Shown piece by piece: positions 1 to 64,000 of a DNA stretch of 64,000 nt (positions are counted from its first letter, which is position 1; each line of letters opens with the position of its first letter). Source of the DNA: Photobacterium sp. Ph5 (GTDB taxonomy: Bacteria > Pseudomonadota > Gammaproteobacteria > Enterobacterales > Vibrionaceae). The stretch lies in assembly GCF_022129445.1 (NCBI RefSeq), contig NZ_JADQAQ010000007.1, forward strand, positions 1 through 64,000, given 5' to 3'. The notes beneath the pieces were generated by a model. It was not told the origin of the DNA, made no database searches, and was given only the letters and a program-made list of their open reading frames with translations. The position numbers and the translations under genes were made by a program.

Positions 1-199
1 CCCAACCCTTTTGCCCCTGCTGCCAACATGTCATGCAATTAACGGGAATATTTCGACCCAGATAACCGACGTTAAATAATAAGGATAATGGCTTTCACGC
101 TTCATAATTAAAGATAATTTTATTATAAATCAGGGTATTAATATTATTGGTTCTCACCAAGGATAACGCTCGACTTCTTTTTGGCATCCCCCTTCATGC

Positions 200-290
200 T
201 ATTTCCAATATTTACTTATATAAAGTGGCTTGGGCTTGTCCAACACTTCGGATAGGTGTCGGCTACGCGACACATATCCTTATCTGTTAT
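200..290. repeat. Short repeat with 59-bp insert flanked by CTTAT
   Basis: Positions 200-219 (TATTTCCAATATTTACTTAT) and 284-290 (CTGTTAT) match a contiguous stretch at 24717-24743. Here the two halves are separated by 59 bp (220-278) lying between two copies of CTTAT (215-219 and 279-283). The inserted bases contain an imperfect hairpin (GGATAGGTGTCGG pairing with CGACACATATCC). The pattern looks like a filled site with a 5-bp target duplication, with the other copy as the empty site. In both places the repeat starts just after the stop codon of a minus-strand ORF. The first 199 bases hold no gene I can support. Confidence 0.5.
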
Positions 291-293
291 GTT

Positions 294-404
294 TCATTCG
301 CAATCGGGTACACAGTCGTGAGTCCAAAAGACATCATCAATTTCTTGTAATTCCAGATAATCATCAATTAACGAATATAGCTTAATACTTGGATTTTCTA
401 GCAT
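294..404 (-). CDS. 36-codon ORF, probable frameshifted C-terminus of the upstream gene
   Basis: Reading leftwards from ATG at 404-402, this frame encodes 36 residues (MLENPSIKLYSLIDDY at the start, VFWTHDCVPDCE at the end) and stops with TGA at 296-294. The ATG overlaps the TAG of the preceding 100-codon ORF (ATGCTAG). The frame is open upstream as ..VLRQF, so one missing base near the CC at about 416-417 would fuse the two ORFs into one protein of about 137 residues. It may instead be a separate, translationally coupled mini-gene. I do not recognise the family. Confidence 0.35.
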   Translation of the reverse strand: MLENPSIKLYSLIDDYLELQEIDDVFWTHDCVPDCE

Positions 405-700
405 AAATTGTCTAAGGACTTGTCTGAAAAAGCAAATGTGAAAATTAACACATCAAATTCTGAAGCAGCCTCAATTTTCAGCCCCTGTACTGTGTATTTC
501 TCTCTTCCATCCCTTGCCTCTTTTTCTTCAGTCGCAGCATCCCTAGTTCCCATACGGTTGTAATCTTTTGGTAAACCAATGATTATTGCATTAGTTTCGT
601 AACCATCGTTTTCCGAAGACTTAACATCAGACATTTCAAAAATTAACTCAAACACTTTTCTGCGTGTCTTACCAAAATATATCTCTTTTTTAATAGCCAT
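398..700 (-). CDS. Hypothetical protein, 100 aa, possibly truncated by a frameshift
   Basis: The start at 700 is preferred over an upstream ATG at 739 because AAGGATGAG sits 3 bases before it. The protein is soluble and charged, with no signal peptide or membrane segment. It has a basic N-terminus (MAIKKEIYFGKTRRK), a charged middle (DAATEEKEARDGREK) and a hydrophobic strand near residues 84-93 (VLIFTFAF). I do not recognise the family. The last residues (SLDNLC) look unnatural next to the other frame, which continues as LRQFMLENPS, so a 1-base deletion close to the 3' end is likely. Confidence 0.5.
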   Translation of the reverse strand: MAIKKEIYFGKTRRKVFELIFEMSDVKSSENDGYETNAIIIGLPKDYNRMGTRDAATEEKEARDGREKYTVQGLKIEAASEFDVLIFTFAFSDKSLDNLC

Positions 701-1331
701 AAACTCATCCTTGAAACATAACAGTATATTAATAAGCATTCTTACTTTCGTGCAAAAATATACTCATAAAATACCTTTATCATAATCGATATAATCTATA
801 TATATCATGAAGTTGATAGCACTTTATCACACTGAACGCTTTGTTAGAGGGTGTGAAAAGTAAGAAATGTATTTAATCAGTCTTATTTAATACAACATGG
901 AATGTTAAATTGATTGATTTTCAATCGTTTATGGATTTTCTTCCGTTTTTAACAAGAAATATTTCTTATTAAAACAGAACTCATGCGATAAAATCACCAT
1001 GTTTCAAAGCAACTGTTCATATAGATTGGCAATTAAAATCAACCAGATATCACGTTAATATATTTATTATTAACCACTTGTTTAATTTAACTTTATTGCA
1101 ACTTTCAAATAACAGATAAGCTAACGAACTTGGCTTCTTACTACTTGTAAACCGTAGATAACTCAAAACAAAACGTAGTTAATGGCAAGAGTCTACATAA
1201 GAATCACTTTCAGTTGCATAAGTTTGCTTTTGACCAGTAATTGTTAAAAATTAATTTCAACACTTAACGATAGTGTTTGCCAATTACCCCAAGAGAATTA
1301 GAATAGCGCGCATATTCACTGGGAGAATAAG
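701..1331. other. 630-bp AT-rich intergenic region
   Basis: I find no ORF with plausible coding character here. It separates the minus-strand gene at the left edge from the MFS gene and must carry promoters for both, but I could not pick convincing -35/-10 pairs. There is a good Shine-Dalgarno GGGAG at 1321-1325, ahead of the MFS start. Confidence 0.4.
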
Positions 1332-2588
1332 ATGCACAACCAACACCGCACGGCTCAACACTTGCCCTTATTTACGCTTATAACGCTATACATCATTATC
1401 TTTCTTGGTTCTGCCGGATTTTTTATTACGATCCCTGCTTATGTCAGTCTGTTTTTAACCGATCACTCGCTTGAATTAGCGAAAAGTATGCCGATTGAAC
1501 AACGCCGCATGTTGTTTGGTACGGTAATGTCTGCCGCCCCATTTATTTCGATGTTCTTTACCCCTTTTATTGCGCGTTTTGCCGATAAGTTCAGCCGTAA
1601 GACCGTGATTGCCATTTGTTTGGTGATTGCAGCTATCGGTTTCGCCTTACCGATTTATGCGATTGTGGTGAGTTCAGTGATCATTTTATTTGTCGGTAAC
1701 ATGATCAACAGCTTAGGCTCAGCTAGTCAGCCGATTGCACAAGCGATTTTGGCGGATAACAGTGAAGGGAAAAACAAAGCGACGTTGATGAGTTTAGTGG
1801 CTGTAGTTATGACAGCTGCCATGTCATTTGGCCCTGCACTTGGCAGTAAATTATCAGCAAACTATGGTGCACAAGCGCCATTTTACGCCTGTTTGATGAT
1901 CGCTCTCATTAGCTTAGTCTTAATGTTGATTATCCGTTTACCAGCGCAAAACACAGTAAAAGAAGAAAATATATTCTCATTTGTAAAGCCTTTAAAACGT
2001 AGTCAAAAAGGTTTGTTGAACTGTTTGTTTATCGTGTTTATTTGTCAGTTTAGCTGGAGTCTCTATTTCCAAAATATTGCATTTATCTTCCCACAGAAAT
2101 GGAATATTTCGGTAGAAAGTGCGTTCTACCAATACTTTATGATGGGGGTTGGTATCGTGATGATTTTCTCTTTGTTATTGCTCCCTCGCCTGATATTGAA
2201 CCATTTCTCTGTGTCCTCTGCACTTCGAGTAACAACAGCGCTTTCAGCAATGGGTATGTTGCTGCTAGCCATAACACCGACACCAACCAGTCATGTCTTT
2301 GCAATGATATTTACCGCAGCAATGGTAGCGCTATGTTTCCCGCTCTATATCACTGCCCTTTCAGATCGAGCGAGTGATATTGATCAAGGTTGGGCTATGG
2401 CGCTTTCTAGTGCAATGGTTGGCTTGGCGTGGACATTAACTGGCTATTTGACTGCTATGATAGTGAATGTATATCTATTACTACCAACAGCTATCGCGGT
2501 TCTTGGTTACCTATCAGCAATGGTAATGGTGCCAACTCAACAAACGATGACAGAGAAGAAAACACCATCAGAATTGGAAGCAGCATGA
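1332..2588 (+). CDS. MFS transporter
   Basis: A 418-residue integral membrane protein with about 12 hydrophobic segments, the usual size for the major facilitator superfamily. The loop after TM2 carries the MFS signature around residues 80-90 (ARFADKFSRKT, related to GxLaDrxGrk). It probably exports a small molecule by proton antiport, but the substrate cannot be read from the sequence. The start has a GGGAG Shine-Dalgarno 6 bases upstream. Its stop codon overlaps the start of the M23-type gene (ATGA), so the two are translationally coupled. The family is clear, the substrate unknown. Confidence 0.85.
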   Translation: MHNQHRTAQHLPLFTLITLYIIIFLGSAGFFITIPAYVSLFLTDHSLELAKSMPIEQRRMLFGTVMSAAPFISMFFTPFIARFADKFSRKTVIAICLVIAAIGFALPIYAIVVSSVIILFVGNMINSLGSASQPIAQAILADNSEGKNKATLMSLVAVVMTAAMSFGPALGSKLSANYGAQAPFYACLMIALISLVLMLIIRLPAQNTVKEENIFSFVKPLKRSQKGLLNCLFIVFICQFSWSLYFQNIAFIFPQKWNISVESAFYQYFMMGVGIVMIFSLLLLPRLILNHFSVSSALRVTTALSAMGMLLLAITPTPTSHVFAMIFTAAMVALCFPLYITALSDRASDIDQGWAMALSSAMVGLAWTLTGYLTAMIVNVYLLLPTAIAVLGYLSAMVMVPTQQTMTEKKTPSELEAA

Positions 2589-3271
2589 CAAACAGCAAAA
2601 CATCACTAGAACATGTCCTTAAAGCCCATGACTTTCACCCTGTTGTACCGAAAGAAATGCAATTTGGTGCTGGCTATATTGTTGATTTAACGCCCGATAG
2701 CGATTTATGGAGTATGGTTACCGCAGAGCATAGCTTTGCTGATGAAATCGTAAACCGTGCTATTGCAACTAATGCTATGGTGGTGATTGGTCGTTACGCT
2801 GAACATCGTTTGATCTATCAAGATAAAGCTAACTTTACCGATTCCCCTGATCGCACTGTTCATATGGCGATTGATTTAGGTTTGCCTGCTGGCACACCTG
2901 TTTATGCCCCACTTGATGGTGAAGTCTTTGGTTTTGCTAACCACACCGCAGACGGTGACTATGGTCCAACCGTGATCCTAAAACATGAATTAGAAGATCA
3001 TGTTTTTTATACCCTGTATGGGCATTGTGCCACTGAGTATTTATCAACCCTCACCGTAGAACAAAAAATAACAGCAGGTCAGCAATTTACAGCAATAGGT
3101 AAAACGGAAGAAAATGGTGGTTGGGCGCCCCATCTGCATTTTCAAATTATCAAAGACATGGGTGATTACAGTAATGATTACCCTGGGGTGATTGACCCTG
3201 AGCATTTGGTTTTTTACCAAGATAACTGCCCGAACCCTAATCTGATCCTAAAACGTAGTGATTTAAATTAA
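2585..3271 (+). CDS. M23-type (LytM-like) metallopeptidase-fold protein, cytoplasmic
   Basis: The start at 2585 gives 228 residues and overlaps the MFS stop (ATGA). The reading frame stays open further upstream, but that part is a shadow of the MFS gene. Residues 85-190 carry LytM/M23 motifs: H93 and D97 (HMAID), H147 in YGH, and H183/H185 in PHLHFQ, so the zinc-binding set is complete. There is no signal peptide, which is unusual for a cell-wall hydrolase. Similar cytoplasmic M23-like domains occur fused to class III aminotransferases. A role in processing a metabolite handled by the coupled transporter is an inference. Confidence 0.75.
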   Translation: MTNSKTSLEHVLKAHDFHPVVPKEMQFGAGYIVDLTPDSDLWSMVTAEHSFADEIVNRAIATNAMVVIGRYAEHRLIYQDKANFTDSPDRTVHMAIDLGLPAGTPVYAPLDGEVFGFANHTADGDYGPTVILKHELEDHVFYTLYGHCATEYLSTLTVEQKITAGQQFTAIGKTEENGGWAPHLHFQIIKDMGDYSNDYPGVIDPEHLVFYQDNCPNPNLILKRSDLN

Positions 3272-3282
3272 TCTATATACAT

Positions 3283-3320
3283 AAAAGCGCCTATTAGCCT
3301 TTAAGCTAATAGGCGCTTTT
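3283..3320. terminator. Bidirectional intrinsic terminator
   Basis: A perfect hairpin (AAAAGCGCCTATTAGC pairing with GCTAATAGGCGCTTTT) lies between the convergent M23-type and Bcr/CflA genes, with T or A tracts on both sides. Confidence 0.9.
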
Positions 3321-3322
3321 AT

Positions 3323-4507
3323 TTACGCTTTTGCCAGCACGACAGAATTATCATTCCACCAGCGTTGTACGGAAATATTCACTAACGCCATGGTAATGAG
3401 TACACATGCCATCTCCCACTCAACGCTTGCTAAATGACTAACAATAAAGGTTAACGTAAAGATCCCAACCATTTGTAATGAACCAAACAGCGCTCCTGTT
3501 TGTCCTTTATGCTTAGGAAATAAATACAACGCACTGACCGCTACGACTGAGGTTGTTAAACCTGCACCAAAACAGTAGATTCCCATACCGATAATAATCG
3601 TCGCCATGCTGTGAAATACCACATTTGATAGTATTGCCAGCGCCCCAAGCAACATAATACAGCTTGCCGCTTTAATGATTCGCCCTTCTGTCTGGGTATA
3701 TTTTAGAAAACGAATATAAAAAATACGTGCGCATAAACTACAACCAATTAGTAACAATGAAGACATGCCAAAATATTGCACGGGTAAATGATATTGCTCT
3801 TTGGCAATAAACGCGCCCATCAAATAGAACACCAGCGCACCACCATTGGCCATCACTACCATGATTAAATAGCGTAAAAACTGCGGATTAGTTACAATCA
3901 TGGTGTAATCACGAGCAACAATCCTTGGTTCTGTCGCATGAATATTTTTTTCTAAGTGGGTTTCTTTTAAACCTAAAGCAACAACCACAAATAGCAGTAC
4001 TGCTAACCCCAACATAAACCAGAAGCTACTATGCCAGCCAAAATGGCTTTCTAAATATCCACCAATCGCAGGTGTCGATGCGGGTAAACACATAAATAAA
4101 ATACTAAACCATGACATCACATCCACTAACTGCTCTTTAGTCAATGAATCTTGCATTATAGTTCGGCACAATAAAAACAACGCCCCAACCCCAATACCTT
4201 GTACAGCACGACCAATAATTAAACCTGATAGTTGATCAGCATATAAACAAAGCGCTGAGCCAGTAATAAATATTGCCGCGCCTAAGATCGCGATAGGACG
4301 ACGACCAAAGCGTTCTGCGACAGCGCCACACACTAATTGGCTTAAACCTAACGCAATAAAAAAAGCACTCACCGTTTGTTGTACTGCTGTCGATGACACA
4401 TCCAATGCCTCAGACATCACAGGTAAGCTGGGCGCATACATATCAGAGGCAAAGAAATAGCTACACGCCATTAATAAACTGATAGAAACTAAACGTAATA
4501 AAGACAT
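3323..4507 (-). CDS. Bcr/CflA-family multidrug efflux MFS transporter
   Basis: A 394-residue, 12-TM drug:H+ antiporter. The N-terminus has the family pattern DMYAPSLPVM (residues 22-31) and the loop 2-3 motif AERFGRRP (64-71). It sits 48 bp downstream of an AraC regulator and is probably co-transcribed with that gene and the PcfJ-like gene beyond it. The likely function is proton-driven export of a drug, a siderophore or a siderophore precursor. The Fur-like site ahead of the cluster makes iron-linked export worth considering, but that is inference. Confidence 0.85.
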   Translation of the reverse strand: MSLLRLVSISLLMACSYFFASDMYAPSLPVMSEALDVSSTAVQQTVSAFFIALGLSQLVCGAVAERFGRRPIAILGAAIFITGSALCLYADQLSGLIIGRAVQGIGVGALFLLCRTIMQDSLTKEQLVDVMSWFSILFMCLPASTPAIGGYLESHFGWHSSFWFMLGLAVLLFVVVALGLKETHLEKNIHATEPRIVARDYTMIVTNPQFLRYLIMVVMANGGALVFYLMGAFIAKEQYHLPVQYFGMSSLLLIGCSLCARIFYIRFLKYTQTEGRIIKAASCIMLLGALAILSNVVFHSMATIIIGMGIYCFGAGLTTSVVAVSALYLFPKHKGQTGALFGSLQMVGIFTLTFIVSHLASVEWEMACVLITMALVNISVQRWWNDNSVVLAKA

Positions 4508-4555
4508 AGCAACAATCTCCTTAGTTGATGTCTTTAGTTTAAAGAGATACGCTTA

Positions 4556-5341
4556 TTATCGTTGTTGAACTGACGCCAACGAATTGTGATTTTTCGCCAA
4601 CTTCTTGTTCGCTTTATCTTGTTTAAAACGATTAAAGGCATGGGAAAAGGCAGATAAGCTGTTGTAACCTAGATCTAAGGCTATATCAGTATGTGTGACA
4701 CCAGCCCTACTCAATTGCCATGCTTTTTCCATCACCAGTTGTTGTCTTATTTCACGAAACGGCTTATCAAACGTACTAATAAATAAACGGTTGAGAGTAC
4801 GAGAAGATGCACCGCAATGATCTGAAAAACGCTCTAAAGATAGCTTGATGTCTGGCTGTAAGGTTAAAGCTTCAATGATCGGTAATAGTCGTTTATCAAT
4901 ATCATCGTTACTTTGGTAAGCATCGTTTTGATAACTTTGCTTCTTGAGTTGATCGAGAAATACCGCTAAATAATGGTGTTGAATATCGCAGTTGCTATCA
5001 GGATCTTGCTCACAGCTAATATCTTGCGACTCAATCTCTGCCATCACCTGTACCATTAAGCTATTGGTAGAAATAATCCCCATCTCGTCATGGAAATATG
5101 GAATAGCGTCAGGAGATGCATGAATAATGCTTAAACAGGAATCTTTTAACACTTTCAAATGATGCTGATGATTAAAGGGCACCCAAATAAGCTGCCCACC
5201 AACAGCCAGTATGCTTTTATTCTTTGTTCTTGCAATACCGCAGCCTTGATGGATATAAAAAAGTTGTACAAAATCGTCGTGAGAATGCGGCGCTTTTTCT
5301 TCTGTTGGTGCATAACGTTTTATCGAATGAAGTAACCGCAT
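4556..5341 (-). CDS. AraC-family regulator with N-terminal cupin domain
   Basis: 261 residues. The N-terminal half (about 1-100) has a cupin-like sensor pattern (HSHDDFVQLFYIHQGCG, residues 20-36). The C-terminal 100 residues hold two AraC-type helix-turn-helices (LSLERFSDHCGASSRTLNRLF and DIALDLGYNSLSAFSHAF). It lies between a PcfJ-like gene (38 bp away) and a Bcr/CflA exporter (48 bp away), all on the minus strand. This suggests a ligand-responsive regulator of its neighbouring exporter. Confidence 0.85.
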   Translation of the reverse strand: MRLLHSIKRYAPTEEKAPHSHDDFVQLFYIHQGCGIARTKNKSILAVGGQLIWVPFNHQHHLKVLKDSCLSIIHASPDAIPYFHDEMGIISTNSLMVQVMAEIESQDISCEQDPDSNCDIQHHYLAVFLDQLKKQSYQNDAYQSNDDIDKRLLPIIEALTLQPDIKLSLERFSDHCGASSRTLNRLFISTFDKPFREIRQQLVMEKAWQLSRAGVTHTDIALDLGYNSLSAFSHAFNRFKQDKANKKLAKNHNSLASVQQR

Positions 5342-5379
5342 TCATTTCCTTTGAGAGTAACAAATAAATTCAACCGGTA

Positions 5380-6555
5380 TTATGTTTTAGCTGACTTAAT
5401 ACTGTCTAACCAACCATAAACAGCCTCTAATGTTTCAGAAGATGGCATCCTATTATTACGGGCTTGAATTTGATCCACTGTATAAGTATCGCTACATCGC
5501 CCATTAACAAAGTAATGACGTTTCAAACCAATGGTAACACGTTCTGGCATGAACATTTTATAAACCAAATATTCGCCTTTAATGATCCTATTATGATAAA
5601 TCGACACGCAATGGTTTTGTTCGATCCCTTCTTGTTCTAATTCTTGATAATCCCGAATAGGCACAATGTTATTGTTACCCGAAAATGGGATCACGTAAGG
5701 CTTATTTGAGGCTGCATCGGGTACAAAATTGATACTATGTTGCGCGACCACCCACCTGTCGTGTAAGGATCTTAACTCTTCATAAGAAGTAATAGCATGA
5801 ATACGCTTGATTGAATCAACATCTAACACACGATAACCCAGCTGGAAAACATATGATAAAATCTGATTGATTTGAAAACGCTCACGCTGATTAGTTTCCG
5901 CTAGATGTCGTCCAAGAGGCGTACCAGTTAACGTTGGCCATTGCAGATAGATCTGCAAGGTTAAATTGGTGATCGTTTTATAATGTTTGAATAGATGAAA
6001 CGACATTACATCGGGATCTAATAAGCGGTGAATAATAATCACAATAGAACGGGTTGAAAAATCACTCTCAATCCGATCAAGAAAGCGCAATGCTGAACGA
6101 CTAGAAGCCAGACCAAGTTGAACGAGGATCTCACGCTGGCCTAATTCGCACAGTGCTAATACTTCATCTTGGTCTAACGGATATTGTTCACATACCAAAT
6201 ACAATAAGGTCGGACGTTGAAGTAACAAATCTCGGGCTTTCTGGCTCAATGCAGCAATCTTGAGCATATAAACGCCAAGATCTGCATACCCTCTTGCTTG
6301 CTCAACTAACCGTGCTGGAATACTGTCAATCCATTGTTGTCCACCATCAAGCGATTCAATATGCTCAATATAGAATGAACAGCTCCCTTCTAAGGGCTCT
6401 CGATGACCATCTGGGTATGCCCGATACATAGCAAGACAATCATGCCAGTCATAAAACTCAAGCTTAAAAGGAAAAAATGTTAGGGCTTCATCAAATGATA
6501 AAACTAACGGCGCTGAGTGATGAAACTCTTCGCGCTCAGCACAACAAGCAAGCAT
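5380..6555 (-). CDS. PcfJ-like protein
   Basis: 391 residues, soluble, no signal peptide. The C-terminal region (about 315-385) resembles the PcfJ-like domain first seen on enterococcal plasmid pCF10. It shows QNHCVSIYHNRIIKGEYLVY followed by a QIQARNNRMPS motif. The rest is helical and unassigned. The biochemical function of PcfJ-like proteins is unknown. The gene heads a probable three-gene minus-strand unit (PcfJ-like, AraC, Bcr/CflA) and has a Fur-like operator 29 bp upstream of its start. The link between PcfJ-like proteins and iron control is unexpected. Confidence 0.65.
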   Translation of the reverse strand: MLACCAEREEFHHSAPLVLSFDEALTFFPFKLEFYDWHDCLAMYRAYPDGHREPLEGSCSFYIEHIESLDGGQQWIDSIPARLVEQARGYADLGVYMLKIAALSQKARDLLLQRPTLLYLVCEQYPLDQDEVLALCELGQREILVQLGLASSRSALRFLDRIESDFSTRSIVIIIHRLLDPDVMSFHLFKHYKTITNLTLQIYLQWPTLTGTPLGRHLAETNQRERFQINQILSYVFQLGYRVLDVDSIKRIHAITSYEELRSLHDRWVVAQHSINFVPDAASNKPYVIPFSGNNNIVPIRDYQELEQEGIEQNHCVSIYHNRIIKGEYLVYKMFMPERVTIGLKRHYFVNGRCSDTYTVDQIQARNNRMPSSETLEAVYGWLDSIKSAKT

Positions 6556-6583
6556 AAATATCCATCTATATCTGTTAGCCTTG

Positions 6584-6602
6584 GATGATTGTTATCATTA
6601 TC
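6584..6602. promoter_or_regulatory. Fur-like operator upstream of the PcfJ-like gene
   Basis: GATGATTGTTATCATTATC matches 15 of 19 positions of the classical Fur box GATAATGATAATCATTATC, with the right half perfect. It lies 29-47 bp upstream of the start at 6555, a normal position for repression. Binding is predicted only. Confidence 0.5.
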
Positions 6603-6823
6603 TGCTCAATACGTTTTGATATAAAAAACAATAACAACTGATAAATCTATCATGCCTTAGCGAAGTGAAGATTCAACTGTAAAACGACAGGGATGAGAAC
6701 CTAGTACGAAAAATACATTAAACAATAAATGGAATAGTTAACTGTTTGCTGGCCGTTATTCTTTAGCTAATACAATGTCAAATTTATATTAATATCAAAC
6801 AATAAAACAGCATAGATTGAATG

Positions 6824-7603
6824 TTAGTCTTTCTGTTCACGCATAAAATTTACTGGTGTATACCCTGTCTTTTCTCGAAAAAAACTAATAAAAGCACTAT
6901 CACTAGAAAAAGCCAAATGGTGAGCAACATCTGATACTCGCCAGCTTTTAGACAATAATTCAATAGCAGCTAATAGACGCCATTGCTGTCGCCAGCTTTG
7001 ATATGGCATCCCCACTTCTTTATTAAAAATACGAGTGATCGTTTTCGCACTTGCACCGACTTGCAAACTGAGTTCTGCCAACGTTGGAGCGATAAATTGT
7101 TCATCATCAATACCAGCTAACCATGATGTTAAACGTGTATCAGTAGGAATAGGTAAATTTAAGTGGCTATCTTCAGCAAGGTTTAATTCTTCAATCAATA
7201 AATTTACTGAGTTAACTTGCTCTTTATCAGGCTTATCAAACGTCCAAAGTGCCATACGTTCCATTAGCGCTGACATTAAAGGATTAATATCGAATATCTT
7301 CAGCTCTCGTGGTAATTGTGACTGCAAACATTGATCAAAGTATAAAGAACGGTAATGGGTAACATTAGACGTTTGTGCTTTATGCTCAATACCAGCAGGG
7401 ATCCATGCTGCACGCATTGGCGGCAAAACACACTTCAGGCCATCTAGACTAATGATCATGCAACCATGATGAGAAAACAAAAGCTGATCTTTATTATGAG
7501 TATGATACCCCGAGTCATGTTCAATAAGATCAGCAGCGAGTCCAATAACGAGCCCCTGATAATCGTCAGCACAAAATTGCTGTTCCATCGTAATATAGGC
7601 CAT
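6824..7603 (-). CDS. AraC-family regulator, divergent to MFS exporter
   Basis: 259 residues. The N-terminal cupin carries HTHNKDQLLFSHHGCM (residues 34-49), and the C-terminal AraC DNA-binding domain has LSLQVGASAKTITRIFNKEVG and DVAHHLAFSSDSAFISFFREK. The closing motif GYTPVNFMRE is typical of the family. The start is at 7603. A divergently transcribed Bcr/CflA-type exporter begins 184 bp away, a classic arrangement in which the regulator controls the pump. The effector is unknown. Confidence 0.85.
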   Translation of the reverse strand: MAYITMEQQFCADDYQGLVIGLAADLIEHDSGYHTHNKDQLLFSHHGCMIISLDGLKCVLPPMRAAWIPAGIEHKAQTSNVTHYRSLYFDQCLQSQLPRELKIFDINPLMSALMERMALWTFDKPDKEQVNSVNLLIEELNLAEDSHLNLPIPTDTRLTSWLAGIDDEQFIAPTLAELSLQVGASAKTITRIFNKEVGMPYQSWRQQWRLLAAIELLSKSWRVSDVAHHLAFSSDSAFISFFREKTGYTPVNFMREQKD

Positions 7604-7786
7604 TTAGACTTCCTTTTATGAACTTGTCCTTAAATTGATATAAACAGTCTCAATGTTAATATTAGACCTATTTTTATCACTATATAATTTTTCCTATTGA
7701 AATGACAGTAACCCAAGTGTCTTATTTATCGAAATGAATAATTTGATAAATAACGGTTAGATCATGACTACCGAAAGGATAAGAAA

Positions 7787-8959
7787 ATGAATATAAAAAA
7801 AATATCAACGCCGTTACTTATTTCGCTAATAATGTTTCCACAAATTATTGAAACGATGTACAGTCCAGCACTCACATCGATTAAAAATCATTTTGAAATA
7901 AGCACTGAAAATGCCGCGCAAGGCTTATCCATATTCTTTATGGCATTTGCATTTGGAGTAGTATTTTGGGGAGCTCTCTGTGACATTATCGGACGTCGCC
8001 GTTCAACATTAGCTGGCTTAACCCTGTTTATTTTCTCTGCCATATTTACTTATTTTGCTCCTCGTTTTGATCTTTTCCTTGCTGGATTTGGTTGCTGTGC
8101 CTTTGGGGCCGCGGTTGGCTCTGTATGTACCCAAACCATTTTAAGAGATCGCTTCGAAGGAGCTGAATTATCGAGATTATTCTCGATAGCAGCAACATCA
8201 ATTGGAATCAGCCCAGTCATTGGAATGATTGTCGGCAGTTGGTTAACAGCACATGGGGGTTATACGTGGGTATTTGCAGCAATGATTACTCTGATCACAC
8301 TTTTACTGTTTTGGACTGGTATGCAATTACCGGAAACAAAACCTCAAAACATTAAACGTGATAGTTTATTTTCTGTTGCTAACAAGATGATCCGTGATAG
8401 CCATATTTGGTATATCGTATTTATGATCGGTCTTGCTAATATTGCTTTATTTTCATACTACAACATTGCTCCATTTATGTTCGAGAAACTTGGAGTAAGT
8501 GTGAAATTCTTTGGCTACACCGGTTTTGCTTTAGCAATTGGCTCTGTATTAGGCTCATTAATCAATATAAAACTAATTCGTTATAAATTAAGTAGTGACT
8601 CTATTGTAATTATGGCTATGCTTTTAATGGTAATTTCAGGTATTGGTGTTTACTTGTTACAACATACGGTTTGGTTCTTTATTCCTATGGCGCTCGTCTC
8701 AGTTGCTTTTGGTTTAACGCTACCAAATCTGCTAAGCACCGCTTTAAAAAACTACCGTAATCACTTAGGTACAGCAGGTGCTCTATTAGGCTTATTCTAT
8801 TACCTTATAATTGGCTTTGGTTTAGATTTTGCAGCATCGACAGGTAATCTAGCAATGACATTATTAGGCTGTGGTGTGTGCTGCTTATTACTCACTTTAG
8901 CTAAAATAATCAGTACTAAGCTCACATTACTTCGCAATAAAAAAGTATTAACAAGCTAA
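7787..8959 (+). CDS. Bcr/CflA-like MFS transporter
   Basis: A 390-residue, 12-TM protein. The N-terminus follows the Bcr/CflA pattern (ETMYSPALTSIKNHF) and has the loop motif GALCDIIGRRRS (residues 64-75). AAGGATAAG just before the ATG is a strong Shine-Dalgarno. It is divergent to the AraC gene at 6824-7603, which probably regulates it. The substrate is not inferable. Alignment would show whether it belongs with true drug pumps or a separate exporter clade. Confidence 0.85.
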   Translation: MNIKKISTPLLISLIMFPQIIETMYSPALTSIKNHFEISTENAAQGLSIFFMAFAFGVVFWGALCDIIGRRRSTLAGLTLFIFSAIFTYFAPRFDLFLAGFGCCAFGAAVGSVCTQTILRDRFEGAELSRLFSIAATSIGISPVIGMIVGSWLTAHGGYTWVFAAMITLITLLLFWTGMQLPETKPQNIKRDSLFSVANKMIRDSHIWYIVFMIGLANIALFSYYNIAPFMFEKLGVSVKFFGYTGFALAIGSVLGSLINIKLIRYKLSSDSIVIMAMLLMVISGIGVYLLQHTVWFFIPMALVSVAFGLTLPNLLSTALKNYRNHLGTAGALLGLFYYLIIGFGLDFAASTGNLAMTLLGCGVCCLLLTLAKIISTKLTLLRNKKVLTS

Positions 8960-8978
8960 ACCTAAGGTGATTAACGAT

Positions 8979-9017
8979 AAAAAGCCGCATCGATGATTGT
9001 AATCGCTGCGGCTTTTA
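8979..9017. terminator. Bidirectional intrinsic terminator
   Basis: A hairpin AAAAAGCCGCA..TGCGGCTTTT lies between the convergent MFS gene and the hypothetical gene at 9036, with T tracts on both strands. Confidence 0.8.
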
Positions 9018-9035
9018 TACTCAGTACTTACATAA

Positions 9036-9689
9036 CTAAGCGCGTACTGTTGGTAACTCAGGTAAATGTGTACCAGCATTATCAGGGTAAATCACATACT
9101 CACCGTGAAATTTCACTTTTGATTTGTAGTCAGTGATCTTAAACAGCAAGATGCCTTGCTGGTAAGCCAAATCGATAAACTGCTGTGCATTACCACGAAG
9201 ATAAAAAGAAAGTGGTTTTATTAATCTACCCAGCTCATTCATCGCAGACTTGTATTGCGCCGCACACACCACTAATGATGCTTGACCATCGGTATGATGA
9301 GACACTTTGCGGTTCACTTCATACTCGTTAGTCACTAACCAATCAGCGGCTTCTACAACACGATAGAAATCATCTATTAGTTCAGCGGTAATAACCGTTG
9401 AATGACCATCATCATCATTTAACGCGCTAAGGGTATTTTTAATACGCTCAAATTGTACTTTAAGCTGCGCATTTTTTCCCATTGTACGAGATTGTTTCTG
9501 CCATTGCAGTAACGTCTTAGACACACAGTGATCAAAACACTGCTGTTTGATCATCTTCGTCACCCACGCGCTTAAAAAAACCGTCTCACTGACCGGGTTT
9601 TTCTGGGTTTTACCAGACTCTTGCGCAGTAACCAGTGTCGATAACCCTTCCGTTACCACATGTAGAATTTCGTTATAAAAAGAAGTCAT
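9036..9689 (-). CDS. Conserved-looking hypothetical protein, 217 aa
   Basis: A soluble, mostly helical protein without signal peptide or membrane segments. I cannot assign a family. It has a Cys/His-containing stretch (QQCFDHCVSKTL, about residues 49-60), a helical core and an ordered C-terminus with aromatic residues (YKSKVKFHGEYVIYP). Codon use matches its neighbours. It is monocistronic, with a terminator directly downstream. About 200 bp upstream there is only a weak Fur-like sequence (13/19), so regulation is open. Confidence 0.6.
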   Translation of the reverse strand: MTSFYNEILHVVTEGLSTLVTAQESGKTQKNPVSETVFLSAWVTKMIKQQCFDHCVSKTLLQWQKQSRTMGKNAQLKVQFERIKNTLSALNDDDGHSTVITAELIDDFYRVVEAADWLVTNEYEVNRKVSHHTDGQASLVVCAAQYKSAMNELGRLIKPLSFYLRGNAQQFIDLAYQQGILLFKITDYKSKVKFHGEYVIYPDNAGTHLPELPTVRA

Positions 9690-9936
9690 AATTTTAGAAA
9701 ATCAAAAATAAATACGGCTAAAAGCAAGCTTACGAATTTTTAACCAAGAACAAGGTTCCTGTTAGAAATTTCCACTTATCGTACGCTACTGTCAGGTGAG
9801 ATAAGTGCCAATAATAACGAGTTATACGTTAATAACAAAGCAGGAATACATCAAAGCAGAAAACTTGGTTATCTAATCTATAAAACAACACTCATTATCA
9901 TTCTCTGATGATATTATTTGTCACAAACATTCAACA

Positions 9937-9967
9937 GTTGTCATTTTCATTATGAGAAAATGACAAC
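9937..9967. repeat. Perfect 12-bp inverted repeat downstream of bcr
   Basis: GTTGTCATTTTC (9937-9948) and GAAAATGACAAC (9956-9967) with a 7-base loop lie 13 bp past the bcr stop codon. On the minus strand no T tract follows, so it may be an mRNA-stabilising hairpin or a weak terminator. Confidence 0.55.
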
Positions 9968-9979
9968 TACCAGAAAGTG

Positions 9980-11170
9980 TTAAGCCTCTCTTGCTAAGAA
10001 CCAGTAAAAACCCGCAGATAAGACTGCACACACCGCCATCGTTCCTGCCATTGGCCATGCCGTGCTATCCGGCATTAACGCAACAATACTACCGACAATG
10101 GATGCAACACCAAAACGGAATGTGCCACCTAATGAAGAGGCAGTACCAGCCATTTGAGGATAACGCGCGAGTAAACAAGCCATAGCGTTACTACCAATAA
10201 TAGATAGCACACCAACAAACAACATCACAGGGATAACAACTCCCCAGAGTCCGAAATCAAGCCACTGACCAATAACAATTAACGCACCAGCAAACAGTTG
10301 AATGACTAATCCAAGTCGTAACATCCAATGAGTGCCTTTCTTCCTTACAAAACGCCCATTTATACTGGTCATAAGGATTAAACAAATGATATTTAAACCA
10401 AAGTAAAAGCCAAAGTTTTCAACACTCACACCATAAAGATCAATGTAAACAAACGAACCCGCCGTTAAGAAAGTGAACATGCCTGAAAATGAAAAGCCGC
10501 TACACAGTATCAAGCCGAGTACCACTGGATTAGACAGTAGTTTTATATAATTGCGGATAATGGATAAAAAGTGGAAAGGTATACGTTTTTCTTTGGGTAA
10601 TGTTTCTTTAATTTTAAAAATGATGGAAAGCAATACAATAACGGCAAAAATAGCTAAAAACCAAAATACTGCACGCCAACCAAACCATACCGATAAATGA
10701 CCACCAATCATAGGTGCTAATAACGGTGCAACTGTCATCACCAAAGTAACAAACGACATGGTACGAGAAAATTCTTCGCGCTCGAACATATCACGAACTA
10801 ATGCACTAATAATGACGGCAGCGGCAGCACCTGCAAAGCCTTGCAGGACACGAATAACCGTCAATTCAGTGATACTTGTACTCAACGCACCTAATATCGT
10901 TAAAATAGTAAAACTGATCGTACCGAGTAACAGCATTGGACGACGGCCATAACTGTCTGCCAGTGGCCCGTGAATCAATTGCCCGAAAGCAAAACCTGCA
11001 GTAAATACAGTTAATGTTACCTGAACTAAACTGGGAGAAACTAAAAAGTCTTTTGCAATGTCAGGCATTGCGGGCAGATACATATCAATTGCTAAAGGCG
11101 TAAGCGCTGCTATTGCGCCAAGGATCAATATCAATTGCAGACTCAACCTTGGGCTGTCTTGCTGGTTCAT
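9980..11170 (-). CDS. Bcr/CflA multidrug efflux transporter Bcr
   Basis: A 396-residue, 12-TM inner-membrane proton antiporter. The N-terminus has LAIDMYLPAMPDIAKDF (residues 22-38) and the loop 2-3 motif GPLADSYGRRPM (68-79), both typical of Bcr. The gene follows rsuA on the same strand, 234 bp downstream, which is the conserved rsuA-bcr order of Enterobacteria and Vibrionaceae. In E. coli Bcr gives resistance to bicyclomycin and exports peptides. Of the Bcr-like proteins in this window, this one has the best context for the name. Confidence 0.85.
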   Translation of the reverse strand: MNQQDSPRLSLQLILILGAIAALTPLAIDMYLPAMPDIAKDFLVSPSLVQVTLTVFTAGFAFGQLIHGPLADSYGRRPMLLLGTISFTILTILGALSTSITELTVIRVLQGFAGAAAAVIISALVRDMFEREEFSRTMSFVTLVMTVAPLLAPMIGGHLSVWFGWRAVFWFLAIFAVIVLLSIIFKIKETLPKEKRIPFHFLSIIRNYIKLLSNPVVLGLILCSGFSFSGMFTFLTAGSFVYIDLYGVSVENFGFYFGLNIICLILMTSINGRFVRKKGTHWMLRLGLVIQLFAGALIVIGQWLDFGLWGVVIPVMLFVGVLSIIGSNAMACLLARYPQMAGTASSLGGTFRFGVASIVGSIVALMPDSTAWPMAGTMAVCAVLSAGFYWFLAREA

Positions 11171-11404
11171 AGCACCTCTTATGAGCTAATATTCCATAGG
11201 AAGCTTCTATTTTATGATAAAACACGCAAACAGAACCTTTCTAATATGGAAAAGTACTCTTTCTTTTTTCACATACCCTTCGCTATACGTATGTTGTATT
11301 TATTAAATAAAATAAAAGGCATAAACATTGAAGACTGGAACAAGTCTTTATGTTTACGCCTCTCATTACAGCACAGAATTTATAAAATTAATATCACAAG
11401 CTAA

Positions 11405-12100
11405 TTATTTTAGAAATGATGCAATTTCTTCTGCTGTAAGCGGTCGATACTCACCAGGAGCGAGATCTTCATCAAGCTCAACCGTACCAATACGCTCACG
11501 GTGTAAGCCAACAACTCGATTTCCCATCGCTGCGAACATGCGTTTTACTTGGTGGTACTTACCTTCAGAAATCGTTAGTAATGCTTCACGTTCACCAAGG
11601 ATTTCTAATTTAGCAGGACGTGTTAACTCCTTCTCACTGCGAAGTTGTACACCCTCTTCAAATTGCTTAATGTAATCTTCAGTAATTGGATCAGCCGCTT
11701 CTACAAAATAGGTCTTTGCACATAAATGACGAGGAGATGTGATACGGTGAGACCATTGGCCATCATCTGTCACTAATACTAGCCCCGTTGTATCGCCATC
11801 TAAACGACCTGCTACGTGCATTTTCTCAGGACTTACTTCATCAAACAAAACAAACACTGTTGGATTAAAGTCATCAACATGAGAACACACAAAACCTTCG
11901 GGCTTGTTAAGCATGAAATAACGAGGACCTTGTAGCTTTAGCGGGCGACCGTTAAATTCCACATCGTTATCATCACTAACTGAAAACGAAGCACTACGGA
12001 CGATTTCGCCATCAACTTCAATCATTTTATCTCGAAGAAGTTTACCGGCTTCTCTACGGGTGATACCTAACGTGGTACCTAAGAATTTATCAAGCCTCAT
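11405..12100 (-). CDS. 16S rRNA pseudouridine(516) synthase RsuA
   Basis: 231 residues, the size of E. coli RsuA. It makes pseudouridine 516 in 16S rRNA. The N-terminal S4 RNA-binding domain (about 1-55) begins [19 protein letters not shown]. The catalytic domain contains [17 protein letters not shown] with the catalytic aspartate at D101, followed by HRITSPRH. The C-terminal [19 protein letters not shown] is also characteristic. It is followed by bcr. Confidence 0.95.
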
Positions 12101-12368
12101 TAACTGGCTCCGCTACTTACTGCAAAAGATCGGTATTATAGAAACCAAAACATAAATATGCATTAAAAACTTATCACTCACACCATGATAACTGACAATC
12201 AGTAATAGCTTTCCCTCTTCCTCGATACATTATCTACACAGAGAGATAGAGTGTTTCTTCAATAATAATGGTAATCGACTTGTTACCTATTTGTTTCCCA
12301 AATAGAATATATTGCGCTCAGCTAAACGATTGCTATAAATAAAAAGATACCGTTGGAGAATCATATCA

Positions 12369-13208
12369 ATGAAACTGGAAGCAGTAGATTACACAGCAGA
12401 AAATGCAAAGCAGCTTTTTGTCGAATCCCTACGAGAAACGGGCTTTGGGGTACTAAAAAACCACCCTATCCAACAAAAATTAGTCCAAAAAATCTATGAT
12501 AAATGGTATGAGTTTTTTAATAGTGAAGAAAAAAATGCTTTTCATTTTAATGTAGAAACCCAAGATGGACTATTTCCAACCGAAGTATCAGAAACAGCTA
12601 AGGGACATACTCAAAAAGACATAAAAGAGTATTTTCATTACTATCCTTGGGGCCAGTGCCCAATTGAACTTAAACAAGAAATTCAGCAGTACTATCAAGA
12701 AGCGAATGATCTTGCGACTGAATTATTAAGTTGGGTTGAGCAATATTCACCTGATGATGTTTCAGCTAAATATTCCCAATCGCTATCGAGTATGATTGAT
12801 AGCAGCGAAAAAACATTACTTCGCATCCTACATTACCCTCCGCTAAAAGGTGACGAAGAGCTTGGTGCTATTCGTGCGGGAGCCCACGAAGATATTAACT
12901 TATTAACCATTTTACCTGCAGCCAATGAACCAGGGCTTCAAGTTAAAGCTAAAGATGGTAGCTGGATTGATGTACCTTGTGATTTCGGTCATTTAATTAT
13001 TAATATCGGTGACATGCTACAAGAAGCATCCGGTGGTTATTTCCCATCAACAACTCACCGAGTGATAAACCCTGAAGGCGCAGATAAAACAAAATCACGT
13101 ATTTCATTACCACTGTTTTTACACCCAAAGCCTGAGGTGATACTTTCAGATAAATACACCGCGCATGAGTATTTAATGGAACGTTTACGTGAGCTTGGCG
13201 TTATCTAA
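12369..13208 (+). CDS. 2-oxoglutarate/Fe(II)-dependent oxygenase, isopenicillin N synthase-like
   Basis: 279 residues. The C-terminal double-stranded beta-helix domain carries the iron triad: H and D in GAHEDINLLT, and the distal H in TTHRVINP. An R in SRISLPLF can bind the 2-oxoglutarate carboxylate. The N-terminal part (about 1-100) resembles the DIOX_N region (ETGFGVLKNHPI). Substrates in this family range widely, so the reaction cannot be named. The gene is monocistronic and divergent from rsuA across a 268-bp gap. Confidence 0.85.
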   Translation: MKLEAVDYTAENAKQLFVESLRETGFGVLKNHPIQQKLVQKIYDKWYEFFNSEEKNAFHFNVETQDGLFPTEVSETAKGHTQKDIKEYFHYYPWGQCPIELKQEIQQYYQEANDLATELLSWVEQYSPDDVSAKYSQSLSSMIDSSEKTLLRILHYPPLKGDEELGAIRAGAHEDINLLTILPAANEPGLQVKAKDGSWIDVPCDFGHLIINIGDMLQEASGGYFPSTTHRVINPEGADKTKSRISLPLFLHPKPEVILSDKYTAHEYLMERLRELGVI

Positions 13209-13520
13209 TTTGCAAAAAAATAAACCTCTCATCGTAGGAAAATGACTCTCGGCTTTAATCTCCGTTTTTACACAACGATACGATCAACCGAGAGCCTTCA
13301 TGACAAATTATGTTGCTACAATCAAAAATATGAACATTTTTTCGTGTTTCTTGTCTCATTATCGAAGAGTTACAAATCTATTTATTATGCAAACAATCTA
13401 TTATTGGCATATAGAATAATAAATGATTTATTTTTTGATTACGTTTACATTCAGACTTTCAGATCTATAGTTCATTGATAGCTTAATTGGTTGTGTATAG
13501 ATCTTACTTAGGGACACCGT
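13209..13520. other. Intergenic region with an imperfect inverted repeat
   Basis: A 312-bp gap. ATGACTCTCGGCTT (13242-13255) and AACCGAGAGCCTTCAT (about 13286-13301) form an imperfect inverted repeat, which could be a long-loop hairpin or a remnant of a small element. The rest is AT-rich, and no gene is supported. Confidence 0.35.
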
Positions 13521-14015
13521 ATGAAAATCTCGTTAACGAAACCTGTGCTTTCATCTCTTGATACTTTTCTAAAACTCATTGACGAATTATTTGCTTACGA
13601 AGCCCTACCGCAAAAGGTAGAGCAAACTGCAACAGCGGTAAAACAACTATTATCAACACCAGAGCTTGGGCAAGCTTGGTTTATTGAAGTGGAAGAAAAT
13701 GGCGAGACCTGTGTAGCAGGACACCTTGTTGTGAGTTATGCCTTTAGCCTTGAACATGGCGGTAAAGTGGGGTTTATTGATCAATTCTACTTAAAGCCAG
13801 AATGGCGACAAAAAGGCATTGGCGCATCATTGATGCCGCAAGTTGAAGATCGAGTAATAAATGACGGCATTAAAGCCCTATCACTGGAAGTGAATATCGG
13901 TAATGCTGGTGCACGTACTTTTTACGAACGCCATGGCTTTGTTCCGCGCCGACAGTTCTGTGTCATGACCAAACCCTTAATAGAAAAAACAGTACCACTA
14001 CACGTCGCCTCTTAA
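13521..14015 (+). CDS. GNAT-family N-acetyltransferase
   Basis: 164 residues, soluble. The acetyl-CoA binding motif A is clear at about residues 96-106 (PEWRQKGIGAS, the RxxGxG/A signature). It is followed by the typical motif B region NAGARTFYERHGFVPRR. Strand beta-4 reads GKVGFIDQFYLKPEWR. The acceptor substrate is unknown. It is a single gene ending in a strong terminator. Confidence 0.85.
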   Translation: MKISLTKPVLSSLDTFLKLIDELFAYEALPQKVEQTATAVKQLLSTPELGQAWFIEVEENGETCVAGHLVVSYAFSLEHGGKVGFIDQFYLKPEWRQKGIGASLMPQVEDRVINDGIKALSLEVNIGNAGARTFYERHGFVPRRQFCVMTKPLIEKTVPLHVAS

Positions 14016-14059
14016 CTTAAGGTAACGTTCAGTATACACACAGAATTAAATCATTCATT

Positions 14060-14086
14060 AAGCCTTGCCTCACGCAAGGCTTTTTA
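14060..14086 (+). terminator. Intrinsic terminator after GNAT gene
   Basis: AAGCCTTGC / GCAAGGCTT hairpin followed by TTTTT. Confidence 0.85.
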
Positions 14087-14174
14087 TTGATAACTGTATG
14101 AATATATTCAGCTCTTCTTTATAATCATCACCGTACTGCCCACACTTATTTTGTCATATACCAAGGAAAAAATT

Positions 14175-14738
14175 ATGGGTCTTATGATCACGCTTGCCAT
14201 CATTATTATTATCGCCCTCGCCTATATCACAATACGTAACGGTTTAATTGCTAAAAAGAACCAAGTTGCCAATGCAGAATCAAGCATTGATGTGATGCTA
14301 AAAAAGCGTTTTGACTTACTACCAAACTTAATTGAGACAGCCAAAGCGTACATGCAACATGAAAAATCGGTATTAACAGAATTAACAGAACTTCGTAGCC
14401 AAGCGGGTAATGCCAGCAGCACTGATACAAAAGCCACTTTAGACAAGCAAGTTAGCACTGCACTCTCTCATTTCCGCGTGGCTGTTGAAGCGTATCCGGA
14501 ATTAAAAGCGAACGATAATATTGATACTGTAATGCGCTCGATGAATGAAGTTGAAGCCCAATTATCAGCAGCACGTCGTACTTTTAACGCATCTGTCACT
14601 AACTTCAATAACGCAGTAGAAATGTTTCCATCAAGCATAATTGCTAATAGCATGCACCTAACAACATTACCTTTGTTTGACATTCCAGAAGTAGAGCGTC
14701 AAAACGTCAATGCTGCAGAACTGTTTAATAGCAAATAA
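14175..14738 (+). CDS. LemA family protein
   Basis: 187 residues from ATG at 14175, chosen because AAGGA lies 7 bases upstream; a TTG at 14151 would add 8 residues. One N-terminal transmembrane helix (about 2-20) is followed by a helical periplasmic or cytoplasmic domain. The LemA pattern is present (NAESSIDVMLKKRFDLLPNL and ETAKAYMQHEK). LemA proteins are conserved membrane proteins of uncertain role. Here the gene is paired with DUF3137 20 bp downstream, a common partnership. Confidence 0.9.
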   Translation: MGLMITLAIIIIIALAYITIRNGLIAKKNQVANAESSIDVMLKKRFDLLPNLIETAKAYMQHEKSVLTELTELRSQAGNASSTDTKATLDKQVSTALSHFRVAVEAYPELKANDNIDTVMRSMNEVEAQLSAARRTFNASVTNFNNAVEMFPSSIIANSMHLTTLPLFDIPEVERQNVNAAELFNSK

Positions 14739-14758
14739 CCCAACAATTAGGTTTCACC

Positions 14759-15715
14759 ATGGAAGATCGTATTTCAGCCTTATACGAACAAAAGCTAAGA
14801 ACACAGCTGTCCTTGCTAGAGTCTACTCGCTTACATGTCGTCAAACAGTTATGGATTGCGCTTGCGGTTGGAGGTATTACAGCTGCGATTGCGATCCCAA
14901 CTGCTCTTCATTTCAATGCGTTACCTTTTGGCATTATTGCTACCTTCATCGCTGCTATTTTTATGTTGGTTCGGTTTTCAAAACAGAAGCAACAATACTG
15001 CGTCAGTTATAAACAAAAGGTGATCACCGCTCTGCTGGCTAACATCAACGAGAGTTTTGATTATCAGCCTCTCGGCTCTGTTTCCGAACAAGACTATAAA
15101 GACTGCCAACTCTTTCCACAGCGTTATGATAGCTTTCGTGGTGAAGACTTTGTCCAAGGTACAATCGGTAAAACGACACTGCGTTTTTCAGAGTTAGAGA
15201 CGCAAGTTAAAAAGCAGCGCGTGAATCAAAAAGAAAACCGCGAGGAATGGGAAACCATTTTTCATGGAATATTATTTATTGCCGACGCCAATAAGCACTT
15301 CAATAGCCAGACGCTCATTTTACCAGCTAAAAACGCAGTTATAAGTGCAATTGGTGATGCTGTATCTCATCTGTTTAACCGCGAAAATAAACGTGTAGAT
15401 CTAGAAAACCCACACTTTGAGCAACACTTTTCGGTCTATAGCAGCGATCAAATTGAAGCACGATACTTATTAACGCCAACGATGATGGAGCAATTAGTCA
15501 ACTTCGTGACTAAAGCTAAAAATCGTGTTTCGTTATCATTTATTAATAACAATATTTATATCGCGATGAATAGTCATAAGAACTACTTTGAGCCCGCATT
15601 ATTTACATCATCGGATTCACTAGAATCTGTCCATCTAATTGCCCAAGACTTAGAATTTGTTATCGATATTGTTAATGACTTAGATCTCAACACTCGCATT
15701 TGGACGAAGCGCTGA
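14759..15715 (+). CDS. DUF3137 domain-containing membrane protein
   Basis: 318 residues. Two adjacent transmembrane helices (about residues 30-70: LWIALAVGGITAAIAIPTAL and FGIIATFIAAIFMLVRF) precede a long soluble domain with the DUF3137 pattern, including GTIGKTTLRFSELE and FHGILFIAD. The gene follows lemA by 20 bp and probably shares its transcript. The function of the LemA/DUF3137 pair is not established; a membrane-stress role is sometimes suggested. Confidence 0.85.
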   Translation: MEDRISALYEQKLRTQLSLLESTRLHVVKQLWIALAVGGITAAIAIPTALHFNALPFGIIATFIAAIFMLVRFSKQKQQYCVSYKQKVITALLANINESFDYQPLGSVSEQDYKDCQLFPQRYDSFRGEDFVQGTIGKTTLRFSELETQVKKQRVNQKENREEWETIFHGILFIADANKHFNSQTLILPAKNAVISAIGDAVSHLFNRENKRVDLENPHFEQHFSVYSSDQIEARYLLTPTMMEQLVNFVTKAKNRVSLSFINNNIYIAMNSHKNYFEPALFTSSDSLESVHLIAQDLEFVIDIVNDLDLNTRIWTKR

Positions 15716-15761
15716 CTCGCTGTTTTATAAACGAAAAAACTCATCGTTGTATACTATAAAT

Positions 15762-15848
15762 ATGAAGAAAAAACGCTCATGCCTTTGCTGGTGGAAATTG
15801 ACCTTTTACGCCATTATCGTAATCACTCTCTTACTGCTTATATCTTAA
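15762..15848 (+). CDS. Candidate 28-aa single-TM mini-protein
   Basis: An ATG..TAA frame encodes 28 residues. A basic N-terminus (MKKKRSCLCWWK) is followed by a clean hydrophobic helix (LTFYAIIVITLLLLIS), the usual layout of small bacterial membrane proteins. No good Shine-Dalgarno is visible. A TATACT hexamer sits at 15750-15755, so a leaderless or very short leader transcript is possible. Its 3' end overlaps the end of the convergent GNAT gene and a terminator-like repeat. The evidence is composition only. Confidence 0.35.
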   Translation: MKKKRSCLCWWKLTFYAIIVITLLLLIS

Positions 15849-16269
15849 ATGGCGTGGTTAAATTACTTAATTGACACGCCATTTTGACATATTCAACATC
15901 TGACTTATAAAACGTATCACCTGATATGGTCATGCCTAAATGCTGGTAAAAACCAATAGCACTCGTTCGTGCATCACACCAAAAATGTGTCACGTTCGTT
16001 GTCTCAAGATAACTAAATATATATTGGATCACAGCAGTTCCAATCCCTTGTCCTTGATATTCAACTAGTGTGGCAAATTTCCGTAATCGTGCCATATCAC
16101 CTTCTCTATAAATCGATGCGACACAGACCAATTGCTTGTTTACAAATGCCCCATAATGACTCGCCGTTTCATCCCCTTCTACTTTACAAAAAAGTGCTGA
16201 TTTAGTTGGCCATAATACCTGATGCCTAACAGCTAACGCTTGCTCCCAAGTGATCCTTTTTATATTCAT
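15838..16269 (-). CDS. GNAT-family N-acetyltransferase
   Basis: 143 residues. The acetyl-CoA motif QGQGIGTAVIQYI lies at about residues 72-84, preceded by the beta-4 strand ARLRKFATLVEY. The C-terminal motif WCDARTSAIGFYQHLGM is the usual alpha-4 region. The substrate is unknown. It ends convergently with the candidate mini-ORF and lies 19 bp downstream of the broken RDD gene on the same strand. Confidence 0.85.
   Translation of the reverse strand: MNIKRITWEQALAVRHQVLWPTKSALFCKVEGDETASHYGAFVNKQLVCVASIYREGDMARLRKFATLVEYQGQGIGTAVIQYIFSYLETTNVTHFWCDARTSAIGFYQHLGMTISGDTFYKSDVEYVKMACQLSNLTTPFKI
15847..15884. terminator. Terminator-like inverted repeat
   Basis: AAATGGCGTG (15847-15856) and CACGCCATTT (15875-15884) followed by T. 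It overlaps the 3' ends of the convergent mini-ORF and the GNAT gene. Confidence 0.5.
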
Positions 16270-16288
16270 GGTTACCTAATTCATTCAG

Positions 16289-16783
16289 TTAATACTTTTG
16301 AACAACCATTGTACCTGCAATGAAATCATGTAACAGCCTCTTATATGGATGAAACTTTAACAGTAGGCCATTAATACCTAGGATAAAAACGGGTGGAATA
16401 ATAACGGTCATCATCACTAAATATGAATAAAATATTTGTCTAATTACCACCGTGATCATTGATGCTTTAAAACCATTTGTCATCACTATTTGTGTTCCGA
16501 CAATACGCATACCAAGTGTCTGACCGCCCCTAAAAGAAGACCAATTCACAATAATAAATAACATTGTATTTAAAAGACTAATTATCACTCGGTTATATTC
16601 GATCTCCATTATTTGATTGAATGAATATAGCTCTTAGTAACGTATTAAACTGTAAACATAAAGTAGGATGATAGAAATCATACTAAAAACCAAAAGATCA
16701 ATTAATCCTGATAAAAAACGTTGAATAGAACTTGCCACTGCATAACAAAAATTTTGATCATTAAATGTATAACTACTCTTCAC
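16289..16783 (-). pseudogene. RDD-family membrane protein interrupted by TAA
   Basis: In one continuous frame from GTG at 16783 to the stop at 16289 there are 165 codons, the size of a normal RDD-domain protein. Codon 50 is TAA (16636-16634). The part before the stop supplies the missing first helix (ASSIQRFLSGLIDLLVF, like the RDD N-terminus). The part after it carries the second half (GGQTLGMRIVGTQIV and HPYKRLLHDFIAGT). An ATG at 16609 could restart translation of a 106-residue fragment. A point mutation is the simplest reading; a sequencing error is possible. Confidence 0.7.
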
Positions 16784-16871
16784 TTTGATGACCTGTAAGT
16801 TTCTTTAAAGCATAAAATACTGCTAATAAAAAAACGTGAATAATTGTCACAATCTTATTATTCTCAATCAT
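16773..16871 (-). CDS. Candidate 32-aa mini-protein ahead of the RDD gene
   Basis: The ORF encodes 32 residues (starting MIENNKIVTIIHVFLLAVFY, ending LKKLTGHQSEE) with one hydrophobic helix. Its stop overlaps the GTG start of the RDD frame by 11 bases, which would allow coupling. No Shine-Dalgarno is visible, and the ATG lies right after a terminator hairpin. Low confidence. Confidence 0.25.
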   Translation of the reverse strand: MIENNKIVTIIHVFLLAVFYALKKLTGHQSEE

Positions 16872-16874
16872 CAT

Positions 16875-16904
16875 GAAAAGGCATAACAATAGCTATGCCT
16901 TTTC
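16875..16904 (-). terminator. Intrinsic terminator of the Spondin lipoprotein gene
   Basis: AAAAGGCATA / TATGCCTTTT hairpin with an 8-base loop, directly downstream of the stop at 16918 on the minus strand. Confidence 0.7.
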
Positions 16905-16917
16905 GTAACTAATAATA

Positions 16918-17616
16918 CTAATCCACTCTTTTTAATTTAAATGTGCCTATATGTAATTGATTTTGATAATGTACCCCTTGTTCAAAATCCGTATCTGCAC
17001 GTGGAGTTGTTAGCAAAGAGACTGGAACCCGTGGATTGGTTGGGTCGTTTTCTGAAGTAAATGTCACGCCACTATCACTACCCGCATCATAAACAAGTGC
17101 TTGTACCGTCACTTCATTTACCCATGCACCATTTACAAATAACTCAACACTATCAATACCTGTAAACCAATCAGGGCTTGGTGCCAACATAGTGATCACT
17201 GAAACCAATGAGAAATCTTGTGAGATATCAAATTGTACATCAACATCATCATCATTAACGGGAATGCCATCACCACTGATAAGCTTACCTGCTACGCCTA
17301 AATTTTGTAGTGTATTCACTTCAGATATTAAAATATCTTTGCTTCCTGTCTCTGCGACACTCACAACACCATCATCCGCAAGAACATTGGGTTCAATCAC
17401 TCTCACTTCTTGATTGTGAGTGAGTCCAACTAAACCAGAAAAATGGCGATTTTCAGGGAAGTTTGTTGGAAAGTTTACGGCACTCCAATTGGTATCAAAC
17501 TCAAGTTCGTACCGAGCGGTTTGTGATGTGGGATTAAAATTATCATTACTGTCACTTCCGCATCCAGTGAGAGTTAATACAATAAAAGAAGAGATGAGAA
17601 ATGGTATAAGTTTCAT
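16918..17616 (-). CDS. Spondin-domain lipoprotein
   Basis: 232 residues from ATG at 17616, chosen because AAAAAGGTG precedes it; the frame extends 12 codons further without a better site. A signal peptide ends in a lipobox (VLTLTGC), so the mature protein is a lipoprotein. The body resembles the Spondin_N domain: RYELEFDTNWSAVNFPTNFP near the N-terminus, HFSGLVGLTHN, APSPDWFTGIDS and a C-terminal stretch with PRVPVSLL. Bacterial spondin-domain proteins are secreted and of unknown role. The gene lies downstream of apbE, with a terminator between them. Confidence 0.75.
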   Translation of the reverse strand: MKLIPFLISSFIVLTLTGCGSDSNDNFNPTSQTARYELEFDTNWSAVNFPTNFPENRHFSGLVGLTHNQEVRVIEPNVLADDGVVSVAETGSKDILISEVNTLQNLGVAGKLISGDGIPVNDDDVDVQFDISQDFSLVSVITMLAPSPDWFTGIDSVELFVNGAWVNEVTVQALVYDAGSDSGVTFTSENDPTNPRVPVSLLTTPRADTDFEQGVHYQNQLHIGTFKLKRVD

Positions 17617-17688
17617 ATCTAGCACCTTTTTAATTACTGAGAAATACCTCAATACTAGATATAAATTTTAGCTGGCTTATTAAAACAC

Positions 17689-17731
17689 GAAGCCTTATCT
17701 AGATGATTATTCTAAATAAGGCTTCTTTTTA
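17689..17731. terminator. Intrinsic terminator between apbE and the Spondin gene
   Basis: GAAGCCTTATCTAGA pairs with TCTAAATAAGGCTTC. The T tract is better on the plus strand, but the position, 45 bp past the apbE stop, suggests it ends the apbE transcript. Confidence 0.65.
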
Positions 17732-17775
17732 AATCAGGACATTTAAAATCGTAGTGTAATTATCAAATTAATACT

Positions 17776-18846
17776 TTATTTCTGCTGACTTAATGTGATG
17801 TTTTTATACTGGATCAACGCATTACTTTTTGAGCTCTTAAACGCATCATCAACATCTTGAATATAGTAAACAGGCAATGACGCTTCATTTGCCACTGCTT
17901 TACCTTCATCAGGACCTAAGCACAGCATAGTTGTTGCCCATGCATCACCTTGGATCGGATTATCTCCAAACACGGATGCTGAAACAAGATCGTGGGTGAT
18001 TGGTGCGCCCGTTCTTGGATCAAGAATATGTGAGTAATCTTTTTTGCCATCTTTAAAGTTATGGTGATACGTACCAGAAGTGTTAAGTGATACGCCATTC
18101 TCTTCATTAATCGTCACGATTTGATAAGGATGAATACCGTCTTTTAACGCTACAGGTTGCTCAATCGCCACACGCCACTTCTCACCCATTGGCTTATGCC
18201 CTTTGATCTTCATATCGCCACCGAACTCAACTAGGTAGTTCTCAACACCATCCGACTCTAAAATTTGGCTTAAACGGCTAATCGCATAACCTTCACCCAT
18301 TGAAGATAAATCAATCTGCAACTGGGGAATGGTTTTTCTAATACGTAAATGTTCAGGATCGATTTCGATTTTATTAATACCAATATCAGCACGTACCTTT
18401 GCAATCTCGGCGGCTGTTGGCACATTTAATTTATCACTTTGGAATCCCCAAAGTTTATATAACGGCTGAATAGTGGGATCATAACAACCGTGGCTTTCTT
18501 TATTGATCGCCTTTGCTATAGACAGCATATAAATAAAGTCTTTTGAAGCAGGTTGCCATTCTGTTGAAGTGCTCTTATTAAATTTAGAAATATACGAATC
18601 ATCACGATACGTTGAATATTCTTTATCAATCGCGTCTAATGCTTTATCAAACTGGGCTTTAACCTTCGTTGATGAAACATCATCTTTAGACCAATAACTC
18701 ACATGGTAGCTAGTGCCTTCTGCATAACCTGCAATTTTTTCTAACTTTGGTGGCTCACTACAACTCGACAACATCATGGTTGTAGACAATGTCAATAACA
18801 CAGCGCAGCTTCGCTTCAGGAAAACATTCGACGTTTTCGCGAACAT
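17776..18846 (-). CDS. FAD:protein FMN transferase ApbE
   Basis: 356 residues. It attaches FMN covalently to Thr/Ser of periplasmic target proteins such as NqrB/NqrC and RnfG/RnfD. A signal peptide with lipobox (MMLSSC) gives an exported lipoprotein. Family motifs are visible: EGTSYHVSYW near the N-terminus, SSMGEGYAISRL, VEFGGDMKIKG, and SHILDPRTGAPI with the FAD/metal-binding residues. Its usual partner, the nqr operon, is not in the window. Confidence 0.92.
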   Translation of the reverse strand: MFAKTSNVFLKRSCAVLLTLSTTMMLSSCSEPPKLEKIAGYAEGTSYHVSYWSKDDVSSTKVKAQFDKALDAIDKEYSTYRDDSYISKFNKSTSTEWQPASKDFIYMLSIAKAINKESHGCYDPTIQPLYKLWGFQSDKLNVPTAAEIAKVRADIGINKIEIDPEHLRIRKTIPQLQIDLSSMGEGYAISRLSQILESDGVENYLVEFGGDMKIKGHKPMGEKWRVAIEQPVALKDGIHPYQIVTINEENGVSLNTSGTYHHNFKDGKKDYSHILDPRTGAPITHDLVSASVFGDNPIQGDAWATTMLCLGPDEGKAVANEASLPVYYIQDVDDAFKSSKSNALIQYKNITLSQQK

Positions 18847-19022
18847 ACAAAAACCTTAATAACTTATAAATGTAATGAAAGTTTACCAACAGTTACTAAA
18901 CACTACTAGACAGAGGCAAAACACCGCATCTAACGTAACTACTTAACAATGAATGAAAGCTTTGCCAAATTACTGGTTAAATGTACACTAGTTACGTTTT
19001 CAGTTACCCCAGAATAGTTTCT

Positions 19023-20768
19023 ATGTATACCCTTCGTCCTTATCAGCAAGACAGTGTTAACGCGACTATCCACTATTTTCGTAAACACAACACCCCAGCA
19101 GTATTAGCCCTACCAACAGGCGCAGGTAAAAGCCTTGTCGTCGCAGAGCTTGCACGTATTGCTCGTGGGCGCGTTCTCGTGTTAACCCACGTTAAAGAGT
19201 TGGTAGAGCAAAACCATGCCAAATATGAAAGTTACGGCTTAAAAGCCTCTATTTTTTCTGCTGGATTAGGGCGAAAAGAAACCGACCAGCAAGTGGTGTT
19301 TGCTTCTGTACAATCCATGGCAAACAGCTTAGATAAATTCAAAGAACAATTTTCATTATTAGTCATTGATGAGTGTCACCGTGTACCTGATGATGAAAAC
19401 AGTGCTTATCGTAAAGTTATTAAGCACGTTCAAGACATAAACCCAAACATTAAAATTCTTGGCTTAACTGCGACACCTTATCGCTTAGGCATGGGCTGGA
19501 TTTACAAATACCATACCCGAGGACAGGTTCGTACCGAGCAAGATCGCTTCTTCCGCGACTGTATTTTTGAATTACCGATCCGCTATCTATTAGACGAAGG
19601 CTTTTTAACCGAGCCCAAAATCATGGATATGGCAGTAATTGGTTATGATTTCTCATCCATTACCCCTTCATCGACAGGCCACTACAAAGAAGCTGATTTG
19701 GATAGCGTGATTGGAAAATCAGAGCGTGCAACACCAATGATCATTGAACAAGTGATTGATTATGCTAAAGATCGTAAAGGTGTGATGATATTCGCCTCAA
19801 CCGTTAATCACGCCCAAGAAATCATGGGCTACTTATCCGGTGAAAATGCCGCGTTGGTGATTGGTGATACCCCTCTTGATGAACGCGATCGCATCATCAA
19901 TGATTTCAAAGCGCAAAAGATTAAATACTTAGTTAACGTTTCAGTGTTAACGACTGGCTTTGATGCGCCACATGTGGATTTAATTGCTATTCTTCGCCCA
20001 ACAGAATCTATCAGCTTATATCAGCAAATTGTTGGTCGAGGCTTACGTTTAGCTGATGGTAAAAAAGACTGTTTAGTATTGGAATATGCTGGTAACTGTT
20101 ACGATTTGTACCAACCTGAAGTAGGTGATCCAAAGCCCAATTCAGAGAGTGAAGTAGTGATGGTACCTTGCCCTGCTTGTGGCTTTAAAAACAGCTTTTG
20201 GGGCAAACTCGATCCCGCAGGCTTTTTAGTTGAGCACTATGGACGTCGTTGCCAAGGCTATTTTGAGGATGATGAAACTGGCGAGCGTGAAGAGTGTGGT
20301 TATCGTTTCCGCGCTAAATACTGCGAAGAATGTGGCGCTGATAACGATATCGCCGCAAGACGCTGCCATCTTTGTGAGGCGGTCATGGTTGATCCGGATA
20401 AAAAACTGCGTGAGGCGTTAAAACTTAAAGACGCCATGATCATGAAATGTACAGACATGCGTTTAGAGCCAGGCAAGAATAAATTCGATAAACCACAGTT
20501 AAAAGTGGTTTATGTCGGCGATGAAGGTAATGAAATTAACGAAGTGTGGACGCTTTCTAATAAAACCCAGAAGCAAGAGTTTCTTAAGCGTTTTATTAAT
20601 CCTCATTTAGTGGATCGTCACCGCCCATTCACCGATACCGCCCCAACAAAAGTTGCTAATAACGAGCACCGTTTACGTCCACCTGAAATTGTAATCGCCC
20701 GTAAAAATGGTCGCTTTTGGGCAATTCGAGACAAGTTGTTCGATTTAGATCAATATCAGAAAGACTGA
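19023..20768 (+). CDS. DEAD/DEAH helicase RadD (YejH)
   Basis: 581 residues from ATG at 19023, matching E. coli RadD (586); an in-frame ATG at 18981 would add 14 residues. It is a superfamily 2 helicase-like ATPase acting with RecA and SSB in DNA repair. Walker A is PTGAGKS, motif II is DECH (VIDECHRV), motif III is LTATP, and motif VI is QIVGRGLR. The C-terminus has the zinc-binding cysteines of RadD (CPACGF, CGYRFRAKYCEECG, CHLCE). It is monocistronic. Confidence 0.92.
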   Translation: MYTLRPYQQDSVNATIHYFRKHNTPAVLALPTGAGKSLVVAELARIARGRVLVLTHVKELVEQNHAKYESYGLKASIFSAGLGRKETDQQVVFASVQSMANSLDKFKEQFSLLVIDECHRVPDDENSAYRKVIKHVQDINPNIKILGLTATPYRLGMGWIYKYHTRGQVRTEQDRFFRDCIFELPIRYLLDEGFLTEPKIMDMAVIGYDFSSITPSSTGHYKEADLDSVIGKSERATPMIIEQVIDYAKDRKGVMIFASTVNHAQEIMGYLSGENAALVIGDTPLDERDRIINDFKAQKIKYLVNVSVLTTGFDAPHVDLIAILRPTESISLYQQIVGRGLRLADGKKDCLVLEYAGNCYDLYQPEVGDPKPNSESEVVMVPCPACGFKNSFWGKLDPAGFLVEHYGRRCQGYFEDDETGEREECGYRFRAKYCEECGADNDIAARRCHLCEAVMVDPDKKLREALKLKDAMIMKCTDMRLEPGKNKFDKPQLKVVYVGDEGNEINEVWTLSNKTQKQEFLKRFINPHLVDRHRPFTDTAPTKVANNEHRLRPPEIVIARKNGRFWAIRDKLFDLDQYQKD

Positions 20769-20789
20769 AGTCGTAATACATCTTTAAAT

Positions 20790-20830
20790 AAGACGCTGAA
20801 TCTCTTTTTTGAGTGAATCAGGCGTTTTAT
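20790..20830 (+). terminator. Probable terminator of radD
   Basis: An imperfect hairpin (AGACGCTGAATCTC with GAGTGAATCAGGCGTTTT) and a T run, starting 21 bp past the stop codon. Confidence 0.5.
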
Positions 20831-21015
20831 TACTAGTCGTACGGTCAGTGTTGCCATGAATCACAAATAAACCCCTTTCTTGGTGATCACAAGTGAGTTA
20901 GCTTAACTACTAACTCATTTGTGGACAAAACCGTGTTAGACAGCCAGCTCTATTCAGGCAGGTTGATATTAGGAAAAGTATTGATAACTCCTACATGAAA
21001 TTCCTTTTAGAGTAC

Positions 21016-21040
21016 AAAAAGACCGCCACTGTAGGCGGTC
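21016..21040 (-). terminator. Intrinsic terminator of the 75-aa membrane protein gene
   Basis: GACCGCC / GGCGGTC hairpin. Read on the minus strand it ends in TTTTT, 28 bp past the stop at 21068. Confidence 0.8.
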
Positions 21041-21067
21041 ATTTAACAATAAAGCTATTTATGCGCA

Positions 21068-21295
21068 CTAAGGTAAGAAAGAAGAATATTCAGGAAAATA
21101 TTTAGTAACACACATACCTAGAAAAAATAAAAATAAACCAAAAAGTCCTTTGATGCCCCAAAGAACTAATGGATAAATAATTCCTGACCGTATGCTTTGT
21201 TTACCAACCTCCTTTGCAGCAATTTCACTGATATGTAGATCTTTTAATTTTCGGTCTTGCTCTTTTTGTTCTGGTGTCGGGTTATAAAAATTCAT
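21068..21295 (-). CDS. Small membrane protein, 75 aa, unknown
   Basis: A charged N-terminus (NPTPEQKEQDRKLKDLHISE) is followed by one or two hydrophobic segments (about residues 39-66: IYPLVLWGIKGLFGLFLFFLG). It is followed by a good terminator, which supports expression. I do not recognise a family. The gene stands alone between radD and a long empty region. Confidence 0.55.
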   Translation of the reverse strand: MNFYNPTPEQKEQDRKLKDLHISEIAAKEVGKQSIRSGIIYPLVLWGIKGLFGLFLFFLGMCVTKYFPEYSSFLP

Positions 21296-21877
21296 GGTTA
21301 TAACGTCACTTATCTAAAACAGAGGTAAACATGAATATATAGATTTATTTTAATTTTGAATAAGTAATCTTTTCGCTAAAAACTGCTGTATTTAACATAT
21401 TCGATCTTTCACGAACTTCGTGATCGAAACTCAAGACAATTGTACAGTAAAGCATGAATTTTTATAATAAAAAGCATATAAAACAAGTACAAATTTGACG
21501 TCATAATTTTGTTAAAGATGTTACTGGTTTCAGAATATTCAATCAGGGCGGTGTTTGTGAATTAGAGCACCAAAAGTGACGCTTAAATAAGATATGAATG
21601 AATAAAAGGTCTAACGCATAAAGGGGCAGAAATAAGTCAAACCTAATAATCAAACTATTGTGCCAACTTTGGAAATTCGGGACAAGAAATGGATAGAAGT
21701 AAGCACTGAGTACCATGTAGTTAAGATCTGCGTTATTAATTGTTGATGTGGCAACTAAGTAAACCTATTCGTCCTCCACAAATTATATTCTATCCGTCAT
21801 CCAGCAATTTCAATCAGGCGTAATTAAATCTTCCTAGGTATCATTTCTACGATTTCTGAGTTGGAGTATCAAAAACA
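21296..21877. other. 582-bp intergenic region without a recognised gene
   Basis: No ORF with coding character. A near-palindrome at about 21400-21428 (TCGATCTTTCACGAA with TTCGTGATCGA) could be an operator or hairpin. The AraC/GyrI gene downstream has only a loose Shine-Dalgarno (TTGGAG). Confidence 0.35.
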
Positions 21878-22741
21878 ATGAGCGTGATGAAACGTCATGA
21901 ACGACAGATAAAGAAAGTGTGCGATTTTATAGATAGCAACCTAGACGGCGAATTCTCACTTGAGCAACTAAGCACAGTAGCTGCCAGTTCAAAGTACCAC
22001 TTTCACCGTATCTTTAAGGCATTCATGGGGATCAGTGCTATGCAATATGTGTTGCTGGCACGAATGAAACGCGCTTCTTTCAGGTTAGCATTTGAGTCAG
22101 AGTTCAGTGTTACTGATATTGCTTTTGAAGCTCAATTCGAAAGCCTAGAAGCCTTTACACGTGCTTTTTCAAGGATATTTGGGCAAACACCTTCCCAATT
22201 TAGAAATCAGCCTGAGTGGCGTTCTTGGCACTCAAAATATGAATATCATCCACCAATAACAGGAGAAAGTGTAATGGATGTTCAAATCGTAGATTTCGAA
22301 AAAAGAGAAGTTGCATTAATTGAACATAAAGGTAGCCCACTACTGGTATACGAGACAGCAGCTAAGTTTATAAATTGGCGAAAATCGACAGGTTTATCTC
22401 CAATAAAAGCCAGCGAAACATTTGGTATTCCTCACTCTGACCCAAGCGATACGCCAGATGATGAGTTTCAGTTTGATATCTGTGGCTCGCACAAAGGAGA
22501 GGTTCCAGAGAACACCTATGGAATAAAATCTGGAACAATACCAAGTGGCAGGTGCGCTATGGCGATCCATAAAGGAAGCCATGACAACATTGGCGACACC
22601 GTGTATCACTTATATCAAAAATGGCTGCCAGATAGTAAAGAAGAATTAAGAGACTACCCTTGTTACTTCCGTTACTTAAATTTTGTTCATGAAGTCAATG
22701 AATGTGAGTTGTTAACGGAGATTTACCTACCGATCAAATAG
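21878..22741 (+). CDS. AraC-family regulator with GyrI-like effector domain (Rob/SbmC type)
   Basis: 287 residues. The N-terminal AraC DNA-binding domain (about 8-108) has LEQLSTVAASSKYHFHRIF, DIAFEAQFESLEAFTRAF and IFGQTPSQFR. The C-terminal GyrI-like small-molecule-binding domain (about 132-287) begins MDVQIVDFEKREVALIEH and includes GRCAMAIHKGSHDNIGDTVY. The layout matches Rob-like regulators, in which the GyrI domain binds hydrophobic ligands. It stands alone, and its target is unknown. Confidence 0.88.
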   Translation: MSVMKRHERQIKKVCDFIDSNLDGEFSLEQLSTVAASSKYHFHRIFKAFMGISAMQYVLLARMKRASFRLAFESEFSVTDIAFEAQFESLEAFTRAFSRIFGQTPSQFRNQPEWRSWHSKYEYHPPITGESVMDVQIVDFEKREVALIEHKGSPLLVYETAAKFINWRKSTGLSPIKASETFGIPHSDPSDTPDDEFQFDICGSHKGEVPENTYGIKSGTIPSGRCAMAIHKGSHDNIGDTVYHLYQKWLPDSKEELRDYPCYFRYLNFVHEVNECELLTEIYLPIK

Positions 22742-22790
22742 TAAGTAGCTAAGGGAAATAATAGACTCGGACCTGCGTCGAGTCTGTAAT

Positions 22791-22991
22791 ATGGCATCTG
22801 CACAGAGAGCGATTGTAAGCTTGGGAATAGCAGTAGGTGCAATGGGCATTATTAGCGTTACAGACGATCTTAATATCTTAGACAATATGCCATAGCAGCC
22901 TTCTGTGGATATCGTTCTAGTCACGGAAGCCGAACCTCATCCAATATTAGAAAAAGAACGCATAGAACAATTGGTTGAGCTAATGCCTTAA
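22791..22991 (+). pseudogene. Small 66-codon ORF split by an in-frame TAG
   Basis: One frame runs ATG (22791) to TAA (22991), broken only by TAG at 22893-22895. The translation is MASAQRAIVSLGIAVGAMG.. up to LDNMP, stop, then QPSVDIVLVTEAEPHPILEK and on to VELMP. The second half looks like real protein sequence. A hairpin AGACTCG..CGAGTCT (22763-22785) lies just upstream. I do not recognise the family; it may be a decayed small gene. Confidence 0.35.
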
Positions 22992-23000
22992 ACGGATTCG

Positions 23001-23573
23001 CTAGCCAATGACAAAGGTAAATTCACCAGTTAAACGCCCGTCGATTCGCATAGTTTCAAACTGTAGATGATCACGGGCTTTTCCACCCCACCATTCATTA
23101 CCAGTATTACCTTTTAAGTACAATTGGGTGGTAAGCAGTTCTTGATTGCCATGCCACAACTTAACATGAATATGTGGTGGACGAGAAGCGTAAGGTACAG
23201 GATACAATGTCTGGAATAAGTAGCGTCCATCCGATTGAGTTTCCACCGCGCCAAACCCTGCAAAGTGAGCATCAAACATATCGGTATTTGGCTGGTTTGG
23301 GTGAGAATAGATACCTTGCCCATCACACTGCCAGATTTCTAGTTTGATGCCTGAAACAGGGTTTCCCGTTGTATCCACTACTTTCCCTTGCAATATGATG
23401 GGCTCTCCAATTAATCCTTCAGTCTGAAGTAATAAATTTGATCGAAGAGGAATACGATCGACCGGATAAAATGGTCCCTCTGCTTGTTCAGGTGTTAACT
23501 GTATCGGCGTTTTGGCTTTTAAACGTGTCGTAAAAATCAAACTCAAAAGCGCTAAAAAGTGTCGTCGTTCCAT
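23001..23573 (-). CDS. Intradiol ring-cleavage dioxygenase-family protein, exported
   Basis: 190 residues. The N-terminus MERRHFLALLSLIFTTRLKA is a signal peptide. The fold pattern matches intradiol dioxygenases (protocatechuate 3,4-dioxygenase-like): EQAEGPFYPVDRIP, DTTGNPVSGIKLEIWQCDGQ, and the Fe(III) ligands expected as Y in GIYSHP, Y in the PVPYASRPP region, and two H in PHIHVK. Such exported members are common, but their substrates are rarely known. No catabolic operon surrounds it. Confidence 0.8.
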   Translation of the reverse strand: MERRHFLALLSLIFTTRLKAKTPIQLTPEQAEGPFYPVDRIPLRSNLLLQTEGLIGEPIILQGKVVDTTGNPVSGIKLEIWQCDGQGIYSHPNQPNTDMFDAHFAGFGAVETQSDGRYLFQTLYPVPYASRPPHIHVKLWHGNQELLTTQLYLKGNTGNEWWGGKARDHLQFETMRIDGRLTGEFTFVIG

Positions 23574-23793
23574 GGTGTCACCAATCGCTAGTTTTAGTTA
23601 AGTTTGGTTAAAATTGAACGATTTGCCAAGACTAAGCTGTGGATAATATAGTTTTATCAGCATCAGAAACATTTGGATATAAAACCTTGTTAAGATGTGA
23701 AGCAAGCAATACCGAAGTCTCAGCAAACTAACTTAAACACTAAAACCAGCACACAGTAAAATGCCCGTATGGTAAAACACTCTAAACAATTTG

Positions 23794-24267
23794 TTATTTT
23801 TTCACTGGGTACACAGTTTTAAAATGCTCTAAGACAAGCACCATATCTTCTGATGGACTGATATTGAGTTCTTCGCACTCTTTTGAGAAGAAATCCCAGT
23901 GAGCTTTTTTCCACCAGCCTAGCGTTTTGTCACCTTCACCTTCTAACGCAGCAAACTCAGCCGTAATTTCATTGTATTTGCACTTTGATACGGAAGTTAT
24001 TTCTATAATACAAACGGGTTCACCAGACCAATTAGTTACAACCTGAAGATGTCCCACTTCAGGCATAAGTTCACCTTGTTCGCTATACCAAATCTCTAAA
24101 CTGCATGAGGCTCGTTTTTCACCACGTAATATGAGATCAGCGCATAGGTTTGCATTATATTCATCGGCACAAAAATAATCGGAACTAAATGAGGTGTACT
24201 TTGATGCATTTTCACAGGGCAGAGAACTAAGATATTGTTCTAGGTATAATTTACTTCTTTCATCCAT
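23794..24267 (-). CDS. ASCH domain protein
   Basis: 157 residues, soluble. It has the ASCH pattern with EKRASCSLEIWYSEQGELMP (about residues 51-70), a strand region VGHLQVVTNWSGEPVCIIEI and a C-terminal WWKKAHWDFFSKECEEL. ASCH domains bind RNA, and some are amidohydrolases acting on acetylated cytidine. The stop codon overlaps TAACAAATTGTTTAGAG, which resembles the start of an integron attC site. Together with its two upstream neighbours this could be a cassette remnant. Confidence 0.8.
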   Translation of the reverse strand: MDERSKLYLEQYLSSLPCENASKYTSFSSDYFCADEYNANLCADLILRGEKRASCSLEIWYSEQGELMPEVGHLQVVTNWSGEPVCIIEITSVSKCKYNEITAEFAALEGEGDKTLGWWKKAHWDFFSKECEELNISPSEDMVLVLEHFKTVYPVKK

Positions 24268-24302
24268 GATCTTTACTCAATTTTCGTCTTGAACGCTTAT
24301 TC

Positions 24303-24680
24303 TTAGCGTGGTTCAGCTCGGCTCTCGATGCCCAACTCTTGTTGTTTACGCTTACTTAAACCACTAGCTACGATGCGGTAAGACTCAGACAAATAATACT
24401 TTAAATCGTCGTCTAATTTACCCGAGGTCTCAATTTGCTGTATCCACTTCATTCCACGATTAGCAAAATATGGCGCAGGTTTATAACCATCACTATTACT
24501 AAGAAACTCAAAATTTAAATTAGACGTTTTAAACGTGAATGCTGCTTGGGAACCATCACTCCAGCCACCTATGGCAAAGACTTTACCACCGACTTTCCAT
24601 ACATAGGAATTTCCCTATTGAACGACGTGACTTGTTCCAATAAAAGAGCCGCAAAAATGGTTAAATTCTTCGTAATTCAT
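24303..24680 (-). pseudogene. MmcQ/YjbR-family gene with nonsense codon 22
   Basis: The frame from ATG at 24680 to TAA at 24303 is 126 codons long and intact except for TAG at 24617-24615 (codon 22). The translation reads NYEEFNHFCGSFIGTSHVVQ, stop, GNSYVWKVGGKVFAIGGW and so on. In this family the position is normally Trp (VxWGNSxVWKVGGKVFA), so TGG to TAG is the simplest explanation. Downstream the protein is complete (NRGMKWIQ, YYLSESYRIVASGLSKRKQQ). YjbR proteins have a CyaY-like, DNA-binding fold. Confidence 0.8.
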
Positions 24681-24716
24681 ACTGACTTCCCTATTAGATC
24701 ATGTAGCCGCGTTAAG

Positions 24717-24743
24717 TATTTCCAATATTTACTTATCTGTTAT
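24717..24743. repeat. Second copy of the short repeat (uninterrupted)
   Basis: TATTTCCAATATTTACTTAT followed directly by CTGTTAT, the same sequence that is split by a 59-bp insert at 200-290. It begins at the stop codon of the methyltransferase gene. Confidence 0.5.
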
Positions 24744-25315
24744 ATAACTTTTCGCGCGATGATATGGATTGCCTTACTTTTATGACCTGATATAGTCGAG
24801 TTATCGACCAGCGTAGAACTCTCAACATTAAAATCTATTAGTAACGCTTCAAACTCTGCTTTTGAACTATGCCACATCGATACGCCTGTACCTGAAACAA
24901 AATGTAAGCTTTGGTCTGAACAAAACTCAGCTAGATAAATAATACCCTGAGGTTTGAGCACTCGGTGTATTTCGCTAAGTATATTGTCACGACAGCTTTG
25001 CTCTGGAATACAAGTGAGTACGGCACACAAAACTATCGAATCAAATTCGCTATCAGGGAAAGGCAAAACCTCAGTTGATAAATATCTTAAATCAAGCTCT
25101 GGACATTCGTTCAAACCTCGGCTTACCATTTCTTTCGATGAATCGATGCCAACGACTTCACGATAACCAAGCTCTAATATCTGTTTTGTGATGCGTCCAT
25201 ATCCACAACCAAAGTCCAAAATTTTAGATTCAAGCGGTACAGATGCAACAAAATCATCAGCTGATATTTTTAAATTAAAATTGACTCGATCCGCCACAGA
25301 GTCCCATTCACTCAT
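24740..25315 (-). CDS. Class I SAM-dependent methyltransferase
   Basis: 191 residues. Motif I is ILDFGCGYGRITKQIL (about residues 32-47). VVGIDSSKEMVSRG is the acidic loop binding the SAM ribose. DSIVLCAVLTCIP and LKPQGIIYLAEF are motifs II and III. The substrate is unknown. AGGGAGGAAATCC before the ATG is a strong Shine-Dalgarno. Just upstream (25333-25349, read on the minus strand) the sequence CCGTTTAAGGGGGCGTTA matches the 3' end of Vibrio-type attC sites. This suggests the gene arrived as an integron cassette. Confidence 0.85.
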   Translation of the reverse strand: MSEWDSVADRVNFNLKISADDFVASVPLESKILDFGCGYGRITKQILELGYREVVGIDSSKEMVSRGLNECPELDLRYLSTEVLPFPDSEFDSIVLCAVLTCIPEQSCRDNILSEIHRVLKPQGIIYLAEFCSDQSLHFVSGTGVSMWHSSKAEFEALLIDFNVESSTLVDNSTISGHKSKAIHIIARKVI

Positions 25316-25332
25316 GGATTTCCTCCCTCTGT

Positions 25333-25353
25333 CATATAACGCCCCCTTAAACG
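25333..25353 (-). other. attC-like half site
   Basis: On the minus strand GTCCGTTTAAGGGGGCGTTA closely resembles the terminal part of vibrio attC repeats (..CCTTAGGCGGGCGTTA), placed about 20 bp before the methyltransferase start as in cassettes. I could not find the matching left half. Confidence 0.4.
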
Positions 25354-25398
25354 GACAAACTTAGCCATACTTCACATCATCATAGCTTTTACAGATAA

Positions 25399-25425
25399 AT
25401 GCTCTACGATAGGTAGAGCATTGCA
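25399..25425 (-). terminator. Hairpin after the amphi-Trp gene
   Basis: AATGCTCTAC / GTAGAGCATT inverted repeat just past the stop at 25433. On the minus strand it is followed by TTATCTG, so the T tract is weak. Confidence 0.5.
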
Positions 25426-25432
25426 ATCTTGA

Positions 25433-25663
25433 TTAGTTATTGTCATTACGCCATTTAATTTGGAATTCGATTTCTTCTTCATCCCCTTCGCGCTCATGCT
25501 CAATGCTGTATTCCGCACGAACAGGCACATAAATACGCTCACCCGCAATTTGAATGTCAAAACGAGTGCCATTTTCTACCGCATCCGCTAGACGACGTAA
25601 CTTGGCAGCAAATTCAGCATTGGAATATTGTTTTTCTATGTCTCTTTCTTGTTTTTCTGTCAT
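25433..25663 (-). CDS. Amphi-Trp domain-containing protein
   Basis: 76 residues with the amphi-Trp layout: a helix (AEFAAKLRRLADAVENGTRF), strands DIQIAGERIYVPVRAEYSIEHE, an acidic run and the final EIEFQIKWRN with the conserved Trp. AAAGGAG precedes the ATG. The family is small, soluble and of unknown function. It is followed by a hairpin and then by the possible cassette region. Confidence 0.8.
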   Translation of the reverse strand: MTEKQERDIEKQYSNAEFAAKLRRLADAVENGTRFDIQIAGERIYVPVRAEYSIEHEREGDEEEIEFQIKWRNDNN

Positions 25664-25994
25664 GATTTTCTCCTTTTAAAGATATAAAACAACGTTAATA
25701 AAATTACATCGAATTAAATAAATTACAACTGTTTAAGAAGCCAACAGGTATTGCTACAACACGTTTCAGTAAATGTCCAAATCATTGAAATATCATTACA
25801 ATTCACATTTCCGCATTGAAAGCTTTTGCTGAAAGTTTTAGCTTGATAGATAACGGTTTTTCCATACTCCCCTGATGCGAATGCATATCTTATTTGCTCA
25901 ACACTGAGCCACATCATCGGTCGCTATAGAAAGTTTAACCATCAAAACATACAGCTCTTTGCTTTTGTTTCGATAATTACATGTAGGCCACATT
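25664..25994. other. 331-bp intergenic region with a doubtful 64-aa ORF
   Basis: The minus strand holds a 64-codon ORF (25723-25917) rich in Cys and Trp and without a Shine-Dalgarno. I do not count it as a gene. The region must also carry the promoter for the glutathionylspermidine gene. Confidence 0.3.
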
Positions 25995-27875
25995 ATGAAT
26001 ACAGACGATCACGCCAATAATGCTCCTTTTGGCACTTTGCTAGGTTATGCCCCAGGTGGTATTGCAATTTACTCTTCCGATTACAGTACTATTGATGAAA
26101 ATGAATACACCGATGATTCCGCCATGCGTAGCTACGTTCATGGTGAATACATGGGGTATAAATGGCAATGTGTTGAGTTCGCTCGCCGTTTTTTATATAT
26201 CAATTACGGGTTGGTATTTACCGATGTTGGTATGGCGTATGAGATTTTTTCGTTACGTTTTTTACGTCAAGTCGTTAACGATAAAATCTTACCGCTTTAC
26301 GCATTTGCAAATGGTTCTCGCCAAGCGCCTGTCGCAGGTTCATTGTTGATTTGGCAAAAAGGTGGAGAGTTTCAAGAAACAGGTCACGTGGCAATTATTA
26401 CTCAAATTATCGATAACAAAGTGATGATCGCAGAGCAAAACGTCACGTTTGCACCACTGCCATTAGGTCAACAATGGACACGTGTATTAACCTTACACGT
26501 TGAAGATGGCTGCTACACCATTGAAGATACGTTTGAAGACTCCGAAATTTTAGGTTGGATGGCCTATAACATCGAAGCGCATGATTGTTTACCTCAACCC
26601 TCTCCTTCACCTGAGCTACTAAATATTCAATGTGCCTATCGTGATAACCAAGCGCAATTCTCAATCCCTTGGTTAGATGAAACTGACCAGCTTGAATTAA
26701 CCTATCAACAAGCCAACAGCAAACAGTTACTTAACGATGATATTTACCGTTATTTCACTATTTCTGAAAGTGCTGAGCATGAATTAGCCAAAGCCACTAA
26801 CGAATTACATTTAATGTACTTACACGCCACTGATAAAGTACTTCAAGACGATAGTTTGCTTGAACTGTTCGATATTCCGAAAATTTTATGGCCTCGTTTA
26901 CGGTTATCATGGCAAAAACACCGCCATAGTATGTTAACGGGTCGTCTTGATTTCTGTATGTCTGAAGATGGATTGAAAGTATATGAATACAATGCTGATT
27001 CCGCGTCTTGCCACACGGAAGCGTGTTTGATCATTCAGAAATGGGCAGAGCAAGGTGGCGACATTACTGAAAATAGCCCTGCTGAAGATCTACTCAACGA
27101 GCTTGCCAGTGTGTGGAAATACAGCCAAGAGTACGATTTTGTACATATCATGCAAGATGATGATGCAGAAGAAGATTACCATGCGTTATTTATGCAAAAA
27201 GCGTTAACCTTAGCTGGTATTGAAAGCAAAATACTCAAAGGGTTGGACGGTATACATTGGAACAATATTGGACAATTAGTCGATGACGACCAACGTTTGA
27301 TTCAGTGTGTATGGAAAACATGGGCGTGGGAAACCGCAATGGATCAAGTGCGTGAAGTTAGCAGTACAGAATATGCTGCTGTGCCTATTCACACTGGCTA
27401 CCCTGATACAAAAGTGCGCCTAATCGATGTACTGCTTCGCCCAGAAATAAAAGTGTTTGAGCCACTATGGACTGTGATACCAAGTAACAAAGCAATATTA
27501 CCTGTGCTTTGGTCTTTATTCCCCCACCACCATTATTTATTAGATACTGACTTCACGGTTACCGATGAACTTCGCCAAACCGGGTATGCCGTTAAGCCTA
27601 TTGCAGGACGCTGTGGCAGCAATATTGATTTAGTTAGTCATAACGATTCAGTATTAGATACAACCGATGGGCAATTTAATAATCAGAAAAACATCTACCA
27701 ACAACTGTGGTGCTTACCTAAAGTGGCGGATAAATATATTCAGGTTTGCACTTTTACTGTCGATGGGAACTACGGCGGTGTATGTTTACGTTCAGATGAT
27801 TCACTGGTGATAAAAAAAGACAGTGATATCGAACCTTTGATTGTATTAGAAGATAGTGCGTTCTTGAAAAATTGA
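25995..27875 (+). CDS. gss: Bifunctional glutathionylspermidine amidase/synthetase
   Basis: 626 residues (E. coli Gss has 619). The N-terminal CHAP-type amidase (about 1-200) has the nucleophile in YKWQCVEFARRF (C59) and the His in TGHVAIITQI. The C-terminal ATP-grasp synthetase (about 200-626) joins glutathione to spermidine; visible motifs include YEYNADSASCHTEA and KPIAGRCGSNI. The two activities make and break glutathionylspermidine, a thiol-polyamine conjugate linked to redox protection. It is a single gene with a terminator. Confidence 0.92.
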   Translation: MNTDDHANNAPFGTLLGYAPGGIAIYSSDYSTIDENEYTDDSAMRSYVHGEYMGYKWQCVEFARRFLYINYGLVFTDVGMAYEIFSLRFLRQVVNDKILPLYAFANGSRQAPVAGSLLIWQKGGEFQETGHVAIITQIIDNKVMIAEQNVTFAPLPLGQQWTRVLTLHVEDGCYTIEDTFEDSEILGWMAYNIEAHDCLPQPSPSPELLNIQCAYRDNQAQFSIPWLDETDQLELTYQQANSKQLLNDDIYRYFTISESAEHELAKATNELHLMYLHATDKVLQDDSLLELFDIPKILWPRLRLSWQKHRHSMLTGRLDFCMSEDGLKVYEYNADSASCHTEACLIIQKWAEQGGDITENSPAEDLLNELASVWKYSQEYDFVHIMQDDDAEEDYHALFMQKALTLAGIESKILKGLDGIHWNNIGQLVDDDQRLIQCVWKTWAWETAMDQVREVSSTEYAAVPIHTGYPDTKVRLIDVLLRPEIKVFEPLWTVIPSNKAILPVLWSLFPHHHYLLDTDFTVTDELRQTGYAVKPIAGRCGSNIDLVSHNDSVLDTTDGQFNNQKNIYQQLWCLPKVADKYIQVCTFTVDGNYGGVCLRSDDSLVIKKDSDIEPLIVLEDSAFLKN

Positions 27876-27895
27876 TAACCTGATTCAACGTAATA

Positions 27896-27938
27896 AAAAA
27901 CCGCACAGCTTACTTTAGGTAAAACTGCGCGGTTTTTA
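27896..27938. terminator. Bidirectional intrinsic terminator
   Basis: AAAAACCGC..GCGGTTTTT hairpin between the convergent gss and TonB-receptor genes, with T tracts both ways. Confidence 0.8.
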
Positions 27939-27958
27939 TTTATATAAGTATTAAAGGA

Positions 27959-29998
27959 TTAAAACTTATATTCAGCAGAAATTTTGTATGAACGACCTGG
28001 CTCATAAACTTGTGTCCACGGTGTGCGGTAGTTTTCATCAAACGCATTAGCAACAGTAAAATCAACTGTTAAGCCTTCCATGTTTGACGTTGGCTCCCAT
28101 GAGGCATAGAAATCAACAAGTTCGTAAGACTTATAAGGGCCTTCGTTATCGTCTTTTGGACGTCGATCTTGAGTGCTGGCAAAGATCGCTCGTGTACCTA
28201 CCTTGGTATCAATTTCCCAAATACCGTAGTCAACTTGCGCCACCCATTTATCGGCAGGGATATTACTTAACCACTCACCTGTTTTTTCATCTTTACCACG
28301 TGTTTGACCATACGATAGCAATGTATTCAATCTGTCATAACGGTACTGGGCAACAACTTCAAAACCTTTTAACTTAGCATTGTCGATGTTATCTGAAGTA
28401 CTTGTACCACCACACCCAACACCAGAGCCACGGTTTGCCATCATACACGCTATCATTTCGCTACGGCTTGGTACTGTTACATCTAGATTGATAAAGTCTT
28501 TAACTTTATTTTGGAAAACGCTAGCTGTGATCAGTAATTCATCATCACCAATAAGATTATCGAAATTAAATGTACCTTTTAACTCGATATTATGTGCCTG
28601 CTCTGGCTTCAAATTCGGGTTAGGTACAAATACATTGGTAATAGGTCCCATTGCAAAGTGAGTACCGTCCATAAATAATTCAGACGTACTTGCCGCTCTG
28701 AATGCTTCGTCATACCTTAATGACCATGCCATCCAATCTGTTGCCTGCCAGTTAGCACCTACAGATGGAGACCAAGCATCTTGCTTATTATTTTCAAATC
28801 CTTCAGCTTCTGACTCAAACGTGTCGTAACGTAAGCCTGCATCTAATTCAAGTGACTCTAATAAGGAGTAATTAACATGAGCAAAGCCACCTAAGGTTGT
28901 TGCTTTAGCGCCATCTGGAGGAGTTGGACGCCCCGAAGTTGTAGCAGGACGTTTAGTATCTAATTTATCTTCATAACCATCAGCACCAATAAAGACTTGG
29001 AAACGATCTAAATCAGATTTATTGGTAACAGAGAAGCCTTTTGTGGTAATAGAACTGATATCTTTTTCAGTACTTCCATTACCCAACTCTTTAATATCTG
29101 TATCGTTACGATAAACTCTAAACGCACTATCAATTAAGTTACTTTCAGGATTATAAGCATACTTTAATGTAATGTTTTGATCCGAAGACGTACGATCAAT
29201 CAAGCTATCTCTTGAGCTTAATGGCTCAGCTGAACCAACAACTGGTGGATGTCCATCATAATCAGAAATGCGGTAATCTAAGCCGATGCTTTGACTATCG
29301 GTAAAATGCCAATTAAATTTCGCTAACCCCGTCTTATTAATCGCTTCAGTACCATAGAGCTTATAACCATTGCCTTGCTCCATCACACCACTATCTTGGT
29401 AACTACCTGCTAGTAACCAATCAACATTATCTTGTTTGTTAGCAATCGCACCAACGGTGGTAACAACATTTCCGTTACTCTGATAGCCCGTCTTAATTTT
29501 GCCACCAAAGCCTGTATCTTCTACCAAATCATCTGCAGTGATTGTATTTTGAATAACAACACCACCAATTGCACCTGAGCCATATAAAGAACTTACAGGA
29601 CCTTTTACTACCTCAATATCACTGATCAAAGTTGGGTCTAAGAAGAAGGATGGTCGGTGATCAAATTGGGCATTTTGGCGGTTACCATCAATAACCTGTA
29701 GGACTTTATTCCCTTCTAAGCCACGAATATTAATAGATTGATTACTCGCAACATTACCACCAGCAACAGACACGTTTGGTATGAATTTTACCGCTTCAGC
29801 GACTGAATTAACCTGCATTTCATCAAGTTCTTCGCTGCTAACTTTTGCAACAGTCCTTGTTTTATCTTGGTTAGTTTCATCAACTCTCGAAGCCGAAACA
29901 ACAACCTCATCAAATTGAGAAACATCGTTGCTGGCATAAACGGATGGAGAAAGAGCCGCTACTAAAGAGCTAGCGATCAGAGTTAATTGCTTGTTCAT
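27959..29998 (-). CDS. TonB-dependent haem/haemoglobin-type receptor
   Basis: 679 residues. A signal peptide ends near residue 22 (PSVYA). The TonB box region reads DEVVVSASR, and the plug domain holds NIRGLEGNKVLQVIDGNRQN and VVKGPVSSLYGSGAIGGVV. The barrel has a FRAP-like box (FRAASTSELFMDGTHF) and an NPNL box (VPNPNLKPEQAHNIELKG) with a His between them, the hallmark of haem receptors. The protein ends in an aromatic residue (YKISAEYKF). A Fur-like operator lies about 55 bp upstream, so iron repression is likely. No hut transport genes adjoin, so the exact ligand stays open. Confidence 0.88.
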   Translation of the reverse strand: MNKQLTLIASSLVAALSPSVYASNDVSQFDEVVVSASRVDETNQDKTRTVAKVSSEELDEMQVNSVAEAVKFIPNVSVAGGNVASNQSINIRGLEGNKVLQVIDGNRQNAQFDHRPSFFLDPTLISDIEVVKGPVSSLYGSGAIGGVVIQNTITADDLVEDTGFGGKIKTGYQSNGNVVTTVGAIANKQDNVDWLLAGSYQDSGVMEQGNGYKLYGTEAINKTGLAKFNWHFTDSQSIGLDYRISDYDGHPPVVGSAEPLSSRDSLIDRTSSDQNITLKYAYNPESNLIDSAFRVYRNDTDIKELGNGSTEKDISSITTKGFSVTNKSDLDRFQVFIGADGYEDKLDTKRPATTSGRPTPPDGAKATTLGGFAHVNYSLLESLELDAGLRYDTFESEAEGFENNKQDAWSPSVGANWQATDWMAWSLRYDEAFRAASTSELFMDGTHFAMGPITNVFVPNPNLKPEQAHNIELKGTFNFDNLIGDDELLITASVFQNKVKDFINLDVTVPSRSEMIACMMANRGSGVGCGGTSTSDNIDNAKLKGFEVVAQYRYDRLNTLLSYGQTRGKDEKTGEWLSNIPADKWVAQVDYGIWEIDTKVGTRAIFASTQDRRPKDDNEGPYKSYELVDFYASWEPTSNMEGLTVDFTVANAFDENYRTPWTQVYEPGRSYKISAEYKF

Positions 29999-30057
29999 AT
30001 ATCCCTACTTCACAATTTTTTATTTGTAACAAAATTCACAAACATTATTACAAACAA

Positions 30058-30076
30058 AAACGATAATTACTATCAT
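30058..30076. promoter_or_regulatory. Fur box upstream of the haem-type receptor
   Basis: AACGATAATTACTATCATT matches the palindromic Fur pattern AATGATAATnATTATCATT at all but two defined positions. It lies 60-78 bp upstream of the receptor start. Confidence 0.7.
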
Positions 30077-30375
30077 TTAGATTAAGAAATGGTACTTATT
30101 TGATTCGCATTATTAGAGGGAATATTCATTGCTATATAAGCTATTTGTATTGATTGCTAACATTAAGAAAAAGTGGTCACAGTATAATTAACGTGTATTT
30201 TTCGTACAAAAAGAAAACAATTAACCCATCTATTTATTTGTTATTTAATAAGTATTATTTTTCACTTTAATACGCTTGATAAACAGCAATATGATTGTTA
30301 GTATGCGCGCTCGTTTTACGACACTAAGTAAGGTCGCATTACTTAGTGAATCATTTATATCAAAGAGTATTGATT

Positions 30376-30654
30376 ATGAAATTCAACGCAGTAGTACGTA
30401 CTGACCTAGGTAAAGGTGCGAGCCGCCGCCTACGTCTTGCAGAGCAATTCCCAGGTATCATTTACGGTGGTGAAGCAGCACCAGTTGCTATCGCTCTTAA
30501 GCACAGCGATGTTATCAACCAAATGGACAAGCCTGAGTTCTACGAAGGTTTCGTACTAGTAATCGACGGTCAAGAAGTTAAAGTTAAGCCTCAAGACATT
30601 CAACGTCACCCGTTCAAGCCTAAAGTTGAACACATGGACTTCAAACGCATCTAA
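30376..30654 (+). CDS. rplY: 50S ribosomal protein L25
   Basis: 92 residues from ATG at 30376, the size of the short (E. coli-type) L25 that binds 5S r[24 protein letters not shown] is the usual N-terminus, and the C-terminus ends [10 protein letters not shown] start 10 codons upstream is possible but does not match the family. It is a single gene with its own terminator. Confidence 0.95.
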
Positions 30655-30678
30655 TTGCGGGTTCATAAAAACTTTTAT

Positions 30679-30705
30679 AAAGCACTCCTCGGAGTGCTTT
30701 TTTTA
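30679..30705 (+). terminator. Intrinsic terminator of rplY
   Basis: AAAGCACTCC / GGAGTGCTTT hairpin with a long T tract, 24 bp after the stop. Confidence 0.9.
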
Positions 30706-30733
30706 TATCTAAAATAACTGCATCGATATTTTG

Positions 30734-30997
30734 CTAAAACAATGACTGTTGCGGATCATCTTCTTGCTCTATATTTTTATCTAGTTCTTGCTGCAGTTTA
30801 GCTCGGTGACGCCTTAACACTTGCTGTTTACGGCGACGACATATATCAAGTACCAGATGTTTTTCATCATCGGTCATTTTAAGCCAATACAAACGCTCTT
30901 CCCTACTACGGAAGCATCCTTTGCAATATCCCTTATTATTCACTTCACATATACGTTTACAGGGACTTGGAATATCAAAAAAGTCTTTCTGTTCCAT
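30734..30997 (-). CDS. DUF1289 domain-containing protein
   Basis: 87 residues from ATG at 30997; a GTG at 31018 would add 7. The N-terminal half carries the four-cysteine DUF1289 motif: C in PSPCKRICEV and C in GYCKGCFRSREER, followed by the conserved YWLKMTDDEKHLVL. The motif suggests a metal-binding knuckle, but its function is not established. The C-terminus is a basic helix and then acidic (NIEQEDDPQQSLF). Confidence 0.85.
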   Translation of the reverse strand: MEQKDFFDIPSPCKRICEVNNKGYCKGCFRSREERLYWLKMTDDEKHLVLDICRRRKQQVLRRHRAKLQQELDKNIEQEDDPQQSLF

Positions 30998-31254
30998 GTC
31001 TATTAGTTTCGTTATCACACCTTAACTGAGAATAATAGATATTTGTAATAAGTGCTGTTATTAAGTGAAAAATACGAACAAAACTTTGCTAATTCGTTAA
31101 TTCAACATTGATTTCATGAAAAAATAGTCACTTATGTTAGTTGCTTTCATCACCTTAACTCTGCTAAGGTTATTTGAGTTGTCATGGCTGATAACGAATT
31201 TTTACATAATATATCTAGTCATGTCCCCGAATAGATATATCACAGGAGGGAACC

Positions 31255-31572
31255 ATGGATTTTTTTGTACCATCGGCTAAAGACCTTGAACAAGCGGAAT
31301 CTGTTTATTCATCAATTGCAGCACACGTTTCTGCACCTATTCCAAGTAATAGTAAACGTGTAAGCAAGCTAGTTTGGTCGCATGAAGGAACCGTATGTAT
31401 TGGTGAGGTGGGTAAACTACCACCTGAAATATTCCGGGCACCTGAAGAAATTTTAGCTATTTTTGAATGTGGTGATGTATACAAAATCTGTACTCAAAAC
31501 CGTGGTGTGATCAACTTCGATCCTATTCTTGCTAATACTAAAGACGTATCTAAAGTTGAATTCTTTAAATAG
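31255..31572 (+). CDS. Hypothetical protein, 105 aa
   Basis: AGGAGGG eight bases before the ATG is the best Shine-Dalgarno in the window, and a terminator follows, so the gene is surely expressed. The protein is soluble, with mixed strands and helices (DLEQAESVYSSIAAHVSAP, KLVWSHEGTVCIGEVGKLP, FECGDVYKICTQNRGV). I do not recognise a family. It stands alone between a DUF1289 gene and a UPF0114 gene. Confidence 0.7.
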   Translation: MDFFVPSAKDLEQAESVYSSIAAHVSAPIPSNSKRVSKLVWSHEGTVCIGEVGKLPPEIFRAPEEILAIFECGDVYKICTQNRGVINFDPILANTKDVSKVEFFK

Positions 31573-31589
31573 CCTTAACTCATTAGCAA

Positions 31590-31620
31590 TAAAAAACGCG
31601 CTTATATAGCGCGTTTTTTT
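31590..31620. terminator. Bidirectional intrinsic terminator
   Basis: AAAAACGCGCT..AGCGCGTTTTTT hairpin between two convergent genes. Confidence 0.85.
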
Positions 31621-31645
31621 ATACTTTCACTTAAAATCAGTCGTC

Positions 31646-32167
31646 TTATTCCGCTTTATCATCAGACTCTTCTGCCAAATTTAAAAATTTCAAACCAAGG
31701 CTAAGCAGTAAAATTGAAACGGGTAAAATAAGTATCTTCCAGTCTAGATTATCGAAATTAACTAATACGGCCTCTAAGAACTTAACAAAAAGAATGATCA
31801 CAATCACTTCTGCTAATACATTCTTTAAATGCCCAATATTAGGCGTTTTTATCCAACCTAAAACATTCGTTTTATCTGCGTCTGTTGGCTTCTTATTTGA
31901 AATAAATAGCGTGAATACACCATGAGCAAAGATAAACAATACAAAAGCAATTAAGAATGTATCGAGCGATTTAATTAAATAATACGTCGCTATATCTGCT
32001 GTGTCTAAATGCGCGAGACTGTTGTGCGGTACTTCATTAAGAAATACCACTGCAAACGCGGTATACGTTTTCATTGCGCCAACAATAAAAAGTAATAATG
32101 AACCTAGAGTAGAGCAAATGATAGCTAACCAGCCGACGTATCGAAAAGCATTAAATGTTTTTTTCAT
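31646..32167 (-). CDS. UPF0114 (YqhA-family) membrane protein
   Basis: 173 residues with about four transmembrane helices (about 12-36, 64-90, 110-135 and 145-165). The N-terminal FRYVGWLAIICSTLGSLLLF and the central SLDTFLIAFVLFIFAHGVFTLFI fit the YqhA family. These are conserved inner-membrane proteins without a settled function. The C-terminus is acidic and cytoplasmic (NLAEESDDKAE). Confidence 0.85.
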   Translation of the reverse strand: MKKTFNAFRYVGWLAIICSTLGSLLLFIVGAMKTYTAFAVVFLNEVPHNSLAHLDTADIATYYLIKSLDTFLIAFVLFIFAHGVFTLFISNKKPTDADKTNVLGWIKTPNIGHLKNVLAEVIVIILFVKFLEAVLVNFDNLDWKILILPVSILLLSLGLKFLNLAEESDDKAE

Positions 32168-32268
32168 AATGAGCGTTATTTGAAATTTTTAACATTATAA
32201 AGAATAAACCATAAACTACTAGTAACAATTAATACTCATATAGCATTTCAGGTACTCTATACACACCA

Positions 32269-34653
32269 TTAAAATAAACCCAACTGCGGCGCAGTGATAT
32301 CATCAAAATACTTACCAATAAAGGGTAATATACCATCGGCAACTGGTTTCAATTGCTTATCGATATAATGGTTATAATCAATCGGACTTTGTCGATACTC
32401 ACTTGGCTCAGCACCTGACGTGGTAAAAACATATTCAATCGTTCCTTTGTTTTGGTATTGACGAGGACGACCTAGTTTTAGATTCATTTCATCAGCTAAA
32501 CGAGCAGCTCTAACCTGTGGTGGTATATTTTTCTGATAATCCGCTAAGTTTCGCCTTAACCGTTTACGGTAAATAAGCAAATCATCAAACTCCCCAGCTA
32601 ACGTTCGCTGAGTATAATCACGCACATAATCATCAACATCCTGATCATGGAACACCATTTGATAAAGTGACTGCTGAAAATGTTGAGCTAATGCTGTCCA
32701 GTCTGTACGTACCGTCTCTAATCCTTTAAATACAATTTCTTCTGTATCCCCTCGCCACACTAAACCTGCATAACGTTTTTTACTACCCGTTTCTTGTCCA
32801 CGAATAGTAGGCATTAAAAACTTGTGGTAATGCGTTTCGTATTCAATCTCAAGAGCCGATGTTAAGCCATATTCCTCACGAAGGTGTTCTGTCCACCACT
32901 GATTAATATAAGCCACCAAGTCATTCCCTATGGCATTAGCGTCATCTTGTGAATGGGCTTTTTTAAGTGATACAAAGGTTGAATCAGTATCACCATAAAT
33001 CACTTCATAGCCTTTAGCTTCAATTAACTCTCTCGTTAATTTCATGATTTCATGACCACGCATGGTAATCGATGAAGCTAAACGGTGATCAAAGAAACGA
33101 CAGCCTGACGATCCTAATACACCATAAAATGAGTTCATGATAATTTTAATTGCTTGGGAAAAGGCTTTTTCGCCATCACGTTTAGCTTGATCGCGCGCTG
33201 CCCATAAATCTTCAATCATCTTCGGCAGAAAGTGTTTTGTACGGTGAAAACGCCCACCACGAAACCCATGAATGGCTTGGTGATCGGCTTTACCTTCTTC
33301 TTGCTTTAACCCTTCTACTAGCCCCATAGGATCAATCCGAAAAGATCGGATAATCGAAGGATATAGTGATTTAAAATCAAGAACTAATACAGAATCATAC
33401 AACCCGGGTTTAGAATCCATCACATAACCACCGGGACTTGCTATCCAATTATCACTAACAAGGTTTGGCGCGATATACCCTGCTCTGTGTAATTGCGGCA
33501 TATAAAGATTAGTAAAGGCGGCAACTGAGCCCCCTACACGATCCAATTCAACGCCCGTTAAACGGCAACGTTCAATAGCAAAATCGAGTAAATGAGTATG
33601 TTCAAAAATGCGAGTCACCAACTCACAATCTTGTAAGTTATATTTAGCAAGAGAGAGCTTATCATGGCGAAACATATGATTAATTTCAGCCATCCGATCA
33701 TGCACATTATGAATCGCTTTACCTTCACCCAGTAATTCTTGTGAAACCGACTCTAACGACCACGAACGGAAGTTATAAGTCGCTGTTTTAAGTGTATCAA
33801 TACCATCCATGACAACTCGTCCAGGAACAGTAATAAAACCTTGATTAGGATTTTGCGAAGAAGGTCGATAATGCGGCGTTTGTCGTCCACGACCAATGCG
33901 TAAATTAACTTTATTCCACTCCGCACGATGCAGTAATAAACGAAAATCAAAGTCGATCACGTTCCATCCGATGATCACATCAGGATCAAAAGCCATGAAC
34001 CACGACTCTAACGATTGCAATAACGCCTTTTCATTTTCGACCCACTCGATGAACAATTCACTAGAATCGCTATAACCGTTAGGTGCTTGCCCTACCATGA
34101 TCACTCGGCTATCAGCATCGCTGTGTAAACCAATAGAATACAGTACGCCTTTCTCAGAACATTCAATATCTAACGACACGACATTCAATGTTGGCACATA
34201 ATCAATCGGTTTTACTTTAGTTTTTGTTACTTCAATATGACCAGCACGCTGACGATGATCACCCGTAAAGACTAAACCACCACGAACAAAACGTTCCATT
34301 AAGTAGCGATCTGCTAAACGAATATCTGATTCAAAAACATCAATGAGCTCTGCAGAAAGTGCTTTTACCGCAGAGAAGCCATCGCGAATAGTGTGGCAAT
34401 AACAGGCAGAAACAACATGATGCTGAAAGGTTTTAAGTGGCAGTTCTTTCCACTCTGTCGTGATATTCGCACTCGTTAATACCTGTTGAGCTTGCGCTTT
34501 CTGCTCTGTACGAACAAAGAAAACAGGCTTATCGCCAATAATAGACAAACGATATGGACCATTTTCTGTTTTCACCCAGAGAATGATTTCTGTTTGTCCA
34601 TTAATGTCACGACTTTGGCGAGTTAAAACAAAACCCGTTGTTAACGACTGCAA
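32269..34653 (-). CDS. polB: DNA polymerase II
   Basis: 794 residues (E. coli PolB has 783). It is a family B polymerase with 3'-5' exonuclease, used in damage tolerance and restart. Exo I is SLDIEC and Exo II is IIGWNVIDFD. Polymerase motif A is LDFKSLYPSIIRSFRIDPMG, motif B is KIIMNSFYGVLGS and motif C is YGDTDST. I did not find a LexA box directly upstream. The gene begins 24 bp after a nucleotidyltransferase-like gene, so the two may be co-transcribed. Confidence 0.95.
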   Translation of the reverse strand: MQSLTTGFVLTRQSRDINGQTEIILWVKTENGPYRLSIIGDKPVFFVRTEQKAQAQQVLTSANITTEWKELPLKTFQHHVVSACYCHTIRDGFSAVKALSAELIDVFESDIRLADRYLMERFVRGGLVFTGDHRQRAGHIEVTKTKVKPIDYVPTLNVVSLDIECSEKGVLYSIGLHSDADSRVIMVGQAPNGYSDSSELFIEWVENEKALLQSLESWFMAFDPDVIIGWNVIDFDFRLLLHRAEWNKVNLRIGRGRQTPHYRPSSQNPNQGFITVPGRVVMDGIDTLKTATYNFRSWSLESVSQELLGEGKAIHNVHDRMAEINHMFRHDKLSLAKYNLQDCELVTRIFEHTHLLDFAIERCRLTGVELDRVGGSVAAFTNLYMPQLHRAGYIAPNLVSDNWIASPGGYVMDSKPGLYDSVLVLDFKSLYPSIIRSFRIDPMGLVEGLKQEEGKADHQAIHGFRGGRFHRTKHFLPKMIEDLWAARDQAKRDGEKAFSQAIKIIMNSFYGVLGSSGCRFFDHRLASSITMRGHEIMKLTRELIEAKGYEVIYGDTDSTFVSLKKAHSQDDANAIGNDLVAYINQWWTEHLREEYGLTSALEIEYETHYHKFLMPTIRGQETGSKKRYAGLVWRGDTEEIVFKGLETVRTDWTALAQHFQQSLYQMVFHDQDVDDYVRDYTQRTLAGEFDDLLIYRKRLRRNLADYQKNIPPQVRAARLADEMNLKLGRPRQYQNKGTIEYVFTTSGAEPSEYRQSPIDYNHYIDKQLKPVADGILPFIGKYFDDITAPQLGLF

Positions 34654-34677
34654 ATAAAACCTCTGCTGTTGATATGA

Positions 34678-35448
34678 TCACCCGATCTTTTTTTCTATTT
34701 TTTCAAACTCCGCCACAATCCAATTCCCGACATGTTCAACTAAAAACAAAGCGGCACGTTTGGGCACTTGCGGACCATTGATAAGAATTTGAATACGTTC
34801 AATATCGACTGTTTTGTCAGGATAAAAATGAAGAAAGAAGTCAGCACATTGCTGCTCACTATAAGCTAAACTCGATGTGCGATGTGCCACCAGCATAAAA
34901 CAGCTTCGTAGCATCTTCTTACCCACCTTTCGGCACAATGCGTTATATTCTGTCACGCTTTTCGTTGCCATGATTTTACTACGACAATCCGCAAGTACCC
35001 TTTTTATATCACTATTAAAGGCTTTTGCTATCTCCCAACTTGGTTCAAACAAACCAAATTGTGTTGCCAAGCTATCGCCATAGAGGCATACGCTACAATG
35101 CTTAAACCAAAAACCCCATTTAAAAATCGATGTCAGTGTCATCACTTCATCTCGCGTAACCACCGTCAGATCAACCTGAGTGATAACGTTATAACGATAG
35201 GCTATTTGTTGACATAGTGAATCTAATACGCGGTTTTCTGATGCCGATAATGATCTATTAACAACCAGTGTTATATTAAGATCCGAACGTTCTGTTATCG
35301 CGCAACGAGCGGCAACACTGCCATTAAGGTATATGCTGTGTGTCTGCTCTGAAAACTCAGCTTGCAATTGTTTTACCAAAGCTAATAACACTGGCATATA
35401 AGGTGCTTGAAATGGGGTTAATTCATCAAGAACAGGTAGTGTTTTCAT
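34678..35448 (-). CDS. Nucleotidyltransferase-like protein upstream of polB
   Basis: 256 residues. The N-terminal region shows the nucleotidyltransferase start GSVAARCAITERSDLN (about residues 43-58). The usual pattern is GS-x9-DxD; here the second acidic residue is Asn (SDLN), and a third Asp is present in TQVDLTVV. The C-terminal half is helical. It could be a low-activity or non-catalytic member. The gene lies 24 bp ahead of polB on the same strand. The function is unknown. Confidence 0.65.
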   Translation of the reverse strand: MKTLPVLDELTPFQAPYMPVLLALVKQLQAEFSEQTHSIYLNGSVAARCAITERSDLNITLVVNRSLSASENRVLDSLCQQIAYRYNVITQVDLTVVTRDEVMTLTSIFKWGFWFKHCSVCLYGDSLATQFGLFEPSWEIAKAFNSDIKRVLADCRSKIMATKSVTEYNALCRKVGKKMLRSCFMLVAHRTSSLAYSEQQCADFFLHFYPDKTVDIERIQILINGPQVPKRAALFLVEHVGNWIVAEFEKIEKKIG

Positions 35449-35688
35449 TACAAATACAACTCATAGACAGCTTCAATCCGTAAAAACAACAATAACAAAT
35501 CGTAATATAAATGTAGATTTTTATGCTTTATTCTCTCTATATACTATCAAATTCAACCTATCGATAGTAAAAACTCAAAATCGCTGTTTTTCTGCTTAAA
35601 TTTTCATTCAAACCATCATAGGCATCGCTTCTTACTGAGGTTTTAGTATAATCACCACTCTTACAAACAAAGAGACAGATCTTAATCT

Positions 35689-36015
35689 ATGGAAACTCAA
35701 AACCTGATTTCTTACGATGACGTTATCGATGCGGCATACGATATTTTCTTAGAAATGGCACAAGATAACTTAGAGCCAGCAGACGTATTACTATTCACTG
35801 CACAATTTGAAGATCGTGGTGCAGCTGAAATCGTTGAAACACGTGATGACTGGGCTGAACACGCTGGTTTTGATGTGGATAAAGAGCTTTTTGCTGAAGT
35901 TATCATTGGTCTTGTTAACGAAGAAAATGATGAACTAGATGACGTGTTTGCACGCATGCTAATCAGCCGTGATCCTGAAAACAAAGGCTGTCATATTTTA
36001 TGGAAACGCGATTAA
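35689..36015 (+). CDS. yciU: DUF440/YciU-family dsDNA-mimic protein
   Basis: 108 residues and very acidic. The family pattern is clear: AYDIFLEMAQDNLEPADVLL, RGAAEIVETRDDWAEH, FAEVIIGL and DDVFARMLISRD, ending CHILWKRD. The Haemophilus member HI1450 was proposed to mimic double-stranded DNA and bind HU. It is a single gene with a strong terminator. Confidence 0.9.
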   Translation: METQNLISYDDVIDAAYDIFLEMAQDNLEPADVLLFTAQFEDRGAAEIVETRDDWAEHAGFDVDKELFAEVIIGLVNEENDELDDVFARMLISRDPENKGCHILWKRD

Positions 36016-36033
36016 ACATCGTATTCCTGATAT

Positions 36034-36086
36034 AAAAAAGGCGATATCAACATCCTTTCTTACGTGATGTGATATCGCCTTTTTTT
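36034..36086. terminator. Bidirectional intrinsic terminator
   Basis: AAAAAAGGCGATATCA and TGATATCGCCTTTTTTT arms between the convergent yciU and emrD-like genes. Confidence 0.85.
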
Positions 36087-36113
36087 GACTACTATCTGTG
36101 TTATCTAACTTAA

Positions 36114-37328
36114 TTAACTCGCCAAAATAGTAATATCGTGTTTCTCACTACGTCGGATCCACATCAAACTTAATACGACAATAATTGCCATTACAGCAAG
36201 TACAGCGCCTAAATTAAACTGACTTTGTGCACTCATTGCTGATGCAGCCAATGTAGCTAAACCGGCACCTAAATTCTGAAGTCCACCAAGCACTGCCCCT
36301 GCCGTACCGGCATGTTGAGGAAACGGCTGAATGGCTAATGTGGTTGCGGCTGGAAATAAAACACCTGCGCCCATGAAATAAACAAACGCACCACCAATTA
36401 AACTAGTAACCGTTACTAGTCCTTCAATACCAGGAACAATAATCGTAATAGCACCTGCAAGTAAGGCAAACATACCCAAGAATAAAACACGGCTTGTGCC
36501 TAATCTCTTCATCAGTTTATTTGATCCCCAAGAACCCAATAAATAACCAGGTAAAGGCAAAATAAATAGCCAACTAACAGTACTTGGATCAAGTTTTAAT
36601 ACGCTACCTAATAACACCCCAGCCGATGCCTCAAACGTCGCAACACCTGCAAATGTTGCAATTAAGCACACCACATAACCTTGAAAACGACGATTAGATA
36701 ATACGTAACGGTAACTTACCCATACACGCTCCACTCGACGATTTTCAACGGGTAATGTTTCGCCAAAAGAACGCATCAAGGCTAACGTTACAAGTGCACC
36801 AAAACCTAAAAGGTAAATATAAATAGATTCCCAGCCTAGGTGCTCTGATAAATAGCCACCTAATACAGGTGCGATCAATGGAGAGAAGATCACCCCCATA
36901 CTGACTAAACTATTTACTTTATGTAAGTCATCACCGTCATAACAATCGCGTGTAACAGTTCGGCTCATTGCACCACTGGTACCAGTACCCATACCTTGAA
37001 TAAAACTAGCAAGTAGTAGTACATCAAAACTTGGGGCTACTAACGCAATAACAGTACCAATCAAGAAAATGACCATACCGCTGATCATTACAGGGCGTCT
37101 GCCTATACGATCCGATAACGGCCCATAAACAAACTGCGATAAACCATAAGGAATTAAATACGCAGCCATTACAGCCTGTAAATAAGCAGCTTTAACGCCA
37201 AAGTATGTTGCCATTTCTGGAATTGCTGGCACATACATTGTTTGGGTCATTTGCCCAACAGCAATAAAAATAATAAGCAAGAATAAGAACTTGCCCATAT
37301 TCGAAGACGATTGCTTAACCACAACCAT
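36114..37328 (-). CDS. emrD: EmrD-like multidrug efflux MFS transporter
   Basis: A 404-residue, 12-TM protein. The N-terminus (FIAVGQMTQTMYVPAIPEMA) and loop motif GPLSDRIGRRPVMISG (about residues 69-84) are those of EmrD, the drug:H+ antiporter that helps adapt to uncouplers and amphipathic compounds. The start at 37328 gives an 11-residue N-terminal extension before the next Met. It is a single gene, and no regulator adjoins. Confidence 0.8.
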   Translation of the reverse strand: MVVVKQSSSNMGKFLFLLIIFIAVGQMTQTMYVPAIPEMATYFGVKAAYLQAVMAAYLIPYGLSQFVYGPLSDRIGRRPVMISGMVIFLIGTVIALVAPSFDVLLLASFIQGMGTGTSGAMSRTVTRDCYDGDDLHKVNSLVSMGVIFSPLIAPVLGGYLSEHLGWESIYIYLLGFGALVTLALMRSFGETLPVENRRVERVWVSYRYVLSNRRFQGYVVCLIATFAGVATFEASAGVLLGSVLKLDPSTVSWLFILPLPGYLLGSWGSNKLMKRLGTSRVLFLGMFALLAGAITIIVPGIEGLVTVTSLIGGAFVYFMGAGVLFPAATTLAIQPFPQHAGTAGAVLGGLQNLGAGLATLAASAMSAQSQFNLGAVLAVMAIIVVLSLMWIRRSEKHDITILAS

Positions 37329-37658
37329 TTCCCTCAGACAGAATAATATCTCGTAACGAACTCGATTAAATATAAACGAGCACCACTATCAGAATATAAT
37401 TCTAATTTAACAGCAAATAATGAAAATAATATTCGATATATGCTCTTACATTAGAGCCAATGACTAAATTTAAAACGAGATGTTAATCCTCATGCTGGAT
37501 TAAGACAAGAGGATATTGCTTGATTTAGCACGAATAAAATTTAGATTTGGATTACATTTTCTAATGTATATGTATGGGGAAATGGAACAAGTGAATTAAA
37601 CAAATGCAAAAAAGCCCTGTGAGCAATACAGGGCTTCTTGTTTTACATACAATTTTGT
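37329..37658. other. 330-bp intergenic region between ribA and emrD
   Basis: It contains the ribA terminator (37608-37640) and AT-rich sequence. I see no gene or clear operator. Confidence 0.4.
37608..37640 (-). terminator. Intrinsic terminator of ribA
   Basis: AAGCCCTGT / ACAGGGCTT hairpin, followed on the minus strand by TTTTT. Confidence 0.85.
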
Positions 37659-38258
37659 TTAATTTTCGAAATTAAAACGATGATGGCCATGACTAGCTTT
37701 GGTTTTAAGGTAACTTTCATTACCATCTTTTACGTGTGCCTTAGTACCAACAACTTCAACAATATTGATACCATTTTCGCTTAACTCACGAATTTTTTTC
37801 GGATTATTAGTAACAAGTCGAATATCTGTTAAGCCCAAAGCTTTCAGCATATATGCCGCTTCACTAAAATCACGTAAATCATCACCAAACCCTAGATGAT
37901 TGTTTGCTTCGTATGTATTCATACCTTCACTTTGAAGCTTGTAAGCATCAATTTTATTGTATAAACCAATACCACGCCCTTCTTGACGAAGATAAAGAAT
38001 AATACCGCCTAATTCACCCATCTTTTCAACCGTTTCATCTAACTGCTCACCACAGTCACAACGAGATGAATGGAAAACATCCCCAGTTAAACATTCAGAA
38101 TGCATACGCACCAAGGGTGCTATCGTTTTATCTGCATCTTTAAAAATAACGGCAACGTGCTCTTTACCAGACTCAAGCCCATTGAACGAAAGCAAATCTG
38201 CAGGAATATTGCTTTTTAAACCAACTTTAAAAGGCACTCTTGCCCTAACATTTACCAT
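37659..38258 (-). CDS. ribA: GTP cyclohydrolase II RibA
   Basis: 199 residues from ATG at 38258, chosen for AGGAAG just upstream; the frame runs 5 codons further. It opens the ring of GTP, the first step of riboflavin synthesis. The zinc ligands are in [20 protein letters not shown]. The catalytic stretch is [20 protein letters not shown], followed by GFGDDLRDF and the C-terminal [10 protein letters not shown]. No FMN riboswitch is apparent upstream. Confidence 0.95.
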
Positions 38259-38525
38259 ATTCTTCCTAAGCATTTGCTAATACTCAATCATAAGGAGTGT
38301 TATTGCTTATGATGACTATCGACTTAATTTCAACCTGTAAATAATAGCGAAAATTATCACATGACAACAGTGCTGCGCTTTAAACAAAGATAATACGTGG
38401 TTAATCGCTTAAAAAGATCACCAACAGGTAGAATTTATCGTACTGTATAGTAGGAAATCACCTGTACTATCATTAATATGTTATATTATAACACACACAG
38501 TACCCAAGCAATTTACTCAACTATT

Positions 38526-39803
38526 TTATAGTCTATCCACTAACGTCATCAATTTGGATAAAATAACCTCTCCAGCTACACCTAACCCATTATGCTCATA
38601 TTCATTGGTGATCCACACTTTAGAATCACTTAACCCTGCCTTTGTTTGGCAACTTAAATCATAATCAACATACATATCATCAATATAAACAGCAGCGACA
38701 ACCGGAACGGTGTTTTTGGCTAACTGTTTAGCATCATATAAGTAAGGCCAATCCTCTTTCGCTGCAAGTAACTCTGCGGCAGCTTTGAGTGGCTGTAAAC
38801 AATGCAATTGATCAAACATCCATGGATAGACCATTTCCCCAGTAAAGAAGAAAGTATCGCCTTTAGTATAATTAAACTCCGCATATTCACTGCGTACACG
38901 TTCTGCTGACCAATTCGATGCTTGATGTTGGCAGTAAATAGATTCATGCAAAATAGCGTAAATAGGATTTGTCTGATAGCTTTGTTCTAATAACATTTGG
39001 TTTAAAAAGCTGTAGCTCAATTGAGGTTTACCACCAACTTCAATAACTGCTTCATCAAGAATGTAGTACATGGCTAAATCACCTCCACTTCTACCTAAAT
39101 TAATCCCCCATAATTGAAACTGTTCAACAGTAAAACGCTGCCCATTCGGTAATCTGACATCATTATCTAAGAGATAATTCGCAATATTTACACACTGTTG
39201 CTGCGCATTAGGAAAGCGAGAAAAGAAGCCATGGTTTTTACTTTGTACGCGTTTATAAGTCGCACGATAAACATTATCAGCATGCCCTGTGATAGGAGGA
39301 ATGCCACCTGTTAAATAAGCGCATGTTAATGACTTAGGATAATAAGACAAATAATGTAATGCACAAAAACCACCAAAGCTTTGTCCTAAAATACTCCATT
39401 GCTTTATGTCTAATGATTCACGAATAAATTCAGCATCTTTGACGATATTATCTGCACGAAAATAGCTTAAATACTCAGCTTGCTGTTCAGGTTTTTTATC
39501 AGCCAATGTTAGATGAGATATAGGGGTACTTTTCCCTGTGCCTCGCTGATCAAGTAATAATACACGGTATTTTGTTAATGCTTGTTTTAGCCAACCTGAA
39601 TTACCTGTCGGACGTGGTGATGAAAACCCTGGCCCTCCTTGTAAGTATACTAACCACGGTAAATCGTTATGTTCGTTGCCTTGTTTCACTACCTCTCTGG
39701 CGTAAACAGTAATTTTTTGTTGATTATCGTTTTTATAATCCAATGGTGCCTCAAAACAGTGAGACTTAAATAGTAAACCATCACTTTTAAATAATTCTTG
39801 CAT
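38526..39803 (-). CDS. Alpha/beta hydrolase, proline iminopeptidase-like (S33)
   Basis: 425 residues. The oxyanion motif YLQGGPGFSSPRP (about 53-65) and the nucleophile elbow GQSFGG (about 140-145) are typical of S33 prolyl aminopeptidases. The DQRGTGKST loop (about 84-92) is also characteristic. The catalytic Asp should lie in YIDDMYVDYD and the His in NEYEHNGLG near the C-terminus. It is cytoplasmic and probably removes N-terminal Pro from small peptides. Confidence 0.88.
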   Translation of the reverse strand: MQELFKSDGLLFKSHCFEAPLDYKNDNQQKITVYAREVVKQGNEHNDLPWLVYLQGGPGFSSPRPTGNSGWLKQALTKYRVLLLDQRGTGKSTPISHLTLADKKPEQQAEYLSYFRADNIVKDAEFIRESLDIKQWSILGQSFGGFCALHYLSYYPKSLTCAYLTGGIPPITGHADNVYRATYKRVQSKNHGFFSRFPNAQQQCVNIANYLLDNDVRLPNGQRFTVEQFQLWGINLGRSGGDLAMYYILDEAVIEVGGKPQLSYSFLNQMLLEQSYQTNPIYAILHESIYCQHQASNWSAERVRSEYAEFNYTKGDTFFFTGEMVYPWMFDQLHCLQPLKAAAELLAAKEDWPYLYDAKQLAKNTVPVVAAVYIDDMYVDYDLSCQTKAGLSDSKVWITNEYEHNGLGVAGEVILSKLMTLVDRL

Positions 39804-40150
39804 ATTTTTCCCTTACCAATATTAAATCATTAAACTAAGCAATTTATTAATTAATTCCACCAGCTTATTAAGCACAATCTATAATTTGCATGAATCATTT
39901 TAATTTGAATACAACAAAAAATAAAAACATTCACTTTGATATTGCGTAACCTCTAAATGATGAATGACAGTTTATTGCTTCGTTGGAGACTACCCTCGAT
40001 AATCTTTATATTAGGCATAAGCATTCTTTTTTAATGCAAGTTGATTATTTAAAGTTTTATTCAAGGCTTTTTTATGCGAAGCCTATGCCTTTTTATGCTT
40101 CGCGAGAATATATAAAAAACGATAATATTAATGTCACAATCATTGATGTG

Positions 40151-40169
40151 AATGATATTTATTATCATT
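40151..40169. promoter_or_regulatory. Strong Fur-like operator
   Basis: AATGATATTTATTATCATT differs from the Fur palindrome AATGATAATnATTATCATT at one position. It is the core of a 23-bp perfect inverted repeat (40149-40171; arms TGAATGATA and TATCATTCA). It sits about 135 bp ahead of the riboswitch. Iron-dependent repression of the operon is predicted, not shown. Confidence 0.65.
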
Positions 40170-40303
40170 CAATTTTTTCATATTTGAAATCTTTCTTCTT
40201 TTTTTTAAATAGCACAGTATTAAAATAAAAGAGTATATTAATACTATCAACGAAGTAGATATTTTTATCTCTTATCGTTTGCCATAAATAATAGATTTAT
40301 GGC

Positions 40304-40358
40304 GGGAGATGATGTTCCTCCTTTAACCGCCTTTCAATAAAGGATAATGACGTCTAAC
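40304..40358 (+). ncRNA. Fluoride riboswitch (crcB motif) aptamer
   Basis: The RNA folds as the known fluoride aptamer. Stem 1 is GGAG (40305-40308) with CTCC (40318-40321). The pseudoknot-type stem GATGT (40311-40315) pairs with ACGTC (40350-40354). Stem 3 is CCTTT/AAAGG (40330-40334 and 40339-40343), with the conserved joining bases AACCGCC before it, ATAATG after it and TAAC at the end. Position for position this matches the Thermotoga petrophila aptamer, with compensatory changes in the stems. The expression platform is unclear. It precedes a NifU-like gene, with no crcB or eriC nearby. Confidence 0.85.
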
Positions 40359-40517
40359 AACATTCGGCTTTAAATCGTCGAGGACCGTGTATTTGTTTAA
40401 ATGGATATTAATAATTTTAATTAATTATATTAATTTTTGCATTCGTCGCGTTGTTATTTCATTTTTGTCCTCTTCTGTTTTCTGATCGATAAAGAATTAT
40501 CAATTCAACACGGCTGA

Positions 40518-40562
40518 GCGTTATAAAACTCTTCCCTACTCTGAGTTTTATAATTAGTAACG
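40518..40562 (+). promoter_or_regulatory. Leader hairpin before the NifU-like gene
   Basis: GCGTTATAAAACTC pairs with GAGTTTTATAA and further with TAACGC, ending about 10 bases before the Shine-Dalgarno GAGG (40573). It could be part of the riboswitch expression platform. Confidence 0.45.
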
Positions 40563-40584
40563 CGGTGTCTAGTGAGGCAGAGCA

Positions 40585-41277
40585 ATGCAATACTCAACTG
40601 AAGTACAAAATATGTGTCCTATCTCTCGTGGTCCACATCACGAGTCTGCACCCATTCCTGTTGAAGGTCGTTGGGTACAACCTAAAGATGTTATTGCAAT
40701 TTCTGGTGTTAGCCACGGTTGCGGTACTTGTGCTCCACAGCAAGGTGCTGCGAAACTTACATTAAACGTGAAAAATGGCATCATCGAAGAAGCATTAATC
40801 GAAACTATCGGTTGTTCAGGTATGACGCACTCTGCAGCAATGGCTTCAGAAATCATTACTGGTAAAACTATCCTTGAAGCACTTAACACTGACCTAGTGT
40901 GTGATGCTATCAACGTTGCAATGCGTGAAATCTTCCTTCAATACGTTTACGGTCGTACACAAACAGCTTTTTCTTTAGATGGTCTACCAATTGGTGCTGG
41001 TCTTGAAGATCTTGGTAAAGGCTTACGTAGCCAAGTAGGTACGCATTACGGTACTCGTGAAAAAGGTCCTCGTTACATGGAGATGGCTGAAGGTTACGTT
41101 ACTAAAATTGCACTTGATGACAACGATGAAATCATCGGCTACCGTTTCGTTAACATCGGTAAGATGATGGAATCTATCGGTAAAGGTGTTCCTGCAGATC
41201 AAGCAATGGAACAAGCAACAGGTCAATATGGTCGTTTTGACGAAGCGGTTCGCACTATCGATCCTCGTCACGAATAA
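40585..41277 (+). CDS. NifU-like iron-sulfur cluster assembly scaffold protein
   Basis: 230 residues, soluble. Three regions carry the cysteines expected of an IscU/NifU N-terminal scaffold: SHGCGTCAPQ (about 43-52), IGCSGMTHSAA (about 77-87) and DLVCDAIN (about 105-112). The C-terminal third (EMAEGYVTKIALDDNDEIIG and GRFDEAVRTIDPR) is specific to the GGGtGRT-associated version. It is not the housekeeping IscU. It is followed 65 bp later by a GGGtGRT-family gene and preceded by a fluoride riboswitch and a Fur-like box. The role is unknown. Confidence 0.8.
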   Translation: MQYSTEVQNMCPISRGPHHESAPIPVEGRWVQPKDVIAISGVSHGCGTCAPQQGAAKLTLNVKNGIIEEALIETIGCSGMTHSAAMASEIITGKTILEALNTDLVCDAINVAMREIFLQYVYGRTQTAFSLDGLPIGAGLEDLGKGLRSQVGTHYGTREKGPRYMEMAEGYVTKIALDDNDEIIGYRFVNIGKMMESIGKGVPADQAMEQATGQYGRFDEAVRTIDPRHE

Positions 41278-41342
41278 TCAGCCAAGCTGTTATCCATATA
41301 TTTAATTACACCTAATTTGCTAAATTTATTGAGGATTTTATC

Positions 41343-42347
41343 ATGGCTGCATTATTTGAAAGCTTTGATCGTCGTATCAACCAAATCACACCTGTTCTAG
41401 AACAATACGGTTTTGCTTCACTTGAAGAAGCGCGTCAATACATCGAAGACAAAGGTGTTAACGCTTACGATATCGTAAAAGAAACTCAACCTATCGCATT
41501 TGAAAACGCATCATGGGCATACGTTTTAGGTGCTGCAATCGCGCTAAAAGAAGGTGCTAAAACAGCAGCTGAAGCGGCTGAATTTTTGGGTCAAGGCCTA
41601 CAAGCATTCTGTATCCCTGGCTCTGTTGCTGACCAACGTAAAGTAGGTTTAGGTCATGGTCGTCTAGGTGCGCGTCTACTAAGCAATGAGACTCAATGTT
41701 TTGCATTCCTTGCAGGTCATGAATCATACGCTGCTGCTGAAGGTGCAATCAAAATCGCACTGAATGCAAACAAAGTTCGTACTAACCCACTACGCGTTAT
41801 TCTTAACGGTTTGGGTAAAGATGCGGCTTACCTTATTGCACGTATTAACGGCTTTAACTATGTACAAACTCAGTTCAACTACACTACCGGTGAACTAGAA
41901 ATTGTTAATGAGCGTCGTTTCTCTCAAACACAACGTGGCGAAATTAACTGTTACGGTGCTGATGATGTACGTGAAGGTGTAGCGATTATGCACCGCGAGA
42001 ATGTTGATATCTCTATTACAGGTAACTCAACTAACCCTACTCGCTTCCAACACCCAGTTGCTGGCACATACAAAAAAGAGCGTCTAGAAGCTGGTCAAGA
42101 TTACTTCTCAGTTGCGTCAGGTGGTGGTACTGGTCGTACTCTACACCCTGATAACGTAGCTGCAGGTCCTGCATCTTACGGTCTTACTGATACTATGGGT
42201 CGTATGCACTCTGACGCTCAGTTTGCTGGTTCTTCATCTGTACCTGCTCACGTAGAAATGATGGGCTTAATCGGTATGGGTAACAATCCAATGGTTGGTG
42301 CAACAGTTGCTGTTGCAGTAGCAATTGAGCAAGCGCAAAACGCGTAA
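41343..42347 (+). CDS. GGGtGRT-family protein
   Basis: 334 residues, soluble. It belongs to the family named after the motif seen here as SGGGTGRTLHPDNVAAGPAS (about residues 261-280). Other striking features are GHGRLGARLLSNETQCFAFL (about 103-122) and EGAIKIALNAN. No biochemical function is known to me. It always seems to travel with the NifU-like gene and is probably co-transcribed with it here. AAATTTATTGAGGATTTT before the ATG contains a good Shine-Dalgarno (GAGG). Confidence 0.82.
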   Translation: MAALFESFDRRINQITPVLEQYGFASLEEARQYIEDKGVNAYDIVKETQPIAFENASWAYVLGAAIALKEGAKTAAEAAEFLGQGLQAFCIPGSVADQRKVGLGHGRLGARLLSNETQCFAFLAGHESYAAAEGAIKIALNANKVRTNPLRVILNGLGKDAAYLIARINGFNYVQTQFNYTTGELEIVNERRFSQTQRGEINCYGADDVREGVAIMHRENVDISITGNSTNPTRFQHPVAGTYKKERLEAGQDYFSVASGGGTGRTLHPDNVAAGPASYGLTDTMGRMHSDAQFAGSSSVPAHVEMMGLIGMGNNPMVGATVAVAVAIEQAQNA

Positions 42348-42385
42348 GTAGCAATTTAAAAGCTTTATCTTCAAATAACGATAAA

Positions 42386-42420
42386 AGGCGTGGTTTTTAT
42401 TAACCATGCCTTTATTTTTA
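42386..42420 (+). terminator. Intrinsic terminator after the GGGtGRT gene
   Basis: AAAGGCGTGGTT..AACCATGCCTTT hairpin followed by ATTTTTATCT. Confidence 0.75.
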
Positions 42421-42496
42421 TCTGCTAGTTGTTAATTTTGTTGAATATAAGAAAAAAATCTCTAAAATCTTCGATACTCAATATACTTGATAACAC

Positions 42497-42530
42497 TTAT
42501 ACCTATAAAAATGCAGGCTTATAGGTATAA
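42497..42530. promoter_or_regulatory. Perfect 12-bp inverted repeat in the ppaC promoter region
   Basis: TTATACCTATAA (42497-42508) and TTATAGGTATAA (42519-42530) with a 10-base spacer. A TATAAT hexamer (42526-42531) overlaps the right arm. It is most likely an operator, or alternatively a leader hairpin. The start codon is 72 bp downstream. Confidence 0.5.
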
Positions 42531-42601
42531 TCGGCTGTAATTAAGTTAAATCGTATTACGTCATTCAGTGCTGAACTGTATGACTTAGTTAAGGAAACAT
42601 C

Positions 42602-43507
42602 ATGATCCAAGTAGTAGGTCACAAAAACCCTGATAGTGATAGCATTTGCTCTGCACTAGTTTGTACAGCGCTTCTTAAAGCACGTGGTCTTGAAGCAACA
42701 GCAATTCGTCAAGGCGAAATGAACCGTGAAACTCAACACATTCTTGAGCTAGCAGGCGTTACAGCTCCTGAGCTACGCACAAGTGTTGCTGGCGAGAAAG
42801 TATGGTTAGTTGACTACTCTGATCTTGCTCAAGCACCTGATGATCTTGCTCAAGCAGAAGTTGTTGGTATTGTTGACCACCACCGTTTAGGTGATGTAAT
42901 GACAATCAACCCAATGGAAGCATGGATCTGGCCTGTAGGTTGTACTTGTACGGTTCTATTTAACCTATTTAAGATCGAAGGCCACGAAATTACACGTGAA
43001 CTTGCTGTTCTTATGATGTCTGCAATCCTATCTGACACTGTTGGCTTTGCATCGCCAACATGTACTCAGAAAGATAAAGACGCAGTACACGAGCTTGCTC
43101 AAATTGCTGACGTACAAGATCTTGAAGCATTCATTAAAGCACTGCTAATTGCTAAGACTGACATTGAAGGTCTAACTGCTGCGCAATTAGTAGATAAAGA
43201 TCTTAAAGGCTACCCTTTCAACAACCGTGACGTTGTTGTAGGTCAAATTGAACTTGCAACACTAGAGCAAGTTGACAGCATGATTGAAGAGCTTCAAGCG
43301 GATCTACAACGTCGTTGTGACGAAGAAGGTTTAGCAATGGCTGCTCTAATGCTAACAGACATTACGACAAGTACTACTCGCCTACTTTACACGGGTGATT
43401 GGAATAACATCTTGGATACACACGCTAAAGATGGCGTTCTAATGATGGAAAATACACTAAGTCGTAAGAAACAAGGCTGGCCTTGGCTACAAACTGTGCT
43501 TGCTTAA
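42602..43507 (+). CDS. ppaC: Manganese-dependent inorganic pyrophosphatase
   Basis: 301 residues, family II (DHH-type) PPase. Metal-binding motifs are GHKNPDSDSI (H7, D11, D13), LVDYSD (about 69-74) and the DHH signature GIVDHHRLGD. The C-terminal DHHA2 part contains TDITTSTTRLL and ends SRKKQGWPWL, where the family has the SRKxQ substrate site. It hydrolyses PPi. Pyrophosphatases are classical fluoride targets, which fits the fluoride aptamer 2.2 kb upstream. It has its own promoter region with an inverted repeat. Confidence 0.95.
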   Translation: MIQVVGHKNPDSDSICSALVCTALLKARGLEATAIRQGEMNRETQHILELAGVTAPELRTSVAGEKVWLVDYSDLAQAPDDLAQAEVVGIVDHHRLGDVMTINPMEAWIWPVGCTCTVLFNLFKIEGHEITRELAVLMMSAILSDTVGFASPTCTQKDKDAVHELAQIADVQDLEAFIKALLIAKTDIEGLTAAQLVDKDLKGYPFNNRDVVVGQIELATLEQVDSMIEELQADLQRRCDEEGLAMAALMLTDITTSTTRLLYTGDWNNILDTHAKDGVLMMENTLSRKKQGWPWLQTVLA

Positions 43508-43913
43508 TCATCAAGTATTAATACAACGTAGTTAAAAAAAGCGCGATAAGAGGCAACTCCTATCGCGTTTTTTATTTTAACGCATTCACAACCTTCAGTT
43601 TTAGCCATCATTATTATCTGCTCTTTTTGCTTACAACAACGATATCCAACTTCATGCCTTTGAGTAATTTTCAGACAATTTATATTTTATACGACTGATA
43701 TTAGAGCAAATACTTTAATTTTACGCTCATTTTATTTGTTTAAAAAATCAACTCAAAGAATAAAACACAACCAAACAAACGCTATTTATGTGACAATTGT
43801 CAAATTTACTTAGTATTCCCATTGGGTATACATATACTTCTCTCTCTAAAAATAATGCCGCCATTCGTCATACCTTTGGTTGAGCAAGAAGCTAATAAAA
43901 AGAGAGGCAGTGA
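43508..43913. other. 406-bp region upstream of fadL
   Basis: It holds the ppaC terminator and a 12-bp perfect palindrome TGACAATTGTCA (43791-43802), a possible operator for fadL-volA. There is no gene. Confidence 0.4.
43534..43573 (+). terminator. Intrinsic terminator of ppaC
   Basis: Hairpin with arms AAAAAAGCGCGATA and TATCGCGTTTTTT. Confidence 0.88.
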
Positions 43914-45158
43914 ATGTCCATTAAAAAACGTTATATTGCATGTGTTATTGGTGCAGCCATTTCAAGCCAAAGCTATGCTGCTGGCTATCAAGTATCAGAA
44001 CATTCAGCAGCAGGTTTAGGTCGAGCTTATGCCGGTGATGCGGCGGTTGCAGACACAGCAGCTGTGATTGCAAGAAACCCTGCTGCAATGACACTTTTTA
44101 AAAAAGCAGAAGTCTCTGGCGTTATCAGCGTTATTAAACCTTCGGTTGATATTTATGATCACAGTTTTGGTCAAGGTGCGACAAACATCGCCCCTGTTAG
44201 CTTTATACCTGCAAGTTACTATGTTCAACCGATTAACGACAAAGTAGCAGTTGGTCTTGGACTTTTCAGTAATTACGGTGTAACAACTAAATACCCTAAC
44301 GACTTCAATGCAGGTTCATTGGCTGGTAAAACCTCTCTTGAAACCATCAACTTTAATCCAAATATCGCTTACCGTGTAAACAAACATCTTAGCTTAGGTG
44401 CAGGTGTAAGCCTTGTTTACGCTAATGCTGAATTTGATCGTCGATTAGGTGCCCTTTCACTAGCAGTTCCCAATAGCCAGCCAAGTGACAATGCAATCAA
44501 CTTAAAAGGTACAAGTTGGGGCTGGGGTTGGAATATTGGCGCATTATACGAATTAGATCAGAGTAATCGCTTTGGTTTAAGTTACCGTTCACAAGTAGAT
44601 CTTAATTTCGATGGCGACTTTACTGATTACTTAGGTCCAATCACGGGTAAACCACATAACACTGTTTCTGCTAACCTTTCGTTACCACTACCCGCTATTG
44701 CAGAGTTTTCTGGCTTCCACCAATTAGATTCACAATGGGCTATCAGCTATAGCTTACAATGGACGCAATACAGTAAGTTCAAAGAAATTCGTGCCACCAG
44801 CGAACAATGTAAACCCGGTTATAACGCCCAAGCTGGCACATGCCTGCTAAAAAAAGAACACTATAAAAATACTTACCGTTGGGCTGTCGGTACAACTTAC
44901 ACAATGAATGATGAATGGACACTACGTTACGGTTTCGCCCTTGACCAAAATGCAGGTCAAGCAACATTAAGTATTCCAGATACTGATCGCTACTGGTACT
45001 CAGCAGGTGCTACTTACCACTTCAACCCAGATCTTTCTGTCGATATGGGTCTTTCATACATTCACAGTAAGAAAGCAACCTTCGTTGAAGATGGCAGTAC
45101 CTTTACTTCTCGTGGTAAAGCCTACCTTGCAGCAGCACAGATCAACTACCGCTTTTAA
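43914..45158 (+). CDS. fadL: FadL-family outer-membrane long-chain fatty acid transporter
   Basis: 414 residues. A signal peptide ends at QSYA, and the mature N-terminus AGYQVSEHSAAGLGRAYAGD, with NPAAMTLF soon after, is diagnostic of FadL (the hatch domain with the NPA motif). It is a 14-strand barrel ending in Phe (YLAAAQINYRF). It imports long-chain fatty acids. AGAGAGG precedes the ATG by 6 bases. The volA lipase gene follows 36 bp later; this pairing is known in Vibrio, where VolA releases fatty acids for FadL. Confidence 0.9.
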   Translation: MSIKKRYIACVIGAAISSQSYAAGYQVSEHSAAGLGRAYAGDAAVADTAAVIARNPAAMTLFKKAEVSGVISVIKPSVDIYDHSFGQGATNIAPVSFIPASYYVQPINDKVAVGLGLFSNYGVTTKYPNDFNAGSLAGKTSLETINFNPNIAYRVNKHLSLGAGVSLVYANAEFDRRLGALSLAVPNSQPSDNAINLKGTSWGWGWNIGALYELDQSNRFGLSYRSQVDLNFDGDFTDYLGPITGKPHNTVSANLSLPLPAIAEFSGFHQLDSQWAISYSLQWTQYSKFKEIRATSEQCKPGYNAQAGTCLLKKEHYKNTYRWAVGTTYTMNDEWTLRYGFALDQNAGQATLSIPDTDRYWYSAGATYHFNPDLSVDMGLSYIHSKKATFVEDGSTFTSRGKAYLAAAQINYRF

Positions 45159-45194
45159 TGCGTTATAAGTTATTCATTATTTGGAATATATAGC

Positions 45195-47633
45195 ATGAAA
45201 TTTAAATCAATTACCTTAATTATTGCATCAGCATTAAGCGTTGTCGGTTGTGGTGGCGGTAGTCAAACAACGGTGAAACCAACCGTTGATCCTGATATTG
45301 CCAACAGCTTAAAAGCGGAAACCAAGGTCGACTTCGATCTACTGTCTGCAAACAAAAAGATTGTTATCCCTAGCTACTTGGGCATGGATGTACAAGATGG
45401 CACACTAGCTACTCGTGAAGGTGCAACCGCACCTGAAATCGCAATGGGACAAACCGATGGTTGGAGCACAACCCAACCTATTACGATTAATTTTAAAGGT
45501 AAGGCGCTTGATCCTACGACAGCTGCAAATAGCTTTTACTTAATCAAATCAGGCGATCCAACCAATCCTGACGATACCACGGAGCCAACACTCTTATCTC
45601 AGCAAAACGGTGATTTCATGGTGACGGTTTCGGGCAATAGCTTAATCGTTATGTTATTTAAGCCACTGGAACCATCAAGTAACTACATGTTCGCTGTTAC
45701 CGATGATCTAAAAGATATGAATGGTGAAACGGTAGGTATGAGCAACTCTTACGCTTTATTAAAAGCTGATAGTACGCCACCAACTGCGGCATTAATTCCA
45801 GCCCAAAAGATCACTCATGCAACAGAAGAAGCATTCCATAATATCGTTGCAAAACGGGATATCATTTTCTCTTCATGGTTTACTACATTATCTGTAGGCG
45901 ATGTATTGTATGCTGCAAAAATGGCAACTTTACAGACAATTTCAAAACAAATTGAAACAGATGAGCCTGTGATTGCTAGTGACAACATAGCAAACGAAGA
46001 AAATCTATATAAATTAACACGCCCACAACTTGGTGGTGTATACGGAACAACGACACCTGCAGGAAATGAAATTTACACAGGAACCGTTTTCCTTCCTTAC
46101 TACTTATCTACAGATAGTAGCAAAATCTCTTCTTCACCTAACGCACCAGAGAAATATTTAGTAAGCCCTTGGAAAAGTGATATGCCAAGCCTTGCTAAAA
46201 TTAAATATGTTCTTACTAACGGCAGTGATGCTGATAAACGCGCCATTGCTTCTCAACTTTCAGATCTACATATCTCTGACATAGATCTTGCAAGAGTAGC
46301 AACAGATAAAGCGACACAAATTAAAGTACTCACAGCACTGAAAGGTCAAAAGTTAACGCTAGCTAATGGTAAGCAACTCGATCCAGAAAGATTAATCACT
46401 CGTTATAGTCCTGTTCCGCAACTACAGTCAGTTGCGGCAGTACAATATAATTTAATCATGCCGAAGTTGGACAAAGAAAACCAAGAAAAATGTAAGCAGT
46501 CAGGTTACAGCGTGACGATATTCCAACATGGTGTAACATCAAATAAAGAGCAATTTGTTTATTCGAATCCAAGCTTACCTGACAAAATTATTGGTAATCA
46601 ATGCCGAGCTATTTTTGCTATTGATTTGCCTCTTCATGGTACTCGAGGTATAGGCGGTAAGAACGCTTCAGAAGATCCAAAAATGTTTCTAAACTTTATT
46701 GATCTTGCCGTAGCTAGAGATAATTTACGTCAAAGTGTTATTGATGTTGTTAACTTGCGTGCAATCATAGGCAAAGTATTAACAGACTCTGATCCTAGTG
46801 AACTAGGGGAACAACTATCAGCATTATCACTTAATAATAATAATGTAGTAAGTTTTGCTGGTCACTCTCTTGGTGCTATTACCGGCGTTGATGTAGCAGA
46901 CATCGCGAACAGAACAATATTTAATGACCAGTATAATAAAACGTTATTTAATATTGATACCGTTGCACTAGCAAATCCAGGTGCTGAAATACCATACTTA
47001 CTACTAAACTCACCAAGTTTTAGTGATCTCATTAAAGGTGGAATCGTTGACGCGACTAGCCCATCATTCTCTAAACAATGTGGTAACACAAACCTTGCAT
47101 TGTGTTATAAACACTATGTTGCACAGCTAAATGCAAGTAAAGATTCAGGGAATTCATTAGCCCAAATAACACTCGATACTTTAAATGATAATTTTAATAA
47201 GTTTGCCTATGCCGCTCAAACCGTTATGGATCCAGCAGATCCAATAAATCACGCTTCATTTATTCCAAAAACAACCGCAGTTTTATTAGAAGAGATGAAG
47301 AATGATATGGTGATTCCAAATAAATCAGCACAAGGTACGAATAAAATTTATTCGCCATTTACAGGAACTTCGCCATTACTAAAACCACTGCAATTAAGTC
47401 AAACGATTAAATCTGTAACAGAGTCACCTCTGAAAACAGCGGTTAGATTTGAAGGGGGATATCATAGTTCAGTGCTTACACCTCTGAACCCACTCAAGCT
47501 ATCACTGCCTGCTACAGAAAAAAGTATTGCTGTGACAAATGAAATGCAGAGTGTTATCGCCTCATTTATTAATAGTAATGGAACATCGCTTACAATTAAT
47601 GATGATAGTGTTATTACTTCATTTAATGATTAA
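45195..47633 (+). CDS. volA: VolA/Pla-1/cef-family surface lysophospholipase/lipase
   Basis: 812 residues. The signal peptide has a lipobox ending at C19 (LSVVGCGGG), so it is a lipoprotein; Vibrio VolA is displayed on the cell surface. An N-terminal Ig-like region (about 90-180) is followed by an alpha/beta hydrolase domain. That domain has an oxyanion region with TIFQHGVTSNKEQF, the nucleophile elbow GHSLGAI (about 556-562) and a C-terminal His candidate in GGYHSSV. VolA hydrolyses lysophosphatidylcholine so the fatty acid can be used. The gene lies directly after fadL. Confidence 0.88.
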   Translation: MKFKSITLIIASALSVVGCGGGSQTTVKPTVDPDIANSLKAETKVDFDLLSANKKIVIPSYLGMDVQDGTLATREGATAPEIAMGQTDGWSTTQPITINFKGKALDPTTAANSFYLIKSGDPTNPDDTTEPTLLSQQNGDFMVTVSGNSLIVMLFKPLEPSSNYMFAVTDDLKDMNGETVGMSNSYALLKADSTPPTAALIPAQKITHATEEAFHNIVAKRDIIFSSWFTTLSVGDVLYAAKMATLQTISKQIETDEPVIASDNIANEENLYKLTRPQLGGVYGTTTPAGNEIYTGTVFLPYYLSTDSSKISSSPNAPEKYLVSPWKSDMPSLAKIKYVLTNGSDADKRAIASQLSDLHISDIDLARVATDKATQIKVLTALKGQKLTLANGKQLDPERLITRYSPVPQLQSVAAVQYNLIMPKLDKENQEKCKQSGYSVTIFQHGVTSNKEQFVYSNPSLPDKIIGNQCRAIFAIDLPLHGTRGIGGKNASEDPKMFLNFIDLAVARDNLRQSVIDVVNLRAIIGKVLTDSDPSELGEQLSALSLNNNNVVSFAGHSLGAITGVDVADIANRTIFNDQYNKTLFNIDTVALANPGAEIPYLLLNSPSFSDLIKGGIVDATSPSFSKQCGNTNLALCYKHYVAQLNASKDSGNSLAQITLDTLNDNFNKFAYAAQTVMDPADPINHASFIPKTTAVLLEEMKNDMVIPNKSAQGTNKIYSPFTGTSPLLKPLQLSQTIKSVTESPLKTAVRFEGGYHSSVLTPLNPLKLSLPATEKSIAVTNEMQSVIASFINSNGTSLTINDDSVITSFND

Positions 47634-47652
47634 TAGCTAACAAAGAGACAAC

Positions 47653-47680
47653 AACCGAGTAAGCAATTCTTACTCGGTTT
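47653..47680. terminator. Bidirectional intrinsic terminator
   Basis: AACCGAGTAAG / CTTACTCGGTT hairpin between the convergent volA and patatin genes. Confidence 0.75.
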
Positions 47681-48929
47681 ACTCATCTCGCATATGCTGC
47701 ATTAAACTGCTTTTCTCATTTAAAATATCTGCAAAGTAACCTAGAAATTTACGCCCAATTATTTTCCCTTCTCGATAATCCATTTCTAAATCATCTTGGC
47801 TACTCAATAGTGCTCGACTATTTAATGACTTTTCAGGTGCTATTTGGATAACTTGCAACCCTTCCGGTGGGTTAACTAAAAAATCATTCACATCTTGGTA
47901 GGTTTTATAATATTGAGCCAACATTTCGATTACGTCGATATTATTACTCTGTCCTGCAAGCTTTAATAAACGCTCAATATTAATATGTGATAGCCAACTC
48001 TTATTACCAAAAACAGGCTGTTTCAATGGCTCTTCACTTTTACTATCTAAATATGAGAGTTCGTTTTGTATATCGGTTTTATTTTTAATATGAATACTAT
48101 CGGTACGATATTGCTCTCGCCACTGTTCAAAACGATGACTTAATTCATGATGAACCGTTTTAATTCTATCTACTGATTCGTTAAGGCTAAGCTTATTAAT
48201 GTAATATGGTAAGTAGGTTTCAACACTTTCACGCCAATCGTCAAAGATCCCCTTATCATCATGATTGTCATGATCAAGAGGTTCAGTTCGAATAACAATA
48301 ACCAGATCAGCCCCTCGACGCCATGCTTCTTTAGCCGGTATCGCAGCGCTCACACCACCATCAACCCATTCCAACTCATTCATATTAACAGGTAAATTGT
48401 ATAAAACGGGAATAGCACAACTCGCGCGTAAAACTTCATACCAATCATCTTGGTACATCGGCATATAAATGTCTTTTAGGGTGTCTTTACGTGTTGCACA
48501 AGCAAATGCCTGCCGATGTTGGAGCGTTTTATTTGCCGTAATGAAATCAAGGGGTAATTCACCAGAGGGAGAAACAACTTGCAGCGCCCAATCAAGATTC
48601 ATGGGCTGTTGTTTACTTAAGTACTTATATAAGCTAAAAAATTTATCTGTTGTCGTGTAGTTTTGAATAAAATGATAGCCGAAACGTGGTTGACGACTAA
48701 TAAATGAAGACAAATTGAGAGCACCTGCAGAAGTGCCTATATATAGAGCGAAAGGATCAAATTCGTGGTCTAAAAAACTGTCTAATACACCTGCAGAAAA
48801 AATACCTCGCTGTCCACCGCCCTGAACAACTAATGCTATTTTCTTATTATGTGCAGCAAAAAGCTGTGATGAAAAATGAGATATCGATTCTTCATCAAAG
48901 GCACTTAAACTAAACGGCAGATAATTCAT
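47679..48929 (-). CDS. Patatin-like phospholipase
   Basis: 416 residues from ATG at 48929, chosen because GGGGGAG stands just before it. The frame is open up to 49010, but that part lies in an inverted repeat. The patatin motifs are complete: oxyanion GGGQRG, nucleophile GTSAG and the DGG of the Asp dyad (WVDGGVS). It hydrolyses acyl lipids. The C-terminal third (HLINIERLLK region to the end) is an extra domain seen in many proteobacterial patatins. It lies next to fadL-volA, so the area is rich in lipid genes. Confidence 0.9.
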   Translation of the reverse strand: MNYLPFSLSAFDEESISHFSSQLFAAHNKKIALVVQGGGQRGIFSAGVLDSFLDHEFDPFALYIGTSAGALNLSSFISRQPRFGYHFIQNYTTTDKFFSLYKYLSKQQPMNLDWALQVVSPSGELPLDFITANKTLQHRQAFACATRKDTLKDIYMPMYQDDWYEVLRASCAIPVLYNLPVNMNELEWVDGGVSAAIPAKEAWRRGADLVIVIRTEPLDHDNHDDKGIFDDWRESVETYLPYYINKLSLNESVDRIKTVHHELSHRFEQWREQYRTDSIHIKNKTDIQNELSYLDSKSEEPLKQPVFGNKSWLSHINIERLLKLAGQSNNIDVIEMLAQYYKTYQDVNDFLVNPPEGLQVIQIAPEKSLNSRALLSSQDDLEMDYREGKIIGRKFLGYFADILNEKSSLMQHMRDE

Positions 48930-49006
48930 TTCTCCCCCAAAGGTAAGAAAACACTCTGACGTAATATACGCATTTAACTGAAGAGTTGGAATGACTTGTA
49001 ACAGAA

Positions 49007-49050
49007 ACAAGTTAAAGAGATCAAAGCCCTATTTTATCTCTTTAACTTGT
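49007..49050 (-). repeat. Perfect 14-bp inverted repeat between ynhF-like and patatin genes
   Basis: ACAAGTTAAAGAGA (49007-49020) and TCTCTTTAACTTGT (49037-49050). It may terminate the mini-gene transcript or form a leader hairpin ahead of the patatin gene. Confidence 0.55.
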
Positions 49051-49060
49051 CATCATCATA

Positions 49061-49150
49061 TTACGCTGTTAAGGCTATAACTGCATAACTAAAGATTGTC
49101 GTTAGCGTCAGTGTCACTGTAACTACAGCAAATTTCAAATTACTATCCAT
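49061..49150 (-). CDS. YnhF-like 29-aa membrane mini-protein
   Basis: ATG at 49150 preceded by AAAGGGGCGACGT, a strong Shine-Dalgarno. The product MDSNLKFAVVTVTLTLTT continues as IFSYAVIALTA, a single helix. It has the same length and start pattern as E. coli YnhF (MSTDLKFSLVTT..), a membrane protein of unknown role. Annotation pipelines usually miss it because of its size. Confidence 0.65.
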   Translation of the reverse strand: MDSNLKFAVVTVTLTLTTIFSYAVIALTA

Positions 49151-49420
49151 ACGTCGCCCCTTTAAATCCCTAACATTCCATATGTAACATTTTGTTAACT
49201 TGAGTATAGTTATGTTACAGCGTTGTTATCAATTAAATTGTATGGAATTAAGATAATTATCACAATAATATCAATACTGTATCTATTGCATTAAATTTGC
49301 TACTAACATCACGGATTATCGTTTGATGACATAGTAGAAGTAAACGCATTATTTTCTTGTGTTAGAACGCCATTGAAATCGTTACACTTTGCTTTCTACA
49401 AGTATTAACAAGGACGTCAA

Positions 49421-49933
49421 ATGAAACTTGCGACAACACTGCTTATTTTGGCTTTAGCACCTGCATCTGCTTTTGCATCTGTACAACAATGCGAAAGTAA
49501 TAAATACCATCAATATATAGACGCGTCACTCGAATGGTATAAAAACCTTGTTGAGATGACAGTTCAGAAACATCCCGATTTACAAGAAGTCAGTGCTTGG
49601 TTTTTACAAGGACGCATGAATCATTTTGAATTAAACCGTGAAGCTTTCGATTGGTACTTAGCGAATGATTCAACTCATTTAAATTTAGATAGTCCTGTCG
49701 AATCATGGCTCAAACTTTCCCAAGACGATGTTAAAACACTTGCTTCACAATCAACATCACTCGGAAAAACAGCAAAAAAAGCCTTTGACGATCGTCAGTC
49801 TACACCACATACCCAAAATTATGAATTACGCAGTGCATTTGCAGACTTATTAACGCATCCTGCAGATATTAAACAGCCTTTACATATTTATAATGAAAAA
49901 ATGCAGAAATTAGCTGCCACTACATGTAAATAA
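49421..49933 (+). CDS. Hypothetical exported protein, 170 aa
   Basis: The signal peptide MKLATTLLILALAPASAFA is clear. The mature protein is helical (YHQYIDASLEWYKNLVEMTV, EVSAWFLQGRMNHFELNREA) and has two cysteines, near the mature N-terminus (QQCESN) and at the end (ATTCK), which may form a disulfide. I do not recognise the family. It has an AAGGACG ribosome-binding site and a good terminator, so it is probably expressed on its own. Confidence 0.65.
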   Translation: MKLATTLLILALAPASAFASVQQCESNKYHQYIDASLEWYKNLVEMTVQKHPDLQEVSAWFLQGRMNHFELNREAFDWYLANDSTHLNLDSPVESWLKLSQDDVKTLASQSTSLGKTAKKAFDDRQSTPHTQNYELRSAFADLLTHPADIKQPLHIYNEKMQKLAATTCK

Positions 49934-49943
49934 TCATCCATAT

Positions 49944-49984
49944 ATTGCTCTTATTTTCCTTTACATAAAATAAGAGCAATTTTC
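49944..49984 (+). terminator. Intrinsic terminator
   Basis: ATTGCTCTTATTTT / AAAATAAGAGCAAT hairpin followed by TTTT. Confidence 0.8.
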
Positions 49985-50167
49985 GGTATCGTTATTTTTA
50001 AATTCATTCAAGTTACCTCAATAAATAAATTAATTAATTAATTATCAAAACACAACAAAAAAATCATATTTTCATTCAATAATATCTATTGCTAATATAA
50101 AATTAAGTTATCTTTACACTTTATTTTTATTCCTTATATATCCCACCATTAGAGTAAGGAATATTGG

Positions 50168-51157
50168 ATGAAAAGGATGTTTAAAATGAAACCAATCTAT
50201 CTTGGTTTAGTTATTGCAGTTGCAAGTTTCAATACCGTAGCAAAACCTGTGGATTGGACACCAGGTATTAGCGGTGATATCTCACTTATGGCCGCATACA
50301 CTCAAACAAATTCACAGTTTGATTCTAATAATGCCACCACCTCCAATTTGAATTCATCTGGTGATGAGCAAGAGCACACTCTTATCGCACCACTTGGTAC
50401 CCTGTCATATACTTTCAGCAATGCTAAACAGCAATTATTTTTTGGTACTGATCGTTCTGATGTCGCTTTAGGGCGTTTCCATACCGAACTTGGCTTTCGC
50501 CAAAAACTTGAAGAAAACGGCACTGTTTCATTAAGTTACATTCCTGGATTATTAGAATTAAAAACATGGCAAAACCCCTATTTAACAGGGAAACCACGTG
50601 CTAAAACAGGAAGTAATGTAAAAGCGGTACGTGCTCAGTGGGACAATATTGCTGGCTCTATGTACTCGTTAGATACTGCATATGGTCGCTATGAAGTAGA
50701 TCAAGAAAAAAGTGGAGAAGGCTTAGCTACCGATCAAAACCTACTAGATAGAAATGCAAAACTCTTTTTTGTAGAAGGAAGCCACCTACTTCCTCTGAGC
50801 CGAACACAAATGATCCGTACCGCATTAAACTACAGTGCTATTGACGCTGACGGTAAAGCAATGTCTGCCGATATTTTTGGTGGCTCAGCAACTTTTATTC
50901 AAATCTTCCAGCGTTCAAGCTTAGCTTTTACTTTGAGCTATAAAAAAGCTTTATTTGATACGGAAAACCCTGTTTTTAATAAAAAACAAAAAGATGACCG
51001 TTTAGGTGCTTTCCTTGCTTATGAATATAAACAGCCATTTGGTTGGAAAAATTGGGGCGTTGTATCTCTAGTTGGTTATAACACCACACAATCTAATATC
51101 AACTTCTACGATGCTGATACTATGCTTGTTAGTTTAGGGATGAACTACCGCTTCTAA
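50168..51157 (+). CDS. DUF2860 outer-membrane protein
   Basis: 329 residues. The signal peptide ends near VAKP (residue 27). The mature protein has many amphipathic beta strands and ends in Phe (LVSLGMNYRF), like an outer-membrane barrel. The pattern matches DUF2860, found in Vibrionaceae and relatives: WTPGISGDISLMAAYTQTNS near the N-terminus, and YIPGLLELKTWQNPYLTG. Function unknown. A second ATG at 50186 also has a usable Shine-Dalgarno, so the first six residues are uncertain. Confidence 0.8.
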   Translation: MKRMFKMKPIYLGLVIAVASFNTVAKPVDWTPGISGDISLMAAYTQTNSQFDSNNATTSNLNSSGDEQEHTLIAPLGTLSYTFSNAKQQLFFGTDRSDVALGRFHTELGFRQKLEENGTVSLSYIPGLLELKTWQNPYLTGKPRAKTGSNVKAVRAQWDNIAGSMYSLDTAYGRYEVDQEKSGEGLATDQNLLDRNAKLFFVEGSHLLPLSRTQMIRTALNYSAIDADGKAMSADIFGGSATFIQIFQRSSLAFTLSYKKALFDTENPVFNKKQKDDRLGAFLAYEYKQPFGWKNWGVVSLVGYNTTQSNINFYDADTMLVSLGMNYRF

Positions 51158-51306
51158 CAACAATCAAGACAATAAGTACTTATGTCTGAACGATGAAAAT
51201 TATGGCTCTGTTATGATACAGAGCTATAAATTTTACGAGACATGGCCCTACTTTTCTATTAGATTAACAGCACTTTATCAAAGTTAAAAAAACGTTACTG
51301 AGTATT

Positions 51307-52974
51307 ATGGCTGTTAATAATCGCACTGCCGATGCATCACAAGAATCTCTGCATCGAATCTTTACAGTACCGGAAGCCCCAGATTCAACACTGGGCATGA
51401 TAGAAAAAGAGCTATCAGAAAACTTAAATGAGTTTCTACGCACACACATCGCTGCGACTGAAAAGCCTCTTATCGAAATAGAAAAAGACTTCTCCGATCC
51501 TGCAATTCCTGAAACACCAAGCTTTGTCTCAGAGCACACCCAATTTCTATTAAATAAATTAGTATCCCAATCAGTTCATACCTCGGCGCCCAGTTTTATT
51601 GGACACATGACTTCTGCCCTACCTTATTTCATGATGCCACTTTCTAAAATCATGATCGCGCTAAATCAAAATCTCGTCAAAATTGAAACTTCTAAAGCCT
51701 TCACCCCACTTGAACGTCAAGTATTGGGTATGCTTCATAAGCTCATCTTTAATGAAAACGAAAGTTTCTACCAACAATGGATGCACAGTGCTGACCATTC
51801 TTTAGGCGCTTTTTGTTCAGGCGGCACCATTGCCAATATCACCGCTTTATGGGTAGCAAGGAATACAGTCTTAAAACCTGACGGGGATTTTAAAGGCATT
51901 GCCCAAGAAGGATTATTTCGAGCAATGAGACATTATGGCTATGATGACTTAGCCATCTTAGTCTCTGAGCGTGGTCATTATTCATTAAAAAAATCTGCTG
52001 ATGTATTAGGCATTGGTCGTGATAGCCTAATTTCAATCAAAACGGATGACGATAACCGTATTGATCTCGATCACTTACAAACCACCCTCGTTGAACTAAA
52101 AAAACGTAATATCAAACCTTTTGCCATCATTGGTATTGCTGGCACAACAGAAACAGGCAACATTGATCCCTTAGATCAACTTGCTGATATTGCTGACGCT
52201 CATGATTGCCATTTTCATGTTGATGCTGCTTGGGGTGGCGCTACATTAATGTCGAATAAATACCGCCCTTTACTTAAGGGAATCGAACGTGCAGATTCTA
52301 TTACGATTGATGCCCATAAACAGCTCTATATACCGATGGGTGCAGGTATGGTTATTTTTAAAAATCCAGAGTTGATGTCTGCGATTGAGCACCATGCCGA
52401 ATATATTTTACGAAAAGGATCGAAAGATTTAGGTAGTCACACCTTAGAGGGTTCACGAAGTGGTATGGCAATGTTGCTTTATGCCAGTATGAATATTATT
52501 AGCCGTCCTGGGTACGAGTTACTGATCAATAATAGTATTGAGAATGCACAATATTTTGCAAATTTAATAAAGCAGCAAGATGATTTTGAACTAGTCACAG
52601 AACCAGAGCTTTGTTTACTGACCTATCGCTACGTTCCTGCAGCAACGCAGCAAGCTTTATTAATTGCTACAAATGATGAACGTGAAACGTTATTAGAATT
52701 ATTGAATGATTTAACGAAATTCATCCAAAAAAGACAGCGTGAATCAGGTAAGTCATTTGTATCTCGTACCCGTATTACACCAGAAAAATGGCAGCATAAG
52801 ATCACAACAGTATTCCGTGTTGTATTAGCCAACCCATTAACGACAGAAACTATCTTACGTGATGTTCTATGTGAACAACGTGAATTAGCAAAAGAAAGTA
52901 CGATAAGCTTGCCAGAAATAGAAAAATTAACCGCACAAATAATGCGAAAAAGAGATGAAAAACGATATAAATAG
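51307..52974 (+). CDS. panP: Pyridoxal-dependent aspartate 1-decarboxylase PanP
   Basis: 555 residues. A group II PLP decarboxylase that makes beta-alanine for pantothenate in Vibrionaceae, replacing PanD. The PLP lysine lies in SITIDAHKQLYIPMG, and other active-site parts are FCSGGTIANITALW and FHVDAAWGG. A glutamate-decarboxylase-type activity was the older annotation for this family, but the long N-terminus and SAPSFIGHMTSALPYF fit PanP. A terminator follows. Confidence 0.9.
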   Translation: MAVNNRTADASQESLHRIFTVPEAPDSTLGMIEKELSENLNEFLRTHIAATEKPLIEIEKDFSDPAIPETPSFVSEHTQFLLNKLVSQSVHTSAPSFIGHMTSALPYFMMPLSKIMIALNQNLVKIETSKAFTPLERQVLGMLHKLIFNENESFYQQWMHSADHSLGAFCSGGTIANITALWVARNTVLKPDGDFKGIAQEGLFRAMRHYGYDDLAILVSERGHYSLKKSADVLGIGRDSLISIKTDDDNRIDLDHLQTTLVELKKRNIKPFAIIGIAGTTETGNIDPLDQLADIADAHDCHFHVDAAWGGATLMSNKYRPLLKGIERADSITIDAHKQLYIPMGAGMVIFKNPELMSAIEHHAEYILRKGSKDLGSHTLEGSRSGMAMLLYASMNIISRPGYELLINNSIENAQYFANLIKQQDDFELVTEPELCLLTYRYVPAATQQALLIATNDERETLLELLNDLTKFIQKRQRESGKSFVSRTRITPEKWQHKITTVFRVVLANPLTTETILRDVLCEQRELAKESTISLPEIEKLTAQIMRKRDEKRYK

Positions 52975-53015
52975 ACCGTTTATCTATATCTTTTTTTTGA
53001 TTATTTGGCGTTTAC

Positions 53016-53037
53016 GCCCAGTTTTGCTGGGCTTTTT
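53016..53037 (+). terminator. Intrinsic terminator of panP
   Basis: GCCCAG / CTGGGC hairpin followed by TTTTT. Confidence 0.85.
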
Positions 53038-53446
53038 ACATTTTGTAACCATTAACAATCCCAAAATTCTATGTCTACCTTATGAATAATCTGCAAATCA
53101 ACTATTAACAGTGCATTATTGTAGTATGAATAGCATCAATAATCAGTCAAATATCTACTTCTATTACTCGCATAGTGTTTCTTATTTCCAAGATAAGTAT
53201 TCACTACCCGTTTTTGAGCGCTGTTCAATAATTTATCTTTTTCATATTTTGACATTATTTTTTTGGATTGTTAACGACATGATCTTTAAATTGATTTTTA
53301 TTGGTACTAACAATGTTAATCCGATGTTTCAAAACAGCCAGCAATTTGATAATAATTATCAATCGATGTTTTTGTTCAAAAAACAACCAAAAAATAATCT
53401 CTTTATTGGTTGATTTACATCAAGAAATTCGCGCATTTTGTTCTAG

Positions 53447-53483
53447 AAAAAAGGCCATATCACAAAATGATATGGCCTTTTTA
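53447..53483. terminator. Bidirectional intrinsic terminator downstream of torR
   Basis: AAAAAAGGCCATATCA / TGATATGGCCTTTTT hairpin. Confidence 0.8.
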
Positions 53484-53546
53484 TTTCAAAATGTTTCGCA
53501 TCAATAAATATTTTTTGATGCTACTGAAATATATTTCAGGTGAAAA

Positions 53547-54260
53547 TTAATCACCAGCAAACATATATCCTTCACCATGAACGGTAACAAAAATCTGTGG
53601 ATTCTTTGGATCGAGTTCCATTTTAGAACGCATACGACGGATTAAAACATCAATCGTTCTATCATTTGGTGCTTCAACTCTATGGCTTAACATATTCAAA
53701 ATACGTTCACGACTAAGCACTACATTTGGGTGTGAAGAAAAGGCAACTAATAGCTCATATTCAGCTTTAGTTAACTTCACTGGTAAGCCATTATGAGTCA
53801 GTGCACGTTTGTTTATATCGAACTGCCATTCGCCAAAACGAATGATGTTATCTTCCTGCATTTCGACCATTGTCTCGTCACGTGCTTTTTCCACTAAGGT
53901 CATGCGCCATAACAAGTTTTTCACTCTAACAAGCAGCTCGCGAAGTTCAAAAGGTTTAGTGACATAGTCATCTGCACCCATCTCTAAACCCACAATACGA
54001 TCGATACTATCAGTACGTCCTGTGACCAAAATAATCCCCACTTCAGAGCGGCTACGAAGCTCACGTGTAAGCATCAAACCGTCTTCACCTGGAAGGTTAA
54101 TATCAAGCATGACGAGGTCAATTTTTTCGGTCGCCATGATCTCTCGCATCTGTGCGCCACTATCCGCTTGGCTAACCTTATATCCTTCGTTCTCGAAATA
54201 CCCTACCAGTTTAGTACGGGTAACAATTTCATCTTCCACAACAAGTACGTGATGAGTCAT
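53547..54260 (-). CDS. torR: Two-component response regulator TorR
   Basis: 237 residues. The receiver domain (1-115) has the acidic pair ED at residues 9-10, the phospho-acceptor D53 in LVMLDINLPGEDG, and the K in YVTKPFELREL. The C-terminal OmpR-type winged helix ends VTVHGEGYMFAGD. The sequence follows E. coli TorR closely (GADDYVTKP, LLVRVKNLLWR, LTKAEYELLVAF). It is divergent to torC and should activate it when TMAO is sensed. TorS and TorT are not in the window. Confidence 0.92.
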   Translation of the reverse strand: MTHHVLVVEDEIVTRTKLVGYFENEGYKVSQADSGAQMREIMATEKIDLVMLDINLPGEDGLMLTRELRSRSEVGIILVTGRTDSIDRIVGLEMGADDYVTKPFELRELLVRVKNLLWRMTLVEKARDETMVEMQEDNIIRFGEWQFDINKRALTHNGLPVKLTKAEYELLVAFSSHPNVVLSRERILNMLSHRVEAPNDRTIDVLIRRMRSKMELDPKNPQIFVTVHGEGYMFAGD

Positions 54261-54314
54261 GTTTGTCTCTTTTAGTTTTTTAGGTGTTCTTACGAAACGT
54301 TAGCACAAACCGTT

Positions 54315-54378
54315 GTTATTCACAATTTGTCATAAACATGAGTTTGCTATTCATTCGTACCGTTAACCTTATTCACAT
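54315..54378. promoter_or_regulatory. Candidate TorR-binding repeats
   Basis: Three related sequences, GTTATTCACA (54315-54324), CTATTCATT (54347-54355) and TTATTCACAT (54369-54378), lie on one face of the helix (spacing about 31 and 22 bp) in the torR-torC gap. They resemble the TTCATA-type tor boxes. Confidence 0.4.
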
Positions 54379-54461
54379 CGTGGACATAAGATTACCCCAT
54401 AAAATTTATAACGTCACCGTAGCTTACGGCGGGCATTCATTCTTAAATGGAATCATTCAAC

Positions 54462-55628
54462 ATGAAAAAACTTTGGCAAATGTTGACTAAGCCAAGCAGC
54501 AAGTACTCAATTCTTGCTCTTGTTCTAGTTGGTATTGGTATCACCCTTGCGGGCATTTTTGCTGTGCATAAGGGATTTGAACACGCCTCTCAAACTGAAT
54601 TCTGTGTAGGCTGCCACACCATGCAGCAAAACTATGAAGAATATAAGCAATCTGTACACTTTAAAAATGCTTCTGGTGTACGTGCTGAATGTGTTGACTG
54701 TCACCAACCTAAAGATCTTCCAGGTGCTATTCAACGTAAGCTTGGTGCATGGAAAGATGTATACAACCAATACATCACTAAGAAAATTGATACGCCAGAG
54801 AAATTTGAAGAGCACCGCTTAGAGCTCGCTCAGATGGTTTGGAAGCGTATGGCAAGCCAAAACTCGAAAACATGTAAAAGCTGTCACGACTACTCTGCTA
54901 TGGATCACGCTAAACAGTCACCTGAAGCTGCAGCTGCAATGACCGAAGCTGCGGCTAAAGACATGAACTGTATCGAGTGTCACAAAGGTATTGCACACGA
55001 ACTACCAAACATGGCTGGTGGTTTCCAGAAGGATTACCAAAACCTTCAAGCTGAAGCGACATCTCAAGGTGCTACTGCAGACAAACTTTACTCTCTAGGT
55101 GAAAAAGATCTGTTCGCAACTGACGACGCTAACGGTAAGTCAGAAGGTAAACTACTACCTGCATCTGAAGTAACTGTACTTGAACGTAAAGGCGACATGC
55201 TGAAAGTTGAAGTAAATGGCTGGTTAGAGAAATCTGGTAAAGGCCGTGTTATGACAGAATACATGGGTAAGCGCGTATTCAAAGCGACTATCCGTGGTGA
55301 TATTAAAGCTAACGAGAAGATTGTTAAGGAAGAAACTGATCCAGCAACTGACATCGTATGGCAGAACGTAACAGTACAAGCATGGATTACTAAAGCTGAC
55401 ATGATCGATAGCATCCAGCCTATCTGGAACTATGCAGAAGAAATGTACGGCTCTACATGTAACGCTTGTCACGCGGCGCCAGCACCAGGCCATTTTACTG
55501 CAAATGGCTGGATCGCAAGTCTGAAAGCCATGAGCTCTTACTACCGTCTGTCTAAGACAGAAGAACGTACGCTATTGAAATACCTTCAGAACCACGGTAG
55601 CGATACAGGCGGTGCAGGCGCGCACTAA
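54462..55628 (+). CDS. torC: Pentahaem c-type cytochrome TorC
   Basis: 388 residues from ATG at 54462 (E. coli TorC has 390). A membrane anchor (about 16-36) is followed by a NapC/NirT-type tetrahaem domain with CVGCH (C48), CVDCH, CKSCH and CIECH, then a C-terminal monohaem domain with CNACH. It takes electrons from menaquinol and passes them to TorA in the periplasm. It is the first gene of torCAD, divergent from torR. Confidence 0.93.
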   Translation: MKKLWQMLTKPSSKYSILALVLVGIGITLAGIFAVHKGFEHASQTEFCVGCHTMQQNYEEYKQSVHFKNASGVRAECVDCHQPKDLPGAIQRKLGAWKDVYNQYITKKIDTPEKFEEHRLELAQMVWKRMASQNSKTCKSCHDYSAMDHAKQSPEAAAAMTEAAAKDMNCIECHKGIAHELPNMAGGFQKDYQNLQAEATSQGATADKLYSLGEKDLFATDDANGKSEGKLLPASEVTVLERKGDMLKVEVNGWLEKSGKGRVMTEYMGKRVFKATIRGDIKANEKIVKEETDPATDIVWQNVTVQAWITKADMIDSIQPIWNYAEEMYGSTCNACHAAPAPGHFTANGWIASLKAMSSYYRLSKTEERTLLKYLQNHGSDTGGAGAH

Positions 55629-55720
55629 TCCTGCAGCCTAATAACAAATAAATGATAGGCGGGTGATATCACAATCCCCGCCCCATCGATAAAAATTAAA
55701 GTTTAAGGATTCTCCAACAT

Positions 55721-58249
55721 ATGGCGACTCAAACTAATAAAACTGGCATCTCACGCCGCCGCTTCCTATCTGGTCTTGCAATGGCAAGTGCTGCATCTGT
55801 TGTAGGTACTAGCCTTCTTGCTCCTCGTAAAGCAATGGCTGCTGAAGAAGCAAAAGCTGCGTTCTCTGGTGAAGTTCTATCAGGCTCACACTGGGGTGCA
55901 TTCCGCGCTAAAGTTGTTGACGGTGTTTGGACTGAAACAACACCATTTGAAAAGGACAAAAACCCAACTGATATGATCCAAGCGGTACGTGAAGTGGTTT
56001 ACAACCCTGCACGTGTTAAATACCCAATGGTACGTATTGATTGGCTAAAGCAAGGCTATAAGTCAGATACAACCCAACGTGGTAATAACCGCTTTGTACG
56101 TGTGCCATGGTCTCAAGCGTTAGACTTCATGTACCATGAGATGGAACGTGTACAAAACAACTTTGGTCCAAGCGCACTATACGCAGGCCATACAGGTTGG
56201 CAATCAGTGGGTAAACTGCATAACGCAGGTACCATGATGAAGCGTGGTGTTGGCCTTCACGGTACTACCCTAGGTAAGATGGGTGACTACTCAACAGGTG
56301 CCGCTCAGGTAATTCTTCCTTACGTTGCTGGTGCAATGGAAGTTTACGAGCAACAAACATCATGGCCGCTCGTGCTTGAGCACACTGACACTATTGTTAT
56401 TTGGGCATCTGACCCAATTAAAAACCTGCAAGTGGGTTGGTTAGTACCAGACCACAGCCCATACCAGTACTATGAGCAACTTGCAGAGAAAGTGAAAAAC
56501 AAAGAAATCAAAGTGATCTACGTCGATCCAGTGGTTTCTAGCACGCAAAAAGCAGTTGGTGGCGAACAGATCCGTGTTAACCCACAGACTGACGTTCCAT
56601 TAATGCTTGCGCTTGCACATACGCTATACACTGAAAACTTATACAACAAAGACTTCATTGCTGATTACACAACAGGTCTTGATAAGTTCATGCCTTACGT
56701 TCTTGGTAAGACTGACGGTGTTGTTAAGAACCCTGAGTGGGCTGAAAAGATCTGTGGTATCAAAGCTGATGATATCCGTGCTCTTGCGCGCACAATGGCA
56801 AGCGGCCGTACGCAAATCATTGGTGGCTGGTGTCTACAACGTATGCAGCACGGCGAACAGTACGCGTGGATGCTAGTGGTACTTGCAGCAATGCTAGGTC
56901 AAATCGGCCTACCTGGTGGTGGCTTCGGTTTCGGCTGGCACTACAATGATGCAGGCTCAATCACCTCTAATGGTCCACTCATGTCAGGCTTTAGTGGTGT
57001 GACAGGTGTTGCTCCAATTCATAACGGTTCATACGACGGTTACTCTACTTTCATTCCAGTTGCTCGCTTTGTTGATTGTATCGACAATCCAGGCAAGACC
57101 ATTAACTACAATGGTCAGAAGATTAAGTACCCTGTTATGAAGATGGCGATCTTCAGTGGTAACAACCCATTTGGTCACCACCAAGATCGTAACAAGATGA
57201 TCAAGGCTTGGACTAAGTTAGAAACGGTTGTATCGATTGATCACCAGTGGACAGCAACATGTCGTTTTGCAGATATCGTATTACCTGCAACAACAACTTA
57301 CGAGCGTAACGATATCGAGCAGTACGGTAACCACTCTAACGCAGGTATTATTGCCCTACGTAAGATTGTTGAACCAATGTACCAGTCTAAAGATGACTTT
57401 GAGATTTTCCGTGAACTATGTTCTCGCTTTGACCGCGAAGAAGCGTTCACTGGCGGTAAGACGCAAATGGAAATCATTGAAGAGATCTACAACGGTGCGC
57501 GTCTGCAAGGCCGTGGTTTAGGTGTTCGTATGCCTAACTTCAAGAAGTTCTGGGAAGGTGAAGGTTTCATCGAATTCCCTGCGGGTAAAGAGTGGGTTCG
57601 CCACGAATCATTCCGTAAAGAACCCGATCTTGAGCCACTAGGTACGTCTTCAGGTATGATCGAGATCTACTGTAAGACTATCGCAGATATGGGTTACAAA
57701 GACTGTCAAGGTCACCCAATGTGGTTCGAGAAAACAGAACGTAGCCATGGTGGTCCTCGTTCAGATCGTTTCCCGATCAACATGCAAAGTACGCACCCGA
57801 AAGATCGTCTACACTCACAGCTATGTTCGTCAACGGATTTCCGTGCGACTTACGCAGTTGCTGAGCGTGAGCCAATCTTTATCAACACTGAAGATGCTGC
57901 GGCTCGTGGTATTAAATCTGGTGATATCGTTCGTGTTTACAACGATCGTGGTCAAGTATTAGCTGGTGCGGTTGTAACTGATGATTACCTACCTGGTGTA
58001 TGTCGCCTACAAGAAGGCGCATGGTACAGCCCATTAGAAGGCGGTAAAGTAGGTACTATCTGTACTTATGGTGATCCAAACGTACTAACAGAAGACATCG
58101 GTACTTCTAGCCTAGCGCAAGCAACATCTGCAGCAGCTGCTCTAGTTCAAATCGAGAAGTACACAGGTACAGTACCTGCAGTAACAGGCTTTAACGGTCC
58201 TATCTACGAAGAAGGTATCGACCCACTGTTCCCTGCTATGGATAAGTAA
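55721..58249 (+). CDS. torA: Trimethylamine-N-oxide reductase TorA
   Basis: 842 residues (E. coli 848). A molybdopterin enzyme of the DMSO reductase family that reduces TMAO in the periplasm. The Tat signal SRRRFLSGLAMASAAS is followed by AxA-type cleavage near KAMA. The molybdopterin motifs are as expected: HTGWQSVGKLHNAG near the Mo-ligand serine region (MGDYSTGAAQ), and TWWxx-type C-terminal pterin binding (RLHSQLCSSTDFRATYAV). It is co-transcribed with torC. Confidence 0.95.
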   Translation: MATQTNKTGISRRRFLSGLAMASAASVVGTSLLAPRKAMAAEEAKAAFSGEVLSGSHWGAFRAKVVDGVWTETTPFEKDKNPTDMIQAVREVVYNPARVKYPMVRIDWLKQGYKSDTTQRGNNRFVRVPWSQALDFMYHEMERVQNNFGPSALYAGHTGWQSVGKLHNAGTMMKRGVGLHGTTLGKMGDYSTGAAQVILPYVAGAMEVYEQQTSWPLVLEHTDTIVIWASDPIKNLQVGWLVPDHSPYQYYEQLAEKVKNKEIKVIYVDPVVSSTQKAVGGEQIRVNPQTDVPLMLALAHTLYTENLYNKDFIADYTTGLDKFMPYVLGKTDGVVKNPEWAEKICGIKADDIRALARTMASGRTQIIGGWCLQRMQHGEQYAWMLVVLAAMLGQIGLPGGGFGFGWHYNDAGSITSNGPLMSGFSGVTGVAPIHNGSYDGYSTFIPVARFVDCIDNPGKTINYNGQKIKYPVMKMAIFSGNNPFGHHQDRNKMIKAWTKLETVVSIDHQWTATCRFADIVLPATTTYERNDIEQYGNHSNAGIIALRKIVEPMYQSKDDFEIFRELCSRFDREEAFTGGKTQMEIIEEIYNGARLQGRGLGVRMPNFKKFWEGEGFIEFPAGKEWVRHESFRKEPDLEPLGTSSGMIEIYCKTIADMGYKDCQGHPMWFEKTERSHGGPRSDRFPINMQSTHPKDRLHSQLCSSTDFRATYAVAEREPIFINTEDAAARGIKSGDIVRVYNDRGQVLAGAVVTDDYLPGVCRLQEGAWYSPLEGGKVGTICTYGDPNVLTEDIGTSSLAQATSAAAALVQIEKYTGTVPAVTGFNGPIYEEGIDPLFPAMDK

Positions 58250-58274
58250 TTTTACTTAGCTAGTTGATTAAAAG

Positions 58275-58306
58275 AAGGCGATGAACGAAAATTCATCGCC
58301 TTTATT
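58275..58306 (+). terminator. Terminator-like hairpin between torA and torD
   Basis: AAGGCGATGAA / TTCATCGCCTT hairpin followed by TATTT. torD may depend on read-through or on its own promoter. Confidence 0.65.
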
Positions 58307-58380
58307 TCACCTTTTTAAAATAGATTCCAATATAATGCCTTCGGTTATATTTGAATGTGTTTTATGTGTCTGGAGTGACA

Positions 58381-59028
58381 ATGCAAGAATTTATTGCTTT
58401 CAACGAACAACGTGCAGAGATCTATTGGTGGATGTCATCACTTTTCGCTCGCGAACTCACTGATGCGGATCTACATGAATACCATGGCGGTGAAATGTAC
58501 ACATTCCTTTCAGGCTTAGGTATGACAGAGGAATTAAAAGCACCGGTTGAAGTTTTCCGCGACGTAATTAATCAATCAAATACACGTCCTGATGAGCAGC
58601 TTGAGCTTGCTGCCGATTTCTGTGGTTTATTCCTAAGCACACCGAAAACAGGTGCCCTACCGTATGCGTCTATGTATGTGGGTACATCAGGCTTACTTAA
58701 CGATAAGCCAGCACAAGACATGAATGTGCTAATGAATGATTACGCGATTGCACAGCGTAAAGAATTTAATGAACCTGCAGATCACCTTGCGGTTGAATTA
58801 GATTTTATGGGTAACCTGATCATCATGGGTAATCAGCAAGAAACTGAAGAAAAACGCGAAGAGCTAATGCAAGCACAGCTTTCTTTTGTTAACACTATGC
58901 TGCTCAACTGGCTACCACTATTTGTGAAAGAGTGCCAAAACCGAGATCAATTTGGATTCTACGCTGCAGCAGCTAATTTATTATTGGCATTCTGTAAACT
59001 TGATGCGGCTTTCCTTGCTGGTGAATAA
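58381..59028 (+). CDS. torD: TorA-specific chaperone TorD
   Basis: 215 residues from ATG at 58381, with GGAG 6 bases before it; an upstream ATG at 58351 lacks support. An all-helical chaperone that binds the TorA signal peptide and helps insert the molybdenum cofactor. The family pattern includes the N-terminal NEQRAEIYWWMSSLFARELT and the conserved EPADHLAVELDFMG. It completes torCAD, although a hairpin lies between torA and torD. Confidence 0.92.
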   Translation: MQEFIAFNEQRAEIYWWMSSLFARELTDADLHEYHGGEMYTFLSGLGMTEELKAPVEVFRDVINQSNTRPDEQLELAADFCGLFLSTPKTGALPYASMYVGTSGLLNDKPAQDMNVLMNDYAIAQRKEFNEPADHLAVELDFMGNLIIMGNQQETEEKREELMQAQLSFVNTMLLNWLPLFVKECQNRDQFGFYAAAANLLLAFCKLDAAFLAGE

Positions 59029-59048
59029 TCAAGCAATATGTTAATAAT

Positions 59049-59076
59049 TAAACCTCAGTCTCGACTGAGGTTTTTT
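59049..59076 (+). terminator. Intrinsic terminator of torD
   Basis: AACCTCAGTC / GACTGAGGTT hairpin followed by TTTT. Confidence 0.88.
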
Positions 59077-59375
59077 GTATCTCCTTCAAAACAATAATAA
59101 AAAAGCTAAACATTTCTAATTCTCTGCTTTCCTTTCTTTCGCTTCGATATTATTCATTTTTTATTTGAAATTTATGTTGCATATTCAAGCATACCATCCG
59201 CATTTACAATCAAAGTAAATTATTGTCTTTAAATTTTTATCAATTTAATTTCAATGACTTAACTACAAACAATCATACACGCTTAATACAAAGCATTCTC
59301 ATTAACAATATCAATGAGTTATTTATGCATAGCTTCATTTTTGATTTTTTATATTGTCATACAAAAATCAAAAAT

Positions 59376-59417
59376 CTGATATAGATCAATCATATCTCAT
59401 CTTTACAAGCCTAAAAT
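59376..59417 (+). promoter_or_regulatory. FNR-dependent class II promoter of hyaABCD
   Basis: CTGATATAGATCAA (59376-59389) has the full FNR core TGAT-N4-ATCA. A -10 box TAAAAT lies at 59412-59417. This puts the FNR centre about 41.5 bp ahead of the expected start (near 59424), the ideal class II geometry. Anaerobic activation is predicted. Confidence 0.7.
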
Positions 59418-59469
59418 CTGCACGCTATTCCCTTAGCGTATAAGTATTCATAATAAACAAGGTTGATAG

Positions 59470-60606
59470 ATGGACTCGCATGCAGCCCTTTTCGAACTAG
59501 GCAAGAAACGTCTTGCAGAGTTACGAGCAATGAAACCTCTTCGTGAGGAATCATTCAAAGATAAATTAGAACAAAATGGCATAACACGTCGTGACTTCAT
59601 GATTTGGAGTGCCACTATCACATCCCTACTGGCTTTACCTTTACCGTTTAGCACCATGGTTGCCGAAGCTGCCGAGCTTTCCGATCGTGTGCCTCTTATT
59701 TGGTTAAGTCTTGCAGAATGTACTGGTTGTTCAGAATCACTAACACGTACAACAACTCCTGATATTAGTACCCTTTTGTTTGAGCACGTTTCACTTGAAT
59801 ACCAAGAAGTGCTTATGGCTGCGGCTGGTCAACAAGCAGAAGAAAACCTTGAAAATGCAATGAAAGCATACAAAGGCAAATACCTATTAGCAGCAGAAGG
59901 TGCCGTTCCTACTGCTAATAACGGTATTTATCTTACGCTTGGTAGCAAAGCTGAAACCGGTATGTCACTAATCAAACGTGTCGCTAATGATGCCGCAGCG
60001 GTTATTTGTGTCGGCACTTGTTCATCATTTGGTGGTGTACAGGCTGCTCGTCCTAACCCTACAGGAGCAAAAAGTGTCGGTGCTGTAATTGATCGCCCAG
60101 TGATTAATGTAGCAGGTTGTCCACCAAACCCTGCCAACATCACAGGTACATTAATGTACTACATCATGTTTGGTCGCCTTCCTGCTCTTGATATGTTCAA
60201 CCGTCCAAAGTGGGCATATGGTGCACGTGTTCACGATAACTGTGAGCGCCGTGGTCACTTTGATGCTGGCGAGTTCGTGACTGAATTTGGTGATGATAAC
60301 GCTAAGCAAGGTTTCTGCTTATTTAAGATGGGTTGTAAAGGTCCATACACTTACAACAACTGCCCTACTGAGCGTTTCAACGCGCACACTAGCTGGCCTG
60401 TATTAGCCGGCCACGGTTGTATTGGTTGTTCAGAACCAGACTTCTGGGATGACATGGCATACTTCGAGAAACCATTAAGCCGTCAACCATTACATGGTTT
60501 AGATGCCACCGCCGATACCATTGGTGCTGTGACATTAGGCGTTACCGCCGTGGGTATTGGTGCTCACGCTGTTAGTAGTATTTTTGCAAAAAAAGTCGAG
60601 GAATAA
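59470..60606 (+). CDS. hyaA: [NiFe] uptake hydrogenase small subunit HyaA
   Basis: 378 residues. A Tat signal with a long n-region (TRRDFM at 39-44) exports the dimer. The mature part holds three Fe-S clusters; the proximal one uses ECTGCSES (C84, C87). Both positions that carry extra cysteines in O2-tolerant enzymes are not Cys here (G in CTGC and G in SSFGGVQ), so a standard [4Fe-4S] cluster and an O2-sensitive enzyme are expected. A C-terminal helix (about 350-372) anchors it. AAGG stands 8 bases before the ATG. Confidence 0.93.
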   Translation: MDSHAALFELGKKRLAELRAMKPLREESFKDKLEQNGITRRDFMIWSATITSLLALPLPFSTMVAEAAELSDRVPLIWLSLAECTGCSESLTRTTTPDISTLLFEHVSLEYQEVLMAAAGQQAEENLENAMKAYKGKYLLAAEGAVPTANNGIYLTLGSKAETGMSLIKRVANDAAAVICVGTCSSFGGVQAARPNPTGAKSVGAVIDRPVINVAGCPPNPANITGTLMYYIMFGRLPALDMFNRPKWAYGARVHDNCERRGHFDAGEFVTEFGDDNAKQGFCLFKMGCKGPYTYNNCPTERFNAHTSWPVLAGHGCIGCSEPDFWDDMAYFEKPLSRQPLHGLDATADTIGAVTLGVTAVGIGAHAVSSIFAKKVEE

Positions 60607-60609
60607 TTC

Positions 60610-62313
60610 ATGAGCAAGCGTGTCGTAATCGATCCTATTACGCGTATCGAAGGCCACTTACGTATCGAAGTTGAACTTGATGCTAACAATGTTATTGAAA
60701 AAGCTTATGCCTCCTCTACTCTGTTCCGTGGTTTAGAAATCATCATGAAAGGCCGTACGCCTTATGATGTAGGTCTACTTATGCAGCGTATTTGTGGTGT
60801 ATGTACTTCATCTCACTACTTATGTGGCACATTAGCGGTTGAAAATGCTATCAATGCTCAAGTGCCTATTAACGCGAAATACATTCGTAGCTTGATCTTA
60901 ACGTCTCTTGAAATGCACGACCATATTGTTCATTTCTACCTACTACACGGCCTTGACTGGGTGGATGTGGTTTCTGCATTAGGTGCCGATCCAGCAAAAG
61001 CTGCACAAGAAGCCATGAAATGGTCTAAAACTCCGATGGCGGCTGGTGAAGGTGAACTACGCGCTGTACAAGAAAAAGTACAAGGCTTAGTTAATACTGG
61101 TAAGTTAGGTCCGTTTGCTAACGCATACTGGGGCAATAAAACTTACGCTTTCACGCCAGAGCAGAACCTTATTGGTCTATCTCACTACCTTAAAGCACTA
61201 GAAGTTCAGCGTGTTGGTGCTGAGATGATGGCCATTTGGGGTGGCAAAAACCCGCACCCACAATCTATTGTTGTTGGTGGCGTTACTTGTGTACGTGACA
61301 TGTTAGATCCTGCTCGCCTGCAAGAGTTTAAGCAAAAGTTTGTTCACGTTGCTGAATTCATTGAGCGTGCCTACCAAGCGGATATTTTGATGGCAGCCTC
61401 TGCATTCGGTAAAGAGCCTTGTGTACTTGGTGGCTGTAACGTTAGCACTTTCATGTGTAGCGAATCTATTCAGCTAAACGAAGAAGATCAACTGTTCACT
61501 AGTGGTGTCATTCGTAATAAAGATCTAAGTAAGGCAGAAGATGTTGATCTGAGCCTGATTGCTGAAGATGTGACTCACTCATGGTACAACGCGGATAAAC
61601 CACAACACCCTTACGATGGTACAACTATCCCTGAACATACTCCGTTTATTGAACGTGACACTCTTGAAGGTAAGCGTCCAACCATTAATGAAGCGGGTAA
61701 ATATTCTTGGGTTAAATCGCCACGTTATAATGGTGAGCCTGTTGAAGTTGGTCCACTGGCAACCATTGCGGTGAACTACGCAAAAGGTAACCCATATGTT
61801 GTACCTGTTGTGAATGAGTTCTTAAAAACAACGGGATTGCCTGCTGGTGCGCTATTTACTACGCTAGGCCGTACCGCTGCTCGTATGCTTCATACCTTGA
61901 TCATTGCACGTAATGGTTTAACCACCTTTGAATCTATGGTTCAAAATCTAAATTCAGATCAAACCACGTACATTGAACCAACCATTGATCCTAAAAAAGA
62001 ATACAAAGGTGTAGGTGTGATTGAAGCACCTCGTGGTTTATTAAGTCACTGGCTACGTATTAAAGACGGTTTAGTTGAAAACTATCAAGCGGTTGTTCCT
62101 ACCACATGGAACGCAAGCCCAATTGATGGCAACGGCAAAATTGCACCTTATGAAGCTTCTTTAGTTGGCTTAAAGTTAGAAGATCCAACTAAGCCTCTTG
62201 AAGTTCTTCGTGTGATCCACTCATTTGACCCATGCATGGCGTGTTCAGTACACGTGATGGATTACAAAGGCCAATCTTTGAGTGAATTCCGTATTCCAGC
62301 ACAAGCAGTGTAA
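60610..62313 (+). CDS. hyaB: [NiFe] hydrogenase large subunit HyaB
   Basis: 567 residues; it starts 3 bp after hyaA. It carries the Ni-Fe(CN)2CO centre and splits H2. The N-terminal ligand pair is in RICGVCTSSH (C62, C65) and the C-terminal pair in DPCMACSVH (C542, C545). The protein has a 19-residue C-terminal tail after H548, to be removed by HyaD once nickel is in. It has no signal of its own and is exported with HyaA. Confidence 0.95.
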   Translation: MSKRVVIDPITRIEGHLRIEVELDANNVIEKAYASSTLFRGLEIIMKGRTPYDVGLLMQRICGVCTSSHYLCGTLAVENAINAQVPINAKYIRSLILTSLEMHDHIVHFYLLHGLDWVDVVSALGADPAKAAQEAMKWSKTPMAAGEGELRAVQEKVQGLVNTGKLGPFANAYWGNKTYAFTPEQNLIGLSHYLKALEVQRVGAEMMAIWGGKNPHPQSIVVGGVTCVRDMLDPARLQEFKQKFVHVAEFIERAYQADILMAASAFGKEPCVLGGCNVSTFMCSESIQLNEEDQLFTSGVIRNKDLSKAEDVDLSLIAEDVTHSWYNADKPQHPYDGTTIPEHTPFIERDTLEGKRPTINEAGKYSWVKSPRYNGEPVEVGPLATIAVNYAKGNPYVVPVVNEFLKTTGLPAGALFTTLGRTAARMLHTLIIARNGLTTFESMVQNLNSDQTTYIEPTIDPKKEYKGVGVIEAPRGLLSHWLRIKDGLVENYQAVVPTTWNASPIDGNGKIAPYEASLVGLKLEDPTKPLEVLRVIHSFDPCMACSVHVMDYKGQSLSEFRIPAQAV

Positions 62314-62324
62314 GGAAGGAATTT

Positions 62325-63068
62325 ATGTCAACAGATACAGTGTTGTACAAACGATCCTATGTTTTCTCTTTTATTATACGTTTATGTCACTGGCTCCGTG
62401 CTTTTGCCATATTTGGTTTAGTCATCACAGGCTTTTATATTGCTTGGCCATTTTTGGTTGCGCCAGATAGCACTAACGTATTAGAGCAAGGCTGGGTGCG
62501 TTTTGCCCATGAAGTGCTTGGATTCATCCTTGTGGCCATCACCTTAATTCGTGCTTATTTATTCTTCTTTAGTCGCAGTAACGTTGAACGTCGCTCGGTG
62601 AAAGATGCAGTAAGTCCGAATAGCTGGGTGAAGCAAATCAAAGCCTATTTTTGGGTTGGGCAACCACCCCATCATGGTGCTTACGGTCCATTACAGTTAG
62701 TGGTATATGCGGGTATTTCTATCGCTGCCATTTTTATGTGTGTCACAGGCTTAACCTTATATGCCAACGTGTATCACCTTGGTATGGGTGGCCTATTCTG
62801 GCAGCCAGCTGAGTGGGTAACCTATGCTATGGGCGGATTAGCTAACGTTCGTGAATGGCACCACATAATAACTTGGGCGTTCATCGTGTTTGTCTTAATT
62901 CACGTTTACATGGTGATTTGGACCGGTATTCGATTCCGCAATGGCTCAGCTGACGCCATTATGTCGGGTTTTGATTACCACCCTGTGCACGTTAAAGATA
63001 AGAACAAGAGTAACCACCCAGTTCAACATCATACTCACCACACAAATACTGACCATAAAGGCCACTAG
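62325..63068 (+). CDS. hyaC: Hydrogenase cytochrome b subunit HyaC
   Basis: 247 residues with four transmembrane helices. It links the hydrogenase dimer to the quinone pool. Haem-binding histidines are expected in RLCHWLRAFAIFG (helix 1), RFAHEVLGFI (helix 2) and REWHHIITWAFIVFVLIHVY (helix 4). The C-terminus is unusually His-rich (HPVQHHTHHTNTDHKGH), which may bind metal. It begins 11 bp after hyaB in the same operon. Confidence 0.92.
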   Translation: MSTDTVLYKRSYVFSFIIRLCHWLRAFAIFGLVITGFYIAWPFLVAPDSTNVLEQGWVRFAHEVLGFILVAITLIRAYLFFFSRSNVERRSVKDAVSPNSWVKQIKAYFWVGQPPHHGAYGPLQLVVYAGISIAAIFMCVTGLTLYANVYHLGMGGLFWQPAEWVTYAMGGLANVREWHHIITWAFIVFVLIHVYMVIWTGIRFRNGSADAIMSGFDYHPVHVKDKNKSNHPVQHHTHHTNTDHKGH

Positions 63069-63073
63069 CACTA

Positions 63074-63619
63074 ATGAAGATATTGCTACTTGGTATTGGC
63101 AATGTCTTGTACGCCGACGAAGGAGTCGGCGTACATTTCGTCAATTACCTCACCGAAAACTACCGCTTTTCACACCCAGAACATCAGATTGATCTCGTGG
63201 ATGGCGGTACCCTTGCGCATAGTTTGATCCCAACCTTAACCCAATATGATCACCTTATTGTGATTGATACTGTTAATGCTGCTGGTGTAGATGCTGGCGA
63301 AGTGTACTTTTTCGATTTTGATAAAGCGCCACCAGAGATCGACTGGCAAGGCAGTGCCCATGAAGTAGAAATGCTGCAAACATTGATCATGATGGAATTG
63401 GTCGGCGATCGCCCTAAAACATTCGTATTAGGTGTTACCCCTACTGTACTCGAGCCGATGCATTTAGGACTAACACCTAAAATTTATGCTGCTATTCCTA
63501 CTATGGAATCAGCGATTCTGAATCATTTAACGGATTTGGGTATTACCTGCGAACGCGTAAACAATATTGAGATTAATAGCTTGATCCCAACCGCTTATAA
63601 ACGAGGAGTAGATGCATGA
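63074..63619 (+). CDS. hyaD: Hydrogenase maturation endopeptidase HyaD
   Basis: 181 residues. The M52-family N-terminus LLLGIGNVLYADEGVGVHFV carries the nickel-ligand Glu/Asp region. VVDGG-type VDGGTLAHSL and VIDTVNAAG follow, and the His is in SAHEVEMLQTL. It cuts the C-terminal tail of HyaB. Its stop overlaps the start of the next gene (ATGA). Confidence 0.93.
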   Translation: MKILLLGIGNVLYADEGVGVHFVNYLTENYRFSHPEHQIDLVDGGTLAHSLIPTLTQYDHLIVIDTVNAAGVDAGEVYFFDFDKAPPEIDWQGSAHEVEMLQTLIMMELVGDRPKTFVLGVTPTVLEPMHLGLTPKIYAAIPTMESAILNHLTDLGITCERVNNIEINSLIPTAYKRGVDA

Positions 63620-64000
63620 AATTAATTCAATTTTCTTTTAAATGCTCACGCCAAGTGCCGTTTTATGCGCAATTATGTAATGACTATTTAGCCAATGAAC
63701 CTTATGAAATTACCATTGGTTTTGTTAAAAATCGTTATCTAATTGAAGCGGTCGGTGAACAAGCACAACTTGAAGCATTAGCTGAAAAAATTGCCAATGA
63801 TTTCCTGCTTTCCATTTGGTTAGTTGAATCTAAAGTGGAAGAAATCATCCATCGTGAAGGCAGTATTGTCCCTCTGGTTAATACTCAACATCACTTACCC
63901 TTTTGCCAACATTGCGAGCCGTTATTAGGCGATAACCAATCGCCACAATTTGGTGAGTTAGCATTACCTTGTGTATGTTGTCATGGCGAGCAGCGTTTAC
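63616..64000 (+). CDS. HypF-like hydrogenase maturation protein, partial
   Basis: The frame starts with ATG overlapping the hyaD stop (ATGA) and is open to the end of the window (128 codons seen). Residues about 100-127 contain paired cysteines (FCQHCEPLLGD and LPCVCCHGEQRL) like the zinc-finger section of HypF. The N-terminus is not the usual acylphosphatase domain, so it may be a HypF variant or a separate hya-operon protein. The context is clearly hydrogenase maturation; the product name is uncertain. Confidence 0.6.
   Translation, partial: MKLIQFSFKCSRQVPFYAQLCNDYLANEPYEITIGFVKNRYLIEAVGEQAQLEALAEKIANDFLLSIWLVESKVEEIIHREGSIVPLVNTQHHLPFCQHCEPLLGDNQSPQFGELALPCVCCHGEQRL

Follow-up and report, generated by a model that had tools for sequence, protein, structure and literature searches.

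A fluoride riboswitch aptamer ahead of a NifU-like/GGGtGRT gene pair in Photobacterium and other Vibrionaceae

Three described systems provide the closest comparisons for the locus considered here: (i) the IscU/NifU Fe-S scaffold proteins (PF01592), in which the cluster site is formed by three cysteines and an aspartate, (ii) the GGGtGRT family (PF14057), a strongly conserved and widespread protein family of uncharacterised function, and (iii) the fluoride riboswitch class (crcB motif, RF01734). The targets named for fluoride riboswitches in the available parts of two papers are exporters, Na+/H+ antiporters, enolase, pyrophosphatase, mutS, and formate hydrogen lyase (PMC11139923, PMC2864571). 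Iron-dependent expression has been reported for relatives of the pair. According to the portions at hand of two studies, the NifU-like/GGGtGRT pair of Bacteroides thetaiotaomicron is down 11-12.8-fold under iron depletion (PMC10434189), and a GGGtGRT protein spot of Clostridium pasteurianum changes with iron by 7.1- and 2.2-fold, being apparently higher with iron (PMC5395762).

We analyzed a stretch of 64,000 nt from Photobacterium sp. Ph5, hereafter the window, where a first-pass annotation had placed a fluoride aptamer at positions 40304-40358. The covariance search of the whole window (cmscan) bears this out, the proposed interval falling inside an RF01734 match at positions 40296-40363 of the plus strand (47.6 bits against a curated cut-off of 34, E 4.4e-10). 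The alignment spans positions 1-64 of the 64-position model, complete at both ends, and is the sole match in the window above any Rfam gathering score; a second copy was not found in the 4.46-Mb genome, for which 150 of 428 first-look candidates were scored. The aptamer stem P1 (40305-40321; GGAG 40305-40308 with CTCC 40318-40321) is paired in 100% of cells in an alignment of 29 Photobacterium-type leaders, with one compensatory change. The pairing GATGT/ACGTC, which had been singled out in the first pass as kept by different bases (GAGGC/GCCUC) in Thermotoga, is the pseudoknot between the P1 loop and the 3' strand (40311-40354; GATGT 40311-40315 with ACGTC 40350-40354). It is paired in 97.2% of cells in the same 29 leaders, and 28 Vibrio-type leaders have the compensated form GGGGT/ACTCC in 100% of cells. 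Stem P3 (40329-40344; GCCT 40329-40332 with AGGA 40341-40344) is taken from the cmscan alignment, and its outermost pair is non-standard. Judging by the covariance model and by conservation, the leader almost certainly contains a fluoride aptamer. The window aptamer is an ordinary member of the known riboswitch class, sharing with it the stems, the joining bases, the pseudoknot, and the above-cut-off score, but it differs in the genes under its control, which encode a NifU-like and a GGGtGRT protein.

The leader between the aptamer and the start codon is long, 221 nt in the window. The likely ribosome-binding site, GAGG at positions 40574-40577, was read from the sequence and ends 7 nt before the ATG at position 40585. 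The NifU-like gene (40585-41277, 230 aa) and the GGGtGRT gene (41343-42347, 334 aa) follow on the plus strand, as the first-pass annotation had stated. The NifU-like protein matches NifU_N (PF01592) over residues 56-102 only, with 25.3 bits against a cut-off of 22, and has IscU/NifU matches in PDB; the GGGtGRT protein matches PF14057 over its full length with 639 bits against a cut-off of 27. The suggestion that the pair stands in place of crcB requires qualification: the genome has a crcB gene on another contig (G000:C113), and the genome search, with 150 of 428 first-look candidates scored, found no aptamer at that gene.

The first reading had also taken a Mn-dependent pyrophosphatase for the third gene of the operon, within a fluoride module built on Fe-S chemistry and pyrophosphate removal. 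This pyrophosphatase (NF003877, 398 bits) is encoded on the same strand 254 nt downstream of the GGGtGRT gene, and pyrophosphatase is among the known fluoride-riboswitch genes, as given in the available part of a published account (PMC11139923). Nevertheless, a pyrophosphatase gene follows the pair in only 24 of the 84 aptamer loci of Vibrionaceae and is, therefore, not part of the conserved unit, whereas the NifU-like gene lies between the aptamer and the GGGtGRT gene in all 84. In addition, the gap after GGGtGRT contains a terminator-like hairpin with a T-run (42384-42413, plus strand; a 12-pair stem with 5 G-C pairs, z -4.94). The three-gene module is thus very improbable, and the pyrophosphatase probably lies outside the two-gene unit.

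To compare the occurrence of the aptamer and of the pair, the same 197 Vibrionaceae genomes were searched for both, and the coordinates were then crossed. The aptamer counts are lower bounds, because the many-genome searches used stricter filters and scored a limited number of first-look candidates per genome, 25 in this family search. An aptamer match was observed in 115 of the 197 genomes (above the cut-off in 110), and a GGGtGRT match in 85. Conservation of the leader in relatives, which the first pass had proposed as a check, is nearly complete: 84 of the 85 GGGtGRT genes have a same-strand fluoride aptamer 812-1026 nt upstream. The exception is genome G011, where the pair lacks an aptamer and no weak match was found even at E up to 10. 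Among 130 aptamer matches listed, 122 are above the cut-off and 8 are below, 3 of the latter falling inside a pyrophosphatase coding sequence. As judged from Pfam runs on one representative of each type of gene behind an aptamer, the 122 comprise 84 aptamers before the pair, 36 before a CLC-family gene, and one each before crcB and a gene of the Na/H exchanger family. Thus, the NifU-like/GGGtGRT pair is the commonest fluoride riboswitch target found in Vibrionaceae. Since the family GGGtGRT proteins form one clade in the midpoint-rooted tree (100/100), with G011 inside it, the aptamer was probably gained once in Vibrionaceae and then lost in G011. The leader of the G011 pair (L059) is AT-rich.

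Among the 84 genomes with both the aptamer and the pair, a crcB match is present in 71 and an aptamer-controlled CLC gene in 12, both in none, and neither in one (G104). The two appear to be mutually exclusive in the family as well, as a crcB match was found in 0 of the 36 genomes with an aptamer-controlled CLC gene. The latter gene (L233-L270) sits just upstream of a conserved gene cluster, which we take to resemble thiC with other thiamin synthesis genes.

Outside Vibrionaceae, the pair is common and the aptamer is rare. In a draw of 299 Pseudomonadota genomes, GGGtGRT was above the cut-off in 7, of which 6 belong to Vibrionaceae. A pattern scan of GTDB genomes gave at least 585 relatives of the GGGtGRT protein, and the best 80 were retained. 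Among these best 80, the NifU-like gene was found in 79 loci and lies directly upstream of GGGtGRT in 78. More than 1300 nt of sequence upstream of GGGtGRT was available in 71 of the 80 loci; the aptamer was found at the one Vibrionaceae locus and at none of the 79 others. One further aptamer search was given 50 of the 79 outside loci, of which 49 were searched with up to 84 first-look candidates per genome.

An aptamer at the pair was found, however, in a set of anaerobe genomes. This set comprises 80 of 99 genomes positive for GGGtGRT (the others had a partial gene, in 10 cases, or a gene close to the start of a contig, in 9), and up to 56 first-look candidates per genome were scored. An above-cut-off aptamer is present anywhere in the genome in 14 of the 80 and directly upstream of the pair in one, G883, a genome of the Clostridia, to which Clostridium neonatale belongs. 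Within 3 kb of the pair, 0.04 aptamers were expected in this set and one was seen. The order of elements in this locus is the aptamer (38.5 bits), which overlaps a terminator-like hairpin (z -6.7), the NifU-like gene, GGGtGRT, a crcB fragment, a second aptamer just under the cut-off (33.2 bits), and two genes with MutS domain V (MutS_V). The NifU-like copy has 21.2 bits with PF01592, below the cut-off of 22. The available part of Weinberg et al. 2010 (PMC2864571) names mutS as a known target of the class. Other loci bring the pair together with fluoride genes in the absence of an aptamer at the pair. Genome G764 has crcB, a 121-aa gene, the NifU-like gene, and GGGtGRT in this order, all on the same strand; among the 79 loci, crcB adjoins the pair in L084 and L146, and enolase is located within 3 kb of it in L070 (on the opposite strand), L084, and L133. 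The 79 loci thus have 5 crcB or enolase neighbours, in 4 loci, where a rough calculation made post hoc would predict approximately 0.14. Because the G883 locus and these neighbours exceed expectation, a real tie of the pair to fluoride is likely, although most genomes with the pair show none. The first-pass view that the riboswitch gives two uncharacterised genes a testable context is upheld by conservation across the family and reinforced by the Clostridia locus.

The two proteins differ in how closely they follow their families. The GGGtGRT protein of the window, besides its full-length match, is 71-89% identical to 54 other aligned sequences from several phyla (55 of the 73 available proteins, which are the window protein and 72 others); these identities are biased to close relatives, because the sequences were drawn from the best 80 of at least 585. 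By sequence, no solved relative of it was found, and the fold search gave no clear match. Its genes are preceded by a fluoride aptamer in Vibrionaceae and in a single genome of the Clostridia, and elsewhere they mostly occur without it. The NifU-like protein shares with the IscU/NifU scaffolds the NifU_N match, a predicted IscU-like fold (Foldseek best match IscU, E 8.6e-4, with a model of pLDDT 79), and one aligned cysteine, C77. It differs from them in its length of 230 aa with a C-terminal extension and in the cluster site, where Q53 and A55 replace the first cysteine and the aspartate; the position of the third IscU cysteine lies outside the aligned stretch. It has, instead, its own invariant cysteines C49, C77, and C106, present in 51 of 51 aligned sequences (51 of the 73 available proteins, again the window and 72 others). 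The Fe-S chemistry attributed to the pair in the first pass is only partly substantiated: the NifU-like protein retains a single aligned IscU-type cysteine besides the invariant cysteines of its own, and expression of relatives is reported to depend on iron.

Comparison of the leaders pointed to mutually exclusive helices in the Vibrio-type, for which 28 of 53 distinct leaders were aligned; the Photobacterium-type alignment includes all 29. In Vibrio-type leaders, (i) a distal helix joins the aptamer 3' strand to a later segment (CCTACAGAAAA/TTTTCTGTAGG), (ii) the ribosome site is covered by a stem with a segment B (TGTTTTCC/GGAAAACA), and (iii) a segment A, just 3' of the aptamer, alternatively pairs with B. 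The bound state, composed of P1, the pseudoknot, and A:B, is paired in 97.7% of 571 cells versus 47-58% in slid controls, and has 18 two-sided changes versus 5.3 in shuffles; the A:B helix is itself paired in 98.2% of cells and was recovered unprompted by RNAalifold. The unbound state is paired in 83.8% of 532 cells versus 40-55% in slid controls (98.2% for the ribosome-site stem and 73.4% for the distal helix), and in two of five measures it is no better than shuffles (two-sided-change pairs, 76 of 500; further pair types, 352 of 500).

In the Photobacterium-type leaders, the unbound state is paired in 84.3% of 554 cells versus 28-51% in slid and 82.7% in shuffled controls. Folding of the window leader predicts two fluoride-free helices that would unmake the aptamer (40341-40471, plus strand): AGGATAA 40341-40347 with TTGTCCT 40465-40471, and AACAAC 40356-40361 with GTTGTT 40450-40455, kept in 70.1% and 99.3% of cells, respectively, in the 29 leaders. 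The predicted docked structure of the window also retains both, and thus they may not be specific to the fluoride-free state. A predicted local hairpin, TTCGGC/GTCGAG (40363-40382, plus strand), overlaps segment A and is paired in 91.5% of cells, with two-sided changes in 3 of 6 pairs. The predicted fluoride-bound helix A:B (40380-40472, plus strand; GAGGAC 40380-40385 with GTCCTC 40467-40472) was drawn from the folding of other leaders and from the Vibrio-type counterpart; divergent Photobacterium-type members carry other sequences in its place, and the only Photobacterium-type count for A:B is unusable, because the aligner shifts this helix in some rows.

When the aptamer was forced to form in 84 leaders, the ribosome site became more open by over 0.1 in 26 and less open in 2, versus 48 and 44 of 672 shuffled leaders, respectively. 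The duplexes of the 84 leaders were matched by at most 2 of 200 shuffles in 25 (3' strand), 38 (A:B), and 18 (ribosome site) leaders. Of 8 leaders with printed structures, 2 form A:B in the docked state alone, 3 form it in both states, and 3 lack it in both. In the window leader, the ribosome site does not open on docking (0.29 to 0.25 in constrained folding), none of the three duplexes beats shuffles (119, 133, and 111 of 200 were as good, with the B segment outside the searched stretch), and A:B is absent from the predicted structures, the docked one included. The compared structures speak for a translational ON switch, with the clearest case in the Vibrio-type. Because the folding tests of the window leader are negative, support for the mechanism comes from the family and passes to the window by kinship; we still consider it likely, from the compared leaders, that translation would be turned on by fluoride, at a confidence lowered because no folding test supports the window's own leader. 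In the proposed mechanism, without fluoride the aptamer 3' strand would pair with the distal segment, segment A would be held in its local hairpin, and segment B would cover the ribosome-binding site. Binding of fluoride and Mg would dock the pseudoknot so that the distal helix could not form; the A:B helix would then form and allow the NifU-like and GGGtGRT proteins to be translated.

A transcriptional switch, with the aptamer controlling an intrinsic terminator within the leader of approximately 220 nt rather than the ribosome site, would be in line with the Clostridia leader, which is of the terminator type, with the lack of folding support for the ribosome-site model in the window's own leader, and with the terminators that overlap the motif in many cases, as reported in the available part of Weinberg et al. 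2010 (PMC2864571). But the terminator scan lists no hairpin with a T-run between positions 40364 and 40584 of the plus strand, and Vibrio-type leaders retain the stem over the ribosome site at the frequency given above; for the window, this switch seems quite improbable.

The best explanation of the locus is probably that of a fluoride-induced two-gene unit acting as an accessory fluoride-tolerance module. That the pair itself contributes to fluoride tolerance appears fairly likely, and our best guess is an iron-linked role in this tolerance. The GGGtGRT protein, which is strongly conserved, would act as an enzyme whose iron or Fe-S centre is supplied or held by its NifU-like partner. The pair would then let some (mainly fermentative) metabolic step continue when enolase or similar enzymes are blocked by fluoride, the exporter being encoded elsewhere in the genome. 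The simplest fit would be an enzyme that depends on iron and has a dedicated carrier for the iron or cluster, and we give an iron-dependent enzyme an even chance. The pair may instead be a general housekeeping module linked to iron or anaerobiosis, its fluoride control in Vibrionaceae being a lineage-specific addition with no role in tolerance. The wide occurrence of the pair in anaerobes, mostly without an aptamer, its iron-dependent expression in the two anaerobes mentioned above (the available parts of PMC10434189 and PMC5395762), and the single GGGtGRT clade of Vibrionaceae are all compatible with such a module; we nevertheless regard it as unlikely, given the aptamer at the pair in the Clostridia genome, the crcB or enolase neighbours in other phyla, and the fact that 84 of 85 family genomes with GGGtGRT have kept the aptamer. 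Compared with the accessory tolerance module, a more far-reaching version is tentative and somewhat doubtful: the pair would represent ancient, transferable, export-independent fluoride-tolerance enzymes of fermenting bacteria, whose unusual iron or Fe-S centre bypasses or protects a fluoride-blocked step, and which acquired the riboswitch at least twice, in a translational form in Vibrionaceae and a transcriptional form in Clostridia.

A literature search found no publication joining a fluoride riboswitch to NifU, although the association may be among the genes listed by Baker et al. 2012. The word "fluoride" is absent from the available parts of the GGGtGRT papers examined, including PMC10434189 and PMC5395762, and the association was not found in those of the Vibrio fluoride-riboswitch literature (PMC9495176, PMC11477304, PMC7266159). 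As far as these searches show, the near-complete tie of the riboswitch class to the pair in Vibrionaceae is new, and so are its reappearance in one genome of the Clostridia and the translational-switch model derived from comparing leaders. The riboswitch names the stress and thus gives a direct handle on when the cell calls for the NifU-like and GGGtGRT genes. Should fluoride tolerance rely on the pair, the bacterial fluoride response would extend beyond export. This would be useful for work on organofluorine degradation, in which fluoride toxicity is a major obstacle, as stated in the available part of PMC11139923.

Two minor features of the GGGtGRT loci were also observed. A small cysteine-rich protein recurs beside the pair; its cluster covers 3 of the 79 loci, L090 among those noted, and a copy in L293 is similar by eye. 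We presume that this neighbour (L090, L293) is of the C_GCAxxG_C_C type. Fragments corresponding to the last 30 GGGtGRT residues are located some kilobases from the gene in G969, G859, G858, G955, G057, L094, and L129, and other loci have ORFs near GGGtGRT that resemble tyrosine recombinases by eye; integrating elements may use the 3' end of the GGGtGRT gene as their attachment site.
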